DNA from: Cloacibacillus porcorum
GTDB lineage: Bacteria; Synergistota; Synergistia; Synergistales; Synergistaceae
DNA: 64,000 nt
Direction of reading: 5' to 3'
Assembly: GCF_001701045.1 (NCBI RefSeq)
Contig: NZ_CP016757.1
Span: 124,001 to 188,000 of the forward strand
Part shown: positions 1 to 64,000 of the stretch, piece by piece
How positions within the stretch are numbered: the stretch's first letter is position 1
Layout of the letters: every line of letters begins with the position of its first letter
Translations under genes and position numbers: made by a program
The notes under the pieces: generated by a model
The model's input: the letters and a program-made list of their open reading frames with translations, nothing else
Database searches by the model: none
What the model was told of the DNA's origin: nothing

Positions 1-485
1 AGATCCTCTTTGATTCGGCGGTGGCCTCTTCCGTCCTCATGCTCGTCGTCGGGATGGCAACGGCCCTTTCCAGAATTCTGACCATTTTGCAGATCCCCCA
101 GGCGATCGCTAATGAATTGACCGCCATGACCTCCAATAAGATCATCATCCTTCTGCTGCTCAATCTCCTCTTGTTGTTCGTAGGCTGTCTGATGGATCTT
201 GGCGCGGCGGTCGTCATGTTCGTACCGTGTCTTTTGCCCCTAGCCGAACAGTTGGGCTTAAATCTCGTCCATTTCGGCGCGATGGTCACGATCAACCTGA
301 TAATCGGTTTCTTCACTCCCCCCGTCGGCGTATGCCTCTATGTGGGGACCAGTGTCGGCAATGTAACGATAGAGGAGTTATGTAAGGTCATAATGCCCTT
401 TGTGGTGATTGGGATAGCGCTCGCTTTGATCGTCACCTTCGTTCCCGCCGTAACTCTCTGGCTGCCGACGATGATGGGATATTGA
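1..485 (+). CDS. TRAP transporter large permease (DctM-type), 3' part only
   Basis: This is the C-terminal end of a TRAP dicarboxylate-type large membrane subunit; the reading frame is open from base 3, so the gene begins before the window. About 160 residues remain. They form three or four hydrophobic helices and include the stretch FFTPPVGVCLYVG, which is typical of the last part of DctM proteins. DctM forms the Na+-coupled membrane channel that works with the periplasmic binding protein encoded 72 bp downstream. It heads the catabolic locus that runs to 11221, so the pair probably imports the substrate of that locus. The substrate cannot be read from the sequence. Confidence 0.9.
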   Translation, partial: ILFDSAVASSVLMLVVGMATALSRILTILQIPQAIANELTAMTSNKIIILLLLNLLLLFVGCLMDLGAAVVMFVPCLLPLAEQLGLNLVHFGAMVTINLIIGFFTPPVGVCLYVGTSVGNVTIEELCKVIMPFVVIGIALALIVTFVPAVTLWLPTMMGY

Positions 486-557
486 AGTTATTATCTTTGC
501 GCACTCTATGTTACAAAAAATATAGTGAAAAACAAAAACGCTAGGAGGGAAATTGTA

Positions 558-1616
558 ATGAAAAAAGGAAGAGGTCTATTCATTATCGCGCAGATGTTGG
601 TTGTTATCCTGCTGTTTGTCTCGTGTGCCGCGGCGGCTCCCGCGAAACCGGAATATGAATGGAAATACGGAGAGGCTTTGGGGCCCAAACATCCGCTGAC
701 GATCGGCGCCCGGGCCTTCGCGGACAAACTCGGCGAATTGACGAACGGACGTGTGAAACTGACGGTTTATGACAGCGGCTCGCTCGGTACGATCCAGGAA
801 CTGATCGAAGGCGTCGACATCGGCTCCATTGAGTTCATAGACGTGTCTATGGCGCCGCTCTCTACTTTCTCGTCAAAATTTTACGCCTTCAATCTGCCCT
901 ATCTATTCAACAATGTAGACGTCGCCTATGCTTTCGAGGACGGGCCGATGGGGCAGGAGCTTAAGGGGCCGGTCGGCAAAAGCGGCATAAGCGTCATTGG
1001 CTTTATGGAAAACGGGATGCGCTCTCTTACCAGCAATGTGCGCATAGTAGAGCCAAAGGATGTTGTCGGCCGGAAGATCAGGACAATGTCAAACAAAGTC
1101 CATATGACGGCCTTCGAGAAGGCGGGCGCCTCCGCGGTGCCGATGGTCTTCAGCGAACTATTTACGGCTCTTCAGCAGAATGTCATTGACGGACAGGAAA
1201 ATCCGCTGCTTAACATTCAGGATATGAGTTTCTACGAAGTCCAGAAGTATCTGACGCTGACGGAACATTTCTACGACATTACAGTTTTCTGTGTAAATAC
1301 GAAACTTTACAACTCCGTGCCCGCGGACATCCGCGCCGCGATTGACGAGGCTGCCGCCTACATGACGGAGGTCCACCGCCGGGAGTGCATAAAACAAAAC
1401 GATAACGTCCTGGATTTCTTCAAACAGAAAAGCAAGATGGAAATCATACGTTTGACCCCGGAACAGAAAGCGGCCTGGAAAAAGGCGATGATGCCGACAT
1501 ACGACATTTATAGAAAAGAGATCGGCGCCGAATACCTGGATAAAGTTATCGCCGAGGTCGCCCGTCTGCAGGCGCAATATGACGCCGGCAAGCTTGACAC
1601 CTCCCGCTGGAGGTAA
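558..1616 (+). CDS. TRAP transporter solute-binding protein (DctP family)
   Basis: Periplasmic binding protein of a tripartite (TRAP) importer, about 352 aa. The start at 558 is chosen because AGGAGGG lies 8 bases upstream; an earlier in-frame codon at 525 lacks this. The N-terminus (MKKGRGLFIIAQMLVVILLF) is a signal sequence, and the following VSC could be a weak lipobox. The body shows family landmarks: GPKHPLTIGARAFADKLGE near the start, the central LPYLF segment and GQENPLLNIQ, where DctP proteins usually bind the carboxylate. The gene follows dctM and precedes the glycyl-radical enzyme, so its ligand is probably an organic acid degraded by the genes downstream. The ligand is not identified. 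Confidence 0.93.
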   Translation: MKKGRGLFIIAQMLVVILLFVSCAAAAPAKPEYEWKYGEALGPKHPLTIGARAFADKLGELTNGRVKLTVYDSGSLGTIQELIEGVDIGSIEFIDVSMAPLSTFSSKFYAFNLPYLFNNVDVAYAFEDGPMGQELKGPVGKSGISVIGFMENGMRSLTSNVRIVEPKDVVGRKIRTMSNKVHMTAFEKAGASAVPMVFSELFTALQQNVIDGQENPLLNIQDMSFYEVQKYLTLTEHFYDITVFCVNTKLYNSVPADIRAAIDEAAAYMTEVHRRECIKQNDNVLDFFKQKSKMEIIRLTPEQKAAWKKAMMPTYDIYRKEIGAEYLDKVIAEVARLQAQYDAGKLDTSRWR

Positions 1617-1704
1617 GGCGGCCGCCGTTTGAAGGACGATACGCCTGACGGCGGCGGGCAGATCAAAGCGGTTGTCCCGTGTGCTGAGAGGGCGGCTGAT
1701 GCGG

Positions 1705-1732
1705 GATACTCTCTGATTTCGCAGAGAGTATC
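1705..1732 (+). other. stem-loop in the dctP-GRE intergenic
   Basis: A perfect 11-bp stem (GATACTCTCTG with CAGAGAGTATC) and a 6-base loop lie 40 bases before the start of the glycyl-radical enzyme. No T run follows, so it is not an ordinary terminator. It could be an mRNA stability or processing element separating transporter from enzyme expression. Confidence 0.5.
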
Positions 1733-1772
1733 TCCATCTTACAAAAAACAGGCTGGAAAGCGAGGTATAGAG

Positions 1773-4343
1773 ATGTCTCAGACTGTTACACAGAAAAAGA
1801 CGGGCGGTGCGCTGGGGCTTGATATCCGTTCCGGAAAAGTGGCAAAAACTGGAAGTACAAAACGTATACAAGAGTTAAACGGGCTCCTGCACGCTACCCG
1901 TCCGAGCATTGATATACAGCGCGCCAGAGCGTTTACAAAGGTCTACCGGGAGACTGAAGGGGAGCCGGAGCTGCTTCGCCGGTATAAGGCCAGCGCGGAG
2001 ATGTACCGGTCCTTCAAACCGGTCATTTATGACCATGAACGGCTGGCCGGTTGGGCGGCGGGCAAAATCAGGGGCGCCCAGATATGCCTCGATACCCACG
2101 CGCATTGGATCGGCGACGATCTGGACGCGCTGGAGACCCGCATGTACGACCCGTTCGTCGTGCCTGACGAATATAAGAAAGAGCTGAAAGAGGTACATAT
2201 TCCCTATTGGAAGGATAAAACCATAACGGCGCTGCTCATAAAACAGCTGCCCATCGACCCCGACCTTGTCATCGGCGGCGTTGTCGGTGAGGTGGATATC
2301 GCAAACTACCTCAATAACTGCGGCTCTCATTTCATCGCGGATTTCCCGACACTGATGGAAAAGGGCGTTCGGTATTACTATGAGACCGCCCAGGAGCAGC
2401 TCAATAAATTGGATCTGAACGTCCCCGAATCCCTGGATAAACGTCTGTTCTACATAGGCATATCCGAAGTCTGTCTGGCGATAAAGCAGTTTGCGGAAAA
2501 TTACGCCGCCGCCGCGTCGGAGAAAGCGCGCAGAGAGACAGATCCGGTCCGCAAGCAGGAGCTGCTTGATATGGAAAAGGTTATGAGGCAGGTCCCCTGG
2601 AATCCCCCGCGCAGCTTCTACGAGGCGATAGAAATGGCCTGGCTGGTCGTCATGTTCCAGTTTATGGAGGGGGCCGGTCCCTCCGCCACACACGGCCGTT
2701 TTGACCAGTATATGTATCCCTTTTACCGGCAGGGAATCGCCGACGGGACGCTCACTCCCGAACTGGCCATGGAGTTTATCGAGGAGCTGTATATCAAATG
2801 CACGTCGAACCCGTGGTTCGTCTCGACGCCCAGATCGCATATCGTCGGCGGTTACTATCGTTACGCCCATGTGGATGTCGGCGGCCTTGACAAACACGGA
2901 CATGACGCGACGAACGAACTATCCTACCTCTGCCTGCGGGCCATGCGCTATGTCAAAACGAACGCGCCGACCGTCAGCATCCTGCTGCACCAGAAAACGC
3001 CGGACTCCCTGCTTTATGAGGCCTGCGCTCTCGCCGCGGAGGGTATGGGGCATCCGTCGTTTTTTAACTGCGAGACCCTGTATGACATGCTGGAGGGCCG
3101 CGCCGCCGGACTGCACGGGAAAAGCCCCTACACGAGAAGGCAGATACTTGAATACGGCGGCCCGATCGGGTGCGTCGAAGTCGGCCTTGCGGGACACCAG
3201 TTCGGCCACACGGAGGCGGGGAACGTCAACATCCCCGAGTGCTGCAACCTGGTTTTGTTCAACGGCGAGAAAAACGGCAGGCTTATAAGCATCCGCACGG
3301 GAGACCCCACGCAGCTCAAAACATTTGAGGAATTTCTCGCGGCGGTCAAGGCGCAGATAGCGCACACGATCGATATCTGCCACATCGGCCTGACGGTCGG
3401 CGAAAAAATCATCGCGGAGCGTTTTGCCCTTCCGACCTTCACCATGTTCTGCCGCGACGCGGTTTTGCGGGGCAAAGACGTTACTCAGGGCGGAGCCTAC
3501 TGCAATATCGGCCCCTCAGTACAGATAATGGGGCTGGGTACGCTGATCGATTCTCTGGCCGCGATCAAGAAGGTCGTATATGAGGATAAAGAGGCGACGA
3601 TCGCGGATATTCGGGCCGCGATTGAGGCAGATTTCGCGGGATACGAGGAATTGCGCGCCAAACTCAGGAAGGCCCCGAAGTACGGCAATAACGACGATTA
3701 TGCCGACAGCATCGGGATCGACCTGTGGGAATTCTGCGCCGATGAGGTACGCTCTCATAAAACATATCTGGGGCATTATGCGGACCCGGGAATCAAGACG
3801 GTACAGGCCAACGTAGGATACGGCGAGTCTACCCGCGCGACGCCGGACGGCCGCCTCGCCGGTTCTCCCTTTTCCGATACGATGTCCGCCTCTCAGCAGG
3901 CCGACATCCACGGCCCGGTGGCCGCCGCGATGAGCTATGGAAAGTTTGATTTTTCCCTCTTCACAAACGGTACGCTTCTGAACATGTGGGTGAACCGCGG
4001 CGAGCTGATCGAGGAAGATCTTGAACGGGACGACCGGGCGGAGAGCCTTCCCCCGTTCGGTATGCCCGCCGTCAATACGCCGGAGGGGACCTATGTCGAA
4101 CCCGTTTATAAACCGGCTGGCATGAGAAACCTTGCGAACCTGGTCCGCACGATGCTCAACGACATGGGCATCTACCATGTGCAGTTCAATACGGTGAATA
4201 AGAAAACGCTGTTGGAGGCGCAGAAAAATCCGGAAAAATATCCGACGCTGATCGTACGGGTGGCGGGATACAGCGCCTATTGGACCGACCTCGGAGTAAA
4301 GACGCAGAACGATATCATCAACCGCACCGAACATAATTTTTAA
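1773..4343 (+). CDS. glycyl-radical enzyme, eliminase type, substrate unknown
   Basis: Glycyl-radical enzyme of the pyruvate formate-lyase superfamily, 856 aa from the ATG at 1773 (GAGG seven bases upstream). The C-terminal radical loop reads RVAGYSAYW, with the radical glycine about 30 residues from the end. The active-site loop is GPIGCVEVG, with Cys467 and Glu469. The Cys-x-Glu arrangement is shared by diol dehydratases, choline TMA-lyase, hydroxyproline dehydratase, isethionate lyase and hydroxyphenylacetate decarboxylase, so radical elimination or lysis is expected rather than pyruvate cleavage or fumarate addition. The cognate activase follows at 4419. The neighbouring aldehyde dehydrogenase would fit an aldehyde product. 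The specificity is not identified from sequence; the Val-Gly after Glu469 may help a subfamily comparison. Confidence 0.9.
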   Translation: MSQTVTQKKTGGALGLDIRSGKVAKTGSTKRIQELNGLLHATRPSIDIQRARAFTKVYRETEGEPELLRRYKASAEMYRSFKPVIYDHERLAGWAAGKIRGAQICLDTHAHWIGDDLDALETRMYDPFVVPDEYKKELKEVHIPYWKDKTITALLIKQLPIDPDLVIGGVVGEVDIANYLNNCGSHFIADFPTLMEKGVRYYYETAQEQLNKLDLNVPESLDKRLFYIGISEVCLAIKQFAENYAAAASEKARRETDPVRKQELLDMEKVMRQVPWNPPRSFYEAIEMAWLVVMFQFMEGAGPSATHGRFDQYMYPFYRQGIADGTLTPELAMEFIEELYIKCTSNPWFVSTPRSHIVGGYYRYAHVDVGGLDKHGHDATNELSYLCLRAMRYVKTNAPTVSILLHQKTPDSLLYEACALAAEGMGHPSFFNCETLYDMLEGRAAGLHGKSPYTRRQILEYGGPIGCVEVGLAGHQFGHTEAGNVNIPECCNLVLFNGEKNGRLISIRTGDPTQLKTFEEFLAAVKAQIAHTIDICHIGLTVGEKIIAERFALPTFTMFCRDAVLRGKDVTQGGAYCNIGPSVQIMGLGTLIDSLAAIKKVVYEDKEATIADIRAAIEADFAGYEELRAKLRKAPKYGNNDDYADSIGIDLWEFCADEVRSHKTYLGHYADPGIKTVQANVGYGESTRATPDGRLAGSPFSDTMSASQQADIHGPVAAAMSYGKFDFSLFTNGTLLNMWVNRGELIEEDLERDDRAESLPPFGMPAVNTPEGTYVEPVYKPAGMRNLANLVRTMLNDMGIYHVQFNTVNKKTLLEAQKNPEKYPTLIVRVAGYSAYWTDLGVKTQNDIINRTEHNF

Positions 4344-4418
4344 AGGCCGGCCATTTTTGTCAAATGCCGGGCGTCTGAGAAGGGCCGTACATTATTATCC
4401 GGGAAGGGAGGCAGCCTC

Positions 4419-5390
4419 ATGGCAGAGAACAGGGCGGAGAAAACGGCGATTATTTACGATATCGAGGGTTATCGCAACGAAGACGGCCCCGGAATGAGGA
4501 CCATGGTTTTCTTTAAAGGCTGCCCGTTGAGATGTATGTGGTGCAGCAATCCCTTTGGCCTGAGTATGGAGCCGCAGCTTATTTTCAATCAGAATAAATG
4601 CGGCGGCTGCGGAAAGTGCCTTGACCTCTGTCCGGCTTCGGCGAACAGTTTTGAAGAGGGCGGGATACGGATGGATTTTGCGCGCTGTACCGGCTGCGGA
4701 AAATGTATCGCTCCCTGCGTAACGGACGCGAGGAGAATGTCCGGAGAACAATATACGGTCTCGGAGTTGTTTAAAGAGGTTCAAAAACATGCGCTGTTCT
4801 TTCGCAGGAACAGCGGCGGAGTTTCGCTGTCGGGAGGGGAGGTGCTGCTGCAGAGTGAATTTGCCTCGGATTTTCTGCGGGTCTGCCGCGCGAATTATCT
4901 CCATACCACGATAGAGACGTCAGGATATGCGGAATGGGAAAAATTTGAAAGTGTGGCACGGTACTGCGACCTCGTTTTTTTTGATTTAAAGATCTTTGAC
5001 GCCGGTATCCATAAAAAATACACCGGCGTGGACAATAAAATAATACTTCAAAATATGGAGAAGCTATGTTCCCTTGCGAAGGCGAAGGGCAGCCCCAACG
5101 TTATTATTCGCCGGCTGATAATAGAGGGCGTTACGGCCGAGGAGGATATCATCCAGGCGGCGAAGTTTGTAAACGAACTGCCTGTCCATCCGGAAATCAA
5201 CCTGCTTCCCTTCCACAATTTCGGCGCGGCAAAGTATGCCATGTGCGGGCGGGAGTATCAGATGGAAGAAAAGGCGCTGATGGGTGTCAACGACGCGCTG
5301 ATGCGGCGCGCGCGGGAATTGACGGTACGGAATGCGCCGAATTGCCGCGTCAGCGTCGGCGGCGGAAATATCGAAGGCGCCGCCCTCTGA
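4419..5390 (+). CDS. glycyl-radical enzyme activating enzyme (radical SAM)
   Basis: Activase that installs the glycyl radical on the upstream enzyme using S-adenosylmethionine and an iron-sulfur cluster, 323 aa. The radical SAM motif CPLRCMWC gives Cys35, Cys39 and Cys42. Two ferredoxin-like Cys clusters follow (CGGCGKCLDLCP and CTGCGKC), as in the long activases of the choline-lyase, dehydratase and decarboxylase classes; pyruvate formate-lyase activase lacks them. SLSGGEVLLQ matches the conserved GGE motif of radical SAM proteins. GGGAAGGGAGG precedes the ATG, and the gap after the glycyl-radical enzyme is 75 bp, so the two genes are probably one operon. Confidence 0.95.
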   Translation: MAENRAEKTAIIYDIEGYRNEDGPGMRTMVFFKGCPLRCMWCSNPFGLSMEPQLIFNQNKCGGCGKCLDLCPASANSFEEGGIRMDFARCTGCGKCIAPCVTDARRMSGEQYTVSELFKEVQKHALFFRRNSGGVSLSGGEVLLQSEFASDFLRVCRANYLHTTIETSGYAEWEKFESVARYCDLVFFDLKIFDAGIHKKYTGVDNKIILQNMEKLCSLAKAKGSPNVIIRRLIIEGVTAEEDIIQAAKFVNELPVHPEINLLPFHNFGAAKYAMCGREYQMEEKALMGVNDALMRRARELTVRNAPNCRVSVGGGNIEGAAL

Positions 5391-5632
5391 CAGGCGCGGC
5401 AAAACATTTTACAGGGATTTTAGTCTTTCCCTTTCCTTAACAGGCAGCGCCCCGAACAAAACATGCAGGCGGAAAAGGCGGCCGCCGCTGAATACGTACA
5501 AGGTTTAAAAAGTCCAAATAAAGGAAGTGACGGCCTGACGGCTCTTATGCCGAGCCGACGAAGAGGTAACTTTAAGGCGGCACACGAAGGTTATTGGCTT
5601 ATGGATGTCTATTCCAAGGAGGCGTGATAGAG
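5391..5632. other. intergenic, possible structured leader
   Basis: This 242-bp gap between the activase and the dehydrogenase has no convincing gene. It contains a short GGCTC/GAGCC hairpin near 5540-5565 and several GC-rich repeats. I could not match it to a known riboswitch class. Confidence 0.3.
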
Positions 5633-6520
5633 ATGGTTTTAGGATATATAGGTTTTGGCGAAGCCGCGTTTGAGATGAGCACGGGGCTAAGGGGCGAAGG
5701 GCTCAAGGATATTGTCGCGTTTGACAATATGATAGAACATCCGGTCTTCGGCCCGCAAATAAAAAACCGCGCCGGGCTGTCGGCGGTCAAACTTCTTCCT
5801 TCGGCCGCGGAGGTTATCGCCGCGAGCGACCTGGTCATGGTAGCGGTCCCGGCGAGCGTCACGCTGCACACCTGCGAGACGATCGCGGAATATTTCCGCC
5901 CTGGACAGCTTTACGTCGATCTCACGGCGGCCTCCCCCGCCGTCAAGAAGGCCGCGGCGCTGCTGGCCGGTAAATATGGCGCCGATTTTGTTGATGCCGC
6001 GATGATGGGGGTATTGCCCAAATTCAAACACAAAGTTCCCATCCTGGCGTCGGGAGCGGGAGCCGCCCGTTTCTTTGAAACGATGTCTCCCTATGGGATG
6101 AAAATCGAGATCGTCGGCGACGAGCCGGGCGCGGCCTCGGGAATTAAACTGGTGCGCAGCTTATGTATGAAGGGTATGGCGGCCGTAGTGATGGAGACGC
6201 TGGAGGCGGCCGTCACACTGGGCATCGCGGACCGGGTAGTTCCGGGCATCTGCAAAACTTTAGAGGAATGCACCTTCGAGCAGACGCTGGACCGCCTCTC
6301 CGTCGGCACCGCGCTGCATGCGGCAAGGCGCACCGCGGAACTTTCCGGCTGCATGGAAATGCTCCGTGACGCGGGCATAGACAGCACAGTCGCGGAAGCC
6401 GCCTCTAAAAAACACGACCTGATCGCCAAACTTAATCTTAAAGAGCATTTCGCGGAAAAGCCGCCTCACGCTTGGCCGGAGGTAATTGAGGCCGTCGTAA
6501 ATTCAAATAGCGGGAAATAA
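5633..6520 (+). CDS. NAD(P)-dependent beta-hydroxyacid dehydrogenase-like protein (DUF1932 type)
   Basis: About 295 aa from the ATG at 5633, which has AAGGAGG ten bases upstream. The N-terminus LGYIGFGEAAFEM is the dinucleotide-binding loop of the 6-phosphogluconate / 3-hydroxyisobutyrate dehydrogenase family. VDLTAASP corresponds to the substrate-binding motif, and GIKLVRSLCMKG supplies the catalytic lysine of the helical domain. The C-terminal part resembles DUF1932 proteins. The family oxidises beta-hydroxy acids or reduces the matching oxo acids. In nicotinate fermentation a relative handles 2-(hydroxymethyl)glutarate, which is relevant because the next gene resembles methylitaconate isomerase. 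The exact substrate is unknown. Confidence 0.85.
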   Translation: MVLGYIGFGEAAFEMSTGLRGEGLKDIVAFDNMIEHPVFGPQIKNRAGLSAVKLLPSAAEVIAASDLVMVAVPASVTLHTCETIAEYFRPGQLYVDLTAASPAVKKAAALLAGKYGADFVDAAMMGVLPKFKHKVPILASGAGAARFFETMSPYGMKIEIVGDEPGAASGIKLVRSLCMKGMAAVVMETLEAAVTLGIADRVVPGICKTLEECTFEQTLDRLSVGTALHAARRTAELSGCMEMLRDAGIDSTVAEAASKKHDLIAKLNLKEHFAEKPPHAWPEVIEAVVNSNSGK

Positions 6521-6625
6521 CTGATCGGAGAGCCAGGCTCTTACAGGCAAAGCGGCTGAAGCCCTCACGGGATTATTGATACACGCCGCAATAGACAAAT
6601 TGCATCAGGAAAGGGAGGCTGCGTT

Positions 6626-7795
6626 ATGAAGCCGAATACAAAAATACCGTGCGTTTTCATGCGGGGCGGAACGAGCAAGGCGCTGTTCTTTCATGAAAAA
6701 GACCTGCCGGAAGACGAAAGCCTGCGCGACAAGATAATATTGAGCGCGCTGGGCAGCCCAGACGTCCGCCAAATTGACGGCATGGGCGGCGGGACGACGA
6801 CGACAAGCAAAGTCGCCATAATAAAGAAAAGCTCCCGGGAAGGGGTGGACATAGACTACACTTTCCGTCAGGTGAGCCCCGAAAGCTCAATCGTAGGCAA
6901 GACGATGAACTGCGGGAATATATCTTCGGCCGTGGGTCCATTTGCCATTGATGAAGGACTTGTGGAGGCGGTGGAGCCCGTCACAAGCGTCCGGGTTTTC
7001 AACACGAACACCAATAAGCTTATGGTCCTGCACGTTCCCGTCGGGAACGGACGCGCTTTGACGGAGGGAAATTTTGAGATAGACGGCGTGCCGGGTACCG
7101 GCGCTAAGATACAGATAGAATTCAGCAATCCTCAGGGAGCGGTGTCGGGCAGGCTGCTGCCCACCGGCAGCCCGCTTGATACGATCGTCATCGACGGAAA
7201 GACCTATGAATACTCACTTTTGGACGTAGGCAACCCCACCGTATTTGTGCGCGCCGAGCAGTTCGGCCTCAGCGGGCTCGAGCTTCCGGCTGAATTTGAG
7301 GCGCTGCCCAACAGCGGCGAAATATGCAGGCTTCTTGAGATAATCCGCGGCACATGCGCCATTTCACTGGGCCTCGCGAGCGACCTTGAAGATGCGGCGG
7401 TCAACAGCCAAACGCTGCCGAAAATCTCCCTCTGTACGACGTCGAAGGACTATACCGCGGGCGACGGCCGCCTCATCAAAAAAGAGAGCGTCGACTATGT
7501 GGGGCGGATGTTCTCCCTGGGTATGAAAATGATTCAGGCGCACATGGCCTTACCGGGAATTTGCGCGCTGGCGGCGGCCAATCTTCCCGGCTCCGTGATC
7601 AACAGGCTGCTGCACGAGAGTTCATGCGGCGGGGCAAAATTCGAGAGCCTACGCATCGGCCACCCATTCGGCATCATGGAGGTCGACGGACGTTTGGCGG
7701 AAAACGCCGAAGGCGGATACGACGTCACCTGCGGGATGATCGGCCGTACCGCCAGACGCCTGATGGAAGGTTTCGTATATGTACGGGAAGGGTAG
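6626..7795 (+). CDS. PrpF / 3-methylitaconate isomerase family protein
   Basis: 389 aa, ATG at 6626 after AAAGGGAGG. The start IPCVFMRGGTSKALFF is the hallmark of PrpF-family proteins, which move a double bond in unsaturated di- or tricarboxylates (2-methylaconitate isomerase, 3-methylitaconate isomerase, oxalomesaconate tautomerase). GGGTTTTSKVAII and the internal MNCGNISSAVGPFA carry the lysine and cysteine regions expected to do the proton shuttle. No prpB or prpC (methylcitrate cycle) gene is nearby, so a methylcitrate role is not supported. With the aconitase-like pair downstream, it probably prepares an unsaturated acid for hydration. The substrate is inferred only at the level of an unsaturated carboxylate. 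Confidence 0.87.
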   Translation: MKPNTKIPCVFMRGGTSKALFFHEKDLPEDESLRDKIILSALGSPDVRQIDGMGGGTTTTSKVAIIKKSSREGVDIDYTFRQVSPESSIVGKTMNCGNISSAVGPFAIDEGLVEAVEPVTSVRVFNTNTNKLMVLHVPVGNGRALTEGNFEIDGVPGTGAKIQIEFSNPQGAVSGRLLPTGSPLDTIVIDGKTYEYSLLDVGNPTVFVRAEQFGLSGLELPAEFEALPNSGEICRLLEIIRGTCAISLGLASDLEDAAVNSQTLPKISLCTTSKDYTAGDGRLIKKESVDYVGRMFSLGMKMIQAHMALPGICALAAANLPGSVINRLLHESSCGGAKFESLRIGHPFGIMEVDGRLAENAEGGYDVTCGMIGRTARRLMEGFVYVREG

Positions 7796-7806
7796 GTAAT
7801 ACAAAG

Positions 7807-9246
7807 ATGAGAGAATATAAACTTTATATCAACGGCGAGTGGATAGAGACAGAGACCGGTAAAATCGTCGACGATCTGAACCCGGCGGATGGTTCGTTGT
7901 TCGCGCGCGTTCACACGGCGGGTAAAAAAGAGGTCGAAGCCGCGCTGGCGGCGGCGGAGGGTGCGTTTGCGGGATGGTCCTCGCTCCTTGCGAGCCAGAG
8001 AGAGAAGATACTGCTGAAAGCCGCCGATAATATCGAGGCGCTGCGGGAAGAGGCGATCGAGATACTGATCGAAGAGGCGGGCTCTACCTTCATGAAGGCA
8101 AACGGAGAGGTCACCGCCTCCGCGAACACACTCCGCGTCGCGGCGGGAGAATGCCGCCGGGCCGAAGGAGAGGTCCTTCAGCCGACGTCTAATGGGCAGC
8201 TTTCCCTCGCGGTACGCGTGCCGCTCGGCGTAGTCGCGGCGATCGCGCCGTTCAATTTCCCGATCAACATCACTATGAAAAAAATCGCTTATGCGCTGGC
8301 CATTGGAAATACCATAGTCCTGAAACCAGCCTCTTACACCCCCGCGACGGGTTATCTCGTCGCCAAGGCCTTCGAGATGGCCGGACTGCCGGCCGGCGTG
8401 CTGAACGTCATTCCGGGGCCGGGAGGCATAGTCGGCGATATCCTGGTAGAGGACCCCCGCGTCAAATGCGTGACCTTTACCGGCTCCAGCCCCGTAGGAC
8501 GCGGCATTGCGGCAAAGGCCGCCAAGAATCTGAAAAAATACGCGCTGGAACTGGGCGGCAAGAACCCTCTGATCGTACTGAAAGATTTCGACGCGGCTAA
8601 GGCCGCCGAACTGGCCGCTTACGGATCCTTCTACAATCAGGGACAGACCTGCATAGCCACCTCGCGTATCATTGTGGAGGAACCTCTGTACGATGCTGTT
8701 TGTGAACAAATGCTCAAACAGGCGAAAAACTTCAAGGTCGGCGACCCGCACGAGAAAGATACGCTCGTCGGTCCGCTGATCGATCCATCCCAGTGTGATT
8801 TCATTGACGGGCAGATCAGAGACGCCCTCTCTAAAGGCGCCAAAGTCCTCTGCGGCGGCACGCACGAAGGCTCCTTCTTCCAGCCCACCATTCTCGCGGA
8901 TGTGACGCCGGAGATGGATATCTTCTATCAGGAAAGTTTCGGCCCTGTCGTCTCCATTTTCCGCGCGAAGGACCCGGCGCACGCCCTGGAGCTGGCGAAC
9001 GATAACGAGTACGGCCTTTCGTCGAGCATACTGACCAACGATTTGAATCTTGCCATTCAGCTGAGCCTCAAGATGCAGGCCGGGATGGTCCACGTCAACG
9101 ACTCGACGGTCGTCAGCACGAGCTGCACCGCTCCGTCGGGAGGCGTAAAGATGAGCGGCTTCGCCAAGGAGAGCGGAAAGTTTTCCGTGGACGTGTACTC
9201 GGAGCTTAAATGGGTGACGCTCCAATACGCGGATAAAAAAAGATAA
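7807..9246 (+). CDS. NAD(P)-dependent aldehyde dehydrogenase
   Basis: 479 aa from the ATG at 7807, only 11 bases after the isomerase stop; a longer reading frame upstream is overlap with that gene. Family motifs are clear: FNFPINITMKK in the cofactor-binding region, FTGSSPVG, catalytic Glu248 in LELGGKNPL and catalytic Cys282 in NQGQTCIATS. This is the acid-forming (hydrolytic) aldehyde dehydrogenase type, not the CoA-acylating AdhE type. It could oxidise an aldehyde released by the glycyl-radical enzyme. By eye it resembles the broad vanillin, benzaldehyde and semialdehyde group, which is not enough to name the substrate. Confidence 0.93.
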   Translation: MREYKLYINGEWIETETGKIVDDLNPADGSLFARVHTAGKKEVEAALAAAEGAFAGWSSLLASQREKILLKAADNIEALREEAIEILIEEAGSTFMKANGEVTASANTLRVAAGECRRAEGEVLQPTSNGQLSLAVRVPLGVVAAIAPFNFPINITMKKIAYALAIGNTIVLKPASYTPATGYLVAKAFEMAGLPAGVLNVIPGPGGIVGDILVEDPRVKCVTFTGSSPVGRGIAAKAAKNLKKYALELGGKNPLIVLKDFDAAKAAELAAYGSFYNQGQTCIATSRIIVEEPLYDAVCEQMLKQAKNFKVGDPHEKDTLVGPLIDPSQCDFIDGQIRDALSKGAKVLCGGTHEGSFFQPTILADVTPEMDIFYQESFGPVVSIFRAKDPAHALELANDNEYGLSSSILTNDLNLAIQLSLKMQAGMVHVNDSTVVSTSCTAPSGGVKMSGFAKESGKFSVDVYSELKWVTLQYADKKR

Positions 9247-9421
9247 TATAAATACAGGTCCGTCGCGGAAGCCGCCCCGTGAGGGGAAATAAGCGGTATA
9301 AATCAGCTTTTGGCGGCGTCCGCGGCGGGACCGGCGAGGCGGTAAAATTTCTAATGCCGCGCATGATACTTTTCTAAAAATAGAGCAGCCTTTACCCTAC
9401 AATGTGTTTGGAGGTATCAGT
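9247..9421. other. intergenic with long imperfect inverted repeat
   Basis: Between the aldehyde dehydrogenase and the hydratase lies an imperfect inverted repeat with arms GGTCCGTCGCGG (near 9257) and CCGCGGCGGGACC (near 9320). It may moderate read-through inside the operon. No gene is visible. Confidence 0.3.
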
Positions 9422-10678
9422 TTGAAAACTTTGACTGAAAAAATATTTGCCCGTGCTTTGAAACGAGAGACGGTTAAGGCAAACGACATCGTCAACGTTC
9501 CCGTAGATCGTCTGCTTATCAACGACTTTGTCGGCGCGATCGTTTTCCGCCATTTTGAATCGCTGGGCGCGGAGGCGGTGGTAAATCCGGACAACATATT
9601 GCTCGGCATAGACCACCGCATCCCTCCGGCGGAGATAAAGTTCGCCGACAGCCTTAAATTCTGCCGGGATAAGTGCAGACAGTACCACATCGAACGTTTT
9701 GCGGAGATCGGACGGCACGGCATCGGACATCAGCTGATGGTCCAAGATTTTGTCCTGCCGGGAGAGGTGGCTCTGGGGACGGATTCGCATTCCACCATGT
9801 ACGGCGGCATCGGCGCATTCGCGACCGGCATTACCTCCTCCGACGCGGCCATCATTATGGCTACCGGGGAAATATGGCTGCAGGTCCCGGCATCGATCCG
9901 TGTAAATGTACGCGGTCAATTAAATAAGGGCGTAACGGCCAAAGATCTTTCTCTTAAAGTCCTTACGCTGGCGCCTCTCCACACGTTTATCTATAAGGCG
10001 ATAGAGCTTGGCGGAGAGGGCATCGAGGCGCTTAGCATCTCCGGCCGTTTGGCCGCCGCCAACATGCTGGCGGAAACCGGCGCGAAGAATATTATCATGG
10101 CCGCGGATGAAAAGACGGCGGCGTTTATCGGAAAACCATCCGGCGAGCTGCAGATGGACAGGCCGGACGCGGATGCGCAGTATGAAACGACATATGAAGT
10201 CGATGCCTCGGAGCTGCCGCCGCTGCTCTCCTATCCGCATACGCCTGAAAACGTAAAACCAATCGGCGAGGGGGCGGAGGGGCTGCCGATCCACCAGGCC
10301 TTCATCGGCTCCTGCGCTAACGGACGTATTGAAGATCTCGAACAGGCGCTCGAAATTTTACGCGGCCGCAAAGTGCATAAAGACGTCAGGCTGATCGTAG
10401 TGCCGGCTAGCCAGAAGGTTATGCTGGAGGCTACGCGCCGCGGCCTTGTGGAAGAACTTCTTGTCGCCGGGGCGGCGATAATGACCCCGAGCTGCGCCTC
10501 CTGCGCCGGCTCCGGCCCCGGGCTCATCGGCGCGGGGGAACGCTGTATCAGCACGACGAACCGTAACTTCAAAGGGAGAATGGGCAACACGGAATCCGAG
10601 GTCTTTCTCGGCTCCGCCTATGCGGTTGCCGCCGCGGCCGTTTGTGGTTATATCACCGATCCCAGGCAATTCCTTTAA
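9422..10678 (+). CDS. aconitase-family hydratase, large subunit (LeuC/DmdA-like)
   Basis: Large subunit of a two-subunit [4Fe-4S] hydro-lyase of the isopropylmalate isomerase / homoaconitase / dimethylmaleate hydratase group, 418 aa. The TTG at 9422 is chosen because GGAGG lies seven bases before it and the protein then begins KTLTEKIFARAL as LeuC proteins do. Cluster cysteines are Cys298 (GSCANG), Cys358 and Cys361 (PSCASC). GTDSHSTMYGGIGAFATG is the conserved substrate-side loop. The small subunit follows 15 bases after the stop. No other leucine genes are present, and the PrpF-like isomerase context argues for hydration of an unsaturated diacid. True leucine biosynthesis cannot be formally excluded. 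Confidence 0.9.
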   Translation: MKTLTEKIFARALKRETVKANDIVNVPVDRLLINDFVGAIVFRHFESLGAEAVVNPDNILLGIDHRIPPAEIKFADSLKFCRDKCRQYHIERFAEIGRHGIGHQLMVQDFVLPGEVALGTDSHSTMYGGIGAFATGITSSDAAIIMATGEIWLQVPASIRVNVRGQLNKGVTAKDLSLKVLTLAPLHTFIYKAIELGGEGIEALSISGRLAAANMLAETGAKNIIMAADEKTAAFIGKPSGELQMDRPDADAQYETTYEVDASELPPLLSYPHTPENVKPIGEGAEGLPIHQAFIGSCANGRIEDLEQALEILRGRKVHKDVRLIVVPASQKVMLEATRRGLVEELLVAGAAIMTPSCASCAGSGPGLIGAGERCISTTNRNFKGRMGNTESEVFLGSAYAVAAAAVCGYITDPRQFL

Positions 10679-10693
10679 GGGGGGAAGATAACC

Positions 10694-11221
10694 GTGAAAG
10701 AGATTATAACCGGCACCGTGTGGACATGCGGTGACAATGTTTCGACATATCATATCATCGGGAAAAAACGGTGGACCTTGACGGGCGTCGACCAGGAAGA
10801 ACTGGGGAAATGGGCCTTTGAAGGCGCCGTCAAAGAGATTGAAGACGTCCCGTTCGGTTTTCGTGACCTCGGATATACCATCATCGTGGCGGGACATGAT
10901 TTTTGCGGCGGCGGCAAAAGCATAGAACATCCTATCGCGGCGATGCAGGGCGCGGGCGTGCAGCTGATACTGGCGGAATCTTTCTCCCGTTACGGGTTTC
11001 GAAACGCTATCAACAGGGCGCTGCCGGCCATTACCTGTCCTGGGATCGGCAAAGTTTTCAAAACGGGAGACCGCTTGGAGGCCAATCTGCTGACAGGTGA
11101 GATCAGCAACCTCACGACCGGCGGACGAATCTCGGGCATCCCGCTTTCAGACTATATCCTCAAGTTGATCTCCGCCGGCGGCCTGCTTCAGTATTATCGC
11201 AACATCCTGCGTCAAAAATAG
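10694..11221 (+). CDS. aconitase-family hydratase, small subunit (LeuD/DmdB-like)
   Basis: Swivel-domain subunit that pairs with the large subunit just upstream, 175 aa, GTG start at 10694 after a G-rich SD. The segment GHDFCGGGKSIEHP matches the conserved loop of LeuD-type proteins, and AESFSRYGFRNAINRALPAI is the usual second block. The length fits archaeal-type LeuD or homoaconitase small subunits rather than the longer enterobacterial LeuD. It is the last gene of the one-directional catabolic locus. Confidence 0.9.
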   Translation: MKEIITGTVWTCGDNVSTYHIIGKKRWTLTGVDQEELGKWAFEGAVKEIEDVPFGFRDLGYTIIVAGHDFCGGGKSIEHPIAAMQGAGVQLILAESFSRYGFRNAINRALPAITCPGIGKVFKTGDRLEANLLTGEISNLTTGGRISGIPLSDYILKLISAGGLLQYYRNILRQK

Positions 11222-11293
11222 CTTAAACCGGCGCTCTCCGAAGCGGCGGGAGGGCCTCGCGGTGCGGTATCGGAAAAGGTATCATAATATCTT

Positions 11294-11331
11294 GCGGCAG
11301 GAGGGGCGGCTGGGCCTTCCCCTCCTGCCGC
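11294..11331 (+). terminator. hairpin after the catabolic locus
   Basis: A perfect 13-bp inverted repeat (GCGGCAGGAGGGG with CCCCTCCTGCCGC, 12-base loop) lies 72 bases after the last gene of the locus. It lacks a clear T run, so it may be an inefficient or Rho-assisted terminator, or an mRNA 3'-end stabiliser. Confidence 0.5.
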
Positions 11332-11458
11332 TCCTCCGCTGTAAATCAGAAAAAACCGGTTTAGAGCGGTTTAATAATTTTGAAGCGGCAGCGGCCATCA
11401 GGGGAGCTGTTTCCCCGGGGCCGGCAGACGATTTTCATTATGGGATTATCCTTACGCG

Positions 11459-12310
11459 CTACTGTATATAATAGTCGGACTTGCTCAGGATGTCGTTGGC
11501 AATGTCCAGACGTGGCTTAATGATCGAAGCGTACCTTACTGACGCTACGTTGATCAGGCAGTCGACGAGCATCATCGCGGAAAGCGGTGAATTATGAAAT
11601 CCCAAGCTGCTGCATAAACAGGGCAGGGTGATGTCCGAGTATTCGGCAAACGGCGAGGTGAAGCTGTCGGTTACCATTACCACCTTGGCCTGCGCCTGGT
11701 GCGCCAACTTGACAAACTGCAGCAGCCTATTGGCGTAGCGGGGAAAGCTGATCGCAAAGACAAGATCCGTCGGCCCGAGGCAGGGGATAATTGTCGACCA
11801 GACGGGAAGATTGTCAGCGTGTATTATCTGGCAGTTACCAAACATGCGGGACAAAAAGCTGTACATATACTGCGCGACCATTATCCCGCCTCTGGCGGTC
11901 GTTATATAGATCATGGGGGCGGAAACTATTTCCGCGACCACGTTGTCGAGGGTCTCTTGGGGTATCAGTTCGAAGGTGTTCTGTATGTTATTCAGCTGTT
12001 TGTCGTAGCATCTGCCCCACAAATCGGAGAGGTCGAGATCTTTGAGATTCACTTCAAGACGTGTCTTTGGGTTTACCTTGTTTCTCAGCACCTCTTGCAA
12101 TGCCCTCTGGAAATCCATATATCCCTTATAGTTCAGGAACGTCATTAAACGCATAATCGTCGTCGTGCTCGTCCCCGCGGCGTTGGCAAGCTGATCAACG
12201 GTAAAAAAGGCCGTGTCGAAGGTGTTTTTAAGGATAAAATCCGCGACCTTCTTCTGTGCCGCCGTCATATTGTTTATCCCATTTTTCAGTTTTTCAATGG
12301 GTCCATGCAT
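11459..12310 (-). CDS. RpiR-family transcriptional regulator
   Basis: About 283 aa from the ATG at 12310, which has GGGGAGAG upstream; a longer frame adds 11 residues without an SD. The N-terminal domain (roughly residues 1-77) has the RpiR helix-turn-helix, including TVDQLANAAGTSTTTIMRLM. The rest is a SIS-type ligand domain, with ITTARGGIMVAQ and VFAISFPRYANR as its sugar- or acid-phosphate-like binding loops. It converges on the catabolic locus and is the obvious candidate regulator of it, although RpiR proteins can also act elsewhere. The ligand is unknown. Confidence 0.9.
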   Translation of the reverse strand: MHGPIEKLKNGINNMTAAQKKVADFILKNTFDTAFFTVDQLANAAGTSTTTIMRLMTFLNYKGYMDFQRALQEVLRNKVNPKTRLEVNLKDLDLSDLWGRCYDKQLNNIQNTFELIPQETLDNVVAEIVSAPMIYITTARGGIMVAQYMYSFLSRMFGNCQIIHADNLPVWSTIIPCLGPTDLVFAISFPRYANRLLQFVKLAHQAQAKVVMVTDSFTSPFAEYSDITLPCLCSSLGFHNSPLSAMMLVDCLINVASVRYASIIKPRLDIANDILSKSDYYIQ

Positions 12311-12564
12311 TAAAAGATCTCTCCCCGTCTGGGCGTTAAGCACGAAATACTGCCATCACATCATGCGTATCTTCTACTTTATTAAAAACTTTTTCTTTAT
12401 AACTTATACCCGAAGTGAACGTTAGTGTCAAGAGAAGTTAGCAATATCACTTTCTGTAAGTTTGCCATATAGAGCATGGAAATTATGATGTTAAAGTAAA
12501 TGCAGTAAAAAGTCTTAGAAGTGAAAGATTGGAAGCTTTTATCCCGCCGCCTTTACGGCGCGCA

Positions 12565-13923
12565 TCAGTCGCGCAGCGCCCGGTGCGGAGAGTTTTTTCT
12601 TGAATAGAGGCTATGCGTGCAGCGGATCATGTAATAGACCACCGCGGCGGAGACCAGCAGTTCGGTGATGGGCATCGCGAGCCAGAGGGCCCGGGCTCCC
12701 GCGGCGGCGGGCAGAAAGAGGATCAGCAAACCGCTGACGAGCATACCGCGCGAGACGGAGACGAAGAAAGATATCTCCGGCCGCATCAGGGACTGGAAGT
12801 AATAGGTGGAGAAGATATTCAGCGGCAGCAGCAGGAACGAAAGGCCGTAGCAGCGGATGATGAAGGGCGCTATCGAGAGCACCATCTCCGTCGGGGCCAT
12901 GAAGATACGGATAAATCCGTTGGGAAAGGCCAGCGCCGCGGCGGTCCAGGCGATGCTGAAAAAGGCCGCCGTCGCGAGGGCGTACCGCAGCGTGGCCCTG
13001 ATGCGCCTCCACCTTCCCGCGCCGAAATTTATCGAGATTATCGGCTGCGACGCCTGTCCGATGCTGTAGGCGCAGCACTGGACGACCGTGCTGATGTTGA
13101 CGATCACGCCGTAGACGGCCAGCGCCTCCGTGCCGGAGTAGCGCATGATCTGGCGGTTGAAAAGCACCGTCAGTATCCCCATCGCGATATCGATGAAGAA
13201 GGTTGAAAAGCCGGTGACGGTGATCTTCCGCAGCTTTATGAGCAGGTTTCGCGGCCTCACCAGCCGCAGCGTATTCCTCTTCGAGAAAAAGTGGCCCAGC
13301 ATCGCCGCGAGGGTGAGCGCAGCCCCGATCGCCGTCGCGAGCCCCGCCCCCATGATGCCCATATCCAGGGTAAAGACGAAAAAATAATCTCCCGCGACGT
13401 TGAAAAGCCCGCCGAAGAGCACCGCGGCGGTGGCAAGCCCCGGGCTGCCGTCGTTGCGCAGGAAGGCGGCCAGCATCTGGTTGAAGATGAATACCGGCAC
13501 GGCGAACTTCACCGGCCACAGGTACTGCCGCGCAAGCGGCAAAAGCGTCTCGTCCGCGCCGAAGAGCAGGAGCATCCGCCTATCGAAAAAAACGATAGCC
13601 GCCCAGCTGAGGGCTGAGAAAATCACCGTTCCGATAAATGCCGCCGAGAAATAATCGTTCGCGCCGCTCCCACCCGTGCCGCCCTGTCCCCTGGCGACGC
13701 TGAACAGCACGCCGCCGCCGATCCCCGCGAGCAGCCCGAGGCTGTAGATGATATTCCAGACGGGCGCGACGACGGCCAGCGCCGCCGTGCCGTCGGGCCC
13801 CTGGTACTGGCCGACGATCGCCATGTCCACGATGCCGTAAATCGAGCTGATCATCGCACTGCCGAAGGCCGCTCCGAGATATCTGAAATATATGGCGCTG
13901 ATCCTGCCGCGCAGTAAATCCAT
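12565..13923 (-). CDS. MATE-family multidrug/cation antiporter
   Basis: About 452 aa with around 12 hydrophobic segments in two homologous halves, as in MATE exporters (Na+- or H+-coupled drug efflux). The early segment FGSAMISSIYGIVDMAIVGQ and the VAPVWNIIYSLGLLAGIGGG block are family-typical. GAGGAGG precedes two tandem ATGs at 13926 and 13923; the second has better spacing. The leader contains a small ORF and a terminator that together suggest induced anti-termination. The transported compound cannot be predicted. Confidence 0.93.
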   Translation of the reverse strand: MDLLRGRISAIYFRYLGAAFGSAMISSIYGIVDMAIVGQYQGPDGTAALAVVAPVWNIIYSLGLLAGIGGGVLFSVARGQGGTGGSGANDYFSAAFIGTVIFSALSWAAIVFFDRRMLLLFGADETLLPLARQYLWPVKFAVPVFIFNQMLAAFLRNDGSPGLATAAVLFGGLFNVAGDYFFVFTLDMGIMGAGLATAIGAALTLAAMLGHFFSKRNTLRLVRPRNLLIKLRKITVTGFSTFFIDIAMGILTVLFNRQIMRYSGTEALAVYGVIVNISTVVQCCAYSIGQASQPIISINFGAGRWRRIRATLRYALATAAFFSIAWTAAALAFPNGFIRIFMAPTEMVLSIAPFIIRCYGLSFLLLPLNIFSTYYFQSLMRPEISFFVSVSRGMLVSGLLILFLPAAAGARALWLAMPITELLVSAAVVYYMIRCTHSLYSRKNSPHRALRD

Positions 13924-13945
13924 CATAATCCTCCTCAAAAACAAA

Positions 13946-13993
13946 GAGCCGGATAAGAGAACAGGCGTCTCAGCCTGTCACCTTATCCGGCTC
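13946..13993 (-). terminator. leader terminator/attenuator of the MATE gene
   Basis: On the minus strand a 12-bp perfect stem (GAGCCGGATAAG with CTTATCCGGCTC) encloses a second short stem (ACAGGC/GCCTGT) and is followed directly by TTTGTTTTTTG, then the MATE SD and start. It is a rho-independent terminator inside the 5' leader, so it should gate transcription of the exporter. Confidence 0.8.
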
Positions 13994-14031
13994 GTCATTT
14001 CCAATGAATGATTCGCCCTCCGAGTGAGCAT
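13978..14031 (-). CDS. possible leader peptide of the MATE gene
   Basis: A 17-codon ORF (MLTRRANHSLEMTSRIR, then TGA) ends inside the left arm of the leader terminator. A ribosome paused on its last codons would cover that arm and let transcription continue into the MATE gene. The ATG sits almost at the expected transcription start, so translation might be leaderless; a second possibility is TTG at codon 10, preceded by GGAGGG. There is no independent evidence of translation. Confidence 0.45.
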   Translation of the reverse strand: MLTRRANHSLEMTSRIR

Positions 14032-14036
14032 TGAAG

Positions 14037-14065
14037 TTTATAACATCAAAGGGCGGAAATATCAA
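14037..14065 (-). promoter_or_regulatory. sigma70-type promoter of the MATE leader
   Basis: On the minus strand TTGATA and TATAAA are separated by 17 bases, close to the sigma70 consensus. The TATAAA ends five bases before the leader ORF ATG, so the transcript would begin at or next to that codon. Confidence 0.6.
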
Positions 14066-14356
14066 GCGGCGCGTGCGTTTTTTCTGTTTCTAACCTATAT
14101 CGTGGTTTTTTCGCAAATTAATTGTTATTTTTAAAATATATTTGAAAATTAATTAATTTAAATAGGTAATTTTACTGACTTACGGAAGGGGATCATGAAA
14201 TATAAATGAAGAAGGATCGCAGTGTAAAACATTGTATACATGAAAGACGGCCTTTAGAGAGGGGGCGGAAAGATATATCCAGCACCGGCGGTATGAATAA
14301 AAATTTTAAATAGTTTTTCTCTGGGTTACGGAAACAAGAAAGGGGATATTAAGCGT
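14066..14356. other. AT-rich intergenic upstream of NhaC carrier
   Basis: This AT-rich stretch between the MATE promoter and the NhaC gene presumably holds the NhaC promoter. AAAGGGG before the start serves as SD. No further gene is visible. Confidence 0.4.
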
Positions 14357-15823
14357 ATGAAAGATTTGCTGAAACTGACGCCAATTTGCGTGATCGCGGG
14401 CCTTATGCTATCGGGAATGGACATCCTTATCGCCGCGCCGCTCTCTTTTATGTATGCCTCTATCGTAGCTATGGCGGTGGATCATTACAAATTCCAGGAA
14501 CTTGTGGACGCCGCTCTTGACAACCTTAAGCACTTTCTTATCGTGTTTCTTATTCTGGAGCTGGCCTACGCCGTCGCCGAATGCTTCATGTCCACCGGCG
14601 TGGCCGCATCCGTAATCAACATGTCGCTCGCCGCTGGCCTTGACGCGCGTACCATCGCAGTCGTCGCCTTCCTGCTGACCTGCGTGCTTTCCACGGCTAC
14701 TGGCACCTCCTGGGGCACCTTCGCCGCCTGCGCGCCGATCTTCCTATGGCTTAACCATATCGTCGGCGGCAATATATTGCTCACGATCGGGGCGATCGCC
14801 GGAGGCTCCTGCTTCGGCGACAACATCGGGCTTATCTCGGATACGACGATCGTCAGCTCCGGCATCCAGCAGGTCGAGGTCATCAAGCGTGTGCGCCATC
14901 AGGGCGTCTGGTCGCTGCTCTGTCTCGTCAGCGGCGCGATAGTGTTTTATGTCGCCTCGCTGGGATTCTCCGGCGAAGCGGCGCAGGCCGCGGACGCCAT
15001 CTCTCAGATCCCAGCCGACGTGTGGCAGAAGCTTGGCGAGGAACGTCCTTCGGCCGTAACGCTGCTTGAGCTTGTCAAGACTGGCGTCCCCTATTACATG
15101 GTCATTCCCCTCATCATCGTCATCGCGACCGCGGTCATGGGCTACAGCACTCTCATCTGCCTGGGCTCCGGTATCTTCTTCTCGCTGGTATTTGGGCTGA
15201 TCTCCGGCACCGTGACGAGCCTTAACGCGTTCTTCGAGGTAGTTTACACCGGTTTCTCGGACGCGGGCGGCTGGTCCATCGCGATGATGCTCTGGGTAGG
15301 GGCCTTCGGCGGCGTTATGCGTAAGATGAACGCCTTTGACCCGATAGCCGTCCTGATCGCGCGTATGGTGCATAAGGTACGCCACCTGATGTTCGCGAAT
15401 TCGGTACTATGCCTGCTCGGCAACGCCGCCCTTTCCGATGAAATGGCGCAGATTGTTACCATCGGCCCGATTATCAAAAACATTACGGAGGAAAATGTCG
15501 TTGGCTCCAAGGAGGATATGTACACGCTGGCTCTGAGAAACGCCACCTTCTCGGACGCGATGGGAGTTCTCGGCTCGCAGCTCATCCCGTGGCACTGCTA
15601 TATGGGATTTTTCCTCGGCATCAGCGCCTCCGTCTATCCGCTGGCCTCCGGCATCACTGCGGGCGACATCATCTCGCACAACTACTTCTCGATGATCGCC
15701 GTAGCCTCCATGCTGATCCTCACCTTCACCGGCTGGGACCGCTATATCCCGCTCTTCAAACTACCCACGGAGCCCAAAGTCTATCTGAAAAGCGAAGCGG
15801 CGCAGTTCGAAGGCAAAGAATAA
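14357..15823 (+). CDS. NhaC-family Na+/H+ antiporter-like carrier (copy 1)
   Basis: 488-aa membrane protein of the NhaC ion-transporter family. The motifs TGTSWGTFAACAPIF and CFGDNIGLISDTTI are the family signatures. The family includes Na+/H+ antiporters but also substrate exchangers such as malate/lactate antiporters, so the cargo is open. A paralogue of the same layout lies at 39719-41209, inside an amino-acid operon, which makes an organic-anion or amino-acid role reasonable for both. The gene stands alone and is closed by a strong terminator. Confidence 0.92.
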   Translation: MKDLLKLTPICVIAGLMLSGMDILIAAPLSFMYASIVAMAVDHYKFQELVDAALDNLKHFLIVFLILELAYAVAECFMSTGVAASVINMSLAAGLDARTIAVVAFLLTCVLSTATGTSWGTFAACAPIFLWLNHIVGGNILLTIGAIAGGSCFGDNIGLISDTTIVSSGIQQVEVIKRVRHQGVWSLLCLVSGAIVFYVASLGFSGEAAQAADAISQIPADVWQKLGEERPSAVTLLELVKTGVPYYMVIPLIIVIATAVMGYSTLICLGSGIFFSLVFGLISGTVTSLNAFFEVVYTGFSDAGGWSIAMMLWVGAFGGVMRKMNAFDPIAVLIARMVHKVRHLMFANSVLCLLGNAALSDEMAQIVTIGPIIKNITEENVVGSKEDMYTLALRNATFSDAMGVLGSQLIPWHCYMGFFLGISASVYPLASGITAGDIISHNYFSMIAVASMLILTFTGWDRYIPLFKLPTEPKVYLKSEAAQFEGKE

Positions 15824-15874
15824 TAATATTAACAGGCGCGGTTCCGGAACCGCCGCGCCTTTAATATAAACAGG

Positions 15875-15925
15875 GGACTCCCCCCTGCCGGCAATGCCTC
15901 GCCGGCAGGGGGAGTCCTTTTTTGC
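15875..15925 (+). terminator. rho-independent terminator after NhaC carrier
   Basis: A long stem (GACTCCCCC...TGCCGGC with GCCGGCAGGGGGAGTC) is followed by CTTTTTT. A smaller hairpin (GGCGCGG/CCGCGCC) precedes it at 15834-15859. Confidence 0.9.
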
Positions 15926-15992
15926 ACAGTCCTCCAAACGCAGGATATCAGGCTGGCGGCGAGGGGTTTTTTGCCTACGTAAAAGGGCTTTG

Positions 15993-16042
15993 CTAAATCC
16001 CGTCTAAATCTTAATGATTTTCTAATAATTCCCCGATATACT
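15993..16042 (+). promoter_or_regulatory. direct-repeat operator and promoter of the PepSY gene
   Basis: CTAAATC occurs at 15993-15999 and again at 16004-16010, an 11-bp period typical of OmpR-family regulator binding. A TATACT -10 box lies at 16037-16042 with a poor -35 match, as expected of an activated promoter. The adjacent OmpR-type regulator is the likely binder. Confidence 0.5.
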
Positions 16043-16085
16043 TATATCAATGAGATTTTTAAGATATGCCAAGGAGGAAACGGAT

Positions 16086-16610
16086 ATGAAAAAGATCATC
16101 AGTTTAGCCGCGATCGCGGCGGTTGCGCTCTCTCTGGGGATGGCGGCGGTCTCGGCGGATGCCGCGAAGCTGATCGGCGAGGCGCGGGCGAAGGAGATAG
16201 CGCTGAAACATGCCGGCGTAGCGCCGCAGCAGGCCCAGTTCACAAAGATGAAGCTCGACAAGAAGTACAGCCACACGGAGTATGAGCTGAAATTCTATGT
16301 CGGCGGCACGGAGTATGAGTACGACATAAACGCGGAGACGGGCGAGGTGCTCAAATTCTCTCGTGAGGTGAAGAATCACGGCGCGCCGCAGAACGCGGGA
16401 AACGCGGGGCTGATCGGCGAGGCGAAGGCCAGAGGCATCGCCCTGTCGCGGGTACCCGGCGCGAAGGAGAGCGACATCCGAAAGTTCAAGCTCGACCATG
16501 ACGACGGCAGACAGGTCTACGAGGGCGAGATTTTTTACAATATGAGAGAGTATGAGTTCAAGATCGACGCCAAGAGCGGCGAAGTGGTCAAGTGGGAGAT
16601 CGACGGCTAG
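16086..16610 (+). CDS. secreted protein with two PepSY domains
   Basis: 174 aa, ATG at 16086 after AAGGAGG. Residues 1-25 form a signal peptide ending near VSADA. Two PepSY-like repeats follow, each starting with LIGEA(R/K)A and ending with a YE(Y/F)-I-(N/D)A-GEV segment. PepSY domains are thought to inhibit proteases or sense the envelope. Such genes often sit next to, and are controlled by, an OmpR-type two-component system, exactly as here. A hairpin follows at 16623-16647. No enzymatic activity is expected. Confidence 0.88.
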   Translation: MKKIISLAAIAAVALSLGMAAVSADAAKLIGEARAKEIALKHAGVAPQQAQFTKMKLDKKYSHTEYELKFYVGGTEYEYDINAETGEVLKFSREVKNHGAPQNAGNAGLIGEAKARGIALSRVPGAKESDIRKFKLDHDDGRQVYEGEIFYNMREYEFKIDAKSGEVVKWEIDG

Positions 16611-16622
16611 AGGATTTCCAAA

Positions 16623-16673
16623 GGGAGGAGCGGCGACCGTTCCTCCCAATCCTCTTTGCCGTAAAAGGACGGC
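16623..16673 (+). other. hairpins between PepSY gene and regulator
   Basis: First comes GGGAGGA...TCCTCCC (16623-16647). A small GCCGT/ACGGC hairpin follows (16658-16673) with six T's that run into the regulator ATG. The only SD-like bases for the regulator, AAAGGA, are in the loop and right arm of this second hairpin, so it may both terminate weakly and limit translation. Confidence 0.45.
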
Positions 16674-17313
16674 TTTTTTATGAAGATACTTGTCGCGGAG
16701 GACGAACGGGATCTGAACCGCCTGATCGCCAAGTCTCTCGAAGAGGCGGGGCATTGTGTGGACCGCTGCTGCGACGGCGGCGAAGCGCTGGATTTTATCC
16801 GTGCCTCGGAATATGACGCGGTAGTGCTCGACGTGATGATGCCCGTAATGAGCGGGCATGAGGTCGTCAGCCGGATGCGCGCGGAGGGCAGCGCCGTGCC
16901 GGTGCTCTTTCTGACCGCCCTTGACGGCGTCGACGACCGGGTCAAAGGGCTTGACCTCGGGGCCGATGATTATTTGATAAAACCCTTTGCCTTTCCAGAG
17001 CTGCTGGCCCGCCTGCGGGCGATCACGCGCAAGTACGCGGAGACGAAGAGCACGCTGCTGAGGGTTGGCGGGCTGGTTCTTGATACGGCTTCGCATCGGG
17101 TGTCGCGCGACGGCAGGGAGCTCTCCCTCTCGGCGAAGGAGTTTGCCGTTCTTGAGTTTATGATGAGAAACAGCGGCGTGGTGCTCTCGCGCGAGCGGAT
17201 CGAAAATAATGTCTGGAGCTATGGTTACGAGGGCGGCTCGAATGTCGTCGACGTCTATATAAGCTATCTGCGGAAAAAGATTGACGACGGCTTTGAAAAG
17301 AAGCTGCTCCACA

Positions 17314-17316
17314 CGG
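17314..17316. repeat. target-site duplication, left copy (CGG)
   Basis: CGG directly before the IS left end is repeated at 18766-18768 directly after the right end. A 3-bp duplication fits IS3-family transposition. Confidence 0.8.
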
Positions 17317-17341
17317 TGAACAGAGTCCCGCAAACCGGACA
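17317..17341 (+). repeat. IS terminal inverted repeat, left
   Basis: Begins TGAACAGAGTCCCG and ends GGACA. It matches the reverse complement of the right end at about 20 of 25 positions. Confidence 0.85.
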
Positions 17342-17373
17342 ACGCTATAAAAGCTCCCAAGGGTATCAAAAAT

Positions 17374-18246
17374 TTATTCAATAAAGAGACTTCGATATTG
17401 CATCGGAGCCTTTTTCAATTTTATCTGTATCCTGTCGTTATTATAATACCTTATATATTCGTCTATGGCATCTTTGGCCTCCTCGTAGTTCTCCCATTTT
17501 ACTCGGTTGACGAGTTCTGATTTAATGTGACTAAAGAAGTTTTCTGCACATGCATTATCCAAACAATTTCCTTTCCTTGACATTGAGACCTTGAGTCCGT
17601 ATCTTTGTGTCAGGTTGAAATATGCATGGCTTGTATATTGAAACCCCTGGTCGCTGTGGAGGATTGGTCCATCAGCGACCACCTTATTATTATTTTCAAA
17701 TGCTTTCTTCAATGTATCGGTTACTAACTTAATATTATTATTACGACTGATTTGATATCCCTGTATGGAATTATCAAAGAGATCTTTTATCATGGAGAGG
17801 AATATATTACCCTTTTTTGTTCGTATATATGTGATATCAGTAACCAGTTTCTGGTTTGGTCTGTCGGAACGAAATTCTCTGTTCAGGATATTCTCATAGC
17901 TGTGGATATTTCCTGACATCACTTTAAACTTTTTCTTTTTTCTTATTTCCGCTTGAAGTCCCGCTTTTTTCATAACACGCCTTACCCTCTTATTGTTTAC
18001 ATGAATGCCAATGAAGTTGTTGAGCCACAGAGTCATTCGCCTGTACCCATAAGTGTTTTTGTTGATATTCTGTCCCGTTCTTATTGCTTCTATGAGAGGA
18101 CCGTCTTTATCTTTCATTCCACGCCGCTTTAGCCAACTGTAGTATGCGGAGCGTGATACGGACAAAAATCTACACATTCCACAGACAGAATGTTTTGTTG
18201 AAAATTCAAAAATGATCCTGTATTTAATATTTCTTTCTATCACCAC
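17374..18246 (-). CDS. IS3-family transposase OrfB (DDE integrase)
   Basis: 290 aa in frame from a GTG at 18246, but it is normally made as the C-terminal part of a frameshifted OrfAB. The rve integrase core shows the DDE triad: Asp in VTDITYI, Asp in ILHSDQGFQY and Glu in NACAENFFSHIKSE. The N-terminal GMCRFLSVSRSAYYSWLKR segment is the usual HTH_21-type region. Catalytic residues are intact, so the element may be active. Confidence 0.95.
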   Translation of the reverse strand: MVIERNIKYRIIFEFSTKHSVCGMCRFLSVSRSAYYSWLKRRGMKDKDGPLIEAIRTGQNINKNTYGYRRMTLWLNNFIGIHVNNKRVRRVMKKAGLQAEIRKKKKFKVMSGNIHSYENILNREFRSDRPNQKLVTDITYIRTKKGNIFLSMIKDLFDNSIQGYQISRNNNIKLVTDTLKKAFENNNKVVADGPILHSDQGFQYTSHAYFNLTQRYGLKVSMSRKGNCLDNACAENFFSHIKSELVNRVKWENYEEAKDAIDEYIRYYNNDRIQIKLKKAPMQYRSLFIE

Positions 18247-18683
18247 CTTTGCAGCTCTAAGGCTTTTTTTAATACGTCGACCTGCATTTCCAGCTCTTTA
18301 ATCTTTTCTATGCTATTTGTAACTTCCAATTTCTTATCTGGACAGTCTTGTTTTGAACTAGAAATATCCCCTTGTTCGATAAATTCCTTACACCATCGTC
18401 TTAAAAGAGAGGGACTTGAAATGTTAAAAGATGAGGTAACATCTACCATAGTACGTCCCTCTTCTAAATGAGCCGAAACAGCTTCAAGTTTTACAGCCTT
18501 GCTGTAGGTTCTTTTTTTCCTTGTATCATCCAGTAAGTCCTTCTGTCCGCTCTTATATAAAGATATCCATGTTTTAATAGAATCAGGACTAACACCAAGT
18601 TCTTCAGCAATCCGCCTTCGTGGAATTCCCTGTTTGTGCATCTCAATTGCTCTTATTCTTTCTTCCGTTTTACGTTTACGCAT
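18240..18683 (-). CDS. IS3-family transposase OrfA (helix-turn-helix)
   Basis: 147 aa. Two helix-turn-helix blocks are visible (RRRIAEELGVSPDSIKTWI near residue 25 and a second near residue 85), followed by a leucine-zipper-like coiled coil (IEKIKELEMQVDVLKKALEL) used for multimerisation. OrfA binds the element ends. It overlaps OrfB by 7 bases in a different frame, as in IS150-like elements. Confidence 0.93.
   Translation of the reverse strand: MRKRKTEERIRAIEMHKQGIPRRRIAEELGVSPDSIKTWISLYKSGQKDLLDDTRKKRTYSKAVKLEAVSAHLEEGRTMVDVTSSFNISSPSLLRRWCKEFIEQGDISSSKQDCPDKKLEVTNSIEKIKELEMQVDVLKKALELQRW
18264..18270 (-). other. programmed -1 frameshift site of the IS
   Basis: On the minus strand seven A's followed by G (A-AAA-AAA-G) lie near the end of orfA. 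The -1 frame is open from there into orfB, which would yield the OrfAB fusion transposase. Confidence 0.65.
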
Positions 18684-18740
18684 AGAAGATCCCCCTTTAT
18701 ATGTATTTAGTTTTATTATAATCCAGGGGCTTTATTTGGC

Positions 18741-18765
18741 TGTCCGATTTTCGGGATGCTGTTCA
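18741..18765 (-). repeat. IS terminal inverted repeat, right
   Basis: Read on the minus strand it begins TGAACAGCATCCCG and ends CGGACA, mirroring the left end. Confidence 0.85.
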
Positions 18766-18802
18766 CGGTGTGGGGCTCCGGCTGGATGCTGAAAGCGCCG
18801 GA

Positions 18803-20155
18803 ATGAGGAATCTTTCGGTCAAGGCGCGCGTCACCATATGGTTCACGCTCCTGATGCTGCTGATCACGGCGGCCTCGCTGGGCTTTGTCATCACGGTGGG
18901 CGGCTCCATGATGGAGAGTTATTCTCTGACACGCCTCGCGGAGATGGTGAACGACAACGCGGATGAGCTCCGCTACGGTAAAAAGGGCCTTGAGGTTGAC
19001 GATGATTTCGAGCCGTACGCGGGCGGCGCCTATACCCTGATCTATGACGAAGCGGGCACGCTGCTTTACGGACGCGTGCCCGCTGGCTTTAATCCGCGCG
19101 AACCTTTTCTTGAGGGCGAGCCCTACCTAGTCGGCAGCAGCGGCGGAGATTTTTACCTCTACGACCGGCGGGCGGAGGGCGGCAGGCTGTGGCTGCGGGG
19201 AGTGCTCCCCCTGTCGGCGGCCGGCGGTTTCCCGCTCGTCGCCGCACGGCTCGCCTTTTTTATCCTGCCGCTGCTCGTCCTGCTTGCCGCCGCCGGGGGT
19301 TATCTGATCGCCAGACGCGCCTTTCGCCCGATAGATAAGATCGTCGCGGCGGCGGACGCGATCAGCGAAGGACGCGACCTCTCGGCGCGTATCGGCCTGC
19401 CGCCGCGCGGCGATGAGATACACCGGATCGCCTCGTCGTTCGACAATATGTTCAGGCGGCTCGAGGCCTCTTTTGAGGCGGAGAAGCAGTTCGCCTCCGA
19501 CGCCTCCCATGAGCTGCGCACGCCGACGGCGGTCATCCTCGCGCAGTGTGAGTCGCTTGAGAGAGGGGAACGCACGGCGGCGGAATACGCGGAGGGGATT
19601 GCGGCGATCAGGCGGCAGGCGCTCAAGATGTCAAAGCTCATCGGCGCGCTGCTTCAGATAACGCGCCTCGAACAGGGGACGGTCAAAGCCTCTTTCGAGC
19701 GCGCGGATCTGAGCGAACTTGTCGGCGTCGTCTGCCGCGAGTCCCGGCTCCTCTGGAGGGAGGCCGTGTTGGAGACGGAAATCGAAGAGGGGATATTCGC
19801 GGATATCGATGTGGCGCTCATGTCAAGGCTGACCGGCAATCTTCTGGAAAACGCCTTCAAATACGGCGGCGGATTGGTACGCGTCTCGCTTCACCGGGAG
19901 CATGAGAGGGTAATACTCTCCGTATCCGACAACGGCGAGGGCATCCCTCCCGCCGAGCTGGAAAAGATCTGGAACCGCTTCTACCGCCTTGAAAAATCGC
20001 GTTCCGGCGGCGGTCTGGGCCTCGGACTGGCGCTGGTGCGGCAGATCGCCGACATTCACGGCGCGCGGGTGACGGCGGAGAGCGGCGCGGAGGGCACCGT
20101 TTTCACGCTGCTGCTGCCGGTAAAATCCCAGGGATCAGAGCCATTCAAAGTCTAA
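18803..20155 (+). CDS. sensor histidine kinase (OmpR-system partner)
   Basis: About 450 aa. The ATG at 18803 overlapped the original regulator stop codon (ATGA), so the two genes were translationally coupled before the IS inserted. Layout: membrane helix near residues 10-35, a periplasmic sensor of about 110 residues, a second helix near 150-170, HAMP, then HisKA with the phospho-His in SDASHELRTP, N-box NLLENAFKYGGG, G1 DNGEGIP and G2 GLGLGLAL. All catalytic boxes are intact, so the kinase itself appears functional. It now sits behind an element transcribed the other way and may be poorly expressed. Confidence 0.92.
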   Translation: MRNLSVKARVTIWFTLLMLLITAASLGFVITVGGSMMESYSLTRLAEMVNDNADELRYGKKGLEVDDDFEPYAGGAYTLIYDEAGTLLYGRVPAGFNPREPFLEGEPYLVGSSGGDFYLYDRRAEGGRLWLRGVLPLSAAGGFPLVAARLAFFILPLLVLLAAAGGYLIARRAFRPIDKIVAAADAISEGRDLSARIGLPPRGDEIHRIASSFDNMFRRLEASFEAEKQFASDASHELRTPTAVILAQCESLERGERTAAEYAEGIAAIRRQALKMSKLIGALLQITRLEQGTVKASFERADLSELVGVVCRESRLLWREAVLETEIEEGIFADIDVALMSRLTGNLLENAFKYGGGLVRVSLHREHERVILSVSDNGEGIPPAELEKIWNRFYRLEKSRSGGGLGLGLALVRQIADIHGARVTAESGAEGTVFTLLLPVKSQGSEPFKV

Positions 20156-20287
20156 TAGTATCTAAAAAGTAACTACATTACAATATAGTGCTTACTTTAC
20201 ATAGGGAACCAACAGGATTATCTTATAGTCACAGGCCGGTGGAAAGAGGACCGGCACAAAGACAAAAGATAACAGGAGGAACCCGAT

Positions 20288-21130
20288 ATGAACAAGAACA
20301 GCTTTAAAAAAATCACCCTCGCGAAGGGTGAGATAAATCTTTATGATTTCGGCGGCGTAAAGCTTCACGCCTACAGGACCAATGATTTTCTCGCGGACGA
20401 GGTCTTTATCGTCGAGAAAGAGGGGCAGGCCGTCATAATCGAATCGCCCTGCTTCTTTGACAACGACAGGGAGCTGGAGGAATATATCGCCGGTACGGGG
20501 CTGACGGCCGCGGGATTGCTGCTTGCCTACCATATGGCGGGCGGCGGCTTTATGCCGGGCGTGAGGCGGTACGCGACGAAGCGGGCCGACGAGTATGGCC
20601 ACAGCGGCGGCGGCAGGGCGCTTATCGATAATTTTACGGGGGCCTTCGGCGCGGCCTTTGACGGTGCCATACATCAGGTGACGGACTATATCGAGCCGGG
20701 CGGGGTCACGATCGGCGGTATCCGGTTCAACATTATTCCCACGCATGAGGCCTTTGACGTGGAGATACCGGAGATCGGCGCCATCTACACACACATGCTG
20801 GGCCACGACTGCCACTCGATCGTGGCGGGCGCGGCGCACGCCGAGGCGATGATCGAACAGCTTCGGGGCTTCCTCGCGAAGGGCTACAATCTGGTGCTCA
20901 CCTCGCACTATACGCCGGAGGATCTGAAGGATGTCGAGACGAAGATCGCCTACCTCAGCGAGCTCAAGACGATCGCCGCCGGCTGTAGCGACGCGGCGGC
21001 CTTTAAGGCGGCGGTCAAAAAAAGGTACGGTGGTTACGGCGGGGTTCTTCTTCAAACAATGATCCGCCTATCGGTGATCCTCGGGTGCGGCGGAGATAAC
21101 GGCGCGGGGAGAGGCTGCGCGGAGCCTTAG
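20288..21130 (+). CDS. metallo-beta-lactamase-fold protein with degenerate metal motif
   Basis: About 280 aa; SD GGAGGA before the ATG. The N-terminal half follows the beta-lactamase fold (DEVFIVEKEGQAVIIESP, then AAGLLLAYHMAGGGFMPG where the HxHxDH zinc motif should be). Of the metal ligands only scattered histidines remain (TPTHE-type segment IIPTHEAF, HMLGHDCHS, LTSHYTPE). It may be a non-hydrolytic or altered-metal member. The last 30 residues look unlike the rest; another frame at 21044-21062 would give AGFFFKQ and a stop, so a late frameshift is possible. It precedes the ADP-ribosylation genes by 77 bp. Function unknown. Confidence 0.6.
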   Translation: MNKNSFKKITLAKGEINLYDFGGVKLHAYRTNDFLADEVFIVEKEGQAVIIESPCFFDNDRELEEYIAGTGLTAAGLLLAYHMAGGGFMPGVRRYATKRADEYGHSGGGRALIDNFTGAFGAAFDGAIHQVTDYIEPGGVTIGGIRFNIIPTHEAFDVEIPEIGAIYTHMLGHDCHSIVAGAAHAEAMIEQLRGFLAKGYNLVLTSHYTPEDLKDVETKIAYLSELKTIAAGCSDAAAFKAAVKKRYGGYGGVLLQTMIRLSVILGCGGDNGAGRGCAEP

Positions 21131-21206
21131 ACAGGCGCCGGATAGATAAAATGTTCGTAAAAAGGCCGGCGGATCATAGAGACTGGAAAGTGAAGAGTGT
21201 GAAGAT

Positions 21207-21980
21207 ATGACACAGGAAGAACGGCTCGGCTATCTCATAAAGACGCTGGCGACGGAACAGCCGCGGTACGCCGGTTTGGAGCTTCCCGCGGACAGGGGGG
21301 AGAAACGGGCGCTGCTGCGGGCGCTCTTCAACCTGCGCCCGCCTCTGCCCGCCGACGAGAGGCTGCTTGCGGTGCAGGACGAGTATCTCGCGGAGGAGCT
21401 GAGGGCCAGAGGGACAACTTTGGCGGCGGAGCTCGCGCCGCTGTCGGGGGATATCTGTCTCTGGCAGGGCGACATCACGACGCTTGCGGCGGATGCCGTC
21501 GTCAATGCCGCCAACAGCGCGATGCTCGGCTGCTTTGTCCCCTGCCACCGCTGTATAGACAACGCGATACATACCTACGCGGGTATCCAGCTGCGGCTCG
21601 TCTGCCATGAGCTCATGGAGCGGCAGGGTCACGAAGAGCCGACGGGCGGCGCGAAGATAACCCCGGCCTTCAACCTCCCGAGCCGCTATGTGATCCACAC
21701 GGTAGGCCCGATAGTTTACGCCTCGCTGACGCGGCGGGAGCGCGACGAGCTGGCCTCCTGCTACCGTTCCTGCCTGAAGCTCGCGAAGGAAAATGGCTTG
21801 AAGAGTGTCGCCTTCTGCTGCATCTCTACTGGGGAGTTCCGCTTTCCCAACGCGGCGGCGGCGCAGATCGCGGTGGATACGGTGCGGGAGTTCCTCAAAG
21901 AAGAGGGCGTCGGAATGAGGGTGATATTTAATGTATTCAAGGATATCGACCGTGAGATATACGCGGGACTGCTGCGCTGA
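21207..21980 (+). CDS. zinc-containing macrodomain, protein-ADP-ribose hydrolase
   Basis: 257 aa. After an N-terminal helical part (about 80 residues) comes the macrodomain: WQGDITTLAADAVVNAANS is the ADP-ribose-binding block. The zinc-macro signature MLGCFVPCHRCIDNAIH supplies Cys and His ligands. GEEPTGGAK-type (EEPTGGAKITPAF) and CCISTGEFRFP form the phosphate loop. This class removes ADP-ribose from proteins modified by class-M sirtuins. The next gene is such a sirtuin and overlaps the 3' end, so the two are translated together as a writer-eraser pair. Confidence 0.93.
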   Translation: MTQEERLGYLIKTLATEQPRYAGLELPADRGEKRALLRALFNLRPPLPADERLLAVQDEYLAEELRARGTTLAAELAPLSGDICLWQGDITTLAADAVVNAANSAMLGCFVPCHRCIDNAIHTYAGIQLRLVCHELMERQGHEEPTGGAKITPAFNLPSRYVIHTVGPIVYASLTRRERDELASCYRSCLKLAKENGLKSVAFCCISTGEFRFPNAAAAQIAVDTVREFLKEEGVGMRVIFNVFKDIDREIYAGLLR

Positions 21981-22824
21981 GCCCGTGGAGAGGCTGAAAG
22001 AGGCGCTGGCGGGCGCGGAGGCCGTTCTTGTGGGGGCGGGCGCGGGTTTTTCCGCCTCCGCGGGGCTCGTCTATACGGGGCCGCGCTTCGAGGAAAATTT
22101 CGCCGATTTTATCGCGGTTTATGGTTTTGCCGACATGTATTCGGCTGGCTTCCACCGCTACTCCTCGCTTGAGGAGCATTGGGCCTATTGGAGCCGCCAT
22201 ATCTATCTCAACCGCTACGCCCAGCCTGTGGGGAGACCCTACCTGGAGCTGTTGGAGCTCCTGCGCGGCAGGGATTATTTCGTTCTGACGACGAATGTCG
22301 ACCACCAGTTCCCGCGGGCCGGTTTTGAGGAGGAACGCCTCTTCCGCACGCAGGGCGATTATGGCCTCTGGCAGTGTTCCGTGCCCTGCCATGATAAGAC
22401 ATACGGCAACGAGGCGGCTGTGCGGCGGATGGTCGCCGAACAGCGCGACATGCGCGTACCGGCGGAACTGGTGCCCTATTGTCCGCGCTGCGGCGCGCCG
22501 ATGTGCATGAACCTCCGCGTCGACGGCAGCTTCGTTGAGGACGCGGGCTGGCACGTGGCTAAGGCGCGTTATCTGGCCTTTTTGCGGCGCACGGAGGGTT
22601 CGCGCCTGCTCTTTCTTGAGCTCGGCGTGGGCGGCAACACCCCCGGGATCATAAAGTATCCCTTCTGGCGGATGACGGCGGCCAATCCCCACGCGCTCTA
22701 TATCTGCGTGAATAGCGGCGAGGCCTTCGCCCCGAAGGAGCTTGGGGAGCGCGCCCTCTGTATTGACTGCGACATCGCCCCGCTGTTTGCCGCGGCCGTG
22801 GGCCGCGCCGCCGGCGAGGCTTAA
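21931..22824 (+). CDS. class-M sirtuin (SirTM-type protein ADP-ribosyltransferase)
   Basis: Up to 297 aa. Two starts are possible: ATG 21931, overlapping the macrodomain gene by 50 bases with GAGGGTG ten bases upstream, or GTG 21985 just after that gene's stop. The NAD-binding segment AVLVGAGAGFSASAGLVYTG, the TTNVDHQF motif and a zinc-type CPRCG...C segment are visible. The combination with a zinc macrodomain is characteristic of SirTM, which ADP-ribosylates a lipoylated GcvH-like carrier in described systems. No gcvH-like or lplA-like gene lies within this window, so the target here is unknown. Confidence 0.9.
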   Translation: MYSRISTVRYTRDCCAEPVERLKEALAGAEAVLVGAGAGFSASAGLVYTGPRFEENFADFIAVYGFADMYSAGFHRYSSLEEHWAYWSRHIYLNRYAQPVGRPYLELLELLRGRDYFVLTTNVDHQFPRAGFEEERLFRTQGDYGLWQCSVPCHDKTYGNEAAVRRMVAEQRDMRVPAELVPYCPRCGAPMCMNLRVDGSFVEDAGWHVAKARYLAFLRRTEGSRLLFLELGVGGNTPGIIKYPFWRMTAANPHALYICVNSGEAFAPKELGERALCIDCDIAPLFAAAVGRAAGEA

Positions 22825-22841
22825 CGGGCTCTGAAATGAGA

Positions 22842-22877
22842 AAAGAGACTTCTCCGCTCATTCGCAGAAGTCTCTTT
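22842..22877. terminator. bidirectional terminator (sirtuin / M20)
   Basis: AAAGAGACTTCT pairs with AGAAGTCTCTTT around a 12-base loop. Flanking A and T runs on both sides serve the convergent genes. Confidence 0.88.
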
Positions 22878-22909
22878 CTCTCTCTGTTCCGCGTGTCAGG
22901 CCGCCGGAA

Positions 22910-24088
22910 TCAGTTGTTGGTCAACAACGCGAGCGCCCCCCGGATCTGAAGCTTGACGCCGGTCCTTATGCAGCGTTCATCCGCCTCAAACCTCGCGCTG
23001 TGCAGGGGAAAGTTTGTCTCTCTATCCGAAAAGCCGCAGCCCAGCTCGTAAAAGCAGGAGGGGCGTGCCGCGGCGAAGTATGCGAAATCTTCCGTGCCCA
23101 TGGTCGGCTCCGTTTTAATAATGACATTTTCCGCGCCGATTGCCGCGCGCGCCGCCGCGGCTACGGTCTTCGTCACCGTATCGTCGTTTATCAGCGCGCC
23201 GTAGCTGGGGCGCAGGATCAGCTCCGCCCGTCCGCCGAAGAGGCCTGCGACGCCATCCGCGGTCTCTTTCAGACGGCGGCGCAGCAGGAGACGCGTCTCC
23301 TCGCTGAGCGAACGCATGATGCCCGTCATCTCGACACGGCCGGCGATGATGTTGCCCTTTGTGCCGCCCTCTATCTTTCCCACCGTCACCACCGCGGAGT
23401 CCAGCGGCGAAATGCCGCGGCTGGCGATGTTCTGAATCGCCGTGATGAACTGCCCGGCCATCGCCACCGCGTCGCAGCCCTCCTCGGGGTGCGCGCCGTG
23501 GCAGCCGCGTCCGTGGAGGATGAGCGTGAATTCGTCGGAGGCGGCGTGCATCTTGCCGAATTTGAAGGCCGCCCTGCCGGCGGCGATGGCGGGGTTGACG
23601 TGAAGGCCGAGCACATGGCTGACGTGGGGCGCGTCGAGGCAGCCAGCCGCGATCATGCGCTCCGCCCCTCCCGTACCCTCCTCGGCGGGCTGGAAGAATA
23701 TCTTTACCATACCCGTCAGCTCCGGCTCCATCTCTTTGAGCAGGATCGCCGCGCCGAGCGCGGCGGCGGTATGGATGTCATGTCCGCAGGCGTGCATCAC
23801 GCCACTCTTTTTGGAGGCGAAGGGCAGCCCCGTCTCCTCCGTGAGCGGCAGCGCATCGGTGTCGGCGCGCAGCGCGACCGTCTTGCCATTACCGGCCGAA
23901 CCGACTGACGCCGCGGCCGCCGTGCCGTCCAGCATCAGCTTATATTCGATACCGTTCCGTCCGAGCATCTCCGCGAGGCGCGCGCAGGTGGGCTGTTCCT
24001 CTCCCGAAAGGTCGGGATATTCGTGCAGTTCGCGCCGGAAGGCCGTCAGCATCGGCAGCATCTCGTCAATTCTTTTATCGATATCCAT
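22910..24088 (-). CDS. M20-family amidohydrolase / N-acyl amino acid deacylase
   Basis: About 392 aa; ATG at 24088 after GGGAGG. Metal-binding motifs of M20D hydrolases are clear: ALRADTDALP, VMHACGHDIHTAA and FFQPAEEGTGGAE, with HGRGCHGAHPEEGCD in the dimerisation domain and MGTEDFAYF near the end. The family cleaves N-acyl or amide bonds in hippurate-, indole-amide- or aminobenzoyl-glutamate-like substrates. It is the second gene of a two-gene operon after a YfcC-type carrier, and the stop-start gap is only 14 bases, so the carrier probably imports its substrate. The exact amide is unknown. Confidence 0.92.
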   Translation of the reverse strand: MDIDKRIDEMLPMLTAFRRELHEYPDLSGEEQPTCARLAEMLGRNGIEYKLMLDGTAAAASVGSAGNGKTVALRADTDALPLTEETGLPFASKKSGVMHACGHDIHTAAALGAAILLKEMEPELTGMVKIFFQPAEEGTGGAERMIAAGCLDAPHVSHVLGLHVNPAIAAGRAAFKFGKMHAASDEFTLILHGRGCHGAHPEEGCDAVAMAGQFITAIQNIASRGISPLDSAVVTVGKIEGGTKGNIIAGRVEMTGIMRSLSEETRLLLRRRLKETADGVAGLFGGRAELILRPSYGALINDDTVTKTVAAAARAAIGAENVIIKTEPTMGTEDFAYFAAARPSCFYELGCGFSDRETNFPLHSARFEADERCIRTGVKLQIRGALALLTNN

Positions 24089-24102
24089 AGGCTGTACCTC
24101 CC

Positions 24103-25512
24103 TCAGAATTTCATTATCACCGCGGCGGCGACGAAGAGCATCATCACGAGCCACATGATACCGAAGAGTTTGAGGAAAAACTTCCACCACTTAGCGAGCG
24201 AGATGCCCGCGATACCGCACCCGGTGGCGATGCCGCAGGTCGGCCAGAGCAGGTTGGAGAAGCCGTCTCCGAGCTGGAAGGCGAGCACCGTCACCTCGCG
24301 TGAAAGACCTGCGACGTCGCCCAGCGGCGCCATTATCGGGATGATCGTCGCCGCCTGGCCGCTGCCGGAGGGGATGGCAAAGTTGATGAAGGTCTGGATG
24401 AAGAGCATGCCCTCCGCTGCAATGATCGGCGGCGTCCCCTCGATCATATTCGCCATGAAATTGATTATCGTGTCTATTATTTGCCCCTCGCGCATGACGA
24501 CGAGAATCGCGCGCGCCACGCCGACGATCAGCGCGCCGAAGACGATGGCGCGGGCTCCCGCGAGCAGCTCTTCCGCTATCTTGTCCGCGCTCCAGCCGAA
24601 GATGACGGCGACCGCGATCCCCATCAGGAGGAAGACCGCCGTCAGCTGGGTGTTGCCCCAGCCCCTGTAGAGGCAGCCGTAAAAGATGAGGGCGAGGCTG
24701 GCGAAGATCACCGCGAGCGAGGCGGACTCACGTCTTCCCATCGTCAATTTTTTGAGCTCGCCGCTGTCGTAGGAGAAGAGCGCCTCGCCGCGCGGGACGA
24801 GCGAAAGCGAAGGGTCTCTCTTTATCTGTCTGCCGTAGCGGAATATCCACCAGAGGGCGATCGCCGAAAAGACGACAAATATCGCGGCGCGCACGCCGAA
24901 GCCCGAATAGAGGGGGATACCGGCGATCGACTGCGCCACTACGATGGTATAGGGGTTTGTCAGCGCGGCGGCGAAACCAACTCCGATGCCGAGCATCACC
25001 ACCGCGAAGCCGAACATCGCGTCATATCCCATCGCCACTCCCACGCCGACCATGATCGGTATCATGCCGTTAAAGTCGTTCCACATGCCGAAGAGGCTGG
25101 CTCCGAGCGCGAAAAAGAGATAAAAGATGACGACGACGATACTTTCACGCCCTTCGAGACGCCGCAGCAAAGTTCCCAGCATCTTTTCAAAAGAACCCGT
25201 CTTTATGACGACGGCGAAGGCGGCGTTGACGATGAATATGAGCGCCACAAGGTCCGCCACCTCGATTATCCCGCGCTGGAAGGAGCTGAAAAAGCCGATG
25301 ACGCCGACGGGGCTCGAATCGGTGAGATAGCGGAAAGAGCCTGGGACGACGATCTTTCTCATCGTGCCGTTCACGTCGACGGATTGGTACTGGAACTCCC
25401 CCGCCGGAATGATCCAGGTCAGCAGGCAGGCCGCCGCGACGATATAAAAAAGCAGTACATAGGTGTGCGGCATCTTGAATTTTGCGGTTGATAGTCTCAT
25501 CTCTTGATTCAT
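24103..25512 (-). CDS. YfcC-family carrier (copy 1)
   Basis: 469 aa, about 12 membrane helices. MPHTYVLLFYIV and IIPAGEFQY at the start, and FAIPSGSGQAATIIPIMAPL near residue 370, are characteristic of the YfcC / C4-dicarboxylate anaerobic carrier family. AAGGAG precedes the ATG at 25512. A paralogue is at 49921-51336, paired with a different amidohydrolase. Such carriers commonly sit with peptidases or amidohydrolases and probably import short peptides or acyl amino acids; the ligand is not known. It is probably co-transcribed with the M20 gene that follows. Confidence 0.9.
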   Translation of the reverse strand: MNQEMRLSTAKFKMPHTYVLLFYIVAAACLLTWIIPAGEFQYQSVDVNGTMRKIVVPGSFRYLTDSSPVGVIGFFSSFQRGIIEVADLVALIFIVNAAFAVVIKTGSFEKMLGTLLRRLEGRESIVVVIFYLFFALGASLFGMWNDFNGMIPIMVGVGVAMGYDAMFGFAVVMLGIGVGFAAALTNPYTIVVAQSIAGIPLYSGFGVRAAIFVVFSAIALWWIFRYGRQIKRDPSLSLVPRGEALFSYDSGELKKLTMGRRESASLAVIFASLALIFYGCLYRGWGNTQLTAVFLLMGIAVAVIFGWSADKIAEELLAGARAIVFGALIVGVARAILVVMREGQIIDTIINFMANMIEGTPPIIAAEGMLFIQTFINFAIPSGSGQAATIIPIMAPLGDVAGLSREVTVLAFQLGDGFSNLLWPTCGIATGCGIAGISLAKWWKFFLKLFGIMWLVMMLFVAAAVIMKF

Positions 25513-25587
25513 AACTCCTTTTTACGCCTCCCCTGCCGGTCTACGCGCGGCGCAGCCTCCGGCCGGACAAATCTCAAAAAACAAAAA

Positions 25588-25631
25588 ATCCAGCGCAAAT
25601 TAAACACCTTCCGGCGTTAATTTGGCTGGAT
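25588..25631 (-). terminator. rho-independent terminator between DUF3870 and YfcC genes
   Basis: On the minus strand ATCCAGCCAAATTAA pairs with TTAATTTGCGCTGGAT (one bulge), followed by TTTTTGTTTTTTG. It would end the DUF3870 transcript or attenuate read-through into the carrier operon. Confidence 0.85.
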
Positions 25632-25744
25632 CTCGCAGATTATATCCCCGTGCTGAGCGCGCAGGTCAACTGGCAAGGCAGTCTTATTCGGTTTTATCTG
25701 CGGGAAGCCCCTTTACGCGAGCCTCCCGTGTGCATGATTATATA

Positions 25745-26113
25745 TTATTTCCCATCCTCGTCAACCGCCATTTTTATCTCATCCCGGGCCGCGGGCCTAT
25801 GGGTGCTAAGCCAGCTGCGGTATTTTTTCACCGCCTCCATATAGGCCATCTGAATAGCCTTCTGCGAAGAGGCGAGATAGGAGCCGCGTATGAGCTCCAA
25901 AAGCTCCCTGTCGACCTCCGCGAGAGAGCGTCCGATAAAGAGCTCCTTGATAAAATTGCTGGTCGCCGGCAGCATAACCGTCACGTCGAGGTCGACGATC
26001 TTTCCGCTGGCTGCCTCGACGATAAATACGATAAAAAAGTGTGAAAAGCGCGCGGTGATGGGATTTTTCTGCTGCGTCCGCGCGTTTCCTATTATGCAGA
26101 GCTTTTCGATCAA
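25745..26113 (-). CDS. DUF3870 domain protein (copy 1)
   Basis: 122 aa; TTG start at 26113 with GGGGAGG six bases upstream. The sequence (FFIVFIVEAASGKIVDLDVT, FIKELFIGRSLAEVDRELLELI and QKAIQMAYMEAVKKY) follows the DUF3870 pattern of a short alpha-beta protein of unknown function. A second member lies at 27784. This copy is just upstream of a carrier/deacylase operon, and the second copy is just upstream of a symporter/amidohydrolase operon, suggesting that DUF3870 proteins sense or assist metabolism of an imported amide or amino acid. That is inference by association only. Confidence 0.75.
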   Translation of the reverse strand: MIEKLCIIGNARTQQKNPITARFSHFFIVFIVEAASGKIVDLDVTVMLPATSNFIKELFIGRSLAEVDRELLELIRGSYLASSQKAIQMAYMEAVKKYRSWLSTHRPAARDEIKMAVDEDGK

Positions 26114-26289
26114 GACAAACCTCCCCTTTCATGCGCGGCGGTCTCATACTTGGCGCATAAGCGGTCTTATTATATATGGATAACGGGGAAATGAAATCCC
26201 GTAAAATCCCCGCGCCGTGTGTTTGAAGAGCGGTCCCGGGCTATAATTGGTTTGTCGATTTAGATATCCTTGCTTGGGGAGGGTTTAAG

Positions 26290-27288
26290 CTGAGGAGAAA
26301 AATTTACCGTTTTATTGCCTTCGCCGCATTGGCTGCCGCTGTTTTGCTCTGCGCGCCGGCCGCTTGGGCCGCCGCCGCGCCTGGGGAACGTGGAATTTCC
26401 GCGGACGCCGGTTTTGAAGCGCCGGAAGAGTCGCCCGAATACGGGCGGGCTAAGGAGCTTTTGCAGATAGCCGTCATGCACGGGCGTGACGACCGGGAGA
26501 AGATAAAGGAGGCGCTGTTCTGGCTGGAGAGTGGGACGGCGAAAAACTGTCCCCACGCGATGGCGCTGTTGGGCAGCTACTATCTTGACGGCGGTTTTAC
26601 CGAAAGGTCGCGGCGCGAAGCGGAGCGTGACCCTGAAAAGGGGATGGCGCTTCTCAGAAGGGCCGCCGCGATGGATACGCCCGCGGCTCATATCGTGCTT
26701 GGCCGAATATATTTCAACGGCGGCTGCGGTGTGGCGCGTGACGCGGAGGCGGGGCTCGCCCATTTTGACCGGGCCATTGCCGCCGGCAGCCGCAGGGCGG
26801 CCTGCATCATCGCGCAGTCCTACGAGAGGGGCTATTGGCTCGGTCAGGATTATCGCCGCGCGCGGGAATATTATGAAAAGGCGCGCGCTCTCGGCGAGGA
26901 GGGGCTCGACGACAGGATCTATAACCTTGAACATCTTCCTGACTACTTCTGGGGAAGCCATCTCTTCGTGAAGGCCTGCGCCAAAGAGGAGGTCCGCCCC
27001 GACGTCCGGTACGTCGGCAGGAGCCTGAGGCTCAGCGGTCTCGTCGCCTCGGTGAGGAAAGAGTCCGGCGGTGTGACTGTCATTCTCAACCTGTACGAAA
27101 ATCCCGCGGTCCGCGAGGCGGAGTGCCGATTCGCCCCGCAGGAGGTGGCGCGGCTTGCCGGCTGCGAAGAGGGCGATTCCCTGGCGGTACAGGGTAAAGT
27201 CATTGGCTTCGCTGGCGGCGCGAATAACGCCGACGGTGCGAGAGTCCTGATGGAGGATTGCTGGCCGGTGAGGGACTATTATCGATAG
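26290..27288 (+). CDS. secreted Sel1-repeat protein with C-terminal OB-like domain
   Basis: Around 332 aa if started at the CTG 26290, which has GGGGAGGG six or seven bases upstream and opens a perfect signal peptide (RRKIYRF, hydrophobic core, ending AAWA). The first standard start codon, TTG 26329, falls inside the hydrophobic core and lacks an SD. Residues about 75-215 contain three or four Sel1/TPR-like repeats (ALLGSYYLDGG, HIVLGRIYFNGGCGVARD, CIIAQSYERGYWLGQDY). The C-terminus (about 230-330) has the beta-rich pattern of tRNA_anti-like OB domains (LRLSGLVASVRKESGGVTVI, GDSLAVQGKVIGF). A periplasmic scaffold role is likely; function unknown. Confidence 0.75.
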   Translation: MRRKIYRFIAFAALAAAVLLCAPAAWAAAAPGERGISADAGFEAPEESPEYGRAKELLQIAVMHGRDDREKIKEALFWLESGTAKNCPHAMALLGSYYLDGGFTERSRREAERDPEKGMALLRRAAAMDTPAAHIVLGRIYFNGGCGVARDAEAGLAHFDRAIAAGSRRAACIIAQSYERGYWLGQDYRRAREYYEKARALGEEGLDDRIYNLEHLPDYFWGSHLFVKACAKEEVRPDVRYVGRSLRLSGLVASVRKESGGVTVILNLYENPAVREAECRFAPQEVARLAGCEEGDSLAVQGKVIGFAGGANNADGARVLMEDCWPVRDYYR

Positions 27289-27300
27289 CGTGAACCGTGT

Positions 27301-27357
27301 GCGGGAAGAACGGCTTGATATGTGCGGCGGTGTGCCGTTCTTCCCGCGTTCTTTTAT
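27301..27357 (+). terminator. rho-independent terminator after the Sel1-repeat gene
   Basis: GCGGGAAGAACGGC pairs perfectly with GCCGTTCTTCCCGC around a 19-base loop and is followed by GTTCTTTTATT. Confidence 0.85.
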
Positions 27358-27470
27358 TCCTTGTAATTACCTGTATAGCGGCTGATGTACGGAATTAGAT
27401 CCTTGCTGAGGACGCTCTTATTCTTTTCATTCCGCTGCATATGATATTCGCCACAGTCCGGTGTTATCAT
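27354..27470 (-). CDS. possible 38-aa small protein, unrecognised
   Basis: A minus-strand ORF of 38 codons starts at ATG 27470 with GGAGGAG about 13 bases upstream and ends in TAA. It is rich in charged and polar residues (QRNEKNKSVLSKDL). It could be a small protein or a decayed gene end. Nothing homologous was recognised. Confidence 0.25.
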   Translation of the reverse strand: MITPDCGEYHMQRNEKNKSVLSKDLIPYISRYTGNYKE

Positions 27471-27783
27471 ATCGTTGGGTTCGCTCCTCCAACAGGTACG
27501 CGAAATCATCTCTAAGCCTTATTGCCCAAAATTCCCAATATACGGGCCGTACTTAAGCTCAAAGGTACTTTTATCTTTGTTCAAGGTTTTACAGCCATTT
27601 TTCTGTCTTCTGCAGATGGCACGGAATGTGCATTCTTATAATTACATCATTAAAGGTTAATTGAAAAATCCCCTTATTTTAGGTAAGAATCACTTGTTGA
27701 GATTTAAAAAAGTATTAGAATTTTTTCAATAGAGGCATATTTCACTATTTTCGTCTGTATAAATAGATATGGAGGGAATGGAA
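27471..27783. other. AT-rich intergenic before the DUF3870 gene
   Basis: No convincing gene. The stretch becomes AT-rich towards 27700 and probably holds the promoter of the DUF3870-symporter cluster. Confidence 0.3.
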
Positions 27784-28110
27784 ATGGAAATGAACAAAAA
27801 GACACTTTTATTTGGCGGTTATTCCCAGTTTCCTCAGGGGACGGCGGGTCATGAGATATTTAAATACTTTGGCATCGGTTTTGTGGTTGACCCTGAGAGC
27901 GGTGAGATCGTGGAAGTCTCTTCCACGTTTCTCAGTGATCTGAGTTCCCGTTTCCTCAGTTCTGCATTTGTAGGCAAAAATATTAGGGATGGAGGTGTCG
28001 GTGCGGGCATAAAAGAATTTGAGGCGAGATATTTCTGCAAAGGTAAGAAGACGATCATCGCCGCGATAATAGATGCAGAGAAAAGCTACTTGAATTATTT
28101 AGCACAATAG
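27784..28110 (+). CDS. DUF3870 domain protein (copy 2)
   Basis: 108 aa from the ATG at 27784, six bases after GGAGGG; an earlier ATG at 27769 overlaps that SD. Family features are clearer than in copy 1: LLFGGYSQFPQGTAGHEIFKY, VVDPESGEIVEVSSTFLSDL, FVGKNIRDG and KKTIIAAIIDAEKSY. Function unknown. It lies upstream of a sodium symporter and an amidohydrolase, separated from them by a strong terminator, so it is either an independent unit or read through. Confidence 0.8.
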   Translation: MEMNKKTLLFGGYSQFPQGTAGHEIFKYFGIGFVVDPESGEIVEVSSTFLSDLSSRFLSSAFVGKNIRDGGVGAGIKEFEARYFCKGKKTIIAAIIDAEKSYLNYLAQ

Positions 28111-28191
28111 TGTAGCATGAAATAAACTTAGATAATTTTGGTACAAATCTGCTGATTTGCCTTTTAGGGAGAGCAACCCTCTCTCATTTGC

Positions 28192-28237
28192 AAGGGCAAG
28201 GGTCCAACAGAAATGTTGGGGCCTTGCCCTTTTGCCG
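28192..28237 (+). terminator. terminator between DUF3870 and symporter genes
   Basis: AAGGGCAAGG(G)TCCAACA pairs with TGTTGG(G)GCCTTGCCC around GAAA and is followed by TTTT. Confidence 0.85.
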
Positions 28238-28326
28238 TTGCGGATGGGAGGTGGTTTTTGTTGTTTAATTTTTGATTTTCACCGTAAAAAAACAATAAAT
28301 GACAAAAACTAAAGGAGAGTTGCTTG

Positions 28327-29835
28327 ATGTATGAGAAATTACCTTTGATGATCCCGTTCGTTCTTTATCTGTTGGTTCTGATCGCCGTTAGTGTTTATAC
28401 GTTCCGCTTTACCAAGACAATGGAGGGCTTTCACCTTGGCGGACGGAATTTGGGGCCGTGGGTAGCCGGTATCAGCCTTATCTTTTCCGGCTCCAGCGGC
28501 TGGATATTCACCGGTATGGCGGGGCTCTGTTATGCGGTGGGCCCTGCGTCTTGGTTTATGCACGCCGGCAATCTTTTTTTTATGCTTACGGCGTTTTTGC
28601 TGGTTGGTAAACGCTTGAGAAATTATTCCGGGGTACTCGGCGCGATAACCTATCCGGAATATTTCGTCAGGCGGGTACGCTCCAGTGGGAGTATAATCCG
28701 CGGTATCGCTTCGATGGCAGTGGTCGTATTTATGTCGGTCTCGGTCGCCACGCAGTATATGGCGGCGTCAAAATCAATGGTTCCTCTTTTCGGTATTACT
28801 AATTTCCAGGCAACATTGATAACGGCGTCGGTGGTCGCCCTCTATTGCCTGATTGGCGGATTTCTGGCCGTTTGCTGGACTGATATGGTCCAAGGCATAG
28901 TGATTCTTGTGAGTTCCGTCGCTCTGTGTTCTTACATGATCTATGATATCGGCGGATGGTCTAATGTAACGCCAAAACTAGCGGCCCTTGACCCCAAACT
29001 TGTCTCCGCCAGATGGGTCACACTGCCTTTGGCCATCTCCTATTTCACGACCGGCTTCCAGTGTATCGGCCGCCCGCATGACACGATACGTTATTTTGCC
29101 GTCAAAGATTCAAAATCAACGCGCAAGATGGCGATGATCGGGATGTTTGGCTTCCTCATAAATTACTGGACGGGTTATCTTATCGGCCTCGTTGGGCGTA
29201 TATATTTTCCATACATTGATGATCCAGAGACGATCTTTGGCAGGATACTCACAAGCGTGCTGAACCCGTGGTTTTCCGGGGTAATGCTTGCCGGGCTGAT
29301 GGCTCTGATCATGTCCACCGTCGATTCCTGCCTGCTCTGCGCCGCATCGACGCTTAGCGAGGATTTTTACCACACCTGCATAAACAGAAACGCATCGAAG
29401 GAACACCTGATAAGGGTTTCTAGACTATCGGTGCTGCTAATCGCGCTGTTGGGTACGATTCTTGCGCTGAACTCAGGAGGACGTTCTGTCATGTCCGCCA
29501 TGCTCTTCGCCTCCGGAGGCCTTGCCGCGACCTTTGGTCCCGCGCTGCTTCTATCGCTCTACTGGAAACGGCTGACCGAAGCTGGCTTGATCGCCGCGAT
29601 GCTGACGGGATTTTCCGCAAGTGTAGCGTGGAAGGTTGGCGGAATGGCAAAAATTTCGAGCATACATGAGAGTTGTTTTGGTTTCTTTGCGGCACTCGTA
29701 CTTGGCACAGTTATTAGTTTAATTACCAAACCTCTGCCGCAGGAGGAAATAGCGCGGGAGCTTCAAATCATATCAAGGGACTACCGTGTTGAGCAGCTCA
29801 GCGAAATAGAGCGTGGATTTCAATCCGCACAATAG
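28327..29835 (+). CDS. sodium:solute symporter (SSS family)
   Basis: 502 aa; ATG at 28327 with AAAGGAG eight or nine bases upstream. About 13 membrane helices. SSS landmarks: the early GFHLGGRNLGPWVAG segment, SGSSGW, TQYMAASKSM, and the helix LIGGFLAVCWTDMVQGIVIL typical of PutP/PanF-like symporters, plus ALIMSTVDSCLLCAASTL. It imports an organic solute with Na+; proline, pantothenate, solute amides or amino acids are all possible. It is followed by a 36-codon membrane peptide and an amidohydrolase in a tight cluster, so the imported compound is probably a substrate of that hydrolase. Confidence 0.93.
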   Translation: MYEKLPLMIPFVLYLLVLIAVSVYTFRFTKTMEGFHLGGRNLGPWVAGISLIFSGSSGWIFTGMAGLCYAVGPASWFMHAGNLFFMLTAFLLVGKRLRNYSGVLGAITYPEYFVRRVRSSGSIIRGIASMAVVVFMSVSVATQYMAASKSMVPLFGITNFQATLITASVVALYCLIGGFLAVCWTDMVQGIVILVSSVALCSYMIYDIGGWSNVTPKLAALDPKLVSARWVTLPLAISYFTTGFQCIGRPHDTIRYFAVKDSKSTRKMAMIGMFGFLINYWTGYLIGLVGRIYFPYIDDPETIFGRILTSVLNPWFSGVMLAGLMALIMSTVDSCLLCAASTLSEDFYHTCINRNASKEHLIRVSRLSVLLIALLGTILALNSGGRSVMSAMLFASGGLAATFGPALLLSLYWKRLTEAGLIAAMLTGFSASVAWKVGGMAKISSIHESCFGFFAALVLGTVISLITKPLPQEEIARELQIISRDYRVEQLSEIERGFQSAQ

Positions 29836-29852
29836 GAATGAGGTATTTTTTC

Positions 29853-29963
29853 ATGGACTTCTGCGCATGGCTGATCGTTGTGATAGTTCCGGTGATAATT
29901 ACGGGAGTTTCGGTGCTCTATTATCTGCTTGGAGGCGATGATAATGATGACGTCAAAGATTAG
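29853..29963 (+). CDS. symporter small accessory-type membrane peptide (36 aa)
   Basis: A 36-codon ORF, MDFCAWLIVVIVPVIITG followed by a hydrophobic stretch and an acidic tail (GGDDNDDVKD), starts 17 bases after the symporter stop and overlaps the amidohydrolase start by 20 bases. One membrane helix with an acidic C-terminus directly behind an SSS symporter fits the small accessory subunits reported for this class. The SD is weak (GAGG, about 8 bases upstream). Confidence 0.65.
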   Translation: MDFCAWLIVVIVPVIITGVSVLYYLLGGDDNDDVKD

Positions 29964-31113
29964 ATGCGGTGAAATGATAGATCTTGTATCCGGGAAAAGA
30001 AGGCAAAATGTAGATTTATGGCTGATAAATGGGAAAATAGGAAAAATATCTGAAAAGATAGGACGGGCCGCGGAAGAAGAGATAGACCTTTCCCGTTTTT
30101 ACGTGATTCCCGGCTTTGTCGACGCCCACAACCATCTCTGCCTTCGTGTGGGCGGCGAGGCGGCTCCGATGATGGAGGCGCTTGCATATCAGGTGCTTCT
30201 TGCGGTGAAACACGCGCGTTTTGCGTTGCTTTCCGGGGTGACGACGCTGCGTGACGCGGGCGAGCGTGGATATGTCGACCTCTTTGTACGGCGCGGGATT
30301 GAGGAGGGGATCATTCCCGGCCCGAGACTTCTGGTCGCAGGGCCGGGGTTTCTCCAAAGCTGCGGCCGTCTGTGGTTTATGGGAAGGGAGGCCGGCGGGC
30401 ATATCGAAGTTCGTAAAACGGTCCGTAAACAGCTGAAGGCCGGTATCGACTTTATAAGGATATTTGTGGCCGGTGCGGGAGCGGCATTTTCTGCCGAAAA
30501 AGCTGTTCCCGGCAGCAGCCGCGAAGAGATCGAGGCCGCTGTCTATGAGGCGCGCGCCGCCGGAAGGAATATCGGCGTACAGACCCACGGCGGCGATGCG
30601 GCGACATGGGCGATCGAGGCGGGCGTTGACGCTGTGGAGCATGGATGCTTTCTCACGGAAGAACAGCTGCTGATGATGAGGGAGTGCGGCACCTGGCTGG
30701 TCGTCACAAGCGGCATCCAGCGGGCGATACGCGACTGCGCGGGAAATTCCGCCTTTATGCGCGAAAAGGCCGGGGCCGCCTACGCCAACTACCTGTCTGT
30801 CGTGCGGCGCGCCGTGGAGCTTGGCATCAACCTCGCCGTGGGCAACGACACGAACCATGGCTGTATTGCGGAGGAGATAACCTTTTTAGAAAGGGCTGGC
30901 ATGGAGAGGCGCGCGGCGCTGCTGGCCGCCACGCTGGGAGGCGCGTCTCTCTGCGGTATTGAGGAGGAGATCGGAACGCTCGATATCGGCAAGGAGGCCG
31001 ACCTGATCGCCTTTGAGCGGGACCCTCTGACGGCCGCGCCGCGGGAGCTGGTTCCGGCGTGGGTGATAAGGTCGGGAAAGGTAATGAAGAATCCCGTCGG
31101 CGTTTGCTCCTGA
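29944..31113 (+). CDS. metal-dependent amidohydrolase (imidazolonepropionase/prolidase-like)
   Basis: About 389 aa from the ATG at 29944, eight bases after GGAGG. Metal-centre motifs of the amidohydrolase superfamily are present: VDAHNHL (HxH), a metal-site FIRIFVAGAG where Lys is often found, VQTHGGDA, AVEHGC and NDTNHG. GTLDIGKEADLIAF near the end is the usual C-terminal beta-sandwich strand. Relatives hydrolyse Xaa-Pro dipeptides, imidazolones or N-acyl compounds. It is the last gene of the symporter cluster. A similar protein lies at 51379-52608, beside a different carrier. Confidence 0.92.
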   Translation: MMTSKIRCGEMIDLVSGKRRQNVDLWLINGKIGKISEKIGRAAEEEIDLSRFYVIPGFVDAHNHLCLRVGGEAAPMMEALAYQVLLAVKHARFALLSGVTTLRDAGERGYVDLFVRRGIEEGIIPGPRLLVAGPGFLQSCGRLWFMGREAGGHIEVRKTVRKQLKAGIDFIRIFVAGAGAAFSAEKAVPGSSREEIEAAVYEARAAGRNIGVQTHGGDAATWAIEAGVDAVEHGCFLTEEQLLMMRECGTWLVVTSGIQRAIRDCAGNSAFMREKAGAAYANYLSVVRRAVELGINLAVGNDTNHGCIAEEITFLERAGMERRAALLAATLGGASLCGIEEEIGTLDIGKEADLIAFERDPLTAAPRELVPAWVIRSGKVMKNPVGVCS

Positions 31114-31122
31114 TACCTATTA

Positions 31123-31166
31123 AAAAGAGAGAAGGCAGACGGTACGCCGCCTGCCTTCTCTCTTTT
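31123..31166. terminator. bidirectional terminator (amidohydrolase / opuC)
   Basis: AAAAGAGAGAAGGCAG pairs with CTGCCTTCTCTCTTTT, with A and T runs serving both converging transcripts. Confidence 0.9.
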
Positions 31167-31187
31167 ACCGCCGGTGCTCCCCGGCCT

Positions 31188-32774
31188 TTATTTTGCGATG
31201 AGTCCCTTTTCCCTAAGGAACTCCCGCGCCACAGTTCTTGCGTCCTGCCCGCCGATGTCCACCTTGGCGTTGAGCGCGCGCATCGCATCCTCGTTAAGCA
31301 GCCCGTCCATTTTTGACAGCAGCTCTTCCAGCTCGGGGTATTTTTCAAAGGTATCCTGCCGGACGAGATTCACCGCGTAGTAAGGCGGGAAGAAGTTGAT
31401 GTCGTCCTCCATCAGCGTCACCTTTTGCTTGGTCAGCTGGGCGTCGGTCGAAAAGGCATCGATCACGTCCACCTCCTGCGCCGCGAGCCCGCGGTAGCGG
31501 ATACTCTCCTGCAGTCCCGTAACGGACTCAAAGTCCTTTTTAAAGCGTTTTTTCATGAGTGGCAGGCAGTCTCCGCGCTGGACGAAGCCAACCGTGCAGC
31601 CGAGCCGCAGTTTATCGGCGACGCCCATCATCTCGGAGAGGGTGCGGATACCATAGCGCTTCGCCGTCTCGGGGCGTACTCCCATTACATAGGTGTTGTT
31701 GAAGCCGAGCGGCTTTGAGACGGTGATGCCGTGTTCCTTCATCAGCAGCTCTTTAGATTTTTCATAGACGGCCTGCGGATCGGTGCTCGCGAATTCCATG
31801 TGGAAGTAGTTTGGCAGGATGCTGCCGGTATATTCGACGAACATGTCCACGTCGCCCTTTTTGAGCGCGTTAAAACAGACCACCGCGCCGCCGAGGTTAA
31901 AACGCTCCTCTACCTTGACGTCGCTGTTGGCTTTGATGAGCTCGCTGTACATATAGCCGAGTATCATCGCCTCCGTGAAGTCGCCGGAGCCCACGGTGAC
32001 CTTTCTTTCGCCGCGCTCGCTCAGATATCCTGAGAGGGCGGAGGCGGCGGGAAGCAGCACCAACAGGCCGCAGAGCGCAAAGACGGCGATCTGCCTGCGG
32101 CGGCGCTTTTTAGCGGGGATATTCTGTATCTGCTCGGGGGGCAGCAGCCCCTCGGGCGTCACCGCGCGTTCCAGCTGCCCAAGCAGAAGGTCTATGCCGA
32201 GCGCCATCAGCGAGGCCGGAATAGCGCCGAGCAGCACGAGGCCGACGTTCTGTGAGTTGAGCCCGAGATTTATGAACCATCCCAGCCCGCCAGCGCCCGC
32301 GAAGGCGGCGATCGTCATCGTGCCCACCGCCGCGACGGCGGAGATGCGGATGCCGGCCATAATGAAGGGCGCCGCGAGCGGCAGTTCAATACGGAACATG
32401 CGCTGCCACTTCGTCAGCCCCATGCCGCGCGCCACCTCTATCGTCTTCGGGTCGATGCTCATGATGCCCGTGTAGGTATTCTTTATGATGGGAAGCAGCG
32501 CGTAGATGATTACCATCATGATTGCCGGCTTCGCTCCGATCCCCACAAAGGGAACGGAGAAGGCCAGCAGCGCGATGCAGGGAATCGACTGCATGATATT
32601 GGCAAGGCCGATGACGATACGTGTCGCGAGCCTGCTGTGTGTGATGACGATGCCGACAGGTATCCCGATTGACAGCGAGATGAATACCGCCATGGTCGTC
32701 ATATTCATATGGTCGATGAAAAGCCGCAGCAGTTCGCTGTGCTTCGCCGCCAGCAGTGCCAGGAAATCAGTCAA
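31188..32774 (-). CDS. glycine betaine/quaternary amine ABC importer, fused permease and binding protein
   Basis: 528 aa. Residues 1-220 are a permease with the EAA-like loop (EVARGMGLTKWQRMFRIELPLA) and AGAGGLGWFINLGL. After a basic linker (AKKRRRRQ) and one membrane helix, residues about 260-528 form the substrate-binding protein (KVTVGSGDFTEAMILGYMYSE, VEYTGSILPNYF, FFPPYYAVNLVR). Such fusions are known for OpuC/EgtU-type importers of choline, betaine, carnitine or related thiols. It overlaps the ATPase gene by 8 bases, so both are in one operon. The ligand cannot be fixed from sequence. Confidence 0.93.
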   Translation of the reverse strand: MTDFLALLAAKHSELLRLFIDHMNMTTMAVFISLSIGIPVGIVITHSRLATRIVIGLANIMQSIPCIALLAFSVPFVGIGAKPAIMMVIIYALLPIIKNTYTGIMSIDPKTIEVARGMGLTKWQRMFRIELPLAAPFIMAGIRISAVAAVGTMTIAAFAGAGGLGWFINLGLNSQNVGLVLLGAIPASLMALGIDLLLGQLERAVTPEGLLPPEQIQNIPAKKRRRRQIAVFALCGLLVLLPAASALSGYLSERGERKVTVGSGDFTEAMILGYMYSELIKANSDVKVEERFNLGGAVVCFNALKKGDVDMFVEYTGSILPNYFHMEFASTDPQAVYEKSKELLMKEHGITVSKPLGFNNTYVMGVRPETAKRYGIRTLSEMMGVADKLRLGCTVGFVQRGDCLPLMKKRFKKDFESVTGLQESIRYRGLAAQEVDVIDAFSTDAQLTKQKVTLMEDDINFFPPYYAVNLVRQDTFEKYPELEELLSKMDGLLNEDAMRALNAKVDIGGQDARTVAREFLREKGLIAK

Positions 32775-33912
32775 TTACGCCACTCCTCTCTTCGGCGGAA
32801 CCCTCGGGGCTGAACTGCCTGCTCAGCACGGAGAGCAGCCTTCCCTTCGTGAGAAACCCCCGCAGCCGTGAGTCGTGATCGGTCACGGGAATTACTCCGG
32901 AGATGTTGTAGTCGATGGTGGAGATGATCTTTTTCAGCGATGTATCGGTGAAGACTGAGATGTAATCGTCCGATATATAGTTGCTTATCCTGTCGTTCTC
33001 ATTCTTCACATTCCGCAGGTCCGCGAGCCAGACGATGCCCTTCAGCCTGCCGTTGTCGGTGACGAGGAGGCTGTCGACGTTGTAGTGGCTCATAATATAG
33101 ATCGCCTGTACCACGCTGCGGTCCTCCGTCGCCTGCACCGGCCGTTTCAGCATGATGTCCTCCGCCTTGACGAACTCTGGGTTGCTCCATAGTTTGTTCT
33201 TGCCGATGAACTCCTCCACGTAGCGGTTGACCGGGTGTTTCAGGATATCTTCGGGATTGTCGCACTGGACGACGTGCCCCGCCTGGATGACGCAGATCCG
33301 GTCGGCGAGCTTGATCGCCTCGTCCATATCGTGGGTCACAAAGACCACCGTCTTGCGCGTCTGCTTCTGCAGTTTAAAGACCTCGTCCTGCAGCTCGCCG
33401 CGCGTTACGGGGTCCAGCGCGGAAAACGGCTCGTCCATTAGGAGGATCGGTGGGTCCGGCGCGAAGGCGCGCGCCACGCCGACCCGCTGGCGCTGTCCTC
33501 CGGAAAGCTGGGAGGGATAAAGCCCGCGGTAACTGCCGGGCTCCAGCGCCACCATCTCCAGCATTTCATCTGTCCGCGCGGCGACGCGCTCCTCCGTGAA
33601 TCCCGCCATCCTCATCGTCAGCGCGATATTTTCCCCGACGGTCATGTGAGGAAAGAGTCCCCCCTCCTGCACGACGTAGCCGATCCTCTTGGGCAGCTCC
33701 GAGACCGGCATCTCGCTTACAGAGGTGGAATCTATGAGAATGTCACCGCTGTCGATACTGTTAAGCTTGTTTATCATCTTCAGAAGCGTAGTCTTGCCGC
33801 AGCCGCTGGAGCCGATCAGGACGAAAAATTCATTGTCCCTAATGGTCAAATTGACGTTCATCAGAATGGGCTTGTTTTTATAGGATTTGTATATGCCCTT
33901 GAACTCGATCAT
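32767..33912 (-). CDS. quaternary amine ABC importer ATPase with CBS domains (OpuCA-like)
   Basis: 381 aa. Walker A is GSSGCGKTT, the ABC signature is LSGGQRQRVG and Walker B is ILLMDEPFSALDP. Residues about 255-375 form two CBS domains (DSLLVTDNGRLKGIVWL and ISGVIPVTDHDSRLRGFL), which in OpuA/OpuC systems sense ionic strength or adenine nucleotides. AGGGAG lies before the ATG. It is the first gene of the operon, followed by the fused permease/binding protein. Confidence 0.94.
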   Translation of the reverse strand: MIEFKGIYKSYKNKPILMNVNLTIRDNEFFVLIGSSGCGKTTLLKMINKLNSIDSGDILIDSTSVSEMPVSELPKRIGYVVQEGGLFPHMTVGENIALTMRMAGFTEERVAARTDEMLEMVALEPGSYRGLYPSQLSGGQRQRVGVARAFAPDPPILLMDEPFSALDPVTRGELQDEVFKLQKQTRKTVVFVTHDMDEAIKLADRICVIQAGHVVQCDNPEDILKHPVNRYVEEFIGKNKLWSNPEFVKAEDIMLKRPVQATEDRSVVQAIYIMSHYNVDSLLVTDNGRLKGIVWLADLRNVKNENDRISNYISDDYISVFTDTSLKKIISTIDYNISGVIPVTDHDSRLRGFLTKGRLLSVLSRQFSPEGSAEERSGVID

Positions 33913-34358
33913 TTTTTGTCTCCCTTCGCAGTGGTTTTATGGGGCTGACAGTCCATATCCCTTTTTGCGATGCAGAGTTTAACGGAAATCATGTGAGCGC
34001 GATGTGAAATAGGCGGGAGGCGCGTGAGAATTGTGTGATAAAAATAACCGCCGCCGGGGGCTACGCATACGGCGTTGTCGGTTACACGGGAGGGATAAAT
34101 GCCTCCGCGGCGCTGCGAGAGAGGCTGAACCGGCGTTGAGGGGAGGGAAACAGCTAGTATAGAGGCATAAAAAGAGATAAATATAACTGACTTTTATAGA
34201 CTTTTATATTTGTCCATCACATATTAAAAAGCTGCGGGGTTGTTTCGGTAAAAATAGGGGCCGCCGCGCGGAGATCGTTCCTCTCCGAACGGCGGCCAAA
34301 TGGCGCTAAAAACGACGGGCCCGCCCCGCACTCCTGCTAAACGGAGGTGAGGAGGGCC
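33913..34358. other. intergenic before opuC operon
   Basis: A stretch of about 450 bases between two minus-strand operons. It must contain the opuC promoter and ends with the aminotransferase terminator. An AT-rich patch at 34150-34240 is the likeliest promoter area for other transcription. No gene is supported. Confidence 0.35.
34259..34297 (-). terminator. terminator of the gntR-aminotransferase operon
   Basis: On the minus strand GGCCGCCG...CGGAGA pairs with TCTCCG...CGGCGGCC and is followed by CCTATTTTTA. Confidence 0.8.
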
Positions 34359-34359
34359 T

Positions 34360-35484
34360 TTATGCCAGCTCTTTTACAAACTCGCTGAGCTTCGCGAGCC
34401 CCTCTTCGAGCTCTCTTTTATTACAGGCGTAGCCGATGCGGAAGCAGTGTTCCTCGTCGAAGCATGAGCCGGGCGTGAGAAAGGCTCCCGTCTCCGCGAG
34501 CAGCTTCGAACAAAACTCTTCCGAGGGCATATCGACGTCACAGTATAACAGCGCCGTTGTGCCGCACTGCGGCTTTACATAGGAAAATCGCGGTTCTTTT
34601 GCGACCCATGCGTCAAGGACCGCCAAGTTTTCCTTTACGATTCCGCGGTTGCGCCCGATGATCGCCTCCTTCGCCTCCAGCGCGATCGCCGCGAGCGCCT
34701 CGTCGATCATGCCACAGCTTATCGTGTCATAATCGCGGTGCAGCAGTATCTCGCGCATCGCCTCCTTGCTGCGCGTCGCAATCCAGCCGAGACGCAGCCC
34801 CGCGAGGGAGAAGACCTTCGACATGCTGCCGACCGCGATTCCCTTCTCGTAGAGGTCGGCGATGGATTCAGGATAGCCGTCCTCCTGAGTAAGAAACCTG
34901 TAGACCTCGTCGCATAGCACGTAAGCGCCCACGCCGCGGGCGATCTCGACGATTCCGCGCAGCGTCTCCTCCGGTATCAGCGCGCCCGTTGGGTTGTTGG
35001 GGTTGTTTATGCAGATGATCTTTGTCTTTTCGTTGACGAGCGTGCGCAGCCTGTCGAGGTTTGGCAGGAAGTTCTCTTCCTTTTTCAGCTTCAGGATGCG
35101 CACCTTAGCGCCGTATGACTCGGGGATCGAATAGAGCTGCTGGTAAGTCGGCATCACGGAAACCACCGCGTCGCCGGGCTCGACGAGCGAATAGAGCGCC
35201 AGGTGGTTCGCCCCCGCCGCGCCGTGCGTGGTGATGATCTCCTCCGTTCCAACTGAACGGTAGAGGCCGGAGATTGCCGTCTTCAGCTCATCCGCGCCGA
35301 ATATCGCGCCGTAGGTCATACGCCGCTGCGCGAGGGTCTCAAAAAACTCCCGCCGGTCACGTCCCGCGAGGCGGAAGAGCTCATCCAGCGTCACGGAGTC
35401 GACGCAGGTCTCCGCGATGTTGTACTTTGCCTTTGTCTCGTTGAGATTCATCCATTCTTCGACTTTGAATGTGGCTATCTTCAT
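34360..35484 (-). CDS. PLP-dependent aminotransferase, class I/II (A)
   Basis: 374 aa, fold-type I. The substrate and cofactor motifs are ICINNPNNPTGALIP, the Asp of YVLCDEVYRFL and the PLP lysine of SMSKVFSLAGLRLGW. The C-terminal arginine region is FRIGYACN. It follows the GntR regulator by 26 bases and is the second gene of that operon, back to back with an operon containing another aminotransferase, an amino-acid racemase and a homoserine-dehydrogenase-like enzyme. It probably acts in the same route. The amino acid is unknown. Confidence 0.9.
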   Translation of the reverse strand: MKIATFKVEEWMNLNETKAKYNIAETCVDSVTLDELFRLAGRDRREFFETLAQRRMTYGAIFGADELKTAISGLYRSVGTEEIITTHGAAGANHLALYSLVEPGDAVVSVMPTYQQLYSIPESYGAKVRILKLKKEENFLPNLDRLRTLVNEKTKIICINNPNNPTGALIPEETLRGIVEIARGVGAYVLCDEVYRFLTQEDGYPESIADLYEKGIAVGSMSKVFSLAGLRLGWIATRSKEAMREILLHRDYDTISCGMIDEALAAIALEAKEAIIGRNRGIVKENLAVLDAWVAKEPRFSYVKPQCGTTALLYCDVDMPSEEFCSKLLAETGAFLTPGSCFDEEHCFRIGYACNKRELEEGLAKLSEFVKELA

Positions 35485-35510
35485 GTTTTTCTCCCCGTTT
35501 CCTGATAAGT

Positions 35511-36161
35511 TTAATGGCCCAGCTTCAAATCGAGGAACCCGTTGTGTACGTGCACCCCTATCATTTTTATCGCCGCTTCGGTGTCTCTCTCTTTTATAAG
35601 TTCCAGCAGCTTGCGGTGTTCGGAGAGGCTGCGGTTGTTTGAAAAATCAAGATAGTTTTCGTAAAGCACCATATAGACGTCCGTCGTGTTGATCGCCGTG
35701 CGAATGTGCTGGCAGAGGATTTCGTTGCCCCCAGCCTCGGCGATGCTCAGATGAAAGCGGCTGTTTATCTCCGGATACTTCTCGGCGCTTATCCTGCCTT
35801 CGTAAACCGCCTGCTCTTCTTCGATGTTCTCTTCCAGAAGCCGCAGCAGAAGCGGCGTGACATTCGGCATCGCCTCTTCGATGCCCCACTGTTCCAGCTT
35901 GGCGCGGACCTCGTAGGCGTTTATCATTTCGCGCCGCGTCGGCGAGGCGACCCAGACGCCGCTGTTGGGCACCATGCGCAGCCACCCTTCAAGCGTAAGC
36001 TTGCGCAGCGCCTCGCGCACCGGCGTGCGGCTTACCCCGATTTCCTGCGAAAGCGTTATCTCCGCGAGCCGCTGTCCAGGTTTTAACTTTTTCAGCATGA
36101 TCATCTTTTTTATCTCGGAATAGGCGACCCCTGGGGCGGTCTGCTCAATAAAGCTGTCCAT
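35511..36161 (-). CDS. GntR-family regulator, FCD subfamily (A)
   Basis: 216 aa from the second ATG (36161), six or seven bases after GGGAGAG. The N-terminal winged helix shows TLSQEIGVSRTPVREALRKL, the GntR recognition segment. The C-terminal FCD domain contains helices with metal or ligand residues (NSRFHLSIAEAGGN and EHRKLLELI). FCD regulators usually respond to organic acids or amino acids. It is divergent from the racemase operon, whose promoter carries a palindrome suited to it. Confidence 0.93.
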   Translation of the reverse strand: MDSFIEQTAPGVAYSEIKKMIMLKKLKPGQRLAEITLSQEIGVSRTPVREALRKLTLEGWLRMVPNSGVWVASPTRREMINAYEVRAKLEQWGIEEAMPNVTPLLLRLLEENIEEEQAVYEGRISAEKYPEINSRFHLSIAEAGGNEILCQHIRTAINTTDVYMVLYENYLDFSNNRSLSEHRKLLELIKERDTEAAIKMIGVHVHNGFLDLKLGH

Positions 36162-36187
36162 AATCATCTCTCCCGTGATGGTTATTA

Positions 36188-36300
36188 TTGTATCCCATTG
36201 TATATATTGTACCTCTGTTTATGTAATAAAAACAATAGGCGAAATAGTTGACGGATGATTCTTTTTGATTATAATACAGTTGTATCCAATAGAATACATA
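36188..36300 (+). promoter_or_regulatory. promoter and GntR-type operators, divergent region
   Basis: TTGACG (36248-36253) and TATAAT (36270-36275) with a 16-base spacer form a strong promoter for the racemase operon. Just downstream TGTATCCAATAGAATACA (36281-36298) is an inverted repeat, TGTAT-N8-ATACA, placed where a repressor would block initiation. A similar half-site cluster, TTGTATCCC then TTGTATATATTGTACC, lies at 36188-36214 in front of the gntR gene, suggesting autoregulation. Confidence 0.6.
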
Positions 36301-36352
36301 GGGATGCAGTAGAATTCAATAAACTTGAGCAACTATATATGGAGGTGCTGTA

Positions 36353-37462
36353 ATGAAGTACACGCGTATGCCCATTGAAAAGGAGTCGCCGGAACAGTTC
36401 GGCTATGAGAAGATCAAGAACAATCTCACCGAAACTTCCGTCCGCGACCGCAATATCAAGGACTTGGGAATCGTACTGGACGACATCCTTCTCCCCTATG
36501 GAGACCATCTCGGAGACCCGCGTCTCAGAAAGCTTATCGCAGAACAGTCTAATATCACCGACCCGGACTGTGTCATCATCACCGGCGGCGCGGCGTCGGC
36601 GCTCTTTCTCGTCGCCTCGTCGCTGCTTGAACCGGGCAGCCACATGATAGTCGCACGTCCCAACTATGGCACGAATATCGCGACGCCCGAAGCGATCGGT
36701 GCGGATGTCGGCTACCTCGACCAGAAGTTTGAAGAGGGTTTCCGCGTGGATATCGAAAGACTTGAATCGATGATCCGTCCCGATACGAAGTACATCTCAT
36801 TGACGAACCCGCATAATCCCACCGGCACGATGATGGGGCTGGAAGAGGTTAAGAGAGTCATCGCCGTCGCCGAGGAACATAACGTTTGGCTGCTTATGGA
36901 CGAAACATACCGCGATATGTTCAAGGACGAAGTTCTGCCTGTCGCCGCGTCGCTCTCGCCAAAGGTCATCTCTATCTCCTCGCTCTCGAAGACCTACGGC
37001 ATACCGGGAATCCGTATCGGCTGGGCCGTCTGCCAGGATAAAGAGATGATGGATATGCTTTTGGCCGCGAAAGAACAGGTCTGCATCGGCGGCAGCGTCG
37101 TTGACGAATATATTGGTTTCGCCGCACTCTCGCAGAAAAAGGAATGGATCGCAGAAAATGACGCCCTTATCGCGAGGCATTTCGCCATTGTTAAGGACTG
37201 GGTGGAGCACGAGGAATTTGTCGAATGGGTCGAGCCGCGCGCGGCCTGTACCTGTTTCCCGCGCATCAAGGAATCCGCTGGCGTCGATATCGAAAAGTTT
37301 TATAAGGTCATGAACGATAAATACGGTACCTATATCGGCCCCGGCCACTGGTTTGGCTTTGAGGATAGTTACATGCGCATCGGATACGCCTGGCCGCTCG
37401 AAGATGAACTTAAAGCCGGTCTTGCGGGAATCTCCGCGGCGATCAGAGAGGCCAGAGGATAG
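36353..37462 (+). CDS. PLP-dependent aminotransferase, class I/II (B)
   Basis: 369 aa. The fold-type I motifs are SLTNPHNPTGTMMG, LLMDETYRDMF and the PLP lysine in SSLSKTYGIPGIRIGW. YMRIGYAWP gives the C-terminal Arg. GGAGG lies before the ATG at 36353. It is the first gene of an operon with an amino-acid racemase, a homoserine-dehydrogenase-like protein and an NhaC carrier. Relatives include catabolic amino-acid transaminases and capreomycidine-synthase-like enzymes; the substrate is not identified. Confidence 0.91.
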   Translation: MKYTRMPIEKESPEQFGYEKIKNNLTETSVRDRNIKDLGIVLDDILLPYGDHLGDPRLRKLIAEQSNITDPDCVIITGGAASALFLVASSLLEPGSHMIVARPNYGTNIATPEAIGADVGYLDQKFEEGFRVDIERLESMIRPDTKYISLTNPHNPTGTMMGLEEVKRVIAVAEEHNVWLLMDETYRDMFKDEVLPVAASLSPKVISISSLSKTYGIPGIRIGWAVCQDKEMMDMLLAAKEQVCIGGSVVDEYIGFAALSQKKEWIAENDALIARHFAIVKDWVEHEEFVEWVEPRAACTCFPRIKESAGVDIEKFYKVMNDKYGTYIGPGHWFGFEDSYMRIGYAWPLEDELKAGLAGISAAIREARG

Positions 37463-37514
37463 AGACAAAGGTCTGGGGGCCCTCGCCGGCCATCGGATAT
37501 GTCGGAAAAAACTG

Positions 37515-38603
37515 ATGGATAGATATCCTCTGCTTGAGATAGACGGCAAAATTATTCGCCGCAACGCGGAAATATTACTTGGCGAATGCAGAAGGAACGG
37601 TGTCGAACCATTTGCCGTGCTAAAGGGTTTCAATGCCCTTCCCGGTATAAGAGATGTCCTGGTAAAGGCCGGATATAAAACACTGGCAAGTTCAAGGCTG
37701 CCGCATCTTGCGGCGGTGAAAGAGGCTGGGCTGGCCGTGGAGACTCTTGGACTGCGCCTGCCGATGCTCTCTGAAGTGCACGAAGTTGTGAGGGTCTGCG
37801 ATATCAGTCTCAACTCCGAGCCGGAGACGCTGAGAGCCCTTGACCGTGCCGCCGGAGCCGCCGGCCGCTTTCACAAGGTAATATTGATGCGTGACCTCGG
37901 GGATCTGCGGGAGGGGATATTTGAGGGCGAAAGGTTTATCGAAACGGCGCTTTACGTCGAGCGCGAACTTAAAAATCTTTGTCTTTACGGCGTTGGTGTC
38001 AATCTTACCTGCTATGGTTCCGTTATCCCGACGGAAAAGAACCTTTCCGAACTTGCCGCTAATGCCGCGGATATCGAAAAACTCATTGGCAGAAAGCTGG
38101 CGGTGGTATCCGGCGGTAACACGACCTCTCTTCCGCTTCTGCTGCGTGGTGCTATGCCTGAGGGAATAAATAATCTCCGTATCGGAGAGGCGATCGTTGT
38201 CCCCTGCGATCTTGCCGGCCAGTGGCGCTGTCCCGTCGAGGGGCTTTCCAACAGAGGGCTTGTGCTCAAAGCGGAGATCATTGAAATAGGCAGAAAGCCG
38301 ACGCATCCGATCGGCGAACTGGGTACAAACTGCTTTGGCTCCCACAGCCATTACGAAGACCGAGGCGTTCGCCGGCGGGCTTTGCTTGCCCTTGGAGCCT
38401 TTGATATCGGCGATCCGGAAAAGCTCATTCCAGACGATCCGGGAATAAAGATACTGGGCGCGAGCAGCGACCACATGATAATAGATATTGAAGAGAGCGA
38501 GAATGATTACCGTCTCGGGGATGTCGTTTCTTTCACGCTCCACTATCAGGCGATGCTCTTCGCCACTGAAAACCCACTCATCAAAAAACGATATGTAAGT
38601 TGA
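37515..38603 (+). CDS. alanine/ornithine racemase-family PLP enzyme
   Basis: About 362 aa from the ATG at 37515, where the protein begins YPLLEIDGKIIRRNAEIL as the family does. The PLP lysine is expected in FAVLKGFNALPG. ASSRLPHLAAVK, VVSGGNTTSLPLL and NNLRIGEAIVV are the other conserved blocks of the ornithine/lysine/alanine racemase (fold type III) group. Its presence between an aminotransferase and a dehydrogenase suggests interconversion of D- and L-forms of the operon substrate. The ornithine-fermentation genes (oraES, ord) are not present, so ornithine itself is not assumed. Confidence 0.85.
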   Translation: MDRYPLLEIDGKIIRRNAEILLGECRRNGVEPFAVLKGFNALPGIRDVLVKAGYKTLASSRLPHLAAVKEAGLAVETLGLRLPMLSEVHEVVRVCDISLNSEPETLRALDRAAGAAGRFHKVILMRDLGDLREGIFEGERFIETALYVERELKNLCLYGVGVNLTCYGSVIPTEKNLSELAANAADIEKLIGRKLAVVSGGNTTSLPLLLRGAMPEGINNLRIGEAIVVPCDLAGQWRCPVEGLSNRGLVLKAEIIEIGRKPTHPIGELGTNCFGSHSHYEDRGVRRRALLALGAFDIGDPEKLIPDDPGIKILGASSDHMIIDIEESENDYRLGDVVSFTLHYQAMLFATENPLIKKRYVS

Positions 38604-38639
38604 TACGGCAAGTCCGTTAACAGGTCAAAGGAGGAGCTT

Positions 38640-39683
38640 ATGAGCAGAATAATCAAATATTGTATGGCCGGCTTCGGTAATGTCGGCGTAAGGTTTGCGC
38701 GTCTGCTTTTGGAAAAGGAAGCGGAGTTAAGGGCGGAATACGGATGTGAAATGCGTCTTACTGGCATATGTACCCGTTCAAAGGGTACGCTGCTGAACTC
38801 CGAAGGTCTTGATCTTAAAAAGATCCTTGCAATGAACGAAGAGGCGGGCCGCTTTGATGAGAAGGACGATGATTTTGTCCGCTGCGGCACGGAAACTATG
38901 ATCGCCGCGTCGGAGGCAGATCTGCTCATCGAGCTCACGACACTGTCCATCGACGACGGCGAACCGGCGGCAAGCTATATCAGAACGGCGCTTAACCGCG
39001 GTATGCACGTAATAACCGCCAATAAGGGACCGGAGGCGTGGCGTTTTGACGAACTCAACGCTCTCGCTGAGGAAAAGGGGCGGATGTTTCTTTACGAGAC
39101 GATTGTGATGGACGGCACGCCGGTCTTTAATCTAGTCAAAAAAAACCTGCGCGGGAATAGGATTCTTGGAATAAAAGGAATCCTGAACGGCACGACGAAC
39201 TTTGTGCTGGGGGAGCTTGAGAGAGGCGGCAGTTATGAATCAGCGGTCAAAGAGGCGCAGCGCATACAGCTTGCCGAGGCCGACCCCTCGATGGATGTCG
39301 ACGGCTGGGACGGCGCGGCGAAGATTTGCGCGCTGGCAAATATCTTGATGGGGGCAAAGGCCAATCCGAAGGCGGTCCACGTGGAAAGCCTCGCTGACAT
39401 TGACGCCGCGGATGTCGCGGCGGCGCGCGAAAAGGGCTGCCGGATAAAGTATCTCTGCCGTGCTGAAGCCGGTGATGAAAATGGCGGCCTTAAATTAAGT
39501 GTCAAACCCGAGCTTATCCCCTTCGGCGATCCCCTTGCCAGCGTCAACGGAACGTCGGCCGCTGTCACCCTGTACACAGATCTTGCCGGGGAGATCTCCA
39601 TAGTGCAGACCGACCCTGGGATACTGCAGACGGCCTACGGTGTCTACAGCGATCTCTGTACGCTGATAGAAAGTACACAATAA
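38640..39683 (+). CDS. homoserine-dehydrogenase-like oxidoreductase (copy 1)
   Basis: 347 aa; AAAGGAGG before the ATG. MAGFGNVGVRFARLLLEKE is the nucleotide-binding loop and MHVITANKGP is the NAD(P)-site motif of homoserine dehydrogenases. EADPSMDVDGWDGAAK is the catalytic block. There is no C-terminal ACT domain and no aspartokinase nearby. Being placed in an amino-acid catabolic-type operon suggests oxidation of homoserine or a related hydroxy amino acid rather than threonine synthesis. A paralogue of the same length, about two-thirds identical by eye, is at 54599. Confidence 0.87.
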   Translation: MSRIIKYCMAGFGNVGVRFARLLLEKEAELRAEYGCEMRLTGICTRSKGTLLNSEGLDLKKILAMNEEAGRFDEKDDDFVRCGTETMIAASEADLLIELTTLSIDDGEPAASYIRTALNRGMHVITANKGPEAWRFDELNALAEEKGRMFLYETIVMDGTPVFNLVKKNLRGNRILGIKGILNGTTNFVLGELERGGSYESAVKEAQRIQLAEADPSMDVDGWDGAAKICALANILMGAKANPKAVHVESLADIDAADVAAAREKGCRIKYLCRAEAGDENGGLKLSVKPELIPFGDPLASVNGTSAAVTLYTDLAGEISIVQTDPGILQTAYGVYSDLCTLIESTQ

Positions 39684-39718
39684 AAACAGATACATAATTA
39701 CAAAAGGGAGGTACTGAA

Positions 39719-41209
39719 ATGTTAGAGTTTCTGAAGCTTTCTCCTGTCATTCTTCTTGCGGTAATGGTTGTGAACGGCGTAGATATCCTTATCTCCGCCT
39801 CCATAGGTCTTTTTGTCGCGGCTTTTATATGTAAGTTCACCGAGAAGATGAAGTTCGCGGACATTATGAACGAAGCCGTCGAAGGGGCGAAGGAGGCGAC
39901 GCTGCTGGCCTTTATCCTGATGCTCGCCTACGCGCTGGCGGAGATATTCATGAGCACCGGCGTCGGCGCGGCGGCTATCTCCATATTTCTTCACGTCGGA
40001 GTCACGGGAAAGACGGTGGCCGTCGTCGCGTTCCTTACGACATGCGTTCTCTCCGTCTCTACCGGTACCTCATGGGGAACCTTCGCGGCCTGCATTCCCA
40101 TCTTTATCTGGCTCTGCAACGTAGTAGGCGGCAACCCCGCGATGACCTTTGCCGCGGCGGTGGGCGGCTCCGCCTTTGGCGACAACATCGGACTTATCTC
40201 CGATACTACGATACTCAGCTCGGGCCTGCAGGGGGTCAAAGTCGTCGACCGGATACGTGCGCAGGGGCCGTGGTCTGTGTTATGCGTCATTCTTGCCGCT
40301 ATTTGTTTCTATTCATTAAGCGTGGCGATGGGTCTTCCCGACAATGCGGGAGATCCGTCGAAGATACTGGCCGCGATGTCTCAAGAGACCATAAAAGTGC
40401 TCGAGGAGGAACGTCCTGCGGTGCTCACCCTGCTTGCCCAGGTAAAAGACGGTGTGCCGCTCTATATGATAATCCCGGTGATAATTGTCGTTACAATGGC
40501 GGTCATGCGCATGGATACCATCAGCTGCCTTTCCACCGGCATAGTCTGTGCGATCGCCTTCGGCTATGCCGCGGGTACAGTCACTTCGATTTCGGACGTC
40601 ATCGGACTTGTGCAGTCCGGTTTTGAAAGCGCCGGAAGCTGGGCCGTCATAATGCTCTTCTGGGCGATGGGATTTGGCGCGGTAATGCGTAGGATGGATG
40701 CCTTTGGTCCGATCGCGGCCTTCTTTGTAAAGATCAGTCGCAGGGTGCGCCACCTTGTCGTCTGCAACGGGCTGCTGTGCCTCATAATCAATGCCACCGT
40801 TAATGAGGAGATGTCGCAGATGGCGACGGTCGGACCGGTTTTAAAAGATATAATCAACAATAATGTCGAGGGATCGGAGGAGGACAAATACAAACTGCGC
40901 AACAGAAACGCGCTCTTTTCCGATGCCGTGGGCGTTCATTCCGCCGCGCTGATTCCCTGGCACACGGGGGTTGCCTACTATATGGGGCTGGCGGCGGCAG
41001 TATATCCACTCTATCACTTTACAATAGGGGACCTATATTACAACTTCATGGGAATAATCTGTGTCGTATCGATATATGTTCTGACCTTTACCGGCTGGGA
41101 CAGATTCATACCGCTTTTTGGCCTGCCCGAAGAGCCTGCGGTCAGACTGAAAAAGGTTGAGGAGCGAGATTATCAGATGGAAGAAGAGCTGCTTTCAGAC
41201 CCAAATTAA
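39719..41209 (+). CDS. NhaC-family carrier (copy 2)
   Basis: 496 aa, NhaC family, with STGTSWGTFAACIPIF and AFGDNIGLISDTTILSSG. AAAGGGAGG lies before the ATG. It is strikingly similar to copy 1 at 14357 along the whole length. As the last gene of an amino-acid operon it probably moves the substrate or product of that route in exchange for Na+ or H+. A pure pH-homeostasis role is less likely in this position. Confidence 0.92.
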   Translation: MLEFLKLSPVILLAVMVVNGVDILISASIGLFVAAFICKFTEKMKFADIMNEAVEGAKEATLLAFILMLAYALAEIFMSTGVGAAAISIFLHVGVTGKTVAVVAFLTTCVLSVSTGTSWGTFAACIPIFIWLCNVVGGNPAMTFAAAVGGSAFGDNIGLISDTTILSSGLQGVKVVDRIRAQGPWSVLCVILAAICFYSLSVAMGLPDNAGDPSKILAAMSQETIKVLEEERPAVLTLLAQVKDGVPLYMIIPVIIVVTMAVMRMDTISCLSTGIVCAIAFGYAAGTVTSISDVIGLVQSGFESAGSWAVIMLFWAMGFGAVMRRMDAFGPIAAFFVKISRRVRHLVVCNGLLCLIINATVNEEMSQMATVGPVLKDIINNNVEGSEEDKYKLRNRNALFSDAVGVHSAALIPWHTGVAYYMGLAAAVYPLYHFTIGDLYYNFMGIICVVSIYVLTFTGWDRFIPLFGLPEEPAVRLKKVEERDYQMEEELLSDPN

Positions 41210-41227
41210 CAGATAGCCTTGGATATA

Positions 41228-41274
41228 AAAAGGCGGAGCTGCGCGAATTTCGATCGCGTATGCTCCGCCTTTTT
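41228..41274 (+). terminator. terminator after the racemase operon
   Basis: AAAAGGCGGAGC pairs with GCTCCGCCTTTTT; T's and A's on both sides may also serve the converging EFR1 gene. Confidence 0.9.
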
Positions 41275-41348
41275 GCGATATTTTAGGTGAATGGCGGAAC
41301 TCCCGGCGTAACCGCCGCCACAAGTTCGCCGCCCACTTTGCCGGAAAC

Positions 41349-42131
41349 CTAAATAAAAATTTCCGGTTCTTTCCTCTTTGAGTTCTTCAGCGCGAAGAGC
41401 TTTTCCGCCGCGCAGAGCATGAGCTTGTTGAGAGACCGCGCCCCCTGCGGACAGACCTTGATGCAGCGCATACAGGTGATACATTTTTCCGTATCGGTAT
41501 TCTCTGGAGTTTCCGCCGGGATAGCCTTTACGGGGCATTTGGCGGCGCAGAGGCCGCATTTAACGCAACTGTTGTCGGCCGAAGGCTTAAAGGGCACGCC
41601 GTTATATTCGCGGTAGGGCAGATTCCCCTTCAGTGCCAGCGGTTCGGCGGCAGCGGCCTTGTTGATTTTGGCAAGCTTCTTCACTACCTCTTGGGCAAAC
41701 TTTTCAATCGCCTTAAAATCCTGTTCGTCCGGGCGTCCCGCCGCGACGGAGTGCATAATATTGTGCTCGGCGATAAAGGCCGCCGCCGCGATGACCCTAA
41801 AGCCACGCTGTTCGAGAAGATCCCGCAGCTCAAGCAGGGCGTCGTCATAGTCGCGGTTTCCGTAGACGGCGACGATCACCGCCGGAGTCCCATCTCCGTG
41901 GAGGTTTTTCAAACGCTGTGCCGCTGCGGCGGGTATGCGTCCGCCGTAGACCGGCACGCCGGCCAACAGCAGTTCATCCGCCGAGAGGCGGTATTCTCCG
42001 TCGTCTGCCGGATAATCCGTGATGTCCAGCTCCTGAACAGGCCACGGCAGTTCTTTGGTGATTGCTGACAATATCCTGTGCGTTGAATCTGTGGGGCTGA
42101 AATAAACCGATACGGCATTTTTGATATCCAT
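41349..42131 (-). CDS. EFR1-family flavodoxin-ferredoxin fusion
   Basis: About 260 aa from the ATG at 42131, six bases after GAGGTG. Residues 1-150 are flavodoxin-like (VYFSPTDSTHRIL at the FMN phosphate site, LLAGVPVYGGRIP). Residues about 190-240 hold two [4Fe-4S] clusters (CVKCGLCAAKCPVKAI and CITCMRCIKVCPQGA). EFR1 proteins are thought to be cytosolic electron carriers in anaerobes. It lies 22 bases after the hemolysin III gene on the same strand and is probably co-transcribed with it. Confidence 0.9.
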   Translation of the reverse strand: MDIKNAVSVYFSPTDSTHRILSAITKELPWPVQELDITDYPADDGEYRLSADELLLAGVPVYGGRIPAAAAQRLKNLHGDGTPAVIVAVYGNRDYDDALLELRDLLEQRGFRVIAAAAFIAEHNIMHSVAAGRPDEQDFKAIEKFAQEVVKKLAKINKAAAAEPLALKGNLPYREYNGVPFKPSADNSCVKCGLCAAKCPVKAIPAETPENTDTEKCITCMRCIKVCPQGARSLNKLMLCAAEKLFALKNSKRKEPEIFI

Positions 42132-42153
42132 ATTATTCACCTCGTTGCCGGCC

Positions 42154-42801
42154 TTAGGCCAGATAATGGGAAACCGTAATATAGTGGCAGAGAGAGCCGC
42201 CCATCACGAAGAGATGGAAGAGTTCGTGCGGTCCAAACCACGAGAAGGAGAGCCGCGGCCGCTCAAGCCCGAAGATGACGGCTCCTGCTGTGTATAGAAG
42301 TCCGCCTGCCACGAGCCAGACGAGAGCGCCCGGCGTGAGCGCATGTACCAGCGGTACGATGAAAAAGGCCGCGATCCAGCCCATTGCCACGTAGAGCGAA
42401 CAGGAGAGCCAGACGGGGGCCTCCATCCAGAATATCTTCATCAACAGCCCCGCCGCGGCGACGCCCCAGACGAGAGAGAGCATGATATATCCGAGCGGAT
42501 AGCCGAGAGTGATCACGCATATCGGCGTGTATGTCCCCGCGATCAGCAAAAAGATCGCGATGTGGTCTAGCCGCTGCATGAATTTTGCCGCGCGCGCCTG
42601 AACGGCGCAGCACCAATGGTAGATTGAGCTTGTCGAATATAACACGACCATACTGATCCCAAAGACGAGCACGGAGACGAAGGCGGCGGCGCCCTCTTCG
42701 CCGAAGGCGTCGTAAGCCAACTTTATTGTCCCCGCGAGCGCGAAGAGCGCCCCCGCGAGGTGTGTGAGAGAGCTTGTGATCTCCCTTTTATCTTTTTTCA
42801 T
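42154..42801 (-). CDS. hemolysin III family (YqfA-type) membrane protein
   Basis: 215 aa with seven predicted membrane helices. The family metal-ligand residues appear as STSSIYHWC, MQRLDHIAIFLLIAG and GPHELFHLFVMGGSLCHY (H-x3-H...H). Members of this PAQR-related family are integral membrane proteins of uncertain function; the name hemolysin comes from one early report and is not evidence of toxicity. It is first in a small operon with the EFR1 gene. Confidence 0.92.
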   Translation of the reverse strand: MKKDKREITSSLTHLAGALFALAGTIKLAYDAFGEEGAAAFVSVLVFGISMVVLYSTSSIYHWCCAVQARAAKFMQRLDHIAIFLLIAGTYTPICVITLGYPLGYIMLSLVWGVAAAGLLMKIFWMEAPVWLSCSLYVAMGWIAAFFIVPLVHALTPGALVWLVAGGLLYTAGAVIFGLERPRLSFSWFGPHELFHLFVMGGSLCHYITVSHYLA

Positions 42802-43024
42802 TCAGGCGGATGCCTCCTTTAGAGCCTTGTAAAGATATTATACCGCTAATATGAAAAGCGGAAATGAAGGCCCGTTATTTTAGTCAATTAAAGTCAATCA
42901 ATTATTTCTCTCTTTTATTTAACACAAGTCTATGGCCGCTCTTGATATATTGACTATAAGACAATATTATTAGTAAAAAATGTTTTATAGTTATCTTAAA
43001 TAAAACATCCATAAAAACAAAAAA

Positions 43025-43052
43025 CGGCATCCCGAAACAAACTGGGATGCCG
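43025..43052 (-). terminator. terminator of the NUDIX gene
   Basis: CGGCATCCC pairs with GGGATGCCG around a 10-base loop; on the minus strand it is followed by TTTTTTGTTTTT. The rest of the 284-base gap (42802-43085) is AT-rich and holds no gene, only the likely promoter of the hemolysin III operon. Confidence 0.85.
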
Positions 43053-43085
43053 AAACAAACGGTCAGAGGCTGCCGCTGTAAGGCG

Positions 43086-43481
43086 TCAGATGCTGCGGTA
43101 ATTTTTCAGCTTTTGTAAAATCTCCACGTCCGCGGGACAGAAATCGTAGAGGGGGATCTCCTCTCTCCTTATCCAGCGGATGTCGTTATGCTCAAGCTTA
43201 CGCGGTACGCCCTCCGCAATTTTCGCGTTAAAGAGGGTGAGGTGAACGCAGATGTCGGGATATCGGTGTTCAACCTCCGTGAATACGCCGCCCACGGAGA
43301 TAGCGACGCCAAGCTCTTCGCGGCATTCGCGCATCAGAGCCTCCTCCTTCGTCTCGCCAGGTTCCACCTTGCCGCCGACAAACTCCCAGAGCAGGCCGCG
43401 CGCCTTCTCCGCCGGACGCTGGCAGATCATGAATTTATCATTGTCCCAAATCAGCGCCGCTACAACTTCCGTCATCTTCAT
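43086..43481 (-). CDS. NUDIX hydrolase, MutT-like
   Basis: About 131 aa from the ATG at 43481, six bases after GGAGGG. The NUDIX box is complete: GGKVEPGETKEEALMRECRE followed by ELGV, with the metal-binding glutamates. CQRPAEKARGLLWEFVGG is typical of MutT/CTP-pyrophosphohydrolase proteins that remove oxidised nucleotides. It is transcribed away from the HAD gene. Confidence 0.92.
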   Translation of the reverse strand: MKMTEVVAALIWDNDKFMICQRPAEKARGLLWEFVGGKVEPGETKEEALMRECREELGVAISVGGVFTEVEHRYPDICVHLTLFNAKIAEGVPRKLEHNDIRWIRREEIPLYDFCPADVEILQKLKNYRSI

Positions 43482-43628
43482 CCCGTACCCTCCGTTTCCT
43501 TCTATACCGCACATATTATAGGCGTTTTTGCAAAGGGCGTAGATGGGGATTGACATAACGGCGCACTTTTATACACTTAAACGGAGTATAAATATTGATA
43601 AAACAGCACTAAAAGGAGGATGGTACGG

Positions 43629-44543
43629 ATGCCCAACATCATCGCGGTGATATGGGATTTTGACAAGACGCTGGTAGACGGTTACATGCAGGACCCGATC
43701 TTTAAGGAATATGGGGTCGACGCGGAGAGTTTTTGGGCGGAGGTCAACGCTCTGCCGCAGATGTATCTGGAGACGCAGAATGTGCGTGTCAATCCCGACA
43801 CCATCTACCTCAGCCACTTTATCCATTGTGTGAAGCGCGGGATCTTTCCGGGGCTAAACAACAGAAAACTATATGATTTTGGTCGTGAGCTGAATTTTTA
43901 TCCCGGTGTGCCGGAGATATTCGATACGATAAACAACCTTCTGCGCGGCGAGGCCAAATACGAGGAATACGACATAAAGGTCGAGCAGTATATCGTCAGC
44001 ACCGGCATGACGCAGGTCATCCGCGGTTCCTCCGTCATGCCCTACGTGAAAAACGTCTGGGGCTGCGAGCTCATCGAGGAGGCCGGCGCGGACGGCGTGC
44101 CGGTGATCAGCGAGGTCGGCTATACGATAGACAACACCACCAAGACGCGGGCGCTCTTCGAGATAAATAAGGGTGTCTGGCTCTCCGACGGGCGCATTGA
44201 GGTGAACACGAACATCCCCGAGGAGCAGCGGCGCGTGAACTTCAAAAATATGATCTACATCGCCGACGGCCCGAGCGACGTTCCCGCCTTCTCGGTCGTC
44301 AACAAAAACGGCGGCGCCACCTTCGCCATCTATCCGCGCGGCAACAGGAAGGCCTTTGCGCAGGCGGAACAGCTGCGTATGGACGGGCGCGTCAATATGT
44401 TCGCCGAGGCCGACTACCGCGAAAACACTACCGCCTATATGTGGATAACGGAGAAGATAAAGGAGATGGCCGAGCACATCTACGGCAGTGAGCGGGAAAA
44501 GGTCTTCGACAACATTTCCGCCGCGCCGCGTCATCTGTCGTAG
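43629..44543 (+). CDS. HAD-superfamily hydrolase
   Basis: About 304 aa; the ATG at 43629 has AAAGGAGG nine bases upstream, while the ATG at 43620 abuts it. Motif I is IWDFDKTLVDG (nucleophile Asp and Asp+2 position Lys, so DFDKT is the common D-x-D-x-T form), motif II is around VSTGMTQ, and motif IV is YIADGPSDVPAF. It is a soluble phosphatase with an insertion cap. The substrate is unknown. It is separated from the restriction island by only 63 bases. Confidence 0.88.
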   Translation: MPNIIAVIWDFDKTLVDGYMQDPIFKEYGVDAESFWAEVNALPQMYLETQNVRVNPDTIYLSHFIHCVKRGIFPGLNNRKLYDFGRELNFYPGVPEIFDTINNLLRGEAKYEEYDIKVEQYIVSTGMTQVIRGSSVMPYVKNVWGCELIEEAGADGVPVISEVGYTIDNTTKTRALFEINKGVWLSDGRIEVNTNIPEEQRRVNFKNMIYIADGPSDVPAFSVVNKNGGATFAIYPRGNRKAFAQAEQLRMDGRVNMFAEADYRENTTAYMWITEKIKEMAEHIYGSEREKVFDNISAAPRHLS

Positions 44544-44606
44544 AGATATACGTCATTGAGAATTTTGGAACGGTAAGATAAAAAATATGGCAGGGGTTGG
44601 GGAATA

Positions 44607-46985
44607 GTGGATAAAGCTGTTTTGGCTGAAATAATAGAGGCATACAGGGCAAATTTTACGCAAGTAGATCGGGAAGAACGATATAAATGGGAAGCGGTCG
44701 CCTGTTTCCAGAACAATTGGGACATGGACGCCCCGGACTTCGCTCTAATGCTCAAAAATGCCCTTGCAAAGGCCCAGAACCTTTTGCCGTCTTCAGGTTA
44801 TTATGCAAAAAAGATGATAACGGCGTTAGCGGAAAGAGATCCGGGGATTGTGAGGAGTGCCTTTTCCAACCTCTTCGATGAAACAAAGCCGATATTTGAG
44901 AGAGTTAAAATTTTTAAAAAGACGGCAGAAGATATGTCCGCGAAATTATCTTTGAATAAACCGTCCATAAAGAACCATAATCAGGAGTTACACGCAATTA
45001 GCGTATATCTTTCATTTGCATATCCCGACAAGTATTACATCTATAAAAGAGGGCTCTTTGCAGAATTTGCCAAGCGGGTAGGCTACACAAATGTTCCGAA
45101 GCGCGGGGATGATAAAAACTTGCTCTGCTATTTTGCAATGTGCGACGAAATATTATCTTTTATTGCTGAAGATAAGGATTTACTGCAGCTAAGCCGTTCC
45201 CGGCTTGATGAGAACTGTTTTGCCGATGAGAATTACCACATGCTTGTGATGGACATTGTATATTTCGGCTGTAATTGTACTTTGAAGTCACACCTTTGGT
45301 GGCCCGCTGAAACGGAATATAATCCCGGCATATCAAAAGAGGAATGGCTTCGCTTGTTGAAAAACAGGGAAATTTTCACGCCGGATGCCCTTGCGGTGAT
45401 GAGACGTATGAAAGATATCGGGGGAATGGCGACCTGTACGGAGCTAAGCAAAAAATATGGCGAGAGCCCAAACTTTTATAATGGCGTCTCCGTTCATCTA
45501 GCTAAGCGGGTTGTTGAGGTTATGGGCTGCCCTGTTATGGAAAAAGATAACTGGGGTTCTAAATGGTGGCCGATCCTTTTTGTCGGACGTTATGCAACAA
45601 AAGAGACGGCTGGAAGCTATGTATGGAAGCTTCGCCGTGAGTTGGATGAGGCGCTGGACCTTATCGACATGAGCGATATCCCTCTTTTTGTCCCTGAGAA
45701 ACCGGCCTCAAAGCGACAATATTGGTGGCTCAACGCCAACCCTAAGATTTGGAGTTTTGGCCAAATCCGCGTCGGCGAAGAACAGGGTTACACAATATTT
45801 AACGCAAACGGCAACAAGCGAAGGATATTCCAGAATTTTCTTGACGCAAGAGTCGGCGACATTGTCATAGGTTACGAATCTACACCTGTGAAGCAGATAG
45901 TAGCCCTTTGTAAAATCTCAAGGGAGAGCGACGGGGAGTCTATTCTTTTTGAAAAGACGGAAAGCCTGATTTCTCCCGTGGATTACGATGTGCTGAAAAA
46001 TATTGAGGGATTGCGGGAATCAGAGTACTTTGTCAACCCTCAGGGAAGCTTGTTCAAGCTTACAGAGCAGGAATACAACATTATAATGGATGAGATCCGG
46101 GATGCAAATCCGCAGGCATATAACGAAAGTAAGCCTGCATATTGCAAAGATGACTTTATTAATGACGTTTATATGGACGAAGCGCAATATGACTCTTTGG
46201 CGGCATTACTAGAACGCAAAAAGAATATTATTTTGCAGGGGCCTCCCGGGGTAGGGAAAACTTTTGCCGCTAAACGTTTAGCCTATTCAATTTTAGGTGA
46301 AATAGATGATGAAAAGATCGAATTTATACAATTTCATCAGAACTATTCATACGAAGATTTCATGATGGGGTACAAGCCGCAGGGCGATGCCTTTGAGCTT
46401 AAGTACGGTATATTCTATAAGTTCTGCCAGCGTGCGGAAAATAATCCCAACGAAAAGTTCTTTTTTATCATTGATGAGATCAACAGAGGCAACATGAGTA
46501 AAATTTTCGGAGAACTCCTAATGCTCATAGAGGAGGGATACCGGGGGAAAAGGATAACCCTTGCGTACAGCGGCATGCCGTTTACCGTGCCGGAGAACTT
46601 ATATATTATCGGCATGATGAATACGGCGGACCGGAGCCTTGCTTTGATCGACTATGCCCTGCGCCGCAGATTCGGCTTTTTTGCTTTTTCTCCCGCGTTT
46701 GAGAACGCCGGATTCCGGAACTATCAGGAAAAGCTTGGCAGCGATATCTTTGACGCACTAATAGAAAAAATAAAAAGATTAAACAGGGCTATCGCGGAAG
46801 ATCCCGTTCTTGGAGAGGGTTTTCAGATAGGCCATAGTTATTTTTGCGGGCTGTCGTGTTCGGAAGAAAGAATAGCGGAGATTATAGAATATGATATCTT
46901 GCCGACGATATCGGAATATTGGTTTGATAATACGGAAAAAGTCGAATATTGGAAAAGGGAATTGCACGGTATTTTAGATGATTGA
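44607..46985 (+). CDS. McrB-type AAA+ GTPase with internal EVE domain
   Basis: 792 aa; GTG start. Residues 1-370 form a uniquely long N-terminal part with HAISVYLSFAYPDKYYIYKR. Residues about 370-500 are an EVE (PUA-like) domain: YWWLNANPKIWSF, IFQNFLDARVGDIVIGYEST. EVE domains read modified bases. The C-terminal AAA+ motor has Walker A GPPGVGKT near 545, Walker B FFFIIDEINRGNMSKIFGEL near 618, and MNTADRSLALIDYALRRRF near 671, the McrB signature. It should translocate DNA for McrC cleavage. AT-rich codons relative to neighbours suggest horizontal acquisition. Confidence 0.93.
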   Translation: MDKAVLAEIIEAYRANFTQVDREERYKWEAVACFQNNWDMDAPDFALMLKNALAKAQNLLPSSGYYAKKMITALAERDPGIVRSAFSNLFDETKPIFERVKIFKKTAEDMSAKLSLNKPSIKNHNQELHAISVYLSFAYPDKYYIYKRGLFAEFAKRVGYTNVPKRGDDKNLLCYFAMCDEILSFIAEDKDLLQLSRSRLDENCFADENYHMLVMDIVYFGCNCTLKSHLWWPAETEYNPGISKEEWLRLLKNREIFTPDALAVMRRMKDIGGMATCTELSKKYGESPNFYNGVSVHLAKRVVEVMGCPVMEKDNWGSKWWPILFVGRYATKETAGSYVWKLRRELDEALDLIDMSDIPLFVPEKPASKRQYWWLNANPKIWSFGQIRVGEEQGYTIFNANGNKRRIFQNFLDARVGDIVIGYESTPVKQIVALCKISRESDGESILFEKTESLISPVDYDVLKNIEGLRESEYFVNPQGSLFKLTEQEYNIIMDEIRDANPQAYNESKPAYCKDDFINDVYMDEAQYDSLAALLERKKNIILQGPPGVGKTFAAKRLAYSILGEIDDEKIEFIQFHQNYSYEDFMMGYKPQGDAFELKYGIFYKFCQRAENNPNEKFFFIIDEINRGNMSKIFGELLMLIEEGYRGKRITLAYSGMPFTVPENLYIIGMMNTADRSLALIDYALRRRFGFFAFSPAFENAGFRNYQEKLGSDIFDALIEKIKRLNRAIAEDPVLGEGFQIGHSYFCGLSCSEERIAEIIEYDILPTISEYWFDNTEKVEYWKRELHGILDD

Positions 46986-48027
46986 CAGTAAGGGCATAGT
47001 TATCAGAAATATCTATTATATGCTCGCCTATGCGTACCAAAATCTAAGGCAGAAAAATTATACGGATATTGCCGCTGAAGATTTTGAAAATATTCAAGAC
47101 CTGTTCGCCGCCATTCTTGCGGAGGGGATATCATCCCAATTGAGATGTGGCCTTGCTTTGGAATATGTCCAACATTCGGAAGAGCTCACCTCTCTGCGTG
47201 GAAAGATGGATGTCATGGCAAGCTATCGTCTCAAAAAGAAGCGGGCGGGTAAATTGTTATGCGAATATGACGAGCTTTCGGAAAATAATCTTCTGAACCA
47301 AATCCTCAAGACGACGGCTTTTATCCTTATGCGTTCAAAAGAGGTGACACGAAAAAACAAGATTGCGCTAAAAAGAGCAATGCAGCTCTTTTCCGGCGTC
47401 GATACGTTGGAGATATCTGAAATCCGCTGGGGCAGACTGTGTTATCATAGAAACAATCAGACTTATCATATGCTGATGAATATATGTTATCTGCTGCTGA
47501 GAAATTTGCTTGCGTCTACCGAAAAGGGCGAAATACAGTTTGCGGAATTTATTGATACGCAGGCGATGCCGCGTCTGTATGAAAAATTTATCTTAGAATA
47601 TTATAAAAGACATTTTCCAGAACTCCACGCGCACGCGTCACAGATATCGTGGGATACGGATGATGGATATATCGATTTTTTACCGACGATGCAAACAGAC
47701 GTTTCTCTTTATTACGGCGATAAATGTCTAATTATTGACGCAAAATATTATAGAAATACGATGCAGCAAAATAGAAATTTTGACGCAAAGAGACTGCATT
47801 CCGACAATCTTTATCAGATTTTTTCTTATGTAAAAAACAAGGATACCTTGCATAAGGGCAACGTTATGGGCCTGCTCCTGTATGCGAAGACCGGCGAAGA
47901 TATAGTATTAAAAAGAGAGTACAGTTTAAGTGGAAGTAAAATAATGATTCGGACACTGGACTTGACCGGTGAATTTTCCCTGATCCAAAGTCAACTGAAT
48001 GAGATCGCAGCTTTACTGAAATTGTAG
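46978..48027 (+). CDS. McrC-type nuclease subunit
   Basis: 349 aa; overlaps McrB by 8 bases. The start NIYYMLAYAYQNL is typical of McrC. The PD-(D/E)xK nuclease core appears as FLPTMQTDVSLYYGDK then LIIDAKYY, with Gln in DNLYQIFSYV. With McrB it forms a type IV modification-dependent restriction complex; the EVE domain in McrB makes modified phage DNA a likely target. Confidence 0.93.
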   Translation: MIDSKGIVIRNIYYMLAYAYQNLRQKNYTDIAAEDFENIQDLFAAILAEGISSQLRCGLALEYVQHSEELTSLRGKMDVMASYRLKKKRAGKLLCEYDELSENNLLNQILKTTAFILMRSKEVTRKNKIALKRAMQLFSGVDTLEISEIRWGRLCYHRNNQTYHMLMNICYLLLRNLLASTEKGEIQFAEFIDTQAMPRLYEKFILEYYKRHFPELHAHASQISWDTDDGYIDFLPTMQTDVSLYYGDKCLIIDAKYYRNTMQQNRNFDAKRLHSDNLYQIFSYVKNKDTLHKGNVMGLLLYAKTGEDIVLKREYSLSGSKIMIRTLDLTGEFSLIQSQLNEIAALLKL

Positions 48028-48168
48028 ATCTTCACAAGAATTTTCAAGCTTGTGAGCAAAAGCCGGGAAATATGATATATTCATCCTGGCGCCGTTTTTT
48101 TGCGGCGTTCGGCAGCTTAAATCGTATAGATGCGGCGTGTGTTACGGCTTCGTCTTGGAGGTATTTGT

Positions 48169-49077
48169 ATGGTTTTGAACAACTATTGGCGCGGGGCTGG
48201 GTTCGCGCTGTTTGCGGCGGCCTGCTGGGGGCTCATCAGCCCGATCGCGAAGGTGCTGGCGGCGGCGGGACTGGACCTTATGTCCGTCATGGTATTCCGT
48301 TCGCTTTTCACAATGACCTCTGTGGGCGTCGGACTGCTTGTGATGAGAAAGTTCGAGGTCTTCCGCGTTGACCGTGAAACGCTGCGCTTTTATTTTATCT
48401 CCGGCATGCTCTCCGTGGCATTCTCCGGCGGCGGCTTCCTCACCTCGCTTGAATACCTGACGGTCGCCGAGGCGCTCGTCATACACTATACCTTCCCGCT
48501 TGCGGCGATCATCGGTTCGCTCTTCATCACGCGTGAAAGGCCGACCGTTCTGCAGGTTGTCGCGGGGCTCCTGATTGTCGTGGGGGTCTATATCGGCATG
48601 GGCGGAAGCGTAGAGGCGATGCGGTCGATCTCGCTGCCGGGGCTTTTGTGGGGATTCCTTGCCGTATTCGGCATGGCGGGACAGGCACTTGTCACGCGTC
48701 GCTTCTCGCTCTCCCATAAGATGAACGAATTCGGCCTACTCTTCTACTCAAATGTTTTCGGGATAATAATGCTCTTTGTCTTCAAAAGCTTTTACTACGG
48801 CTGGGGCGATCTCTGCTGCCTCACGGCGCCGCTGTTTTCGATCATGACACTGCAGGCCTTCACTGGAAGTATGCTAGCCTACGGCGCGTTTTTCACGGCG
48901 CTGAAGTACATTCCCGCCGCAGTGGCAAGCCTCCTTTGTACCCTTGAGATCGTCGTCGCGGTCGGACTGACGGCTGTCTTCGTCGACCAGATACCGTCGG
49001 CGCACGAAATCACCGGCTGTCTGCTGATACTGGTCGCGATAGTCTGCACCTCGATACCGCCGAGAAAGCGTAGCTGA
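48169..49077 (+). CDS. EamA/DMT-family transporter
   Basis: 302 aa from ATG 48169 (CTTGGAGG upstream). Ten helices in two EamA repeats. AACWGLISPIAKVLAAAG opens the first repeat, EALVIHYTFPLAAIIGSL is the middle signature, and AVASLLCTLEIVVAVGL the second. Family members export amino acids, metabolites or drugs. It stands alone between the restriction island and a converging GntR gene. Confidence 0.9.
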   Translation: MVLNNYWRGAGFALFAAACWGLISPIAKVLAAAGLDLMSVMVFRSLFTMTSVGVGLLVMRKFEVFRVDRETLRFYFISGMLSVAFSGGGFLTSLEYLTVAEALVIHYTFPLAAIIGSLFITRERPTVLQVVAGLLIVVGVYIGMGGSVEAMRSISLPGLLWGFLAVFGMAGQALVTRRFSLSHKMNEFGLLFYSNVFGIIMLFVFKSFYYGWGDLCCLTAPLFSIMTLQAFTGSMLAYGAFFTALKYIPAAVASLLCTLEIVVAVGLTAVFVDQIPSAHEITGCLLILVAIVCTSIPPRKRS

Positions 49078-49090
49078 CGACCCTTAGTTC

Positions 49091-49762
49091 CTATTTATCC
49101 TCAAGGCAGGCCTCCATGTAGCCGAGCCCGCAGCGCAGATGTTTCTCGACGGCTCGTCTCAGCGCTGAGCTGTCTTTGTCCTTGATGGCGGCGATTATCT
49201 CGTTATGTTCCTCGTAGAAGTTATTGAGGAATTCTTCGGATGATATCCAGATAAGCCTGGCATATCTAAGATTATTCCACGTCTGCTGCAATATTTCGAT
49301 CATAATGTCATTATCGTAAAATTTGAAGATATACATATGAAAACGGTCGTTGGCCTCAAGCAGTTTTTCAAGGTCTGGCTTTCCATCGGAGCAAGGTTTG
49401 AATAATTCTTTCATTTCATTATTCAGCAGGACCATCTGCGGAATGTTGTCTGGTTTGATAAAAGGCAAAGCACGCTCTGCGAGCGTTATCTCAAGCAGTG
49501 ATTTCAACTCCTGAAGCTTGCGGAATTCCTGTTTGGAGATTCTCGATATCTTCCAGCCAGTTCTGGGTATATATTGGACCAGCCCTTCTTGCTGAAGTTT
49601 TGAGAGAGCTTCGCGGACGGGGGTTGTGCTTACTCCCAGACTTTCTGAATATTGGTCGATGTTTATTCTTTCACCAGGTCGTATTTTGCATGATAAAATC
49701 TGTGCTTTTATACTTTCGTAAGCTAGCTCGCTCAGCGTCGGCACTTTTATTATGGGCTGCAT
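49091..49762 (-). CDS. GntR-family regulator, FCD subfamily (B)
   Basis: 223 aa. The winged helix shows SESLGVSTTPVREALSKL; the FCD ligand domain shows ANDRFHMYIFKFYDN and a helix ending HLRCGLGYMEACLE. It sits downstream of an amidohydrolase and YfcC carrier on the same strand and is the likely regulator of both. TTGTACAA-like half-sites lie at the amidohydrolase promoter. Confidence 0.93.
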   Translation of the reverse strand: MQPIIKVPTLSELAYESIKAQILSCKIRPGERINIDQYSESLGVSTTPVREALSKLQQEGLVQYIPRTGWKISRISKQEFRKLQELKSLLEITLAERALPFIKPDNIPQMVLLNNEMKELFKPCSDGKPDLEKLLEANDRFHMYIFKFYDNDIMIEILQQTWNNLRYARLIWISSEEFLNNFYEEHNEIIAAIKDKDSSALRRAVEKHLRCGLGYMEACLEDK

Positions 49763-49840
49763 TTTAAATCCTCCCGACAGAATTACGGTACGTTCATCTC
49801 TTTTTATCCATTATAGGATAATTAAAGATATAAATACAAT

Positions 49841-49892
49841 ACGGCAGGCTGAGTGAACTCCTTGAAAATAGGGAGATCGCATGGCCTGCCGT
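49841..49892 (-). terminator. hairpin after YfcC copy 2
   Basis: ACGGCAGGC pairs with GCCTGCCGT around a loop containing a second small stem; on the minus strand it is followed by ATTGTATTTA. It is a weak terminator between the carrier and gntR genes. Confidence 0.65.
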
Positions 49893-49920
49893 AATAAATA
49901 TCCTGCCGGACAAAGCTTCC

Positions 49921-51336
49921 TTAGAATGGGCCGAGCTTGATGAACGTTGCTACCAGCAGTCCCGCAGCGCCTATCCCCATCAGCATCGCGTAGAGTGGCA
50001 GCACCCACTTAAAGTAGGTTGAGAAGGGTACTTTCGCGACGCCGATGTAGACAACCAAGGCTCCCATTGTCGGAATAACCATGTTTGTGAGTCCGTCACC
50101 AAGCTGGAAGGCCATGACCGCCGTCTGGCGCGTCAGGCCGACAACGTCCGCAAGCGGGGCCATTATCGGCATCGTAACTGCCGCCTGGCCTGAGCCAGAG
50201 GGGATGAAGAAATTGATGATCGCCTGTATAATGAGCATACCGAGCGCCGAGAGCGATGATGGAATCTGTTTTAGCGGGATAGATAGACCATAGATGACGG
50301 TGTCGAGGATATTGCCTTTCGTCAGCACTACGGAGACAGCGCGTGCGAAACCGATGCAGACGACGCCGACGAATACTCCAGCACAGGCTTTGCCCATGAT
50401 GTCGCATATTCTTTCATTATTGAAACCGGCAACGACTCCCGCGATAATGCCAGAGATAAGCCAGAGCGCCCCAATCTCCGCGAAGCTCCACTTCCAAAGC
50501 ATCGGCCCCACCATCTGCAGGCCGATTGTCGCAAGCAGCATGAACATCAAAAGCTTCTGACGTCCGGTCATCTTCTCCTTCTGCAGAGCCGCGATATCGA
50601 TATTTGCCGCCGAAGGGTTAGTGAAACCGGTGACGCTCGCGGAGGGATCACCTTTTACCTTTGCCGCGTAACGCAGGACGAACCAAAAGGTGACTACCAT
50701 CATTACCAGCCATATCACGACGCGGAAGGTCATAGCCGAATAGACGGGAAGCCCAGCGATGCCCTGCGCTACGGCGACGGTGTAGACATTTATCGGCCCG
50801 TAGGCAAAGGCTGCAAAGGTGGGTATCATCGCGATCGCGAGTCCCGTCATCACATCGCAGCCGCAGGCAAGCGCAAGCGCTATCGTCATCGGCACAAAGG
50901 GTATATGGAGCTCGAAGGCCCCCATCGCGCCGCGTACGGCGAAGAAGGCCATCAGCGCTCCCATAACAAGAAGATAATTGCCGCGGCAGACCTTGATTAT
51001 CCATCCGACCATCTTATGCAGCGTGCCGCTCTCGGTGTAGACGTCGGTCGCCGCGATCGTAAACCAAATCATTGACATAATGGCCATTGAGGCTGTGAGG
51101 CCGTCGATGATACAGACGAACCAGTCGAAGGGAGCGACCGGCGAAGGTTCTACAAGGTGGAAGGTCGTGGGGTCGATGACCTGGCGTCCAGCCACCTCTA
51201 CCCTGTCATATACTCCAGCGGGAACGATATATGTCATAATTCCAGCCAGTATGAGACAGAAGAGGATAATTGTCCACACATGGGGAACACGGAATCCCTT
51301 GGTTTTGATCTCAGTTGTTTGAGTGTTATCTTTCAT
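49921..51336 (-). CDS. YfcC-family carrier (copy 2)
   Basis: 471 aa with about 12 helices. VPHVWTIILFCLILAGIMTY and FFIPSGSGQAAVTMPIMAPL match the YfcC family and copy 1 at 24103. The gene follows the amidohydrolase by 42 bases. The pair probably imports and hydrolyses an acylated amino acid or cyclic dipeptide-like compound; the substrate is unknown. Confidence 0.91.
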   Translation of the reverse strand: MKDNTQTTEIKTKGFRVPHVWTIILFCLILAGIMTYIVPAGVYDRVEVAGRQVIDPTTFHLVEPSPVAPFDWFVCIIDGLTASMAIMSMIWFTIAATDVYTESGTLHKMVGWIIKVCRGNYLLVMGALMAFFAVRGAMGAFELHIPFVPMTIALALACGCDVMTGLAIAMIPTFAAFAYGPINVYTVAVAQGIAGLPVYSAMTFRVVIWLVMMVVTFWFVLRYAAKVKGDPSASVTGFTNPSAANIDIAALQKEKMTGRQKLLMFMLLATIGLQMVGPMLWKWSFAEIGALWLISGIIAGVVAGFNNERICDIMGKACAGVFVGVVCIGFARAVSVVLTKGNILDTVIYGLSIPLKQIPSSLSALGMLIIQAIINFFIPSGSGQAAVTMPIMAPLADVVGLTRQTAVMAFQLGDGLTNMVIPTMGALVVYIGVAKVPFSTYFKWVLPLYAMLMGIGAAGLLVATFIKLGPF

Positions 51337-51378
51337 TCTTGCAATCCCTCCATAAATAAAAATTCAAGTCAATCGGCG

Positions 51379-52608
51379 TCAAACAAGCAGGTTTTTGTGT
51401 ACATGTCCTCCCTGCATTATCAGCAGCAGATTTTTCCGGTGGTCTTTGAAAAGATCGATATTATCAAGCGGATTGCCGTTGACCACAAGAATATCCGCAA
51501 GCTTGCCCTCCTCCAGGGTTCCTGTGACGTCTTCAACCCTAAGGATTTTGGCATTCGTCTTCGTAAAGGCGACGATCGCCCCCATCGCCCCCATTGCCTT
51601 AGCCTGATAGGCGATAGCTCCTGAAGCGTACTTTGTGTTTTCTCCGGTAAGATCAGTTCCACCTCCTATAGGAATACCGGCCTCCATTGCGTTGTGTATT
51701 GCCTCATATCCCCGTTCGCAGACAGAGACAAATTTATCGTATATAAATTTTGCGATAAGATCGCGGCTCTTCTCGATGACGATCTCATACGTTATCTGGG
51801 TTGGTACAACGAAGGCACCTTTTTGCGCTACGAGGGCCGCTGTCTCTTTTGTCATGAGGTTCGCATGCTCTATCGTGCGTATGCCGGCGTTCGCGCTGAG
51901 GACGATGCTTCTGTTTGAATAACTGTGAGATGCGACATAGCTGCCTACCGACTCGGCCACGTCCACAGCGGCTTTCAGCTCTTCAAGCGTATACTGCGAG
52001 GTCTCCGGACCCTGTGTAGGGCTTGCGCAGCCACCGCCGCACATTACTTTGATAAAATCAGCACCACGCCGAATATTCTCACGGGCGGTCTTCAGCATCT
52101 CCGGTACGCCGTCGGCGATGACGGAACGGAAACCCATGTACGGTTCAGAATAGGGACGTGTCTCCGAGGCTACGCGGTCGTCGCCGTGGCCGCCGGTCTG
52201 AGCGATCGCTGCGCCGCAGATCTTAAGGCGAGGCCCTACCGCAAGCCCCCGGTCCACCGCCTCGCGGAAGCCGACATCGGCTCCTCCCGTGTCGCGCGCA
52301 TAGGTATACCCTTGGTCAAGCGCCTCGCGGAGATTCTTAAACATCCTTGCCGCCATGAGGCCTGGGGCGTTTTTGCGGGAGAGGTTTATCACCTCTATCT
52401 CAACGAGGCCGAGGTGCATGTGGGCGTCAATTAAGCCTGGCATGATGGTATTGCCATTGCAGTCAAAGGTCTCCTCCGCGTAAGGTGCGTTGATACGTTT
52501 ACCTATCTCCTTAATGTGGTCGTTTTCCACAAGAAGCGAAATATTTTCTCTAATTTCACCGCCGTTGCCGTCGATCAGATTTGCGTTTTTGAAAAGCTTG
52601 TATGCCAT
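51379..52608 (-). CDS. metal-dependent amidohydrolase (imidazolonepropionase-like, second)
   Basis: 409 aa. Metal-site motifs: LIDAHMHLG (HxH), FIKVMCGGGCASP with Lys in place, VASHSYS, TIEHANL and GGGTDLTGE. GTLEEGKLADILVV closes the beta-sandwich. It belongs to the Xaa-Pro dipeptidase / molinate-hydrolase-like group of metal-dependent hydrolases. It heads an operon with a YfcC carrier and a GntR regulator. Confidence 0.92.
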   Translation of the reverse strand: MAYKLFKNANLIDGNGGEIRENISLLVENDHIKEIGKRINAPYAEETFDCNGNTIMPGLIDAHMHLGLVEIEVINLSRKNAPGLMAARMFKNLREALDQGYTYARDTGGADVGFREAVDRGLAVGPRLKICGAAIAQTGGHGDDRVASETRPYSEPYMGFRSVIADGVPEMLKTARENIRRGADFIKVMCGGGCASPTQGPETSQYTLEELKAAVDVAESVGSYVASHSYSNRSIVLSANAGIRTIEHANLMTKETAALVAQKGAFVVPTQITYEIVIEKSRDLIAKFIYDKFVSVCERGYEAIHNAMEAGIPIGGGTDLTGENTKYASGAIAYQAKAMGAMGAIVAFTKTNAKILRVEDVTGTLEEGKLADILVVNGNPLDNIDLFKDHRKNLLLIMQGGHVHKNLLV

Positions 52609-52635
52609 GAATATCCCTCTTTATGCAGATTAATA

Positions 52636-52698
52636 TTGTACAACATACACGATATATGGTACATGCTGTATTATATCCATAAAAAATGAGATAATCAA
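52636..52698 (-). promoter_or_regulatory. promoter and operator of the amidohydrolase operon
   Basis: On the minus strand TTGATT (plus 52693-52698) and TATAAT (plus 52670-52675) with a 17-base spacer form a near-consensus promoter. Downstream, ATGTACCAT and TTGTACAA are two related half-sites likely bound by the GntR regulator encoded by the last gene of the operon. The remaining bases to 52836 are AT-rich without a gene. Confidence 0.6.
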
Positions 52699-52836
52699 TA
52701 GAGGTTGTTAAGAAAAAATAATAAATTGAAAATTAATTAAAAATGAGAGATTTTGGAAGTTGATAGGTAAAAATAGTTGTAAATCTAAGGATAAAGAGCG
52801 GTCATATTACAATATTTGACAAATCGCTGATAAAAA

Positions 52837-53634
52837 CTAAAAAAACACCGACGCCCTGACGGCGAAACGGCGGCAGTTGTCCTTTATTTCTCCGCGCAGC
52901 GTCTGCCAGTAATCCTTCCGCCACTGGCGGTAGATTTCGTTGTAAAGGCCTGTCAGTTCGGGGCGCAGTGTGTTGACGATAGCGAGGATGCTCTCTCTGT
53001 TTTGATTGCGCAGGTTCAGAGTATCGAAGTTCATCTCCGACACATGGGGAGCGGCGGCCTCTATCAGCGCGGCGCAGTCCGTTATTCCGGGGAATATCGG
53101 GGCCGCCATCACGCTGGTGCCGATACCCGCTTCTTTCAGCGCGGCGAGCGCGGCGAACTTTTTTTGCGGGCTTGATGCGTGGGGCTCCATCTTGCGCCGG
53201 AATCCGTCGTCGAGCGAACTGAAGGAGACGATGACCTTTACGTGAGGAAATTCTTTGAAAAGGTCGATATCGCGTGTCACGAGCGCCGATTTGGTGATGA
53301 TCGTGATATCGGGCTGCGCCGGCAGCAGTGAGCGGAGGATGGCGCGCGTCGCCTGCGCACGCTCCTCGTAGGGATTATAGGCGTCGGTCATCGAACTTAG
53401 TAGTATCTCTTTATGGAATATCTTAGCGGGGTCAAACGGCACGGCGGGGTGCTTCACGTCAAGGAACGTACCCCACGGTTCGGCACGTCCGCCGCGCTCC
53501 CGAGTGATGCCGGCGGCGTAGCAGTAGTGGCAGCCGTGCGGGCATCCGATATATGGGTTTATCACGAAATCCGCGCCGAGTTTTGTCGGCGACAGCAGGT
53601 TTTTTACTTTTACGTGCCTCACATTCACCATCAT
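52837..53634 (-). CDS. SPL-family radical SAM protein
   Basis: About 265 aa from the ATG at 53634 (GGAG upstream). The radical SAM triad is CPHGCHYC near residue 32. VNPYIGC before it and LLSSMTDAYNPYE, IITKSALVTRDIDL and APIFPGITD are motifs of spore-photoproduct-lyase-like (SplB/Rv2578c-type) proteins. Non-sporulating bacteria carry such genes with unknown roles. It stands alone. Confidence 0.88.
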   Translation of the reverse strand: MMVNVRHVKVKNLLSPTKLGADFVINPYIGCPHGCHYCYAAGITRERGGRAEPWGTFLDVKHPAVPFDPAKIFHKEILLSSMTDAYNPYEERAQATRAILRSLLPAQPDITIITKSALVTRDIDLFKEFPHVKVIVSFSSLDDGFRRKMEPHASSPQKKFAALAALKEAGIGTSVMAAPIFPGITDCAALIEAAAPHVSEMNFDTLNLRNQNRESILAIVNTLRPELTGLYNEIYRQWRKDYWQTLRGEIKDNCRRFAVRASVFF

Positions 53635-53640
53635 ATCCAC

Positions 53641-53861
53641 TCCACCCCCAGTCCCTGCATAACGTGCGGCTCTTTACCTCACGCTACCTCAGCCGCGGCG
53701 TGTACGGCCATTATAACGCCTGACCAAATATTATTATGGGAGGCTTATGAGGGTAAATCTGTGTTATTAGATGCCTCATAAATAACTATAAGGTCGATAT
53801 TGAGTGTCACGTTGGTTTGTCAGCGCGCCGCCGCCATCGCACGCCTTTTATCTTTCCTCAG
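53641..53861. other. intergenic with TTATGAGG inverted repeat
   Basis: Contains an 8-bp inverted repeat TTATGAGG (53745-53752) / CCTCATAA (53774-53781), possibly the terminator of the PAP2 gene. No gene is seen. Confidence 0.35.
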
Positions 53862-54398
53862 TTACCGTATATTGTTCTTTCTTCCGGCGGCAAGGTCTGT
53901 CAGACGTACCCCCAGCCAGCCGCTGAGGATGCCCAGCGCCGCGCCGCCGAGAACGTCGGTCGGGAAGTGTACGTAGAGATAGAGCCGGGAGAGGGCGATC
54001 AGCGCCGCCAGCAGCCCCGCTGGGAGCCACCATCGGCTGCGGCGGAAATAGAGGGCTGACGCGGCGGCGAAGGAGGCAGCCGTATGGCCGGAAGGAAACG
54101 AATAATCCGTCGGCCGCGCCACCAGCATCTGAATGCCGGTGTTGATGTCGCATGGACGAATCCGCGCCGCTAAGGGCTTTATCAGGCCGCTGCAGAGAAA
54201 TATCTCGATCGCCAGCGCGGCGGCCACCGCGACGCCCAGCCGCCGTGTCCGGGGGAATAAAACCAGAAGCAGCGCCGCGGCGATCCAGATGAAGCCCTTA
54301 TCCCCCAGACGGGAGATAAGCGGCATCAGGTAATCTCCTACCCCGGTACGCAGATGGCTTTGGATAAAATCTAAAACGGCAAAGTCAATTTTCAGCAA
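53862..54398 (-). CDS. PAP2-family membrane phosphatase
   Basis: About 178 aa from a TTG at 54398, eight bases after AAGGAG; the longer frame has no SD. Phosphatase motifs: KPLAARIRP, SFPSGHTAA and SRLYLYVHFPTDVL with catalytic His residues. Five or six membrane helices. It probably dephosphorylates undecaprenyl pyrophosphate or phosphatidic/phosphatidylglycerol phosphate. Confidence 0.9.
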   Translation of the reverse strand: MLKIDFAVLDFIQSHLRTGVGDYLMPLISRLGDKGFIWIAAALLLVLFPRTRRLGVAVAAALAIEIFLCSGLIKPLAARIRPCDINTGIQMLVARPTDYSFPSGHTAASFAAASALYFRRSRWWLPAGLLAALIALSRLYLYVHFPTDVLGGAALGILSGWLGVRLTDLAAGRKNNIR

Positions 54399-54543
54399 GA
54401 CAACATCTCCTTGTCGCGGCGGTCCGGCAGTGCCGGATGCGCGTGCCTGTAAGACACAGACAGTATAAGGCATAAACCTCCCGCTGTAAGGAGCAGGCGG
54501 CCCTGATGTTTCTATTATTCGGCGGATATGTGGCGGATATTTT

Positions 54544-54560
54544 ATATTGATGTACAATAT
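54544..54560. promoter_or_regulatory. palindrome before second homoserine-dehydrogenase-like gene
   Basis: ATATTGATGTACAATAT is a perfect 6-bp-arm palindrome with a 5-base centre, 38 bases before the ATG. It resembles the TTGTACAA-type half-sites in front of the GntR-controlled operons. Confidence 0.45.
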
Positions 54561-54598
54561 AACTGCCGTCTTAGCAATGAATATGGAGGGGAGATTCC

Positions 54599-55642
54599 AT
54601 GGAAAAAAAGACGATAAAGATATGTATGGCGGGGTTTGGCAACGTCGGGGTACGCTTCACGCGGCTGCTGCTGGAAAAGGAGCGCGAGCTGCGCGACGAT
54701 TACGGCTGCCGGGTGCTGGTCACCGGTGTCTGCACGCGCAGCAAGGGCACGATGATGAACCCGCGGGGCCTTGATCTTGGCGGCCTTCTAATCATGAACG
54801 GCGAACTGGGGCGATTTGAGCCCGAACATCCCGATTTTGTCTCCGGCTGCGATACTCACGCGATGATCGCCGCCGCCGAGGCGGATCTTTTTATAGAGCT
54901 CAGCACCCTTTCGATCGGCGACGGGGAACCGGCTACGAGCTACATCAAAGAGGCCTTTGCCCGGGGAATGGACGTCATTACCGCGAACAAGGGGCCCGAG
55001 GCCTGGTCCTTCAATGAGCTGAAAGAGATCGCCGAGACATCGGGAAGAAAATTCCTCTACGAGACGATCGTAATGGACGGCGCCCCGATCTTCAATATGG
55101 CGCGCGCCGGACTGCGCGGCAACCGGATAATTGCGCTGCGCGGCATTCTGAACTCCACCACGAATTTTATCCTCGGCGAAATTGAGAAGGGCGGCAACTT
55201 CGCTGATGCCGTCGCCGAGGCGCAGCGGCTGCAGTTTGCCGAGGCGGACCCTTCGATGGATATTGACGGCTGGGACGGCGCGGCGAAAATATGCGCGCTC
55301 GCGAACATCCTTATGGACGCGCGTCTGACGCCGAAGGATGTGAAGGTCAAAAGCCTGGCGGGAATAGCCGCCGACGATGTGAAGGCCGCCTGGGCGGAGG
55401 GCTGCCGCATCAAATATATCTGCGGCGCGGAGCGTGGCGACGACGGCGCCGTGCGGCTCTCCGTGGAGCCGCGGCGGCTGCCTCTCTCCGACCCTATGTG
55501 CTCGGTCAACGGCCGCTCCTCGGCGCTTATCTTCCATACCGATCTGGCGGGAGAGATAATGCTGACTGAACGCGATCCCGATATCCTGCAGACCGCCTAT
55601 GGCGTCTACAGCGACCTGCTGACGCTGATCGCGGAGAGATAA
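54599..55642 (+). CDS. homoserine-dehydrogenase-like oxidoreductase (copy 2)
   Basis: 347 aa, the same length as copy 1 at 38640 and about two-thirds identical by eye. MAGFGNVGVRFTRLLLEKE, MDVITANKGP and EADPSMDIDGWDGAAK carry the nucleotide and catalytic motifs. There is no ACT domain. GGAGGGGA lies before the ATG. Unlike copy 1 it stands alone under its own palindromic operator, so it may be the housekeeping enzyme or a partner for another substrate. Confidence 0.87.
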   Translation: MEKKTIKICMAGFGNVGVRFTRLLLEKERELRDDYGCRVLVTGVCTRSKGTMMNPRGLDLGGLLIMNGELGRFEPEHPDFVSGCDTHAMIAAAEADLFIELSTLSIGDGEPATSYIKEAFARGMDVITANKGPEAWSFNELKEIAETSGRKFLYETIVMDGAPIFNMARAGLRGNRIIALRGILNSTTNFILGEIEKGGNFADAVAEAQRLQFAEADPSMDIDGWDGAAKICALANILMDARLTPKDVKVKSLAGIAADDVKAAWAEGCRIKYICGAERGDDGAVRLSVEPRRLPLSDPMCSVNGRSSALIFHTDLAGEIMLTERDPDILQTAYGVYSDLLTLIAER

Positions 55643-55668
55643 AACGGCGGGACAAATAACAAACTGTT

Positions 55669-55696
55669 AGGGGCCGGTAAGGTTTCGGCCCCTTTC
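55669..55696 (+). terminator. terminator after homoserine-dehydrogenase-like copy 2
   Basis: AGGGGCCG pairs with CGGCCCCT around GTAAGGTTT and is followed by TTCTATG. The remaining bases to 55923 hold no recognisable gene. Confidence 0.85.
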
Positions 55697-55923
55697 TATG
55701 TGTGGCATTTCCTTTATGAAAAAACCCGGCGGCCTGGGGAGCCGTTGGCGTTCACGCTGTTTTGGGCTGCTGCGGACCTTGTGAAGCCAAGGGTGTGATG
55801 GTAAAATATTTACATTACTTATCAGCCGCTGGCCCTATTTCATAGTTGTTATAAACGTTGCTGTGGCTGATGTACTTTCTTATATATCATACAAGTAATC
55901 TGTAAGGGGAGCTCTTATATATT

Positions 55924-56136
55924 ATGTCAAACGAAGACAGGATACGGTTTTCTTTTTTACTTATTATCACGGTCATAGTATTTACTCTAAATGTACAGAT
56001 AACCCAGGCTAACCGCCGGGGGCTCAGTGAGCTTGACTCACTCTTTGACGGCTACCTGACGTCGACGGCGCGGCAGTGGGCCGACGCTTCGGAGGCCGAC
56101 GCGCAGCAGTACCAGGCCGGTCCTGAGATACAATAG
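55924..56136 (+). CDS. small single-span membrane protein, unknown
   Basis: 70 aa. One membrane helix near residues 8-25 (FSFLLIITVIVFTLNVQI), then a polar, acidic tail. GGGGAG lies about 12 bases before the ATG, and a terminator follows. Nothing similar was recognised. Confidence 0.55.
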   Translation: MSNEDRIRFSFLLIITVIVFTLNVQITQANRRGLSELDSLFDGYLTSTARQWADASEADAQQYQAGPEIQ

Positions 56137-56212
56137 CGGCGGCGAATCTTTTGAGAGGAGCGGTTATATTCGCCGCGTCCTTAAATCTGCCCTTTATCTG
56201 GTATTCATTCAA

Positions 56213-56240
56213 AGTCCGGCGAATAGCCGGGCTTTTTATT
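56213..56240 (+). terminator. terminator after the small membrane protein
   Basis: AGTCCGGC pairs with GCCGGGCT (one G-U) around GAATA and is followed by TTTTATTTT. Confidence 0.8.
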
Positions 56241-56285
56241 TTGCCTGTTCATAACGGCGGGCGGCTTCGTGCCCGCCGCCGGAAA

Positions 56286-57359
56286 TCAGGGCAGCAGAGG
56301 CATTACGTCGGAGGGGGCGACCTTCAGATAGATAGTCTCGCCCGCGCGGTAATTCTTTGCGAGCTCCTTTGAGAGCTCTATGCGTATCACCGCGAAATTG
56401 CTCTCCGACTTGGTCTCGTTTGGCCGTACGGTGATAATTGCCGAAAAAACGTCGTCGCGTACCTCGATGATCTCCGCCCGCATCGTATTTTCGTTGCGCT
56501 CTCTCTCGGCAACGGGGATCAGATAATGGGCGCGCACCCCAACATAACGTGCCTCGTCCGGTATCAGATGCGCGCTGGTGAATGTCATGTTCCAGTCGCT
56601 CGCGCGCAGGCGGCGGCTGTCGATGATCTCAATACGCGAGAAATTCTTGCAGCCTGAGAGAATCGCCGCGGCGAGCGTCGGCGGCGCGTCGAAAAATTCA
56701 CTTACCGTTTTCACCGGCTCCGAATGCCCCTCGTTTATCACGCAGACCCGGTCGCATAGCCTGTAGACCTCGTCGCGGTTGTGCGAGACATAGATCGTCG
56801 TGCCGGAATACTCGCGCAGTATTCGTGAAAGTTTCAGCTCAAGCTGCCAGTGGAGGAAGCTGTCCAGCGCCGAGAGCGGCTCGTCAAGCATAATCACCGC
56901 GGGATCACTTGCCATGATGCGCGCGAGCGCCACCCGCTGCTGCTGTCCGCCGGAGAGCTGCGAGGGATAATGGTCCTCCAGCCCGGAGATGAAAAAGCGC
57001 CGCGCGATCTCCTGATAACGCTCCTCCTTATTCGCGTTCCGCCCCGCGCCGTGCTCGAATACCGTCATGATATTCTGTCGTGTCGTCATATTTGGAAAGA
57101 GCGCGTAATTCTGAAACAGCAGCCCCGTCCGGCGCTGCTGAGGGCGCAGATTTATTCCTCTCTTTGAATCGAAAAAGGTCACTCCGTCGACGATGATCTG
57201 CCCCTCGTCGGGCGTCACGATACCGGCGATGCACTTCAGCGTCATGCTTTTGCCGCAGCCGGAGCCGCCGAGCAGCGCAAGCACTTCATTGCCGGCCTCA
57301 AAATCTACTTCAAGGGAAAAGCTTCCGAGCCTCTTCTTAAAATTGATGATCGCGGACAT
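56286..57359 (-). CDS. modC: molybdate/tungstate-type ABC transporter ATPase
   Basis: 357 aa. Walker A GGSGCGKSM, signature LSGGQQQRVAL and Walker B VIMLDEPLSALD. The C-terminal 120 residues form a TOBE-type domain (VGVRAHYLIPV, VFSAIITV) as in ModC. It follows modB by 12 bases. It energises oxyanion import; molybdate and tungstate cannot be distinguished by eye. Confidence 0.93.
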   Translation of the reverse strand: MSAIINFKKRLGSFSLEVDFEAGNEVLALLGGSGCGKSMTLKCIAGIVTPDEGQIIVDGVTFFDSKRGINLRPQQRRTGLLFQNYALFPNMTTRQNIMTVFEHGAGRNANKEERYQEIARRFFISGLEDHYPSQLSGGQQQRVALARIMASDPAVIMLDEPLSALDSFLHWQLELKLSRILREYSGTTIYVSHNRDEVYRLCDRVCVINEGHSEPVKTVSEFFDAPPTLAAAILSGCKNFSRIEIIDSRRLRASDWNMTFTSAHLIPDEARYVGVRAHYLIPVAERERNENTMRAEIIEVRDDVFSAIITVRPNETKSESNFAVIRIELSKELAKNYRAGETIYLKVAPSDVMPLLP

Positions 57360-57371
57360 TCCGGCCCCTCC

Positions 57372-58082
57372 CTACTTCCGTTCGAACTCTTCGCTCAGAG
57401 TGTGGTTCACGGCGCGCCCCTTGGGCTGCCTGTAGCTGTTCTCAAGCATATTCACCGCGACAAGCACGACGAAGGAGATCACCAGATTCACCATTACCCA
57501 CTTATAGGCCGCCGCGTCGTTGCCCTCACGCCAAAGCTGATAGACCGTCGTCGATATTGTCGCCGTGCGTCCCGGGATATAGCCGGTGACCATCGTCGTC
57601 GCGCCATATTCGCCGAGGGCGCGCGCGAAGGCCAGCACCGTTGCCGCAAGAATGCCGTCCTTACAGTTCGGCACCATAATATGCCAGAAAATATAAGTAT
57701 TTGAAAGCCCCAGAGTCTGGGCACTGTAGGTTAGATTATGGTCGAATCCGTCAAAGGCCCCGCGTACCGTGCGGTACATCAGCGGGAAAGTCACAATCGC
57801 CGTCGCGAAGATCGCCGAATACCAGGTCATCGTGAGGCGGAAGCCGAAAAGCTCCATCACAACGGAACCGATCGGTCCGAGCGGCCCTATCGTCTTCAGC
57901 AGGAAAAAACCGACCACCGTCGGCGGCAGCACCATCGGCAGCGTCAGCAGACAGTCCAGCACTCCCTTCGTGAACTTCGAGGTCTTAGAGATATAATAGG
58001 CGGCGCAGATGCCGGTGAAAAAAGTTATAAAAGTAGAAATCCCCGCGATCCTCAGCGAGTTATATAAAGGAAACCAATCCAA
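57372..58082 (-). CDS. modB: molybdate/tungstate-type ABC transporter permease
   Basis: 236 aa from a TTG at 58082, nine bases after GGGGAG. Five or six helices. LTLPMVLPPTVVGFFLL and ARALGEYGATTMVTGYIPG are diagnostic of ModB. It lies downstream of modA after an intergenic terminator-like hairpin. Confidence 0.95.
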   Translation of the reverse strand: MDWFPLYNSLRIAGISTFITFFTGICAAYYISKTSKFTKGVLDCLLTLPMVLPPTVVGFFLLKTIGPLGPIGSVVMELFGFRLTMTWYSAIFATAIVTFPLMYRTVRGAFDGFDHNLTYSAQTLGLSNTYIFWHIMVPNCKDGILAATVLAFARALGEYGATTMVTGYIPGRTATISTTVYQLWREGNDAAAYKWVMVNLVISFVVLVAVNMLENSYRQPKGRAVNHTLSEEFERK

Positions 58083-58240
58083 AAACCGTCACTCCCCGCG
58101 GCCTGAACGCCGCCCGTTATTCTAAATCAATAGACAAAAAAAGCCAATTATAAAGCCGCTGTGTTCGACTGCCCCGCCAGCCTTACTACACGAAGCAGGG
58201 GCTTGTCGGCCATGCCGTCTGCCGTTTGCTTAATAAAAAA

Positions 58241-58262
58241 GGGGCCGATATGTTTCGGCCCC
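58241..58262 (-). terminator. terminator/attenuator between modA and modB
   Basis: GGGGCCGA pairs with TCGGCCCC around a 6-base loop; on the minus strand TTTTTTATTA follows. It would make modA more abundant than modBC. Confidence 0.85.
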
Positions 58263-58302
58263 TTCACACGAGGAGAGAGGAGAAGTTATATCTGCCTGAA
58301 TA

Positions 58303-59070
58303 TTACTTCTCCGGAATAGCAAATCCTATCTTCTTAAATACGTTCGCGCAGGCGTCGCTCTTGAGGAACTTCACAAAAGCCTCGGCCGCCGCCTTATTCT
58401 TCGTATCCTTCATGATCGCCGCGGGATAGACGATCGGCTTGTGCGTATCCTTCGGTGCTGAGGCTACCACCTCAACCGCGTCCGAGGTCGCCGCGTCGGT
58501 GCTGTAAACCACGCCGCAGCTGACGGCCGCCGCCGCCGTCTGCGCAAGGACCTCCTTGACGTTGCTTGCGAAGGTGATCTTATTTTCAGACTTCAGCTTG
58601 TCCCAGATGCCCATATTCTTGAAGATCTCTTCCGAATACTGTCCCACAGGAACGTCGGAGTTGCCGAGGGCGATCAGCTTTACCTTATCGGTGACGACAT
58701 CCGAGAAATTATTGATACCGGTCGCGTTCTTACCCTTGGGGACGATGAGGACGACCTTGTTGGCGACGATGTTGAAGCGTGTTCCCGGCATTACGAACTT
58801 GTCGTTGATCGCGTTCATTTGCTTCTGCCCGGCGGAGATGAAGATGTCGCACTCCGCACCCTGCTCGATCTGTGTCTTGAGCGTGCCGCTGGAGTCAAAA
58901 TTGTAGACAATCTTTACGTTGGGGTCTGCCTTCTGGTACATCTGCGCGATCTGGTTCATCGATTCCGTCATCGAGGCCGCCGCAAAGACGGAAAGTTCTG
59001 TCGCCGCGAAGACCGGGGCCGCCGCGAGAACCACGGCGCAAACCAGCGCTAAAAACGATAATTTCTTCAT
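58303..59070 (-). CDS. modA: molybdate/tungstate-type ABC transporter binding protein
   Basis: 255 aa. Signal peptide MKKLSFLALVCAVVLAAAPVFA. ELSVFAAASMTESM, NFDSSGTLKTQIEQGAECDIF and the C-terminal FVKFLKSDACANVFKKIGF are ModA blocks. It captures molybdate or tungstate in the periplasm, needed for molybdo- or tungsto-enzymes of anaerobes. It is the first gene of modABC and lies under a palindromic operator. Confidence 0.95.
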   Translation of the reverse strand: MKKLSFLALVCAVVLAAAPVFAATELSVFAAASMTESMNQIAQMYQKADPNVKIVYNFDSSGTLKTQIEQGAECDIFISAGQKQMNAINDKFVMPGTRFNIVANKVVLIVPKGKNATGINNFSDVVTDKVKLIALGNSDVPVGQYSEEIFKNMGIWDKLKSENKITFASNVKEVLAQTAAAAVSCGVVYSTDAATSDAVEVVASAPKDTHKPIVYPAAIMKDTKNKAAAEAFVKFLKSDACANVFKKIGFAIPEK

Positions 59071-59118
59071 AAAATTCGCTCCTTTATCTTCTGTATATCA
59101 CGGCTGCCCGCCGCATAA

Positions 59119-59171
59119 AGAGATTATATATCGTCGCGGTCTTTATTGCAATGTACTTGCGTTGCAATAAA
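59119..59171 (-). promoter_or_regulatory. modA promoter and palindromic operator
   Basis: TTTATTGCAA (59142-59151) and TTGCAATAAA (59162-59171) form a perfect palindrome with a 10-base centre. On the minus strand the inner TTGCAA serves as -35, followed after 17 bases by TATAAT. A repressor bound there would block the promoter; a molybdate or tungstate sensor is the obvious guess. Confidence 0.6.
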
Positions 59172-59551
59172 AATATAAACGGTGTGAGATAATACAAAAA
59201 ATAGTTAATGAAGGTAAAAATTGCCGTGATTTACCGTTAAACAGTACAAAGATCGGAAAGCTGAGGAAAACCCACCCAGCCGTGAAAGCGGCCTCTCGTC
59301 TATCGACCGTCAATGGCCGAATCGCCCATGTGCGGCCTTTTGGGGGCTGCTGTAATCTTTTTTGCTTTAATACGCAGCTTTGGATATCACGATGTCATCT
59401 GGCGCGATAATTCACGGATATAATTCCCTCTATCACTGAAATGAGGCACTTTGATTTACGAAGCTTTCATGATACACTAACCAGGCCCACAGCTGACAAT
59501 AAAACATTTGGCTCCGATAAGTAAATAAAAAAATTTTTTGGAGGGGTAACA
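59172..59551. other. intergenic, modA to glutamine synthetase
   Basis: No gene is visible. TTGATT at about 59451 and TACACT 16 bases later form a plausible promoter for the glutamine synthetase gene. Confidence 0.4.
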
Positions 59552-60904
59552 ATGCAACTGGAACGGTATAACGGACACATAGAAGAAGCAGACTTTCTCA
59601 ACCTGCTGATGGTAGACATTGCGGGGAATATCCGCAGCGTCTCTCTGCCTCACGGGTATATCTCCGACAAGGTGCTTCGGGAGGGTATCGGCTTCGACGC
59701 CTCGAATTACGGCTATGCGAAGGTGAACAACTCGGACATGGTGGCGATCCCGGATATGTCCACCGCCTTCTTTGAGATTCGCGACGATTACAAAATGCTG
59801 CATGTGCTCTGCGACGTCGTCTCAACGGAGCGCGAGACCTTTGACCAGTATCCGCGGAACGTCATCCGCAATGCGCAGAAATTCCTGCGCGACAATAAGA
59901 TCGCCGACACGGCGAAGGTACTTGTCGAACTTGAGTATTATGTCTTTGAGGAGGCGGAGTACGCAAGCGGCATTGAAGGGGCCTTCTACCGCGTGAAGTC
60001 CTCCGAAGGGCTTGGCGAGGGCTACAACGACAAGCCGCGCGTCGGACTGCACGGCGCTTACCACCGTATGCCGCCCGACGACAGCTATATGGATTTCCGC
60101 AACGAGACGGTGCATCTCATGGAGGTGCTCGGCATCCCCGTGAAGTACCACCATCACGAGGTGGCGGTCTCCCAGCTGGAGATAGAGCTCGACTTTATGG
60201 ATATGGCGCATGCCGCGGACATGGTTTCACTCGCAAAGTGGATAATCCGCCAGGTCGCCTCAGAGTGGGGGCTGTGCGTCACCTTCATGCCCAAGCCTCT
60301 CTACAAGATGCCGGGCAACGGGATGCACGTCCATCAGTTCCTTGAAAAAGATGGAAAGTCGATCTTTCCCGGCGACGTGCTGTTCAGCCTTTCACAGGAG
60401 GGACTCTCCTACATCGCGGGCATGCTTTCACACAGCCTAACCGGCAGTCTGCTTGCCTTCGCCTGCCCCAGCACGAACAGCTACCGCCGCCTCGTTCATG
60501 GTTACGAAGCGCCGGTCTCCGCTACCTTTGCAAAGGGGTCGCGCGCGGCCGCGGTGCGTATTCCCGGATATGTGAAAAAAGAGGAGACGCGTGTTGAATA
60601 CCGCACCGGCGACGCCTCGTGCAACCTCTACTTCTTCCTCGCGGCGATGGTGCTCGCGGGCGCGGACGGCATAATCAGAAAGATGGACCCCGTGGCGCTA
60701 GGCTACCAGAGCCAGGACGCGAAAGAGGAGCTTACCTTCCCGCTCAATCTCAACGCCGTGCTTGACGGTGTGGAAAAAGACAAAGAATACCTCGCTCCCG
60801 CCTTCCCGGAGAAGCTCATCGAACTCTGGACGAAGGCCAAGCGTGCAGAGGCTGAGTACATCTACAACGCTCCGACGCCGCAGGAATATGAGCTCTACTT
60901 TTAA
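59552..60904 (+). CDS. glutamine synthetase, type I family, diverged
   Basis: 450 aa; GGAGGGG before the ATG. Active-site blocks are recognisable: LVELEYYVFEEAEY (metal Glu pair), HHHEVAVSQLEIELDF, NGMHVHQFL, NSYRRLVHGYEAP and RVEYRTGDAS. They are divergent: FDASNYGY replaces the common FDGSS, and the catalytic-arginine segment reads FAKGSRAAAVRIP instead of the usual RNRSA form. The length fits the GSI-alpha class without an adenylylation site. It may be a true glutamine synthetase or a gamma-glutamyl-amine ligase. It stands alone. Confidence 0.82.
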   Translation: MQLERYNGHIEEADFLNLLMVDIAGNIRSVSLPHGYISDKVLREGIGFDASNYGYAKVNNSDMVAIPDMSTAFFEIRDDYKMLHVLCDVVSTERETFDQYPRNVIRNAQKFLRDNKIADTAKVLVELEYYVFEEAEYASGIEGAFYRVKSSEGLGEGYNDKPRVGLHGAYHRMPPDDSYMDFRNETVHLMEVLGIPVKYHHHEVAVSQLEIELDFMDMAHAADMVSLAKWIIRQVASEWGLCVTFMPKPLYKMPGNGMHVHQFLEKDGKSIFPGDVLFSLSQEGLSYIAGMLSHSLTGSLLAFACPSTNSYRRLVHGYEAPVSATFAKGSRAAAVRIPGYVKKEETRVEYRTGDASCNLYFFLAAMVLAGADGIIRKMDPVALGYQSQDAKEELTFPLNLNAVLDGVEKDKEYLAPAFPEKLIELWTKAKRAEAEYIYNAPTPQEYELYF

Positions 60905-60922
60905 TTAATTAAAAAGAAAACG

Positions 60923-60953
60923 AAAGCGCCTCTCCTGAAAAGGGAGGCGCTTT
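60923..60953. terminator. bidirectional terminator (glutamine synthetase / deacylase)
   Basis: AAAGCGCCTCTCC pairs with GGGAGGCGCTTT around TGAAAA; T's and A's flank both sides. Confidence 0.9.
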
Positions 60954-60985
60954 TGTTTTCTTGTATATTATGCCTCGCGAAGAAT

Positions 60986-61927
60986 CTAGCGGCAGACTCC
61001 GACGGCGGCGACGAAATCTTTCTCCGTCATCGCGGCGCTCTCCGACATGAAAAGCACCTTGCCGTCGATCGGCGCAAGGACCTTTTCCGTAGGTGTGCCG
61101 AAATAGTCGGTGAGCAGCCCGATCATCTGGCCGCGCCTGACCATATCTCCCACGCTGACCCTCCGGTAGTGAATGCCGCGGCTTTTGGCGTACACCATCT
61201 CCATATTTTCAAATATCTGCGGCCTGCCCACCGGCTGAACATTGCCGCGCAGGGTGCCGAAGCGGCGCAGGACATTCTTTATCCCCTCGGTGTGGGTGTT
61301 TACGCTGTCGGCTGAGGCGATCCCCAGGCCGCCGGTCTGGAATAGGGCGGAGGGGATGCCGATGTTCTCGTAGACGCTCGCGTAGCAGGTGCCCTTATCG
61401 GACCAGCGACCCTCCGTCTCCGTTATCATGATATTCGGCAGCCCGTAGTAATAGGCCATCTCATGTGAACGGTCGTTGAGCTCCCCTTTTCTGCCGCGGT
61501 GATATATCGCGAACGGCGCGGATCTCTCCAGCACCTCGCCGCAGTGGAGGTCCATATGATAGTCGGCCCCCTTTATTTCGTCGAATATCTTTGCCGCCAG
61601 CACGCCGTTATAGCTCCCTTTGGCCTTGCCCGGAAAGCTGCGGTTAAGATTGTTCTTGTCCAACGGTGAAAATGATACGCTGCGTGATTCAAAGGCGGCG
61701 GTGTCGCAGACGGTGATGATCTTTACGCTGCCCTTGATATCAGCGGGCGACAGCTCGCGGAACAGCTTGATCGCCGCCAGCACGCCGCAGTATTCGCCGC
61801 CGTGTATCCCCGCGGTGACTACCGCGTCGGGTCCCTCGACGTCGCCGATAACAAGGGCGACGGGAAGCTCAATCTTCCTGCCGTCCTCTGTCTGGAATTG
61901 GAGTAACTCTGTCTTTTTTCCTCCCAT
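60986..61927 (-). CDS. succinylglutamate desuccinylase/aspartoacylase-family deacylase
   Basis: About 313 aa from the ATG at 61927, with AGAGGGAAG upstream. M14-like zinc ligands are in AGIHGGEYCG (His, Glu) and YHMDLHCGE (His). NLNRSFPGKAKG carries the substrate arginine motif. LAPIDGKVLF is the C-terminal beta-barrel. It should remove an acyl group from an N-acylated amino acid or similar compound. The adjacent XRE-cupin gene may control it. Confidence 0.9.
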   Translation of the reverse strand: MGGKKTELLQFQTEDGRKIELPVALVIGDVEGPDAVVTAGIHGGEYCGVLAAIKLFRELSPADIKGSVKIITVCDTAAFESRSVSFSPLDKNNLNRSFPGKAKGSYNGVLAAKIFDEIKGADYHMDLHCGEVLERSAPFAIYHRGRKGELNDRSHEMAYYYGLPNIMITETEGRWSDKGTCYASVYENIGIPSALFQTGGLGIASADSVNTHTEGIKNVLRRFGTLRGNVQPVGRPQIFENMEMVYAKSRGIHYRRVSVGDMVRRGQMIGLLTDYFGTPTEKVLAPIDGKVLFMSESAAMTEKDFVAAVGVCR

Positions 61928-61967
61928 TTCAACTTCCCTCTTTTTCAATATATTTTTTACCGAACGT

Positions 61968-62045
61968 GGAAAATATCAGTCCCCTGTGATATTTCCAATA
62001 GCTTTCTCAATTATCCCTATTATTCTATTATCAGATAACTGATAA
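61968..62045. promoter_or_regulatory. two palindromes upstream of the deacylase
   Basis: TTATCAGATAACTGATAA (62028-62045) is a perfect 7-bp-arm palindrome. GGAAAATATCA...TGATATTTCC (61968-61996) is a second, with one bulge. Both lie between the deacylase start and the XRE-cupin gene and share TATCA half-sites, suggesting operators of that regulator. Confidence 0.5.
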
Positions 62046-62080
62046 GAATAAAATTATAAAAAAGAGATAAAAAGGAGCCG

Positions 62081-62176
62081 ATGAAATACAGCCCTCTTTA
62101 TCCTGCTATCTGTCTAATTCTCAGTCTGTGCGGCGATACTGAGCAGTACTTTAAAGCGATGACTTTACAATGCTAA
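62081..62176 (+). CDS. possible 31-aa small protein
   Basis: A 31-codon ORF on the plus strand has AAAGGAG four bases before its ATG. It begins MKYSPLYPAICLILSLCGDT and is partly hydrophobic with two cysteines near the middle. It may be a small secreted or membrane peptide. No match was recognised, and no terminator was noted after it. The rest of 61949-62277 is AT-rich promoter DNA. Confidence 0.35.
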   Translation: MKYSPLYPAICLILSLCGDTEQYFKAMTLQC

Positions 62177-62277
62177 AATTATATATACATAAACACCAAT
62201 AGCTATTATACCTCAAATACGAGAATTTCCGCGTTAAAAACAGTCCGCCGCAATTTCATCCGGCGTGGTACTTTCTG

Positions 62278-62829
62278 TTACATCGCCGCCGAGGCGCTGC
62301 AAAGTAAAAGACGCGTCTCCTCGTCGCTTGGATTTTCCCAATGATGCGCCACAACGGCGTCATAATATAGGAAATCACCCTCGTTCATCTCGTATATAAG
62401 GTCAGGGCAGTACACGAAACGGACCTTCCCCTTCAGTACATAAAAAAACTCGTCGCTAACGTGCGACCGCTTATCTTCCGTCATCATCCTGGGCGGAATG
62501 GTCAGTACCATCGGCTGCATCCTAAACCTCTGATCCTGGACCAGATAACGGGCAGTGACATTTTCCTCACCGCGTGCCAACACACGTACGACATACCCTT
62601 CACCGCACATAACTGGTGCGGGGGGCGGAACCTCCGTTGTCAGGGTCAGTGCTGAGACCGGTACATGAAAGGCCTCCGCGAGTTTTTGCAGACTTTCGAT
62701 ACTGGGGTTCGATTTATTGTTTTCCAGCTTTGAAAGCTGCGCTACGGAAATCTCACAAAGATCGGAGAGTTCCGTCAGTGTCCACCCACTCTTTTTCCGA
62801 TGGCTCTTTATCGTTTCGCCAAGCCTCAA
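62278..62829 (-). CDS. XRE-cupin transcriptional regulator
   Basis: 183 aa; TTG start at 62829 with GGGGG eight bases upstream. Residues 5-60 are an XRE helix-turn-helix (TLTELSDLCEISVAQLSKLE). Residues about 100-180 form a cupin (HVSDEFFYVLKGKVRFVY, MNEGDFLYYDAVVAHHWEN). Such proteins sense small metabolites. It is upstream of the deacylase on the same strand, separated by 350 bases with palindromes. Confidence 0.92.
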   Translation of the reverse strand: MRLGETIKSHRKKSGWTLTELSDLCEISVAQLSKLENNKSNPSIESLQKLAEAFHVPVSALTLTTEVPPPAPVMCGEGYVVRVLARGEENVTARYLVQDQRFRMQPMVLTIPPRMMTEDKRSHVSDEFFYVLKGKVRFVYCPDLIYEMNEGDFLYYDAVVAHHWENPSDEETRLLLCSASAAM

Positions 62830-63085
62830 GGTATAATCCCCCTATTTTCCGCCGACAATAATTTTCATCGTAGGAAAACAAATATAGTCTAACAAAACTT
62901 TTTGATAAGTCAAATCAAAAATCCTGTCAGAATGCGGTTTTTCATAATTTATAATCAAGTTTAGTATAAAAGCGATAATACGTCCATAGAAAAGTTGTGC
63001 ATGTTGAACATTATTATATGAAAAATACAGAGATAGCGTAATATAATGATATCTGTCACTATATAGAAAAGAGCGGGGTGTGGTT

Positions 63086-63574
63086 ATGAAAAATTTCGCC
63101 AAGTGTTATTTTGATATTGTGGGGAAGCTGACGATCGGTGAGGAAGACGGAAAGCTGACCGACCTGCATTTTGAGACCAGCGGCACGTATCCCCGCGGAG
63201 ATTTGAATATGAACGAGACGCCGCTGCTTACGGAGACCGGCCGGCAGCTCGGAGAATACTTTGAAGGCAAACGTAAATGCTTTGAGCTGCCGCTTGCGCC
63301 GAAGGGCACGCCCTTCCAGATGCGCTGCTGGGAGGCCTTGCAAAAGATTCCCTACGGCGCCACCGTGACCTACGGCGATATCGCGCGCGCCGTGGGCTCG
63401 CCTAAAGGTTTTCGCGCCGTGGGGCTGGCGAACAACAGAAACCCGATCGCGATAATCATTCCCTGCCACCGCGTTATCGGCGCCAACGGCAAACTTGTAG
63501 GTTTCGGCGGCGGCCTCGACGTTAAGAGCAATTTGCTGCTGCACGAAGCGCAATACGTAAATCGGCGTTTATAA
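63086..63574 (+). CDS. ogt: O6-alkylguanine-DNA / methylated-DNA-cysteine alkyltransferase
   Basis: About 162 aa from the ATG at 63086. The active-site loop is IIIPCHRVIG with the acceptor Cys. The helix-turn-helix segment is TVTYGDIARAVGSPKGFRAVG and the Asn hinge is GLANNRNP. The protein removes alkyl groups from guanine in DNA. The last four codons and the stop lie inside a long inverted repeat that occupies the 3' flank. Confidence 0.94.
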   Translation: MKNFAKCYFDIVGKLTIGEEDGKLTDLHFETSGTYPRGDLNMNETPLLTETGRQLGEYFEGKRKCFELPLAPKGTPFQMRCWEALQKIPYGATVTYGDIARAVGSPKGFRAVGLANNRNPIAIIIPCHRVIGANGKLVGFGGGLDVKSNLLLHEAQYVNRRL

Positions 63575-63684
63575 GCACGACTAACTTCATGACTGGGGGC
63601 TTGGTAATGCTCACCGCACTTTAGTGCGCCTCCGCTTACCAAGCCCCCAGTCATTTCGTTATTCGCACTTCTAAACGCCGATTT
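63560..63684. repeat. long imperfect inverted repeat at the end of ogt
   Basis: Arms of about 60 bases: AAATCGGCGTTTATAAG at the left mirrors AAATCGGCGTTTAGAAG read from the right. Inside is a perfect 19-bp stem (63589-63607 with 63636-63654) rich in G runs, and at the tip GCACT/AGTGC. It is probably a MITE- or REP-like element that also terminates ogt. Confidence 0.7.
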
Positions 63685-63685
63685 C

Positions 63686-63738
63686 CTTCGGGTAGGGAAA
63701 ACGATAAATTACGATTTATCATTTCCCTTATCGAAGGT
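63686..63738. repeat. second hairpin unit
   Basis: CCTTCGGGTAGGGAAAACGAT mirrors CCTTCGATAAGGGAAATGAT on the opposite strand around the segment ATAAATTACGATTTAT. It is the next unit in the chain of hairpins after ogt. Confidence 0.6.
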
Positions 63739-63771
63739 AAGTAACGGTTTAGCTTTTGACTTGCCCTTTTA

Positions 63772-64000
63772 GCCTCCCTCTCTGAGGGAGGTGTCGGCCG
63801 CCTGCTTTTGGCGGCTGACGGAAGGAGTGTTGCTCAGTTTGGCGCAGTTCCCGCGCCAAACTGAGTCCGCGGCGAAAGCCGCGAGAGAACCTAAGGTCAA
63901 CTCTCCCTCAGTCCCTACGGGACAGTTCTGATGTAACTACCAGCCGAATCGCACGAAATCAAAGATTTCGGCTCCCTGGCCGCCTCAGAGAGGGAGCCAA
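63772..64000. repeat. composite intergenic repeat, runs to window end
   Basis: It begins GCCTCCCTCTCTGAGGGAGG and ends with the inverse, CTCAGAGAGGGAGCC. Inside are successive hairpins: TCGGCCGCC/GGCGGCTGA, CTCAGTTTGGCGC/GCGCCAAACTGAG (perfect 13 bp), CGCGGC-GAAA-GCCGCG, GTCCC/GGGAC and CGAAATC/GATTTCG. No ORF is seen. This resembles palindromic repeat families common in gut anaerobes; copy number is unknown from one window. Confidence 0.65.

Follow-up and report, generated by a model that had tools for sequence, protein, structure and literature searches.

In models of ordinary glycyl radical enzymes (GREs), the activase can charge the radical domain only once this domain has swung out of the catalytic barrel, and in benzylsuccinate synthase and other multi-subunit GREs it forms the C-terminus of the large chain (both PMC10239695). 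The closest precedent for a free glycyl-radical protein that complements a barrel lacking its radical domain is YfiD/GrcA with truncated pyruvate formate-lyase (PFL), where PFL shortened to its residues 1-695 works with YfiD in vitro (PMC8683613); that pairing either rescues PFL cleaved by oxygen or depends on a truncation made by engineering. No report of a natural split GRE was found in the open-access literature among the matches listed; in passages of PMC11528403, a paper on aminoacyl radicals, the word "split" describes nothing but EPR splittings. The clade described here differs from these systems in that the two parts are paired genes in the genome, and, while it shares with the multi-subunit GREs the use of more than one polypeptide, its radical domain lies on the small chain rather than the large one.

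The window, the whole 64,000-nucleotide stretch of Cloacibacillus porcorum DNA that was analyzed, opens on the locus of interest. The genes named in the preliminary description are all present, in the same direction and with the RpiR gene opposed, and most of their Pfam and NCBIfam matches lie far beyond chance, as listed below.

3..485, plus strand: C-terminal part of the TRAP large permease DctM, the gene start lying left of the window
525..1616, plus strand: TRAP solute-binding protein DctP (TIGR00787, 223.7 bits; cut-off 175.05)
1773..4343, plus strand: fused GRE, 856 aa (PF02901, 4.5e-159)
3171-3173, 3177-3179 and 3213-3215, plus strand: key GRE residues Cys467, Glu469 and Glu481, respectively
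4017..4061, plus strand, limits approximate: fusion linker, GRE residues 749-763, at the site where in relatives the first gene stops and, after a gap, the second one starts
4062..4340, plus strand: glycyl-radical domain, equivalent to the relatives' free small subunit (alignment with nine free small subunits)
4062-4064, plus strand: in-frame ATG, Met764 of the GRE
4266-4268, plus strand: radical Gly832 of the GRE
4419..5390, plus strand: radical SAM activase of the GRE (TIGR02494, 292.7 bits; cut-off 174.35)
5633..6520, plus strand: DUF1932 beta-hydroxyacid-type dehydrogenase (PF09130, 31.9 bits; cut-off 25)
6626..7795, plus strand: PrpF-family isomerase, nearest solved structure Mii (PF04303, 3.8e-109)
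7807..9246, plus strand: acid-forming aldehyde dehydrogenase (PF00171, 2.4e-160)
9404..10678, plus strand: LeuC-type hydratase large subunit (NF001614, 482.1 bits; cut-off 385)
10694..11221, plus strand: LeuD/DmdB-type hydratase small subunit (TIGR02087, 97.9 bits, below the cut-off of 108.95)
11459..12343, minus strand: RpiR-family regulator (PF01418 and PF01380 over cut-off)

The weaker family matches are those of the dehydrogenase (DUF1932, 1.3e-7) and the LeuD-like protein (Pfam 5.8e-5, NCBIfam 4.9e-28), and the aldehyde dehydrogenase reached no NCBIfam cut-off among the matches listed (25 of 44 families). A DctQ gene and an RraA/CHA-aldolase-like gene, the latter on the minus strand, lie just left of the window. 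The number of promoter-like sites (12, with 8.6 expected) did not clearly exceed chance.

The GRE combines a PFL-like barrel, a catalytic Cys and a glycyl-radical domain, as indicated by Pfam (PF02901, 4.5e-159; PF01228, 6.2e-22) and by an AlphaFold2 model (pLDDT 92.5, pTM 0.93) whose pLDDT falls below 50 at residues 750-757, within the linker; the numbering of Cys467 and Glu469 given earlier is correct. In keeping with the earlier view of the locus as uncharacterized, the enzyme scored below every characterized NCBIfam subfamily cut-off tested (best 522.7 bits against 678.2, with the equivalogs further below), including CutC (TIGR04394, 509.7 against 1050), trans-4-hydroxy-L-proline dehydratase (NF043068, 451.2 against 1100) and (2S)-3-sulfopropanediol dehydratase (NF048011 and NF048009, 506.1 and 422.2 against 1000 each). 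This set of models included none for isethionate lyase, and the isethionate lyase structure 7kq3 matched the GRE at 358.7 bits by sequence and at a fold Z of 42.2 with 31% identity. The missed cut-offs assign no function to the GRE; by its sequence relationships, it is a member of a rare clade without characterized function (clade support 100/100).

Within this clade, the single-chain GRE of the window is the exception. In 10 intact copies from nine other genomes, the GRE consists of two genes, one for a catalytic chain near 750 aa and one for a glycyl-radical protein of 91-104 aa. The small gene has a start of its own, preceded in most cases by a clear ribosome-binding site, and among the clade copies found, barrel and radical domain share one chain only in the window and in L010, a Synergistales relative. 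Nine split copies at L011-L018 carry TGA, TAG or TAA stops, gaps of 2-64 nt and small open reading frames (ORFs) of 91-102 aa, with all three relative reading frames occurring among the junctions and the same frame at three of the nine. L137 is also split (gap 51 nt, small protein 104 aa), and the catalytic gene of L138 is spread over three frames. We set aside selenocysteine insertion or readthrough as an explanation of the junction, since each of the three stop codons and every frame offset is represented. Outside the clade, L139 is likewise split, and 37 of 37 other GRE rows are single-chain. An activase homologue adjoins the GRE at all nine loci L010-L018. Judged from these gene layouts, a split GRE is the clade architecture, with catalytic barrel and radical domain on separate neighboring genes and an activase gene adjacent.

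The clade is small, and its members were found by peptide patterns taken from the window's own protein; several loci come from metagenome-assembled genomes, and three come from named strains (Vagococcus acidifermentans, Paradesulfitobacterium ferrireducens and Eubacterium ramulus, all with a split GRE). Full-length searches at E 1e-140 to 1e-150 yielded new clade members in 0 of 179 other genomes of the window's order, 0 of 199 others in the family of G187 (sample), and 0 of 72, 0 of 38 and 0 of 197 others in the orders of G185, G182 and G180 (the last a sample), while the class of G184 returned only G183 and G184 among 249 (sample). At E 1e-100 there were matches in ten plasmid records, each with about 32% identity, the annotated ones being labeled cutC or "glycyl radical protein."

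In propanediol and glycerol dehydratases, the relevant roles fall to the Cys-x-Glu pair, an acid 14 residues after the Cys, and the His of a GHS motif. These enzymes and CutC have the whole fold in common with the GRE (Z 46.5-47.9; 32-33% and 33-35% identity, respectively) as well as Cys-x-Glu, but they are single chains and their pocket residues differ from those of the clade. Glu469 and Glu481 align with 9rco, a propanediol dehydratase, with Glu481 opposite an Asp. Cys-x-Glu is kept in 11/11 clade rows; residue 481 is E in two, D in seven, S in one and N in one, and with this variation, and a Pro in the window GRE where the 9rco GHS motif has its His, the diol-dehydratase pocket is incomplete. 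With Cys467, Glu469 and Glu481 (the last being Asp in most clade members) in diol-dehydratase positions, the GRE is suggested to convert an imported hydroxy acid into a carbonyl compound by eliminating water or a similar leaving group, and a dehydratase-type lyase is the assignment toward which we lean slightly. A decarboxylase, a C-N/C-S lyase, a fumarate-adding enzyme or a B12-free carbon-skeleton mutase replacing that of the nicotinate pathway is less probable as a group but deserves weight. The best match by both sequence and fold is the C-N lyase CutC, which 5i2g and 1r8w equal in Z; Mii- and LeuCD-like enzymes adjoin the GRE; Arg100 and His479 do not vary within the clade, while among 27 other GREs the first occurs in none and the second in one (position 100 is gapped in some); and CoA-transferase genes beside four relatives (one by eye only), three of which also have crotonase genes alongside, point to an acid product. 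Against these stand the invariant Cys-x-Glu and the Glu or Asp at position 481 in 9/11 rows, as in diol dehydratases.

The preliminary description had likened the downstream enzymes to those of nicotinate fermentation (Mii, DmdAB, Hgd). Among solved structures, the isomerase is indeed nearest Mii (3g7k, 300.6 bits), although it stays under the PrpF and tautomerase NCBIfam cut-offs (tautomerase 305.3 against 440), and the hydratase is of the LeuC/LeuD type, its LeuC-like subunit passing a subfamily cut-off. The likeness of the dehydrogenase to Hgd holds at the superfamily level and fails as a close one (3cky 30.2 bits against 121.5 for the DUF1932-type 3qsg), and the HIBADH NCBIfam model gave 24 bits against a cut-off of 291.6. 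The isomerase and hydratase are thus shared with the nicotinate pathway, whereas the locus has a GRE, a dehydrogenase only distantly Hgd-like, and no B12 mutase seen. The lower pathway of gallate and protocatechuate-4,5 degradation proceeds through oxalomesaconate tautomerase, a hydratase and CHA aldolase, the hydratase belonging to a family other than LeuC/LeuD. It shares with the locus a PrpF-family isomerase, a hydratase and the nearby RraA/CHA-aldolase-like gene, but here the aldolase gene is on the other strand and the isomerase is below the tautomerase cut-off. No lyase was found in the window's part of the locus, and the RraA-type gene may be the candidate missing one. At this locus only, the aldehyde dehydrogenase would make the acid, the Mii-like isomerase would shift the double bond, LeuCD would hydrate, the DUF1932 dehydrogenase would oxidize, and the RraA-type aldolase outside the window would possibly cleave. 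The pathway proposed earlier is plausible from the gene complement; this order of lower steps is tentative and less likely than not.

Conservation of the nine-gene order, which the preliminary description had put forward as a check, was not supported: tblastn at E 1e-3 with the dehydrogenase, PrpF, aldehyde dehydrogenase, LeuC, LeuD and RpiR proteins gave no match at the 11 other clade loci, which are 5-23 kb long, L010 ending 866 nt past the activase. That the GRE and activase belong to one pathway and the dehydrogenase-to-LeuCD genes to another, merely side by side, is a possibility we take seriously while thinking it doubtful. Besides this absence, 242 nt separates the activase from the dehydrogenase, and other Synergistales genomes without a match to the window GRE hold close Mii homologues near MmgE/PrpD genes; on the other side, the genes all run in one direction, and terminator-like signals are not above chance (13 found against 14.8 expected).

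The position of the fused copies was examined in the tree, where the window and L010 nest among split copies and one gain plus one reversal of the split state suffice. Constraining the split rows to one clade without these two was 31 log units worse (p-AU 0.0197, in a test that presumes a group named beforehand, this one having been named after seeing a first tree); two backbone forks have supports of 88/87 and 84/87, the wider one reaching 100/98 in a second tree. The connector is 43 residues in the window and 42 in L010, against 10 in 25/27 ordinary GREs, and comprises the catalytic tail, the linker and the small-subunit head; both fused genes keep an in-frame ATG near the small-subunit start, preceded in L010 by a Shine-Dalgarno (SD)-like stretch. 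Because of this nesting, the longer connector and the retained ATG, both copies look re-fused, and a split clade with a re-fused window GRE is very probably the correct description; in the Synergistales copies, the stop would have been lost and the two genes joined. An ancestral fused form with several independent splits is improbable: single-chain GREs outside the clade, the recurrence of splitting in L139 and the moderate, post hoc AU result speak for it, but it requires several parallel splits at one place and sits poorly with the connector composition and the ATG near the old start. The re-fused split architecture combined with some Cys-x-Glu lyase reaction is, as a whole, reasonably likely.

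Comparison with YfiD/GrcA separates the small subunit from the known repair proteins. Its best fold match is YfiD (6owr, E 3.2e-4), yet when nine small subunits and the domain of the window GRE, ten proteins in all, were scored, the GrcA, GrcA2 and GrcA3 cut-offs were missed, with best values of 56.0 against 170, 69.4 against 145 and 84.7 against 158. A small-subunit profile gave 146-177 bits for five free clade subunits and at most 106.3 bits for the domains of full-length GREs. That the small protein is just a GrcA/YfiD repair part accompanying a damaged GRE is very unlikely: the fold shared with the structured part of YfiD agrees with it, but every GrcA cut-off is missed, and the neighboring catalytic chains end before the radical domain, leaving none of their own to repair. 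The activase would put the radical on the small protein, which, once charged, would dock into the barrel and hand the radical to the catalytic Cys, like the tethered domain of ordinary GREs. The small subunit could further be an exchangeable radical cartridge, charged free in solution, docked, and replaced after oxygen cleavage, an idea to which we give somewhat less than even weight.

The splits are hardly to be explained as one gene disrupted by misassembly or decay, or read through or frameshifted in a programmed way, since, despite the metagenome-assembled origin of several loci, the shared frame at three of nine junctions and the three-frame L138 gene, nine copies share the junction yet differ in stops and offsets, the small gene has its own ATG and mostly a clear SD, the spacers between the ORFs are mutually unlike by eye, three split copies come from named strains, and in each of the five pairs compared, purifying selection acts on the two halves alike (L014/L015: small subunit dN 0.028, dS 1.71; catalytic chain dN 0.084, dS 1.32; dS saturated in most comparisons beyond this pair).

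Because the glycine is absent from them, such catalytic chains may be mistaken in annotation for truncated GREs. A natural enzyme with a separate radical domain would make the charging step directly studiable, as one could charge, measure and swap the small piece by itself, with the fused Synergistales gene as a convenient single-chain control, and a two-piece GRE could serve as a template for modular radical catalysts. If the cartridge reading is true, glycyl radical chemistry would run constitutively in two pieces, with splitting having occurred at least twice (in the clade and in L139) and re-fusion in Synergistales.

The GRE (glycyl radical enzyme) of the window scores below the cut-off of every NCBIfam GRE model tested (best 522.7 vs 678.2; CutC 509.7 vs 1050; HypD 451.2 vs 1100), in keeping with the preliminary description of an uncharacterised locus. 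The genes named in that description are present, and the landmarks used here are as follows.

3-11221: run of genes comprising the GRE and the lower enzymes, namely a DUF1932 dehydrogenase, a PrpF/Mii-like isomerase, ALDH, LeuC and LeuD
1773-4343 (+): GRE, one fused chain of 856 aa from the best start at 1773, with Cys467, Glu469 and the radical Gly832
11459-12343 (-): RpiR regulator gene

The AlphaFold2 model of the GRE (pLDDT 92.5, pTM 0.93) most closely matched the solved folds of CutC, N-methyl-hydroxyproline dehydratase, and the propanediol and glycerol dehydratases (Z 46.5-47.9). A search of the species genome collection for peptide patterns taken from the window GRE gave 38 loci, nine of which (L010-L018; 41-70% identical) join the window enzyme in one clade on a long stem with support of 100/100, spanning Synergistota, Bacillota, Thermodesulfobacteriota and Actinomycetota. 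The remaining 37 tree rows lie outside it, at an identity of about one third or lower. The clade is small and was recruited by patterns of the window's own protein, so both its extent and its count of splits are provisional.

Comparison of these relatives reveals that the GRE is carried by two genes at eight of the nine loci, which together hold nine split pairs since L011 contributes two. The catalytic frame stops soon after a stretch resembling 'NGTLLNMWISRSEL', and a separate short frame of 91-102 aa bears the glycyl-radical domain. Across the nine junctions all three stop codons (TGA, TAG and TAA) occur, the first ATG follows after 2-64 nt, and frame offsets of 0, +1 and +2 are all present. 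By eye, eight of the nine small genes are preceded by a GGAG core (for L017, before the second ATG), and L018 has a weaker purine run in its place. Five pairwise comparisons covering six of the nine copies show purifying selection on the catalytic and the small gene alike, with pN/pS of 0.04-0.16 for the small and 0.13-0.22 for the catalytic gene, synonymous sites being saturated in most. The small proteins scored below every GrcA cut-off, and the predicted structure of one of them (pLDDT 75.4) found its best fold match in YfiD. At L011:3023-9308, the tandem split GREs flank a single activase gene and are followed by genes for a PrdR-like sigma-54 regulator (below cut-off) and a BaiCD-like flavoenzyme.

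The search was extended with a small-subunit profile, A2, built from eleven rows (the nine small subunits and two fused domains) and run at E 1e-24 on samples of 388 and 297 genomes from two phyla, where it matched in 38 and 29 genomes, respectively. In six genomes (G181, G185 and G186, known before, and G1332, G1529 and G1138) the matching frame was short and free-standing, at 92-113 aa, and two other short frames, in G1043 (257 aa) and G1336 (157 aa), stand close to contig starts. Five clade members scored 146-177 bits, against at most 106.3 for the radical domains of full-length GREs. G1332 holds a tenth intact split pair with a good ribosome site, and in G1529 (L138:9823-12529) the small radical gene is intact and the catalytic gene is spread over three frames, which is decay or poor assembly. 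In the single genome G1138, a second, separate split GRE (L139:5973-8620) combines a catalytic chain of 765 residues, sharing 29% identity with the window enzyme, with a small gene whose ATG lies 89 nt past the catalytic stop behind a ribosome-site-like stretch and whose A2 score of 94.9 bits is inside the full-length GRE range. Its catalytic chain is placed outside the clade beside L020 (92/91, long branch), and the locus also encodes ABC transporters, a periplasmic binding protein and an activase. No natural split GRE was found in the open-access literature among the matches listed, and an earlier description elsewhere is possible.

Within the clade, the fused state is confined to the window and L010, sisters (100/100) nested with three split copies in a five-row group (100/100), and one gain of the split plus one reversal, a probable re-fusion in this pair, suffice to explain the states on the tree. 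A tree constrained to group the split rows to the exclusion of the fused pair was 31 log units worse, with a p-AU of 0.0197 that is generous because this group was defined only once the first tree had been inspected; support at two backbone forks is 88/87 and 84/87. In 25 of 27 ordinary GREs the interval at residues 739-783 is 10 residues long, the other two having 8 and 12. It measures 43 residues in the window and 42 in L010, where the connector reads as the catalytic-chain tail, a variable linker and the small-subunit head ('NTPEGTY.EP.YK.AG'). An ATG is kept near the small-gene start in both fused frames, as Met764 without a ribosome site at normal distance in the window, and with GGAG five bases upstream in L010. 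In the window model, only residues 1-5 and 750-757 form runs of at least three residues under pLDDT 50. Directly upstream of the L010 fused GRE, L010:8778-9971 encodes a 398-residue protein that matches nothing in Pfam at 1e-5 or in NCBIfam at 1e-10.

An activase gene adjoins the GRE at L010-L018, and the activase would charge the small protein at its glycine; the small protein would then dock in the barrel. This proposal has precedent in vitro, as PMC8683613 describes PFL shortened to residues 1-695 as catalytically functional and YfiD as able to supply the radical domain, although its binding to this form is weaker than to the longer product of oxygen cleavage.

Conservation of the nine-gene order, proposed as a check in the preliminary description, was not supported, since the dehydrogenase, PrpF, ALDH, LeuC, LeuD and RpiR gave no tblastn match (E 1e-3) at eleven other clade loci, and thus the lower enzymes showed no conserved link to the GRE. 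Homologues of PrpF with 55-65% identity occur in the own genome and other Synergistales, with matches in 31 of 178 genomes; of seven regions, the six tested for MmgE/PrpD proteins (L086-L088 and L090-L092) all have them nearby. In the own genome, at about 656 kb, L086:7018-13750 groups TRAP, iron alcohol dehydrogenase and MmgE/PrpD genes with another Mii-like isomerase (64-65% identical), and similar sets occur in other Synergistales. The own genome (3,585,187 bases in one contig, the window being G000:C1:124001-188000) encodes seven GREs, two of them in tandem at G000:C1:982309-986632.

Left of the window, the run goes on with DctM and DctQ, beyond which the minus strand encodes an RraA-family protein (NF004850, 243.1 bits vs a cut-off of 231; 112.1 bits with the 3noj CHA aldolase). 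Further left lie another TRAP set, D-2-hydroxyacid dehydrogenase-like and iron alcohol dehydrogenase-like genes, and a galactonate-dehydratase-like protein (314.4 bits vs 311); together with RraA on the other strand they occupy L008:948-8106, perhaps a sugar-acid pathway. The DUF1932 dehydrogenase is matched in 33 of 178 genomes, this one counted, and an RraA-family gene adjoins it in two of four regions (G107 and G120, not G113 or G110), a neighbourhood that may tie it to the RraA gene just outside the window. At L103:6899-8505 and L104:8263-9862, in two genomes, it adjoins an RraA/CHA-aldolase-like gene. A putative pathway of elimination, then oxidation, a double-bond shift, hydration, a further oxidation and aldol cleavage would be a reasonable but rather doubtful reading of the window locus.

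Regarding the chemistry, Cys-x-Glu is found in all 11 clade rows, and residue 481 is Asp in seven rows, Glu in two, Ser in one and Asn in one; its counterpart in the 9rco propanediol dehydratase is an Asp. The window enzyme has Pro in place of the His in the GHS motif of 9rco. Arg100, His479 and Thr480 are invariant in the clade; of 27 other rows, none has the Arg (several are gapped there), one has the His and five have the Thr. These residues lean slightly towards a dehydratase-type lyase with a distinct pocket of its own. TRAP-like genes lie near the GRE in the window, L010, L016 and L017; MFS genes at L011 and L013 (below model cut-offs) and L016 (judged by eye, without a model match at 1e-20); a CaiB-type CoA-transferase at L013, L014, L016 and, by eye, L015, accompanied by a crotonase at L014, L016 and, by eye, L015; and a BaiCD-like flavoenzyme, below its cut-off, at L011 and L017. 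These organic-acid-handling neighbours suggest that the substrate of the clade would be an acid.

Follow-up and report, generated by a model that had tools for sequence, protein, structure and literature searches.

A conserved leader RNA with mutually exclusive aptamer-like and terminator folds precedes MATE exporter genes and is an apparently undescribed candidate riboswitch class

The window, that is, the whole stretch of 64,000 nucleotides analyzed from the 3.59 Mb genome of Cloacibacillus porcorum, encodes a MATE-family efflux transporter behind a short leader (Table 1). A preliminary description of this DNA had placed a promoter, a 17-codon open reading frame (ORF) and a rho-independent terminator, in that order, ahead of the exporter. 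All of these are present and lie, like the exporter itself, on the minus strand, which the description had not stated. The promoter (TTGATA-N17-TATAAA) carries 10 of the 12 consensus bases with a 17-nt spacer, and its predicted +1 falls at about 14031. It is absent from the scanner's list because the scanner demands T as the last −10 base. The ORF (MLTRRANHSLEMTSRIR) spans 14031-13981 and ends with a TGA codon at 13980-13978. As had been claimed, its ATG sits about where +1 is expected, and its last codons make up the left arm of the terminator. The terminator arms form 12 pairs with an inner hairpin between them, and TTTGTTTTT (13945-13937) follows directly after the 3′ arm. By homology the exporter starts at 13923, or alternatively at an ATG at 13926.

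Table 1. Features of the exporter locus, with positions in the window.
Feature	Position	Strand	Basis
−35 element, TTGATA	14060..14065	minus	sequence
−10 element, TATAAA	14037..14042	minus	sequence; position kept across leaders
17-codon ORF (ATG ... TGA), judged fortuitous	13978..14031	minus	ACG replaces ATG in L009 and L038; ORF not conserved
P1 (closes the proposed aptamer), 5′ strand, UCACUC	14022..14027	minus	covariation
Core internal loop, 5′ side, GGAGG	14017..14021	minus	GGAGG in 85/88
P2 hairpin, GC/GC base then UCAUU/AAUGA, UUC..GAAA apex	13990..14016	minus	double-sided changes at every P2 pair
Core internal loop, 3′ side, CGGAUAA (YGGAUAA), also in terminator 5′ arm	13983..13989	minus	YGGAUAA in 85/88
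P1 3′ strand, GGUGA	13978..13982	minus	covariation
Intrinsic terminator, 5′ arm GAGCCGGAUAAG (13993-13982), 3′ arm CUUAUCCGGCUC (13957-13946)	13946..13993	minus	folding, covariation
D2 hairpin, CAGGC-UGAGAC-GCCUG, GNRA (GAGA) tetraloop; apical part of the terminator	13962..13977	minus	covariation
U-rich tail, UUUGUUUUU	13937..13945	minus	sequence
Shine-Dalgarno sequence of the exporter, GAGGAGG	13930..13936	minus	sequence
MATE-family efflux transporter, 452 aa	12565..13926	minus	PF01554, E 9e-29; NCBIfam MATE models

Upstream of the leader, positions 14357-15912 hold a divergent gene of the NhaC-type Na+/H+ antiporter family (TIGR00931, PF03553; under the NhaC cut-off) with a strong terminator after it (15881-15912). 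A small secreted-looking protein is encoded at 16050-16610, just before a two-component regulator. It has two similar repeats (LIGEARAKEIAL / LIGEAKARGIAL) and is PepSY-like by eye. Between the OmpR-type response regulator (16680-17384) and its histidine kinase (18770-20155) lies a pair of IS3-type transposase genes on the minus strand (17374-18683). At its C-terminus (HTVNRVPQTGQRYKSSQGYQKFIQ) the response regulator appears to depart from the usual RGxGY ending, a change that would fit truncation by the IS3 insertion.

The leader belongs to a conserved RNA motif that precedes homologous MATE genes in at least 70 of 82 cases, spread over three phyla. A simple motif pattern matched 74 of the 82 upstream regions, of which one or two are doubtful (L090, L081), and a covariance model added more. 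Among the hosts are Synergistaceae, many Lachnospiraceae and further Bacillota (Erysipelotrichaceae, Oscillospiraceae, Enterococcus, Amphibacillus), as well as the spirochaetes Brachyspira, Brucepastera and one more. From 5′ to 3′, the motif consists of a closing stem (P1), an internal loop (GGAGG/YGGAUAA), a hairpin (P2), a GNRA-capped hairpin (D2) and a terminator whose 5′ arm reads GAGCYGGAUAAG; CUUAUCCRGC and then U's follow 3′ of D2. The apex of P2 is of the UUC..GAAA type in 70 of 88 sequences, and the D2 loop is a GNRA tetraloop in 72 of 88 (GAAA 37, GAGA 29, GGAA 5, GCAA 1). The letters of P1 vary, being UCAC/GUGA in the window and UUGC/GCAA, CAUC/GAUG or UUAUC/GAUAG elsewhere. In 85 leaders a −10-like element ends typically 14-15 nt upstream of GGAGG, which places the transcript start at the RNA motif itself.

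This comparison bears directly on the ribosome-sensing attenuation that had been proposed for the leader, in which antibiotic-induced stalling of a ribosome within the 17-codon ORF would prevent the terminator from forming. The ORF does terminate inside the left terminator arm, and the downstream gene is a drug-type exporter. However, in the two nearest relatives (L009 and L038; MATE proteins 84% and 79% identical) the leader is almost identical, yet the ATG is replaced by ACG. The codon at this position is ATG in 7 of 88 leaders, and a Shine-Dalgarno-like motif precedes any ORF in only 19 of 88. ORFs of at least eight codons occur by chance in many frames of these leaders. The P2 loop differs in length by single bases among relatives, which shifts the reading frame, and in L074 it carries an insertion of about 40 nt. 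A leader-peptide attenuator is marked by a conserved translated ORF with a start signal, whereas across the 88 leaders no start, Shine-Dalgarno sequence, frame or peptide is kept, and the conserved bases instead build covarying stems. Moreover, because +1 falls at the motif, a Shine-Dalgarno sequence would have no room. The preliminary description had itself named a conserved RNA fold with unconserved codons as the outcome that would speak against its reading, and this is the pattern that leader conservation across the MATE homologs displays. Sensing by the ribosome is therefore unsupported and exceedingly improbable. The other half of the attenuation proposal, a terminator controlling the exporter, is well supported, as this terminator covaries and overlaps a competing conserved fold.

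Covariation is found in both folds. All 17 modelled aptamer pairs are changed on both sides, and 93.1% of cells pair in the 88 sequences. Double-changed cells number 192 as against 49 ± 11 in shuffled controls, none of 500 shuffles attains any of the five measures used, and the signal vanishes when the pairing partners are slid. The terminator, D2 and P2 likewise covary. Many pairs in the alignment used (A3) were set by a model that includes P1, so this stem was retested in two other ways. On a sequence-only MAFFT alignment, P1 retains 20 double-changed cells, compared with 4.1 ± 3.8 in shuffles (0/500). In an alignment-free test, each 5′ strand was hybridized with its own 3′ strand or with that of another sequence. 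Own strands hybridize at −3.25 kcal/mol and shuffled ones at −1.98 (sd 0.18; 0/2000). An early reading of UCAC/GUGA as a pseudoknot was dropped for a nested closing stem after divergent and tandem forms were compared. The 5′ strand of P1 also has an alternative partner, GYRA just after GGAGG, with which it pairs in 85% of cells. This pairing may represent a hairpin of the resting state, which leaves some doubt about how the 5′ part is folded at rest. The motif shows a hallmark of riboswitches, a conserved core enclosed by covarying stems in distantly related bacteria of three phyla.

A plain terminator conserved by chance, or a mobile terminator-like repeat, with no sensing role, would be another account of the leader. 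Coreless GCYGGAUAAG terminators do occur before unrelated genes (L125, L170, L173). Against this account, the covariance model finds a single full copy in the C. porcorum genome, and P1, P2 and the core, all upstream, equal the terminator in conservation and covary independently of it, making such an explanation barely credible. Two further candidate copies in the same genome (L120, L125) were rejected as ordinary terminators.

The two folds share a strand. As is typical of riboswitches, one segment, GAGCYGGAUAAG, is common to aptamer and terminator. YGGAUAAG, which forms the 3′ side of the core, makes up the central part of the left terminator arm, so the two structures exclude each other. 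The leader folds at −46.1 kcal/mol, compared with −27.0 ± 3.2 for shuffled sequences (z = −6.0). When the nascent RNA is folded at increasing lengths, P1, core and P2 together are the predicted minimum-energy fold at 56-76 nt. The inner stem of the terminator is predicted to begin at 80 nt and the terminator to form from 84 nt, energies that leave out tertiary structure. Any factor stabilizing P1 and the core past that point would prevent termination, which is why an ON riboswitch is proposed.

The leader thus probably acts in cis as a regulatory RNA, a ligand-ON riboswitch candidate of an apparently undescribed class, and controls the MATE exporter via the terminator. Transcription would begin at or just ahead of P1. 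The first ~55 nt would then fold into the aptamer, with P1 (UCAC/GUGA type) closing the GGAGG/YGGAUAA loop and P2 as the cap. As the polymerase advances, the 3′ arm CUUAUCCGGCUC would invade the structure and pull GAGCCGGAUAAG out of the aptamer to form the terminator, so that the exporter stays off unless this is prevented. If a compound occupied the internal loop, P1 and the core would remain joined beyond the decision point and the terminator would not form. Read-through into the exporter gene would follow, and the inducing compound would be removed. We infer that a small ligand is bound, that binding turns expression on and that the exporter expels this ligand or a related compound.

Protein-mediated antitermination offers another way to use the same folds. 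In BglG/LicT and ANTAR systems a protein-bound element overlaps the 5′ arm of a terminator. The present leader shares this architecture, and its purine-rich internal loop could bind a protein, so that an RNA-binding protein might hold P1, core and P2 and block the terminator in the same manner. However, no antiterminator-type domain occurs among the window neighbors examined (an RpiR-type HTH/SIS protein), and, within the reach of the Rfam models, ANTAR and BglG-type RNA targets have consensus features other than the GGAGG/YGGAUAA motif. The spread over three phyla, several transporter families and tandem copies fits ligand aptamers better, and a protein partner is unlikely.

Riboswitches that control terminators before exporters are a well-known kind of regulator. 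The present RNA is, as far as Rfam and the searched literature reach, apparently undescribed. None of the 4227 families of Rfam 15 matched the leader at the gathering score, and the matches at relaxed thresholds were dismissed as chance, microRNA-like hits only. Rfam 15 also missed a guanidine-IV-type leader (L180), so its silence on the MATE leader is weak evidence. Among the papers searched, none describes a MATE-linked orphan motif like the GGAGG/YGGAUAA RNA.

The nearest described RNAs to be considered are the guanidine-IV riboswitch (also GGAM-1 or mepA leader) and Gd4v, an orphan variant of it. Guanidine-IV is reported from Firmicutes, Spirochaetes and Synergistetes and from leaders of MATE genes (PMC7736828). 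It is, like the window RNA, a small conserved RNA that acts as a terminator switch before exporters, in overlapping phyla (PMC7736828). Gd4v is gut-enriched, counts MATE genes among its targets, adds a hairpin to its terminator, as the window leader does, and was probed using a Cloacibacillus RNA (PMC9788692). Membership in either class was in fact the first identification made, prompted by published work and by the CAC/GUG pairing, and was rejected because guanidine-IV-type SugE leaders differ and no model match was obtained. In guanidine-IV a loop pseudoknot (ACC/GGU) links two hairpins, whose invariant loop letters include a G and a U conserved at 97% (PMC7736828). The window RNA instead has a closing stem, the GGAGG/YGGAUAA internal loop and P2, and its letters vary where those of guanidine-IV are invariant. 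The position that would correspond to the 97%-conserved U carries this letter in no more than 30 of the 88 leaders, and the published hallmark of the class, two kissing hairpins whose second loop has G, U and G conserved at 97%, is not shown by this RNA.

Four Lactobacillales SugE leaders (L178, L180, L188 and L202) serve as a contrast. They carry an ACCGGG hairpin (UACCGGGUA-type) and a terminator loop with AGGUCUUUG, a layout that fits the kissing pairs (A29-U72, C30-G71) and the invariably retained G77 published for guanidine-IV (PMC11611296). Judging by this layout, we infer that they are guanidine-IV leaders. They have nothing in common with the GGAGG/YGGAUAA core, and the covariance model R2 gives no match to L180. 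Gd4v is described as extremely similar to guanidine-IV in sequence and structure and as lying mostly before transaminases (PMC9788692). The window RNA class lacks both traits: near-identity to guanidine-IV is absent, as judged through the guanidine-IV comparison, and no transaminase, the main Gd4v target, appears among the downstream genes examined. A loose Gd4v-like pattern has 30 matches in the C. porcorum genome as against 7 for the reversed pattern, and those viewed resemble scattered chance sequence. Despite the shared phyla and MATE targets, membership in guanidine-IV or Gd4v is very unlikely.

The exporter targets suggest that the ligand of the proposed riboswitch is likely a compound harmful inside the cell, as with yjdF or a Clostridioides difficile FMN variant. 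The yjdF (azaaromatic) RNAs are thought to switch an exporter on in response to toxic planar compounds (PMC7266159), but they are a different RNA, and the window leader has no Rfam match. A subtype-2 variant of the FMN riboswitch in C. difficile senses lumichrome and lumiflavin and, ahead of a drug-type efflux gene, switches expression on through a terminator (PMC11477304). Unlike the window leader, which has no RFN match, this variant derives from the large RFN aptamer. Among MATE proteins, YeeO is cited as exporting flavins in Escherichia coli (in PMC12934955).

The core of the leader resembles an artificial RNA. The in-vitro selected FMN aptamer has the internal loop AGGAUAU/AGAAGG, and the window core, YGGAUAA/GGAGG, corresponds to it with the strand order swapped, although one core base is different and one extra A is present. 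That the core is convergent with this aptamer and senses a flavin, a product of flavin breakdown (lumichrome, for instance) or a different planar aromatic molecule, which the MATE exporters of gut bacteria would expel, is a speculative and improbable reading. If it were true, tandem aptamers would make the response cooperative.

Should the riboswitch interpretation hold, an apparently undescribed RNA sensor would directly govern a family of drug-type exporters in common gut bacteria. The identity of the ligand would reveal substrates of MATE pumps, which are beyond the reach of sequence alone. The small (~55 nt), simple aptamer and compact terminator would also be useful for engineering.

Copies of the motif occur in 3 of 61 sampled genomes of the same order and in 56 of 299 Lachnospiraceae genomes (~19%), a frequency that marks it as not essential. 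Among 398 broadly drawn Bacillota genomes three matched, one being the search center itself and another (L206) a plain hairpin that lacks the core. A MATE gene lies downstream at 42 of 57 Lachnospiraceae sites, and several MATE subfamilies are represented. Other targets include single cases of an MFS drug-type transporter (L207, from the phylum sample) and a CitMHS permease (L158). A few weak model matches are probably plain terminators. In two Lactobacillales leaders (L170, L173), coreless terminators with the same GCUGGAUAAG / AGACUGGGUAAA arm precede ketopantoate-reductase-like genes. Upstream of the match in Brachyspira (L101), the terminator is kept while GGAGG and P2 are lost, a natural loss of the proposed sensor.

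A group of mouse-gut Lachnospiraceae (among them L044, L053, L059, L062, L063, L097 and L116) has tandem aptamers that share a single terminator, an arrangement that would provide a direct test case for cooperative RNA sensing. In six of these leaders (L053, L044, L059, L063, L097 and L116), the first P1 is UUAUC/GAUAG and the second CGGUUU/AAACCG. The second aptamer copy of L105 has a degenerate core (GGAGG / GAAUAA).
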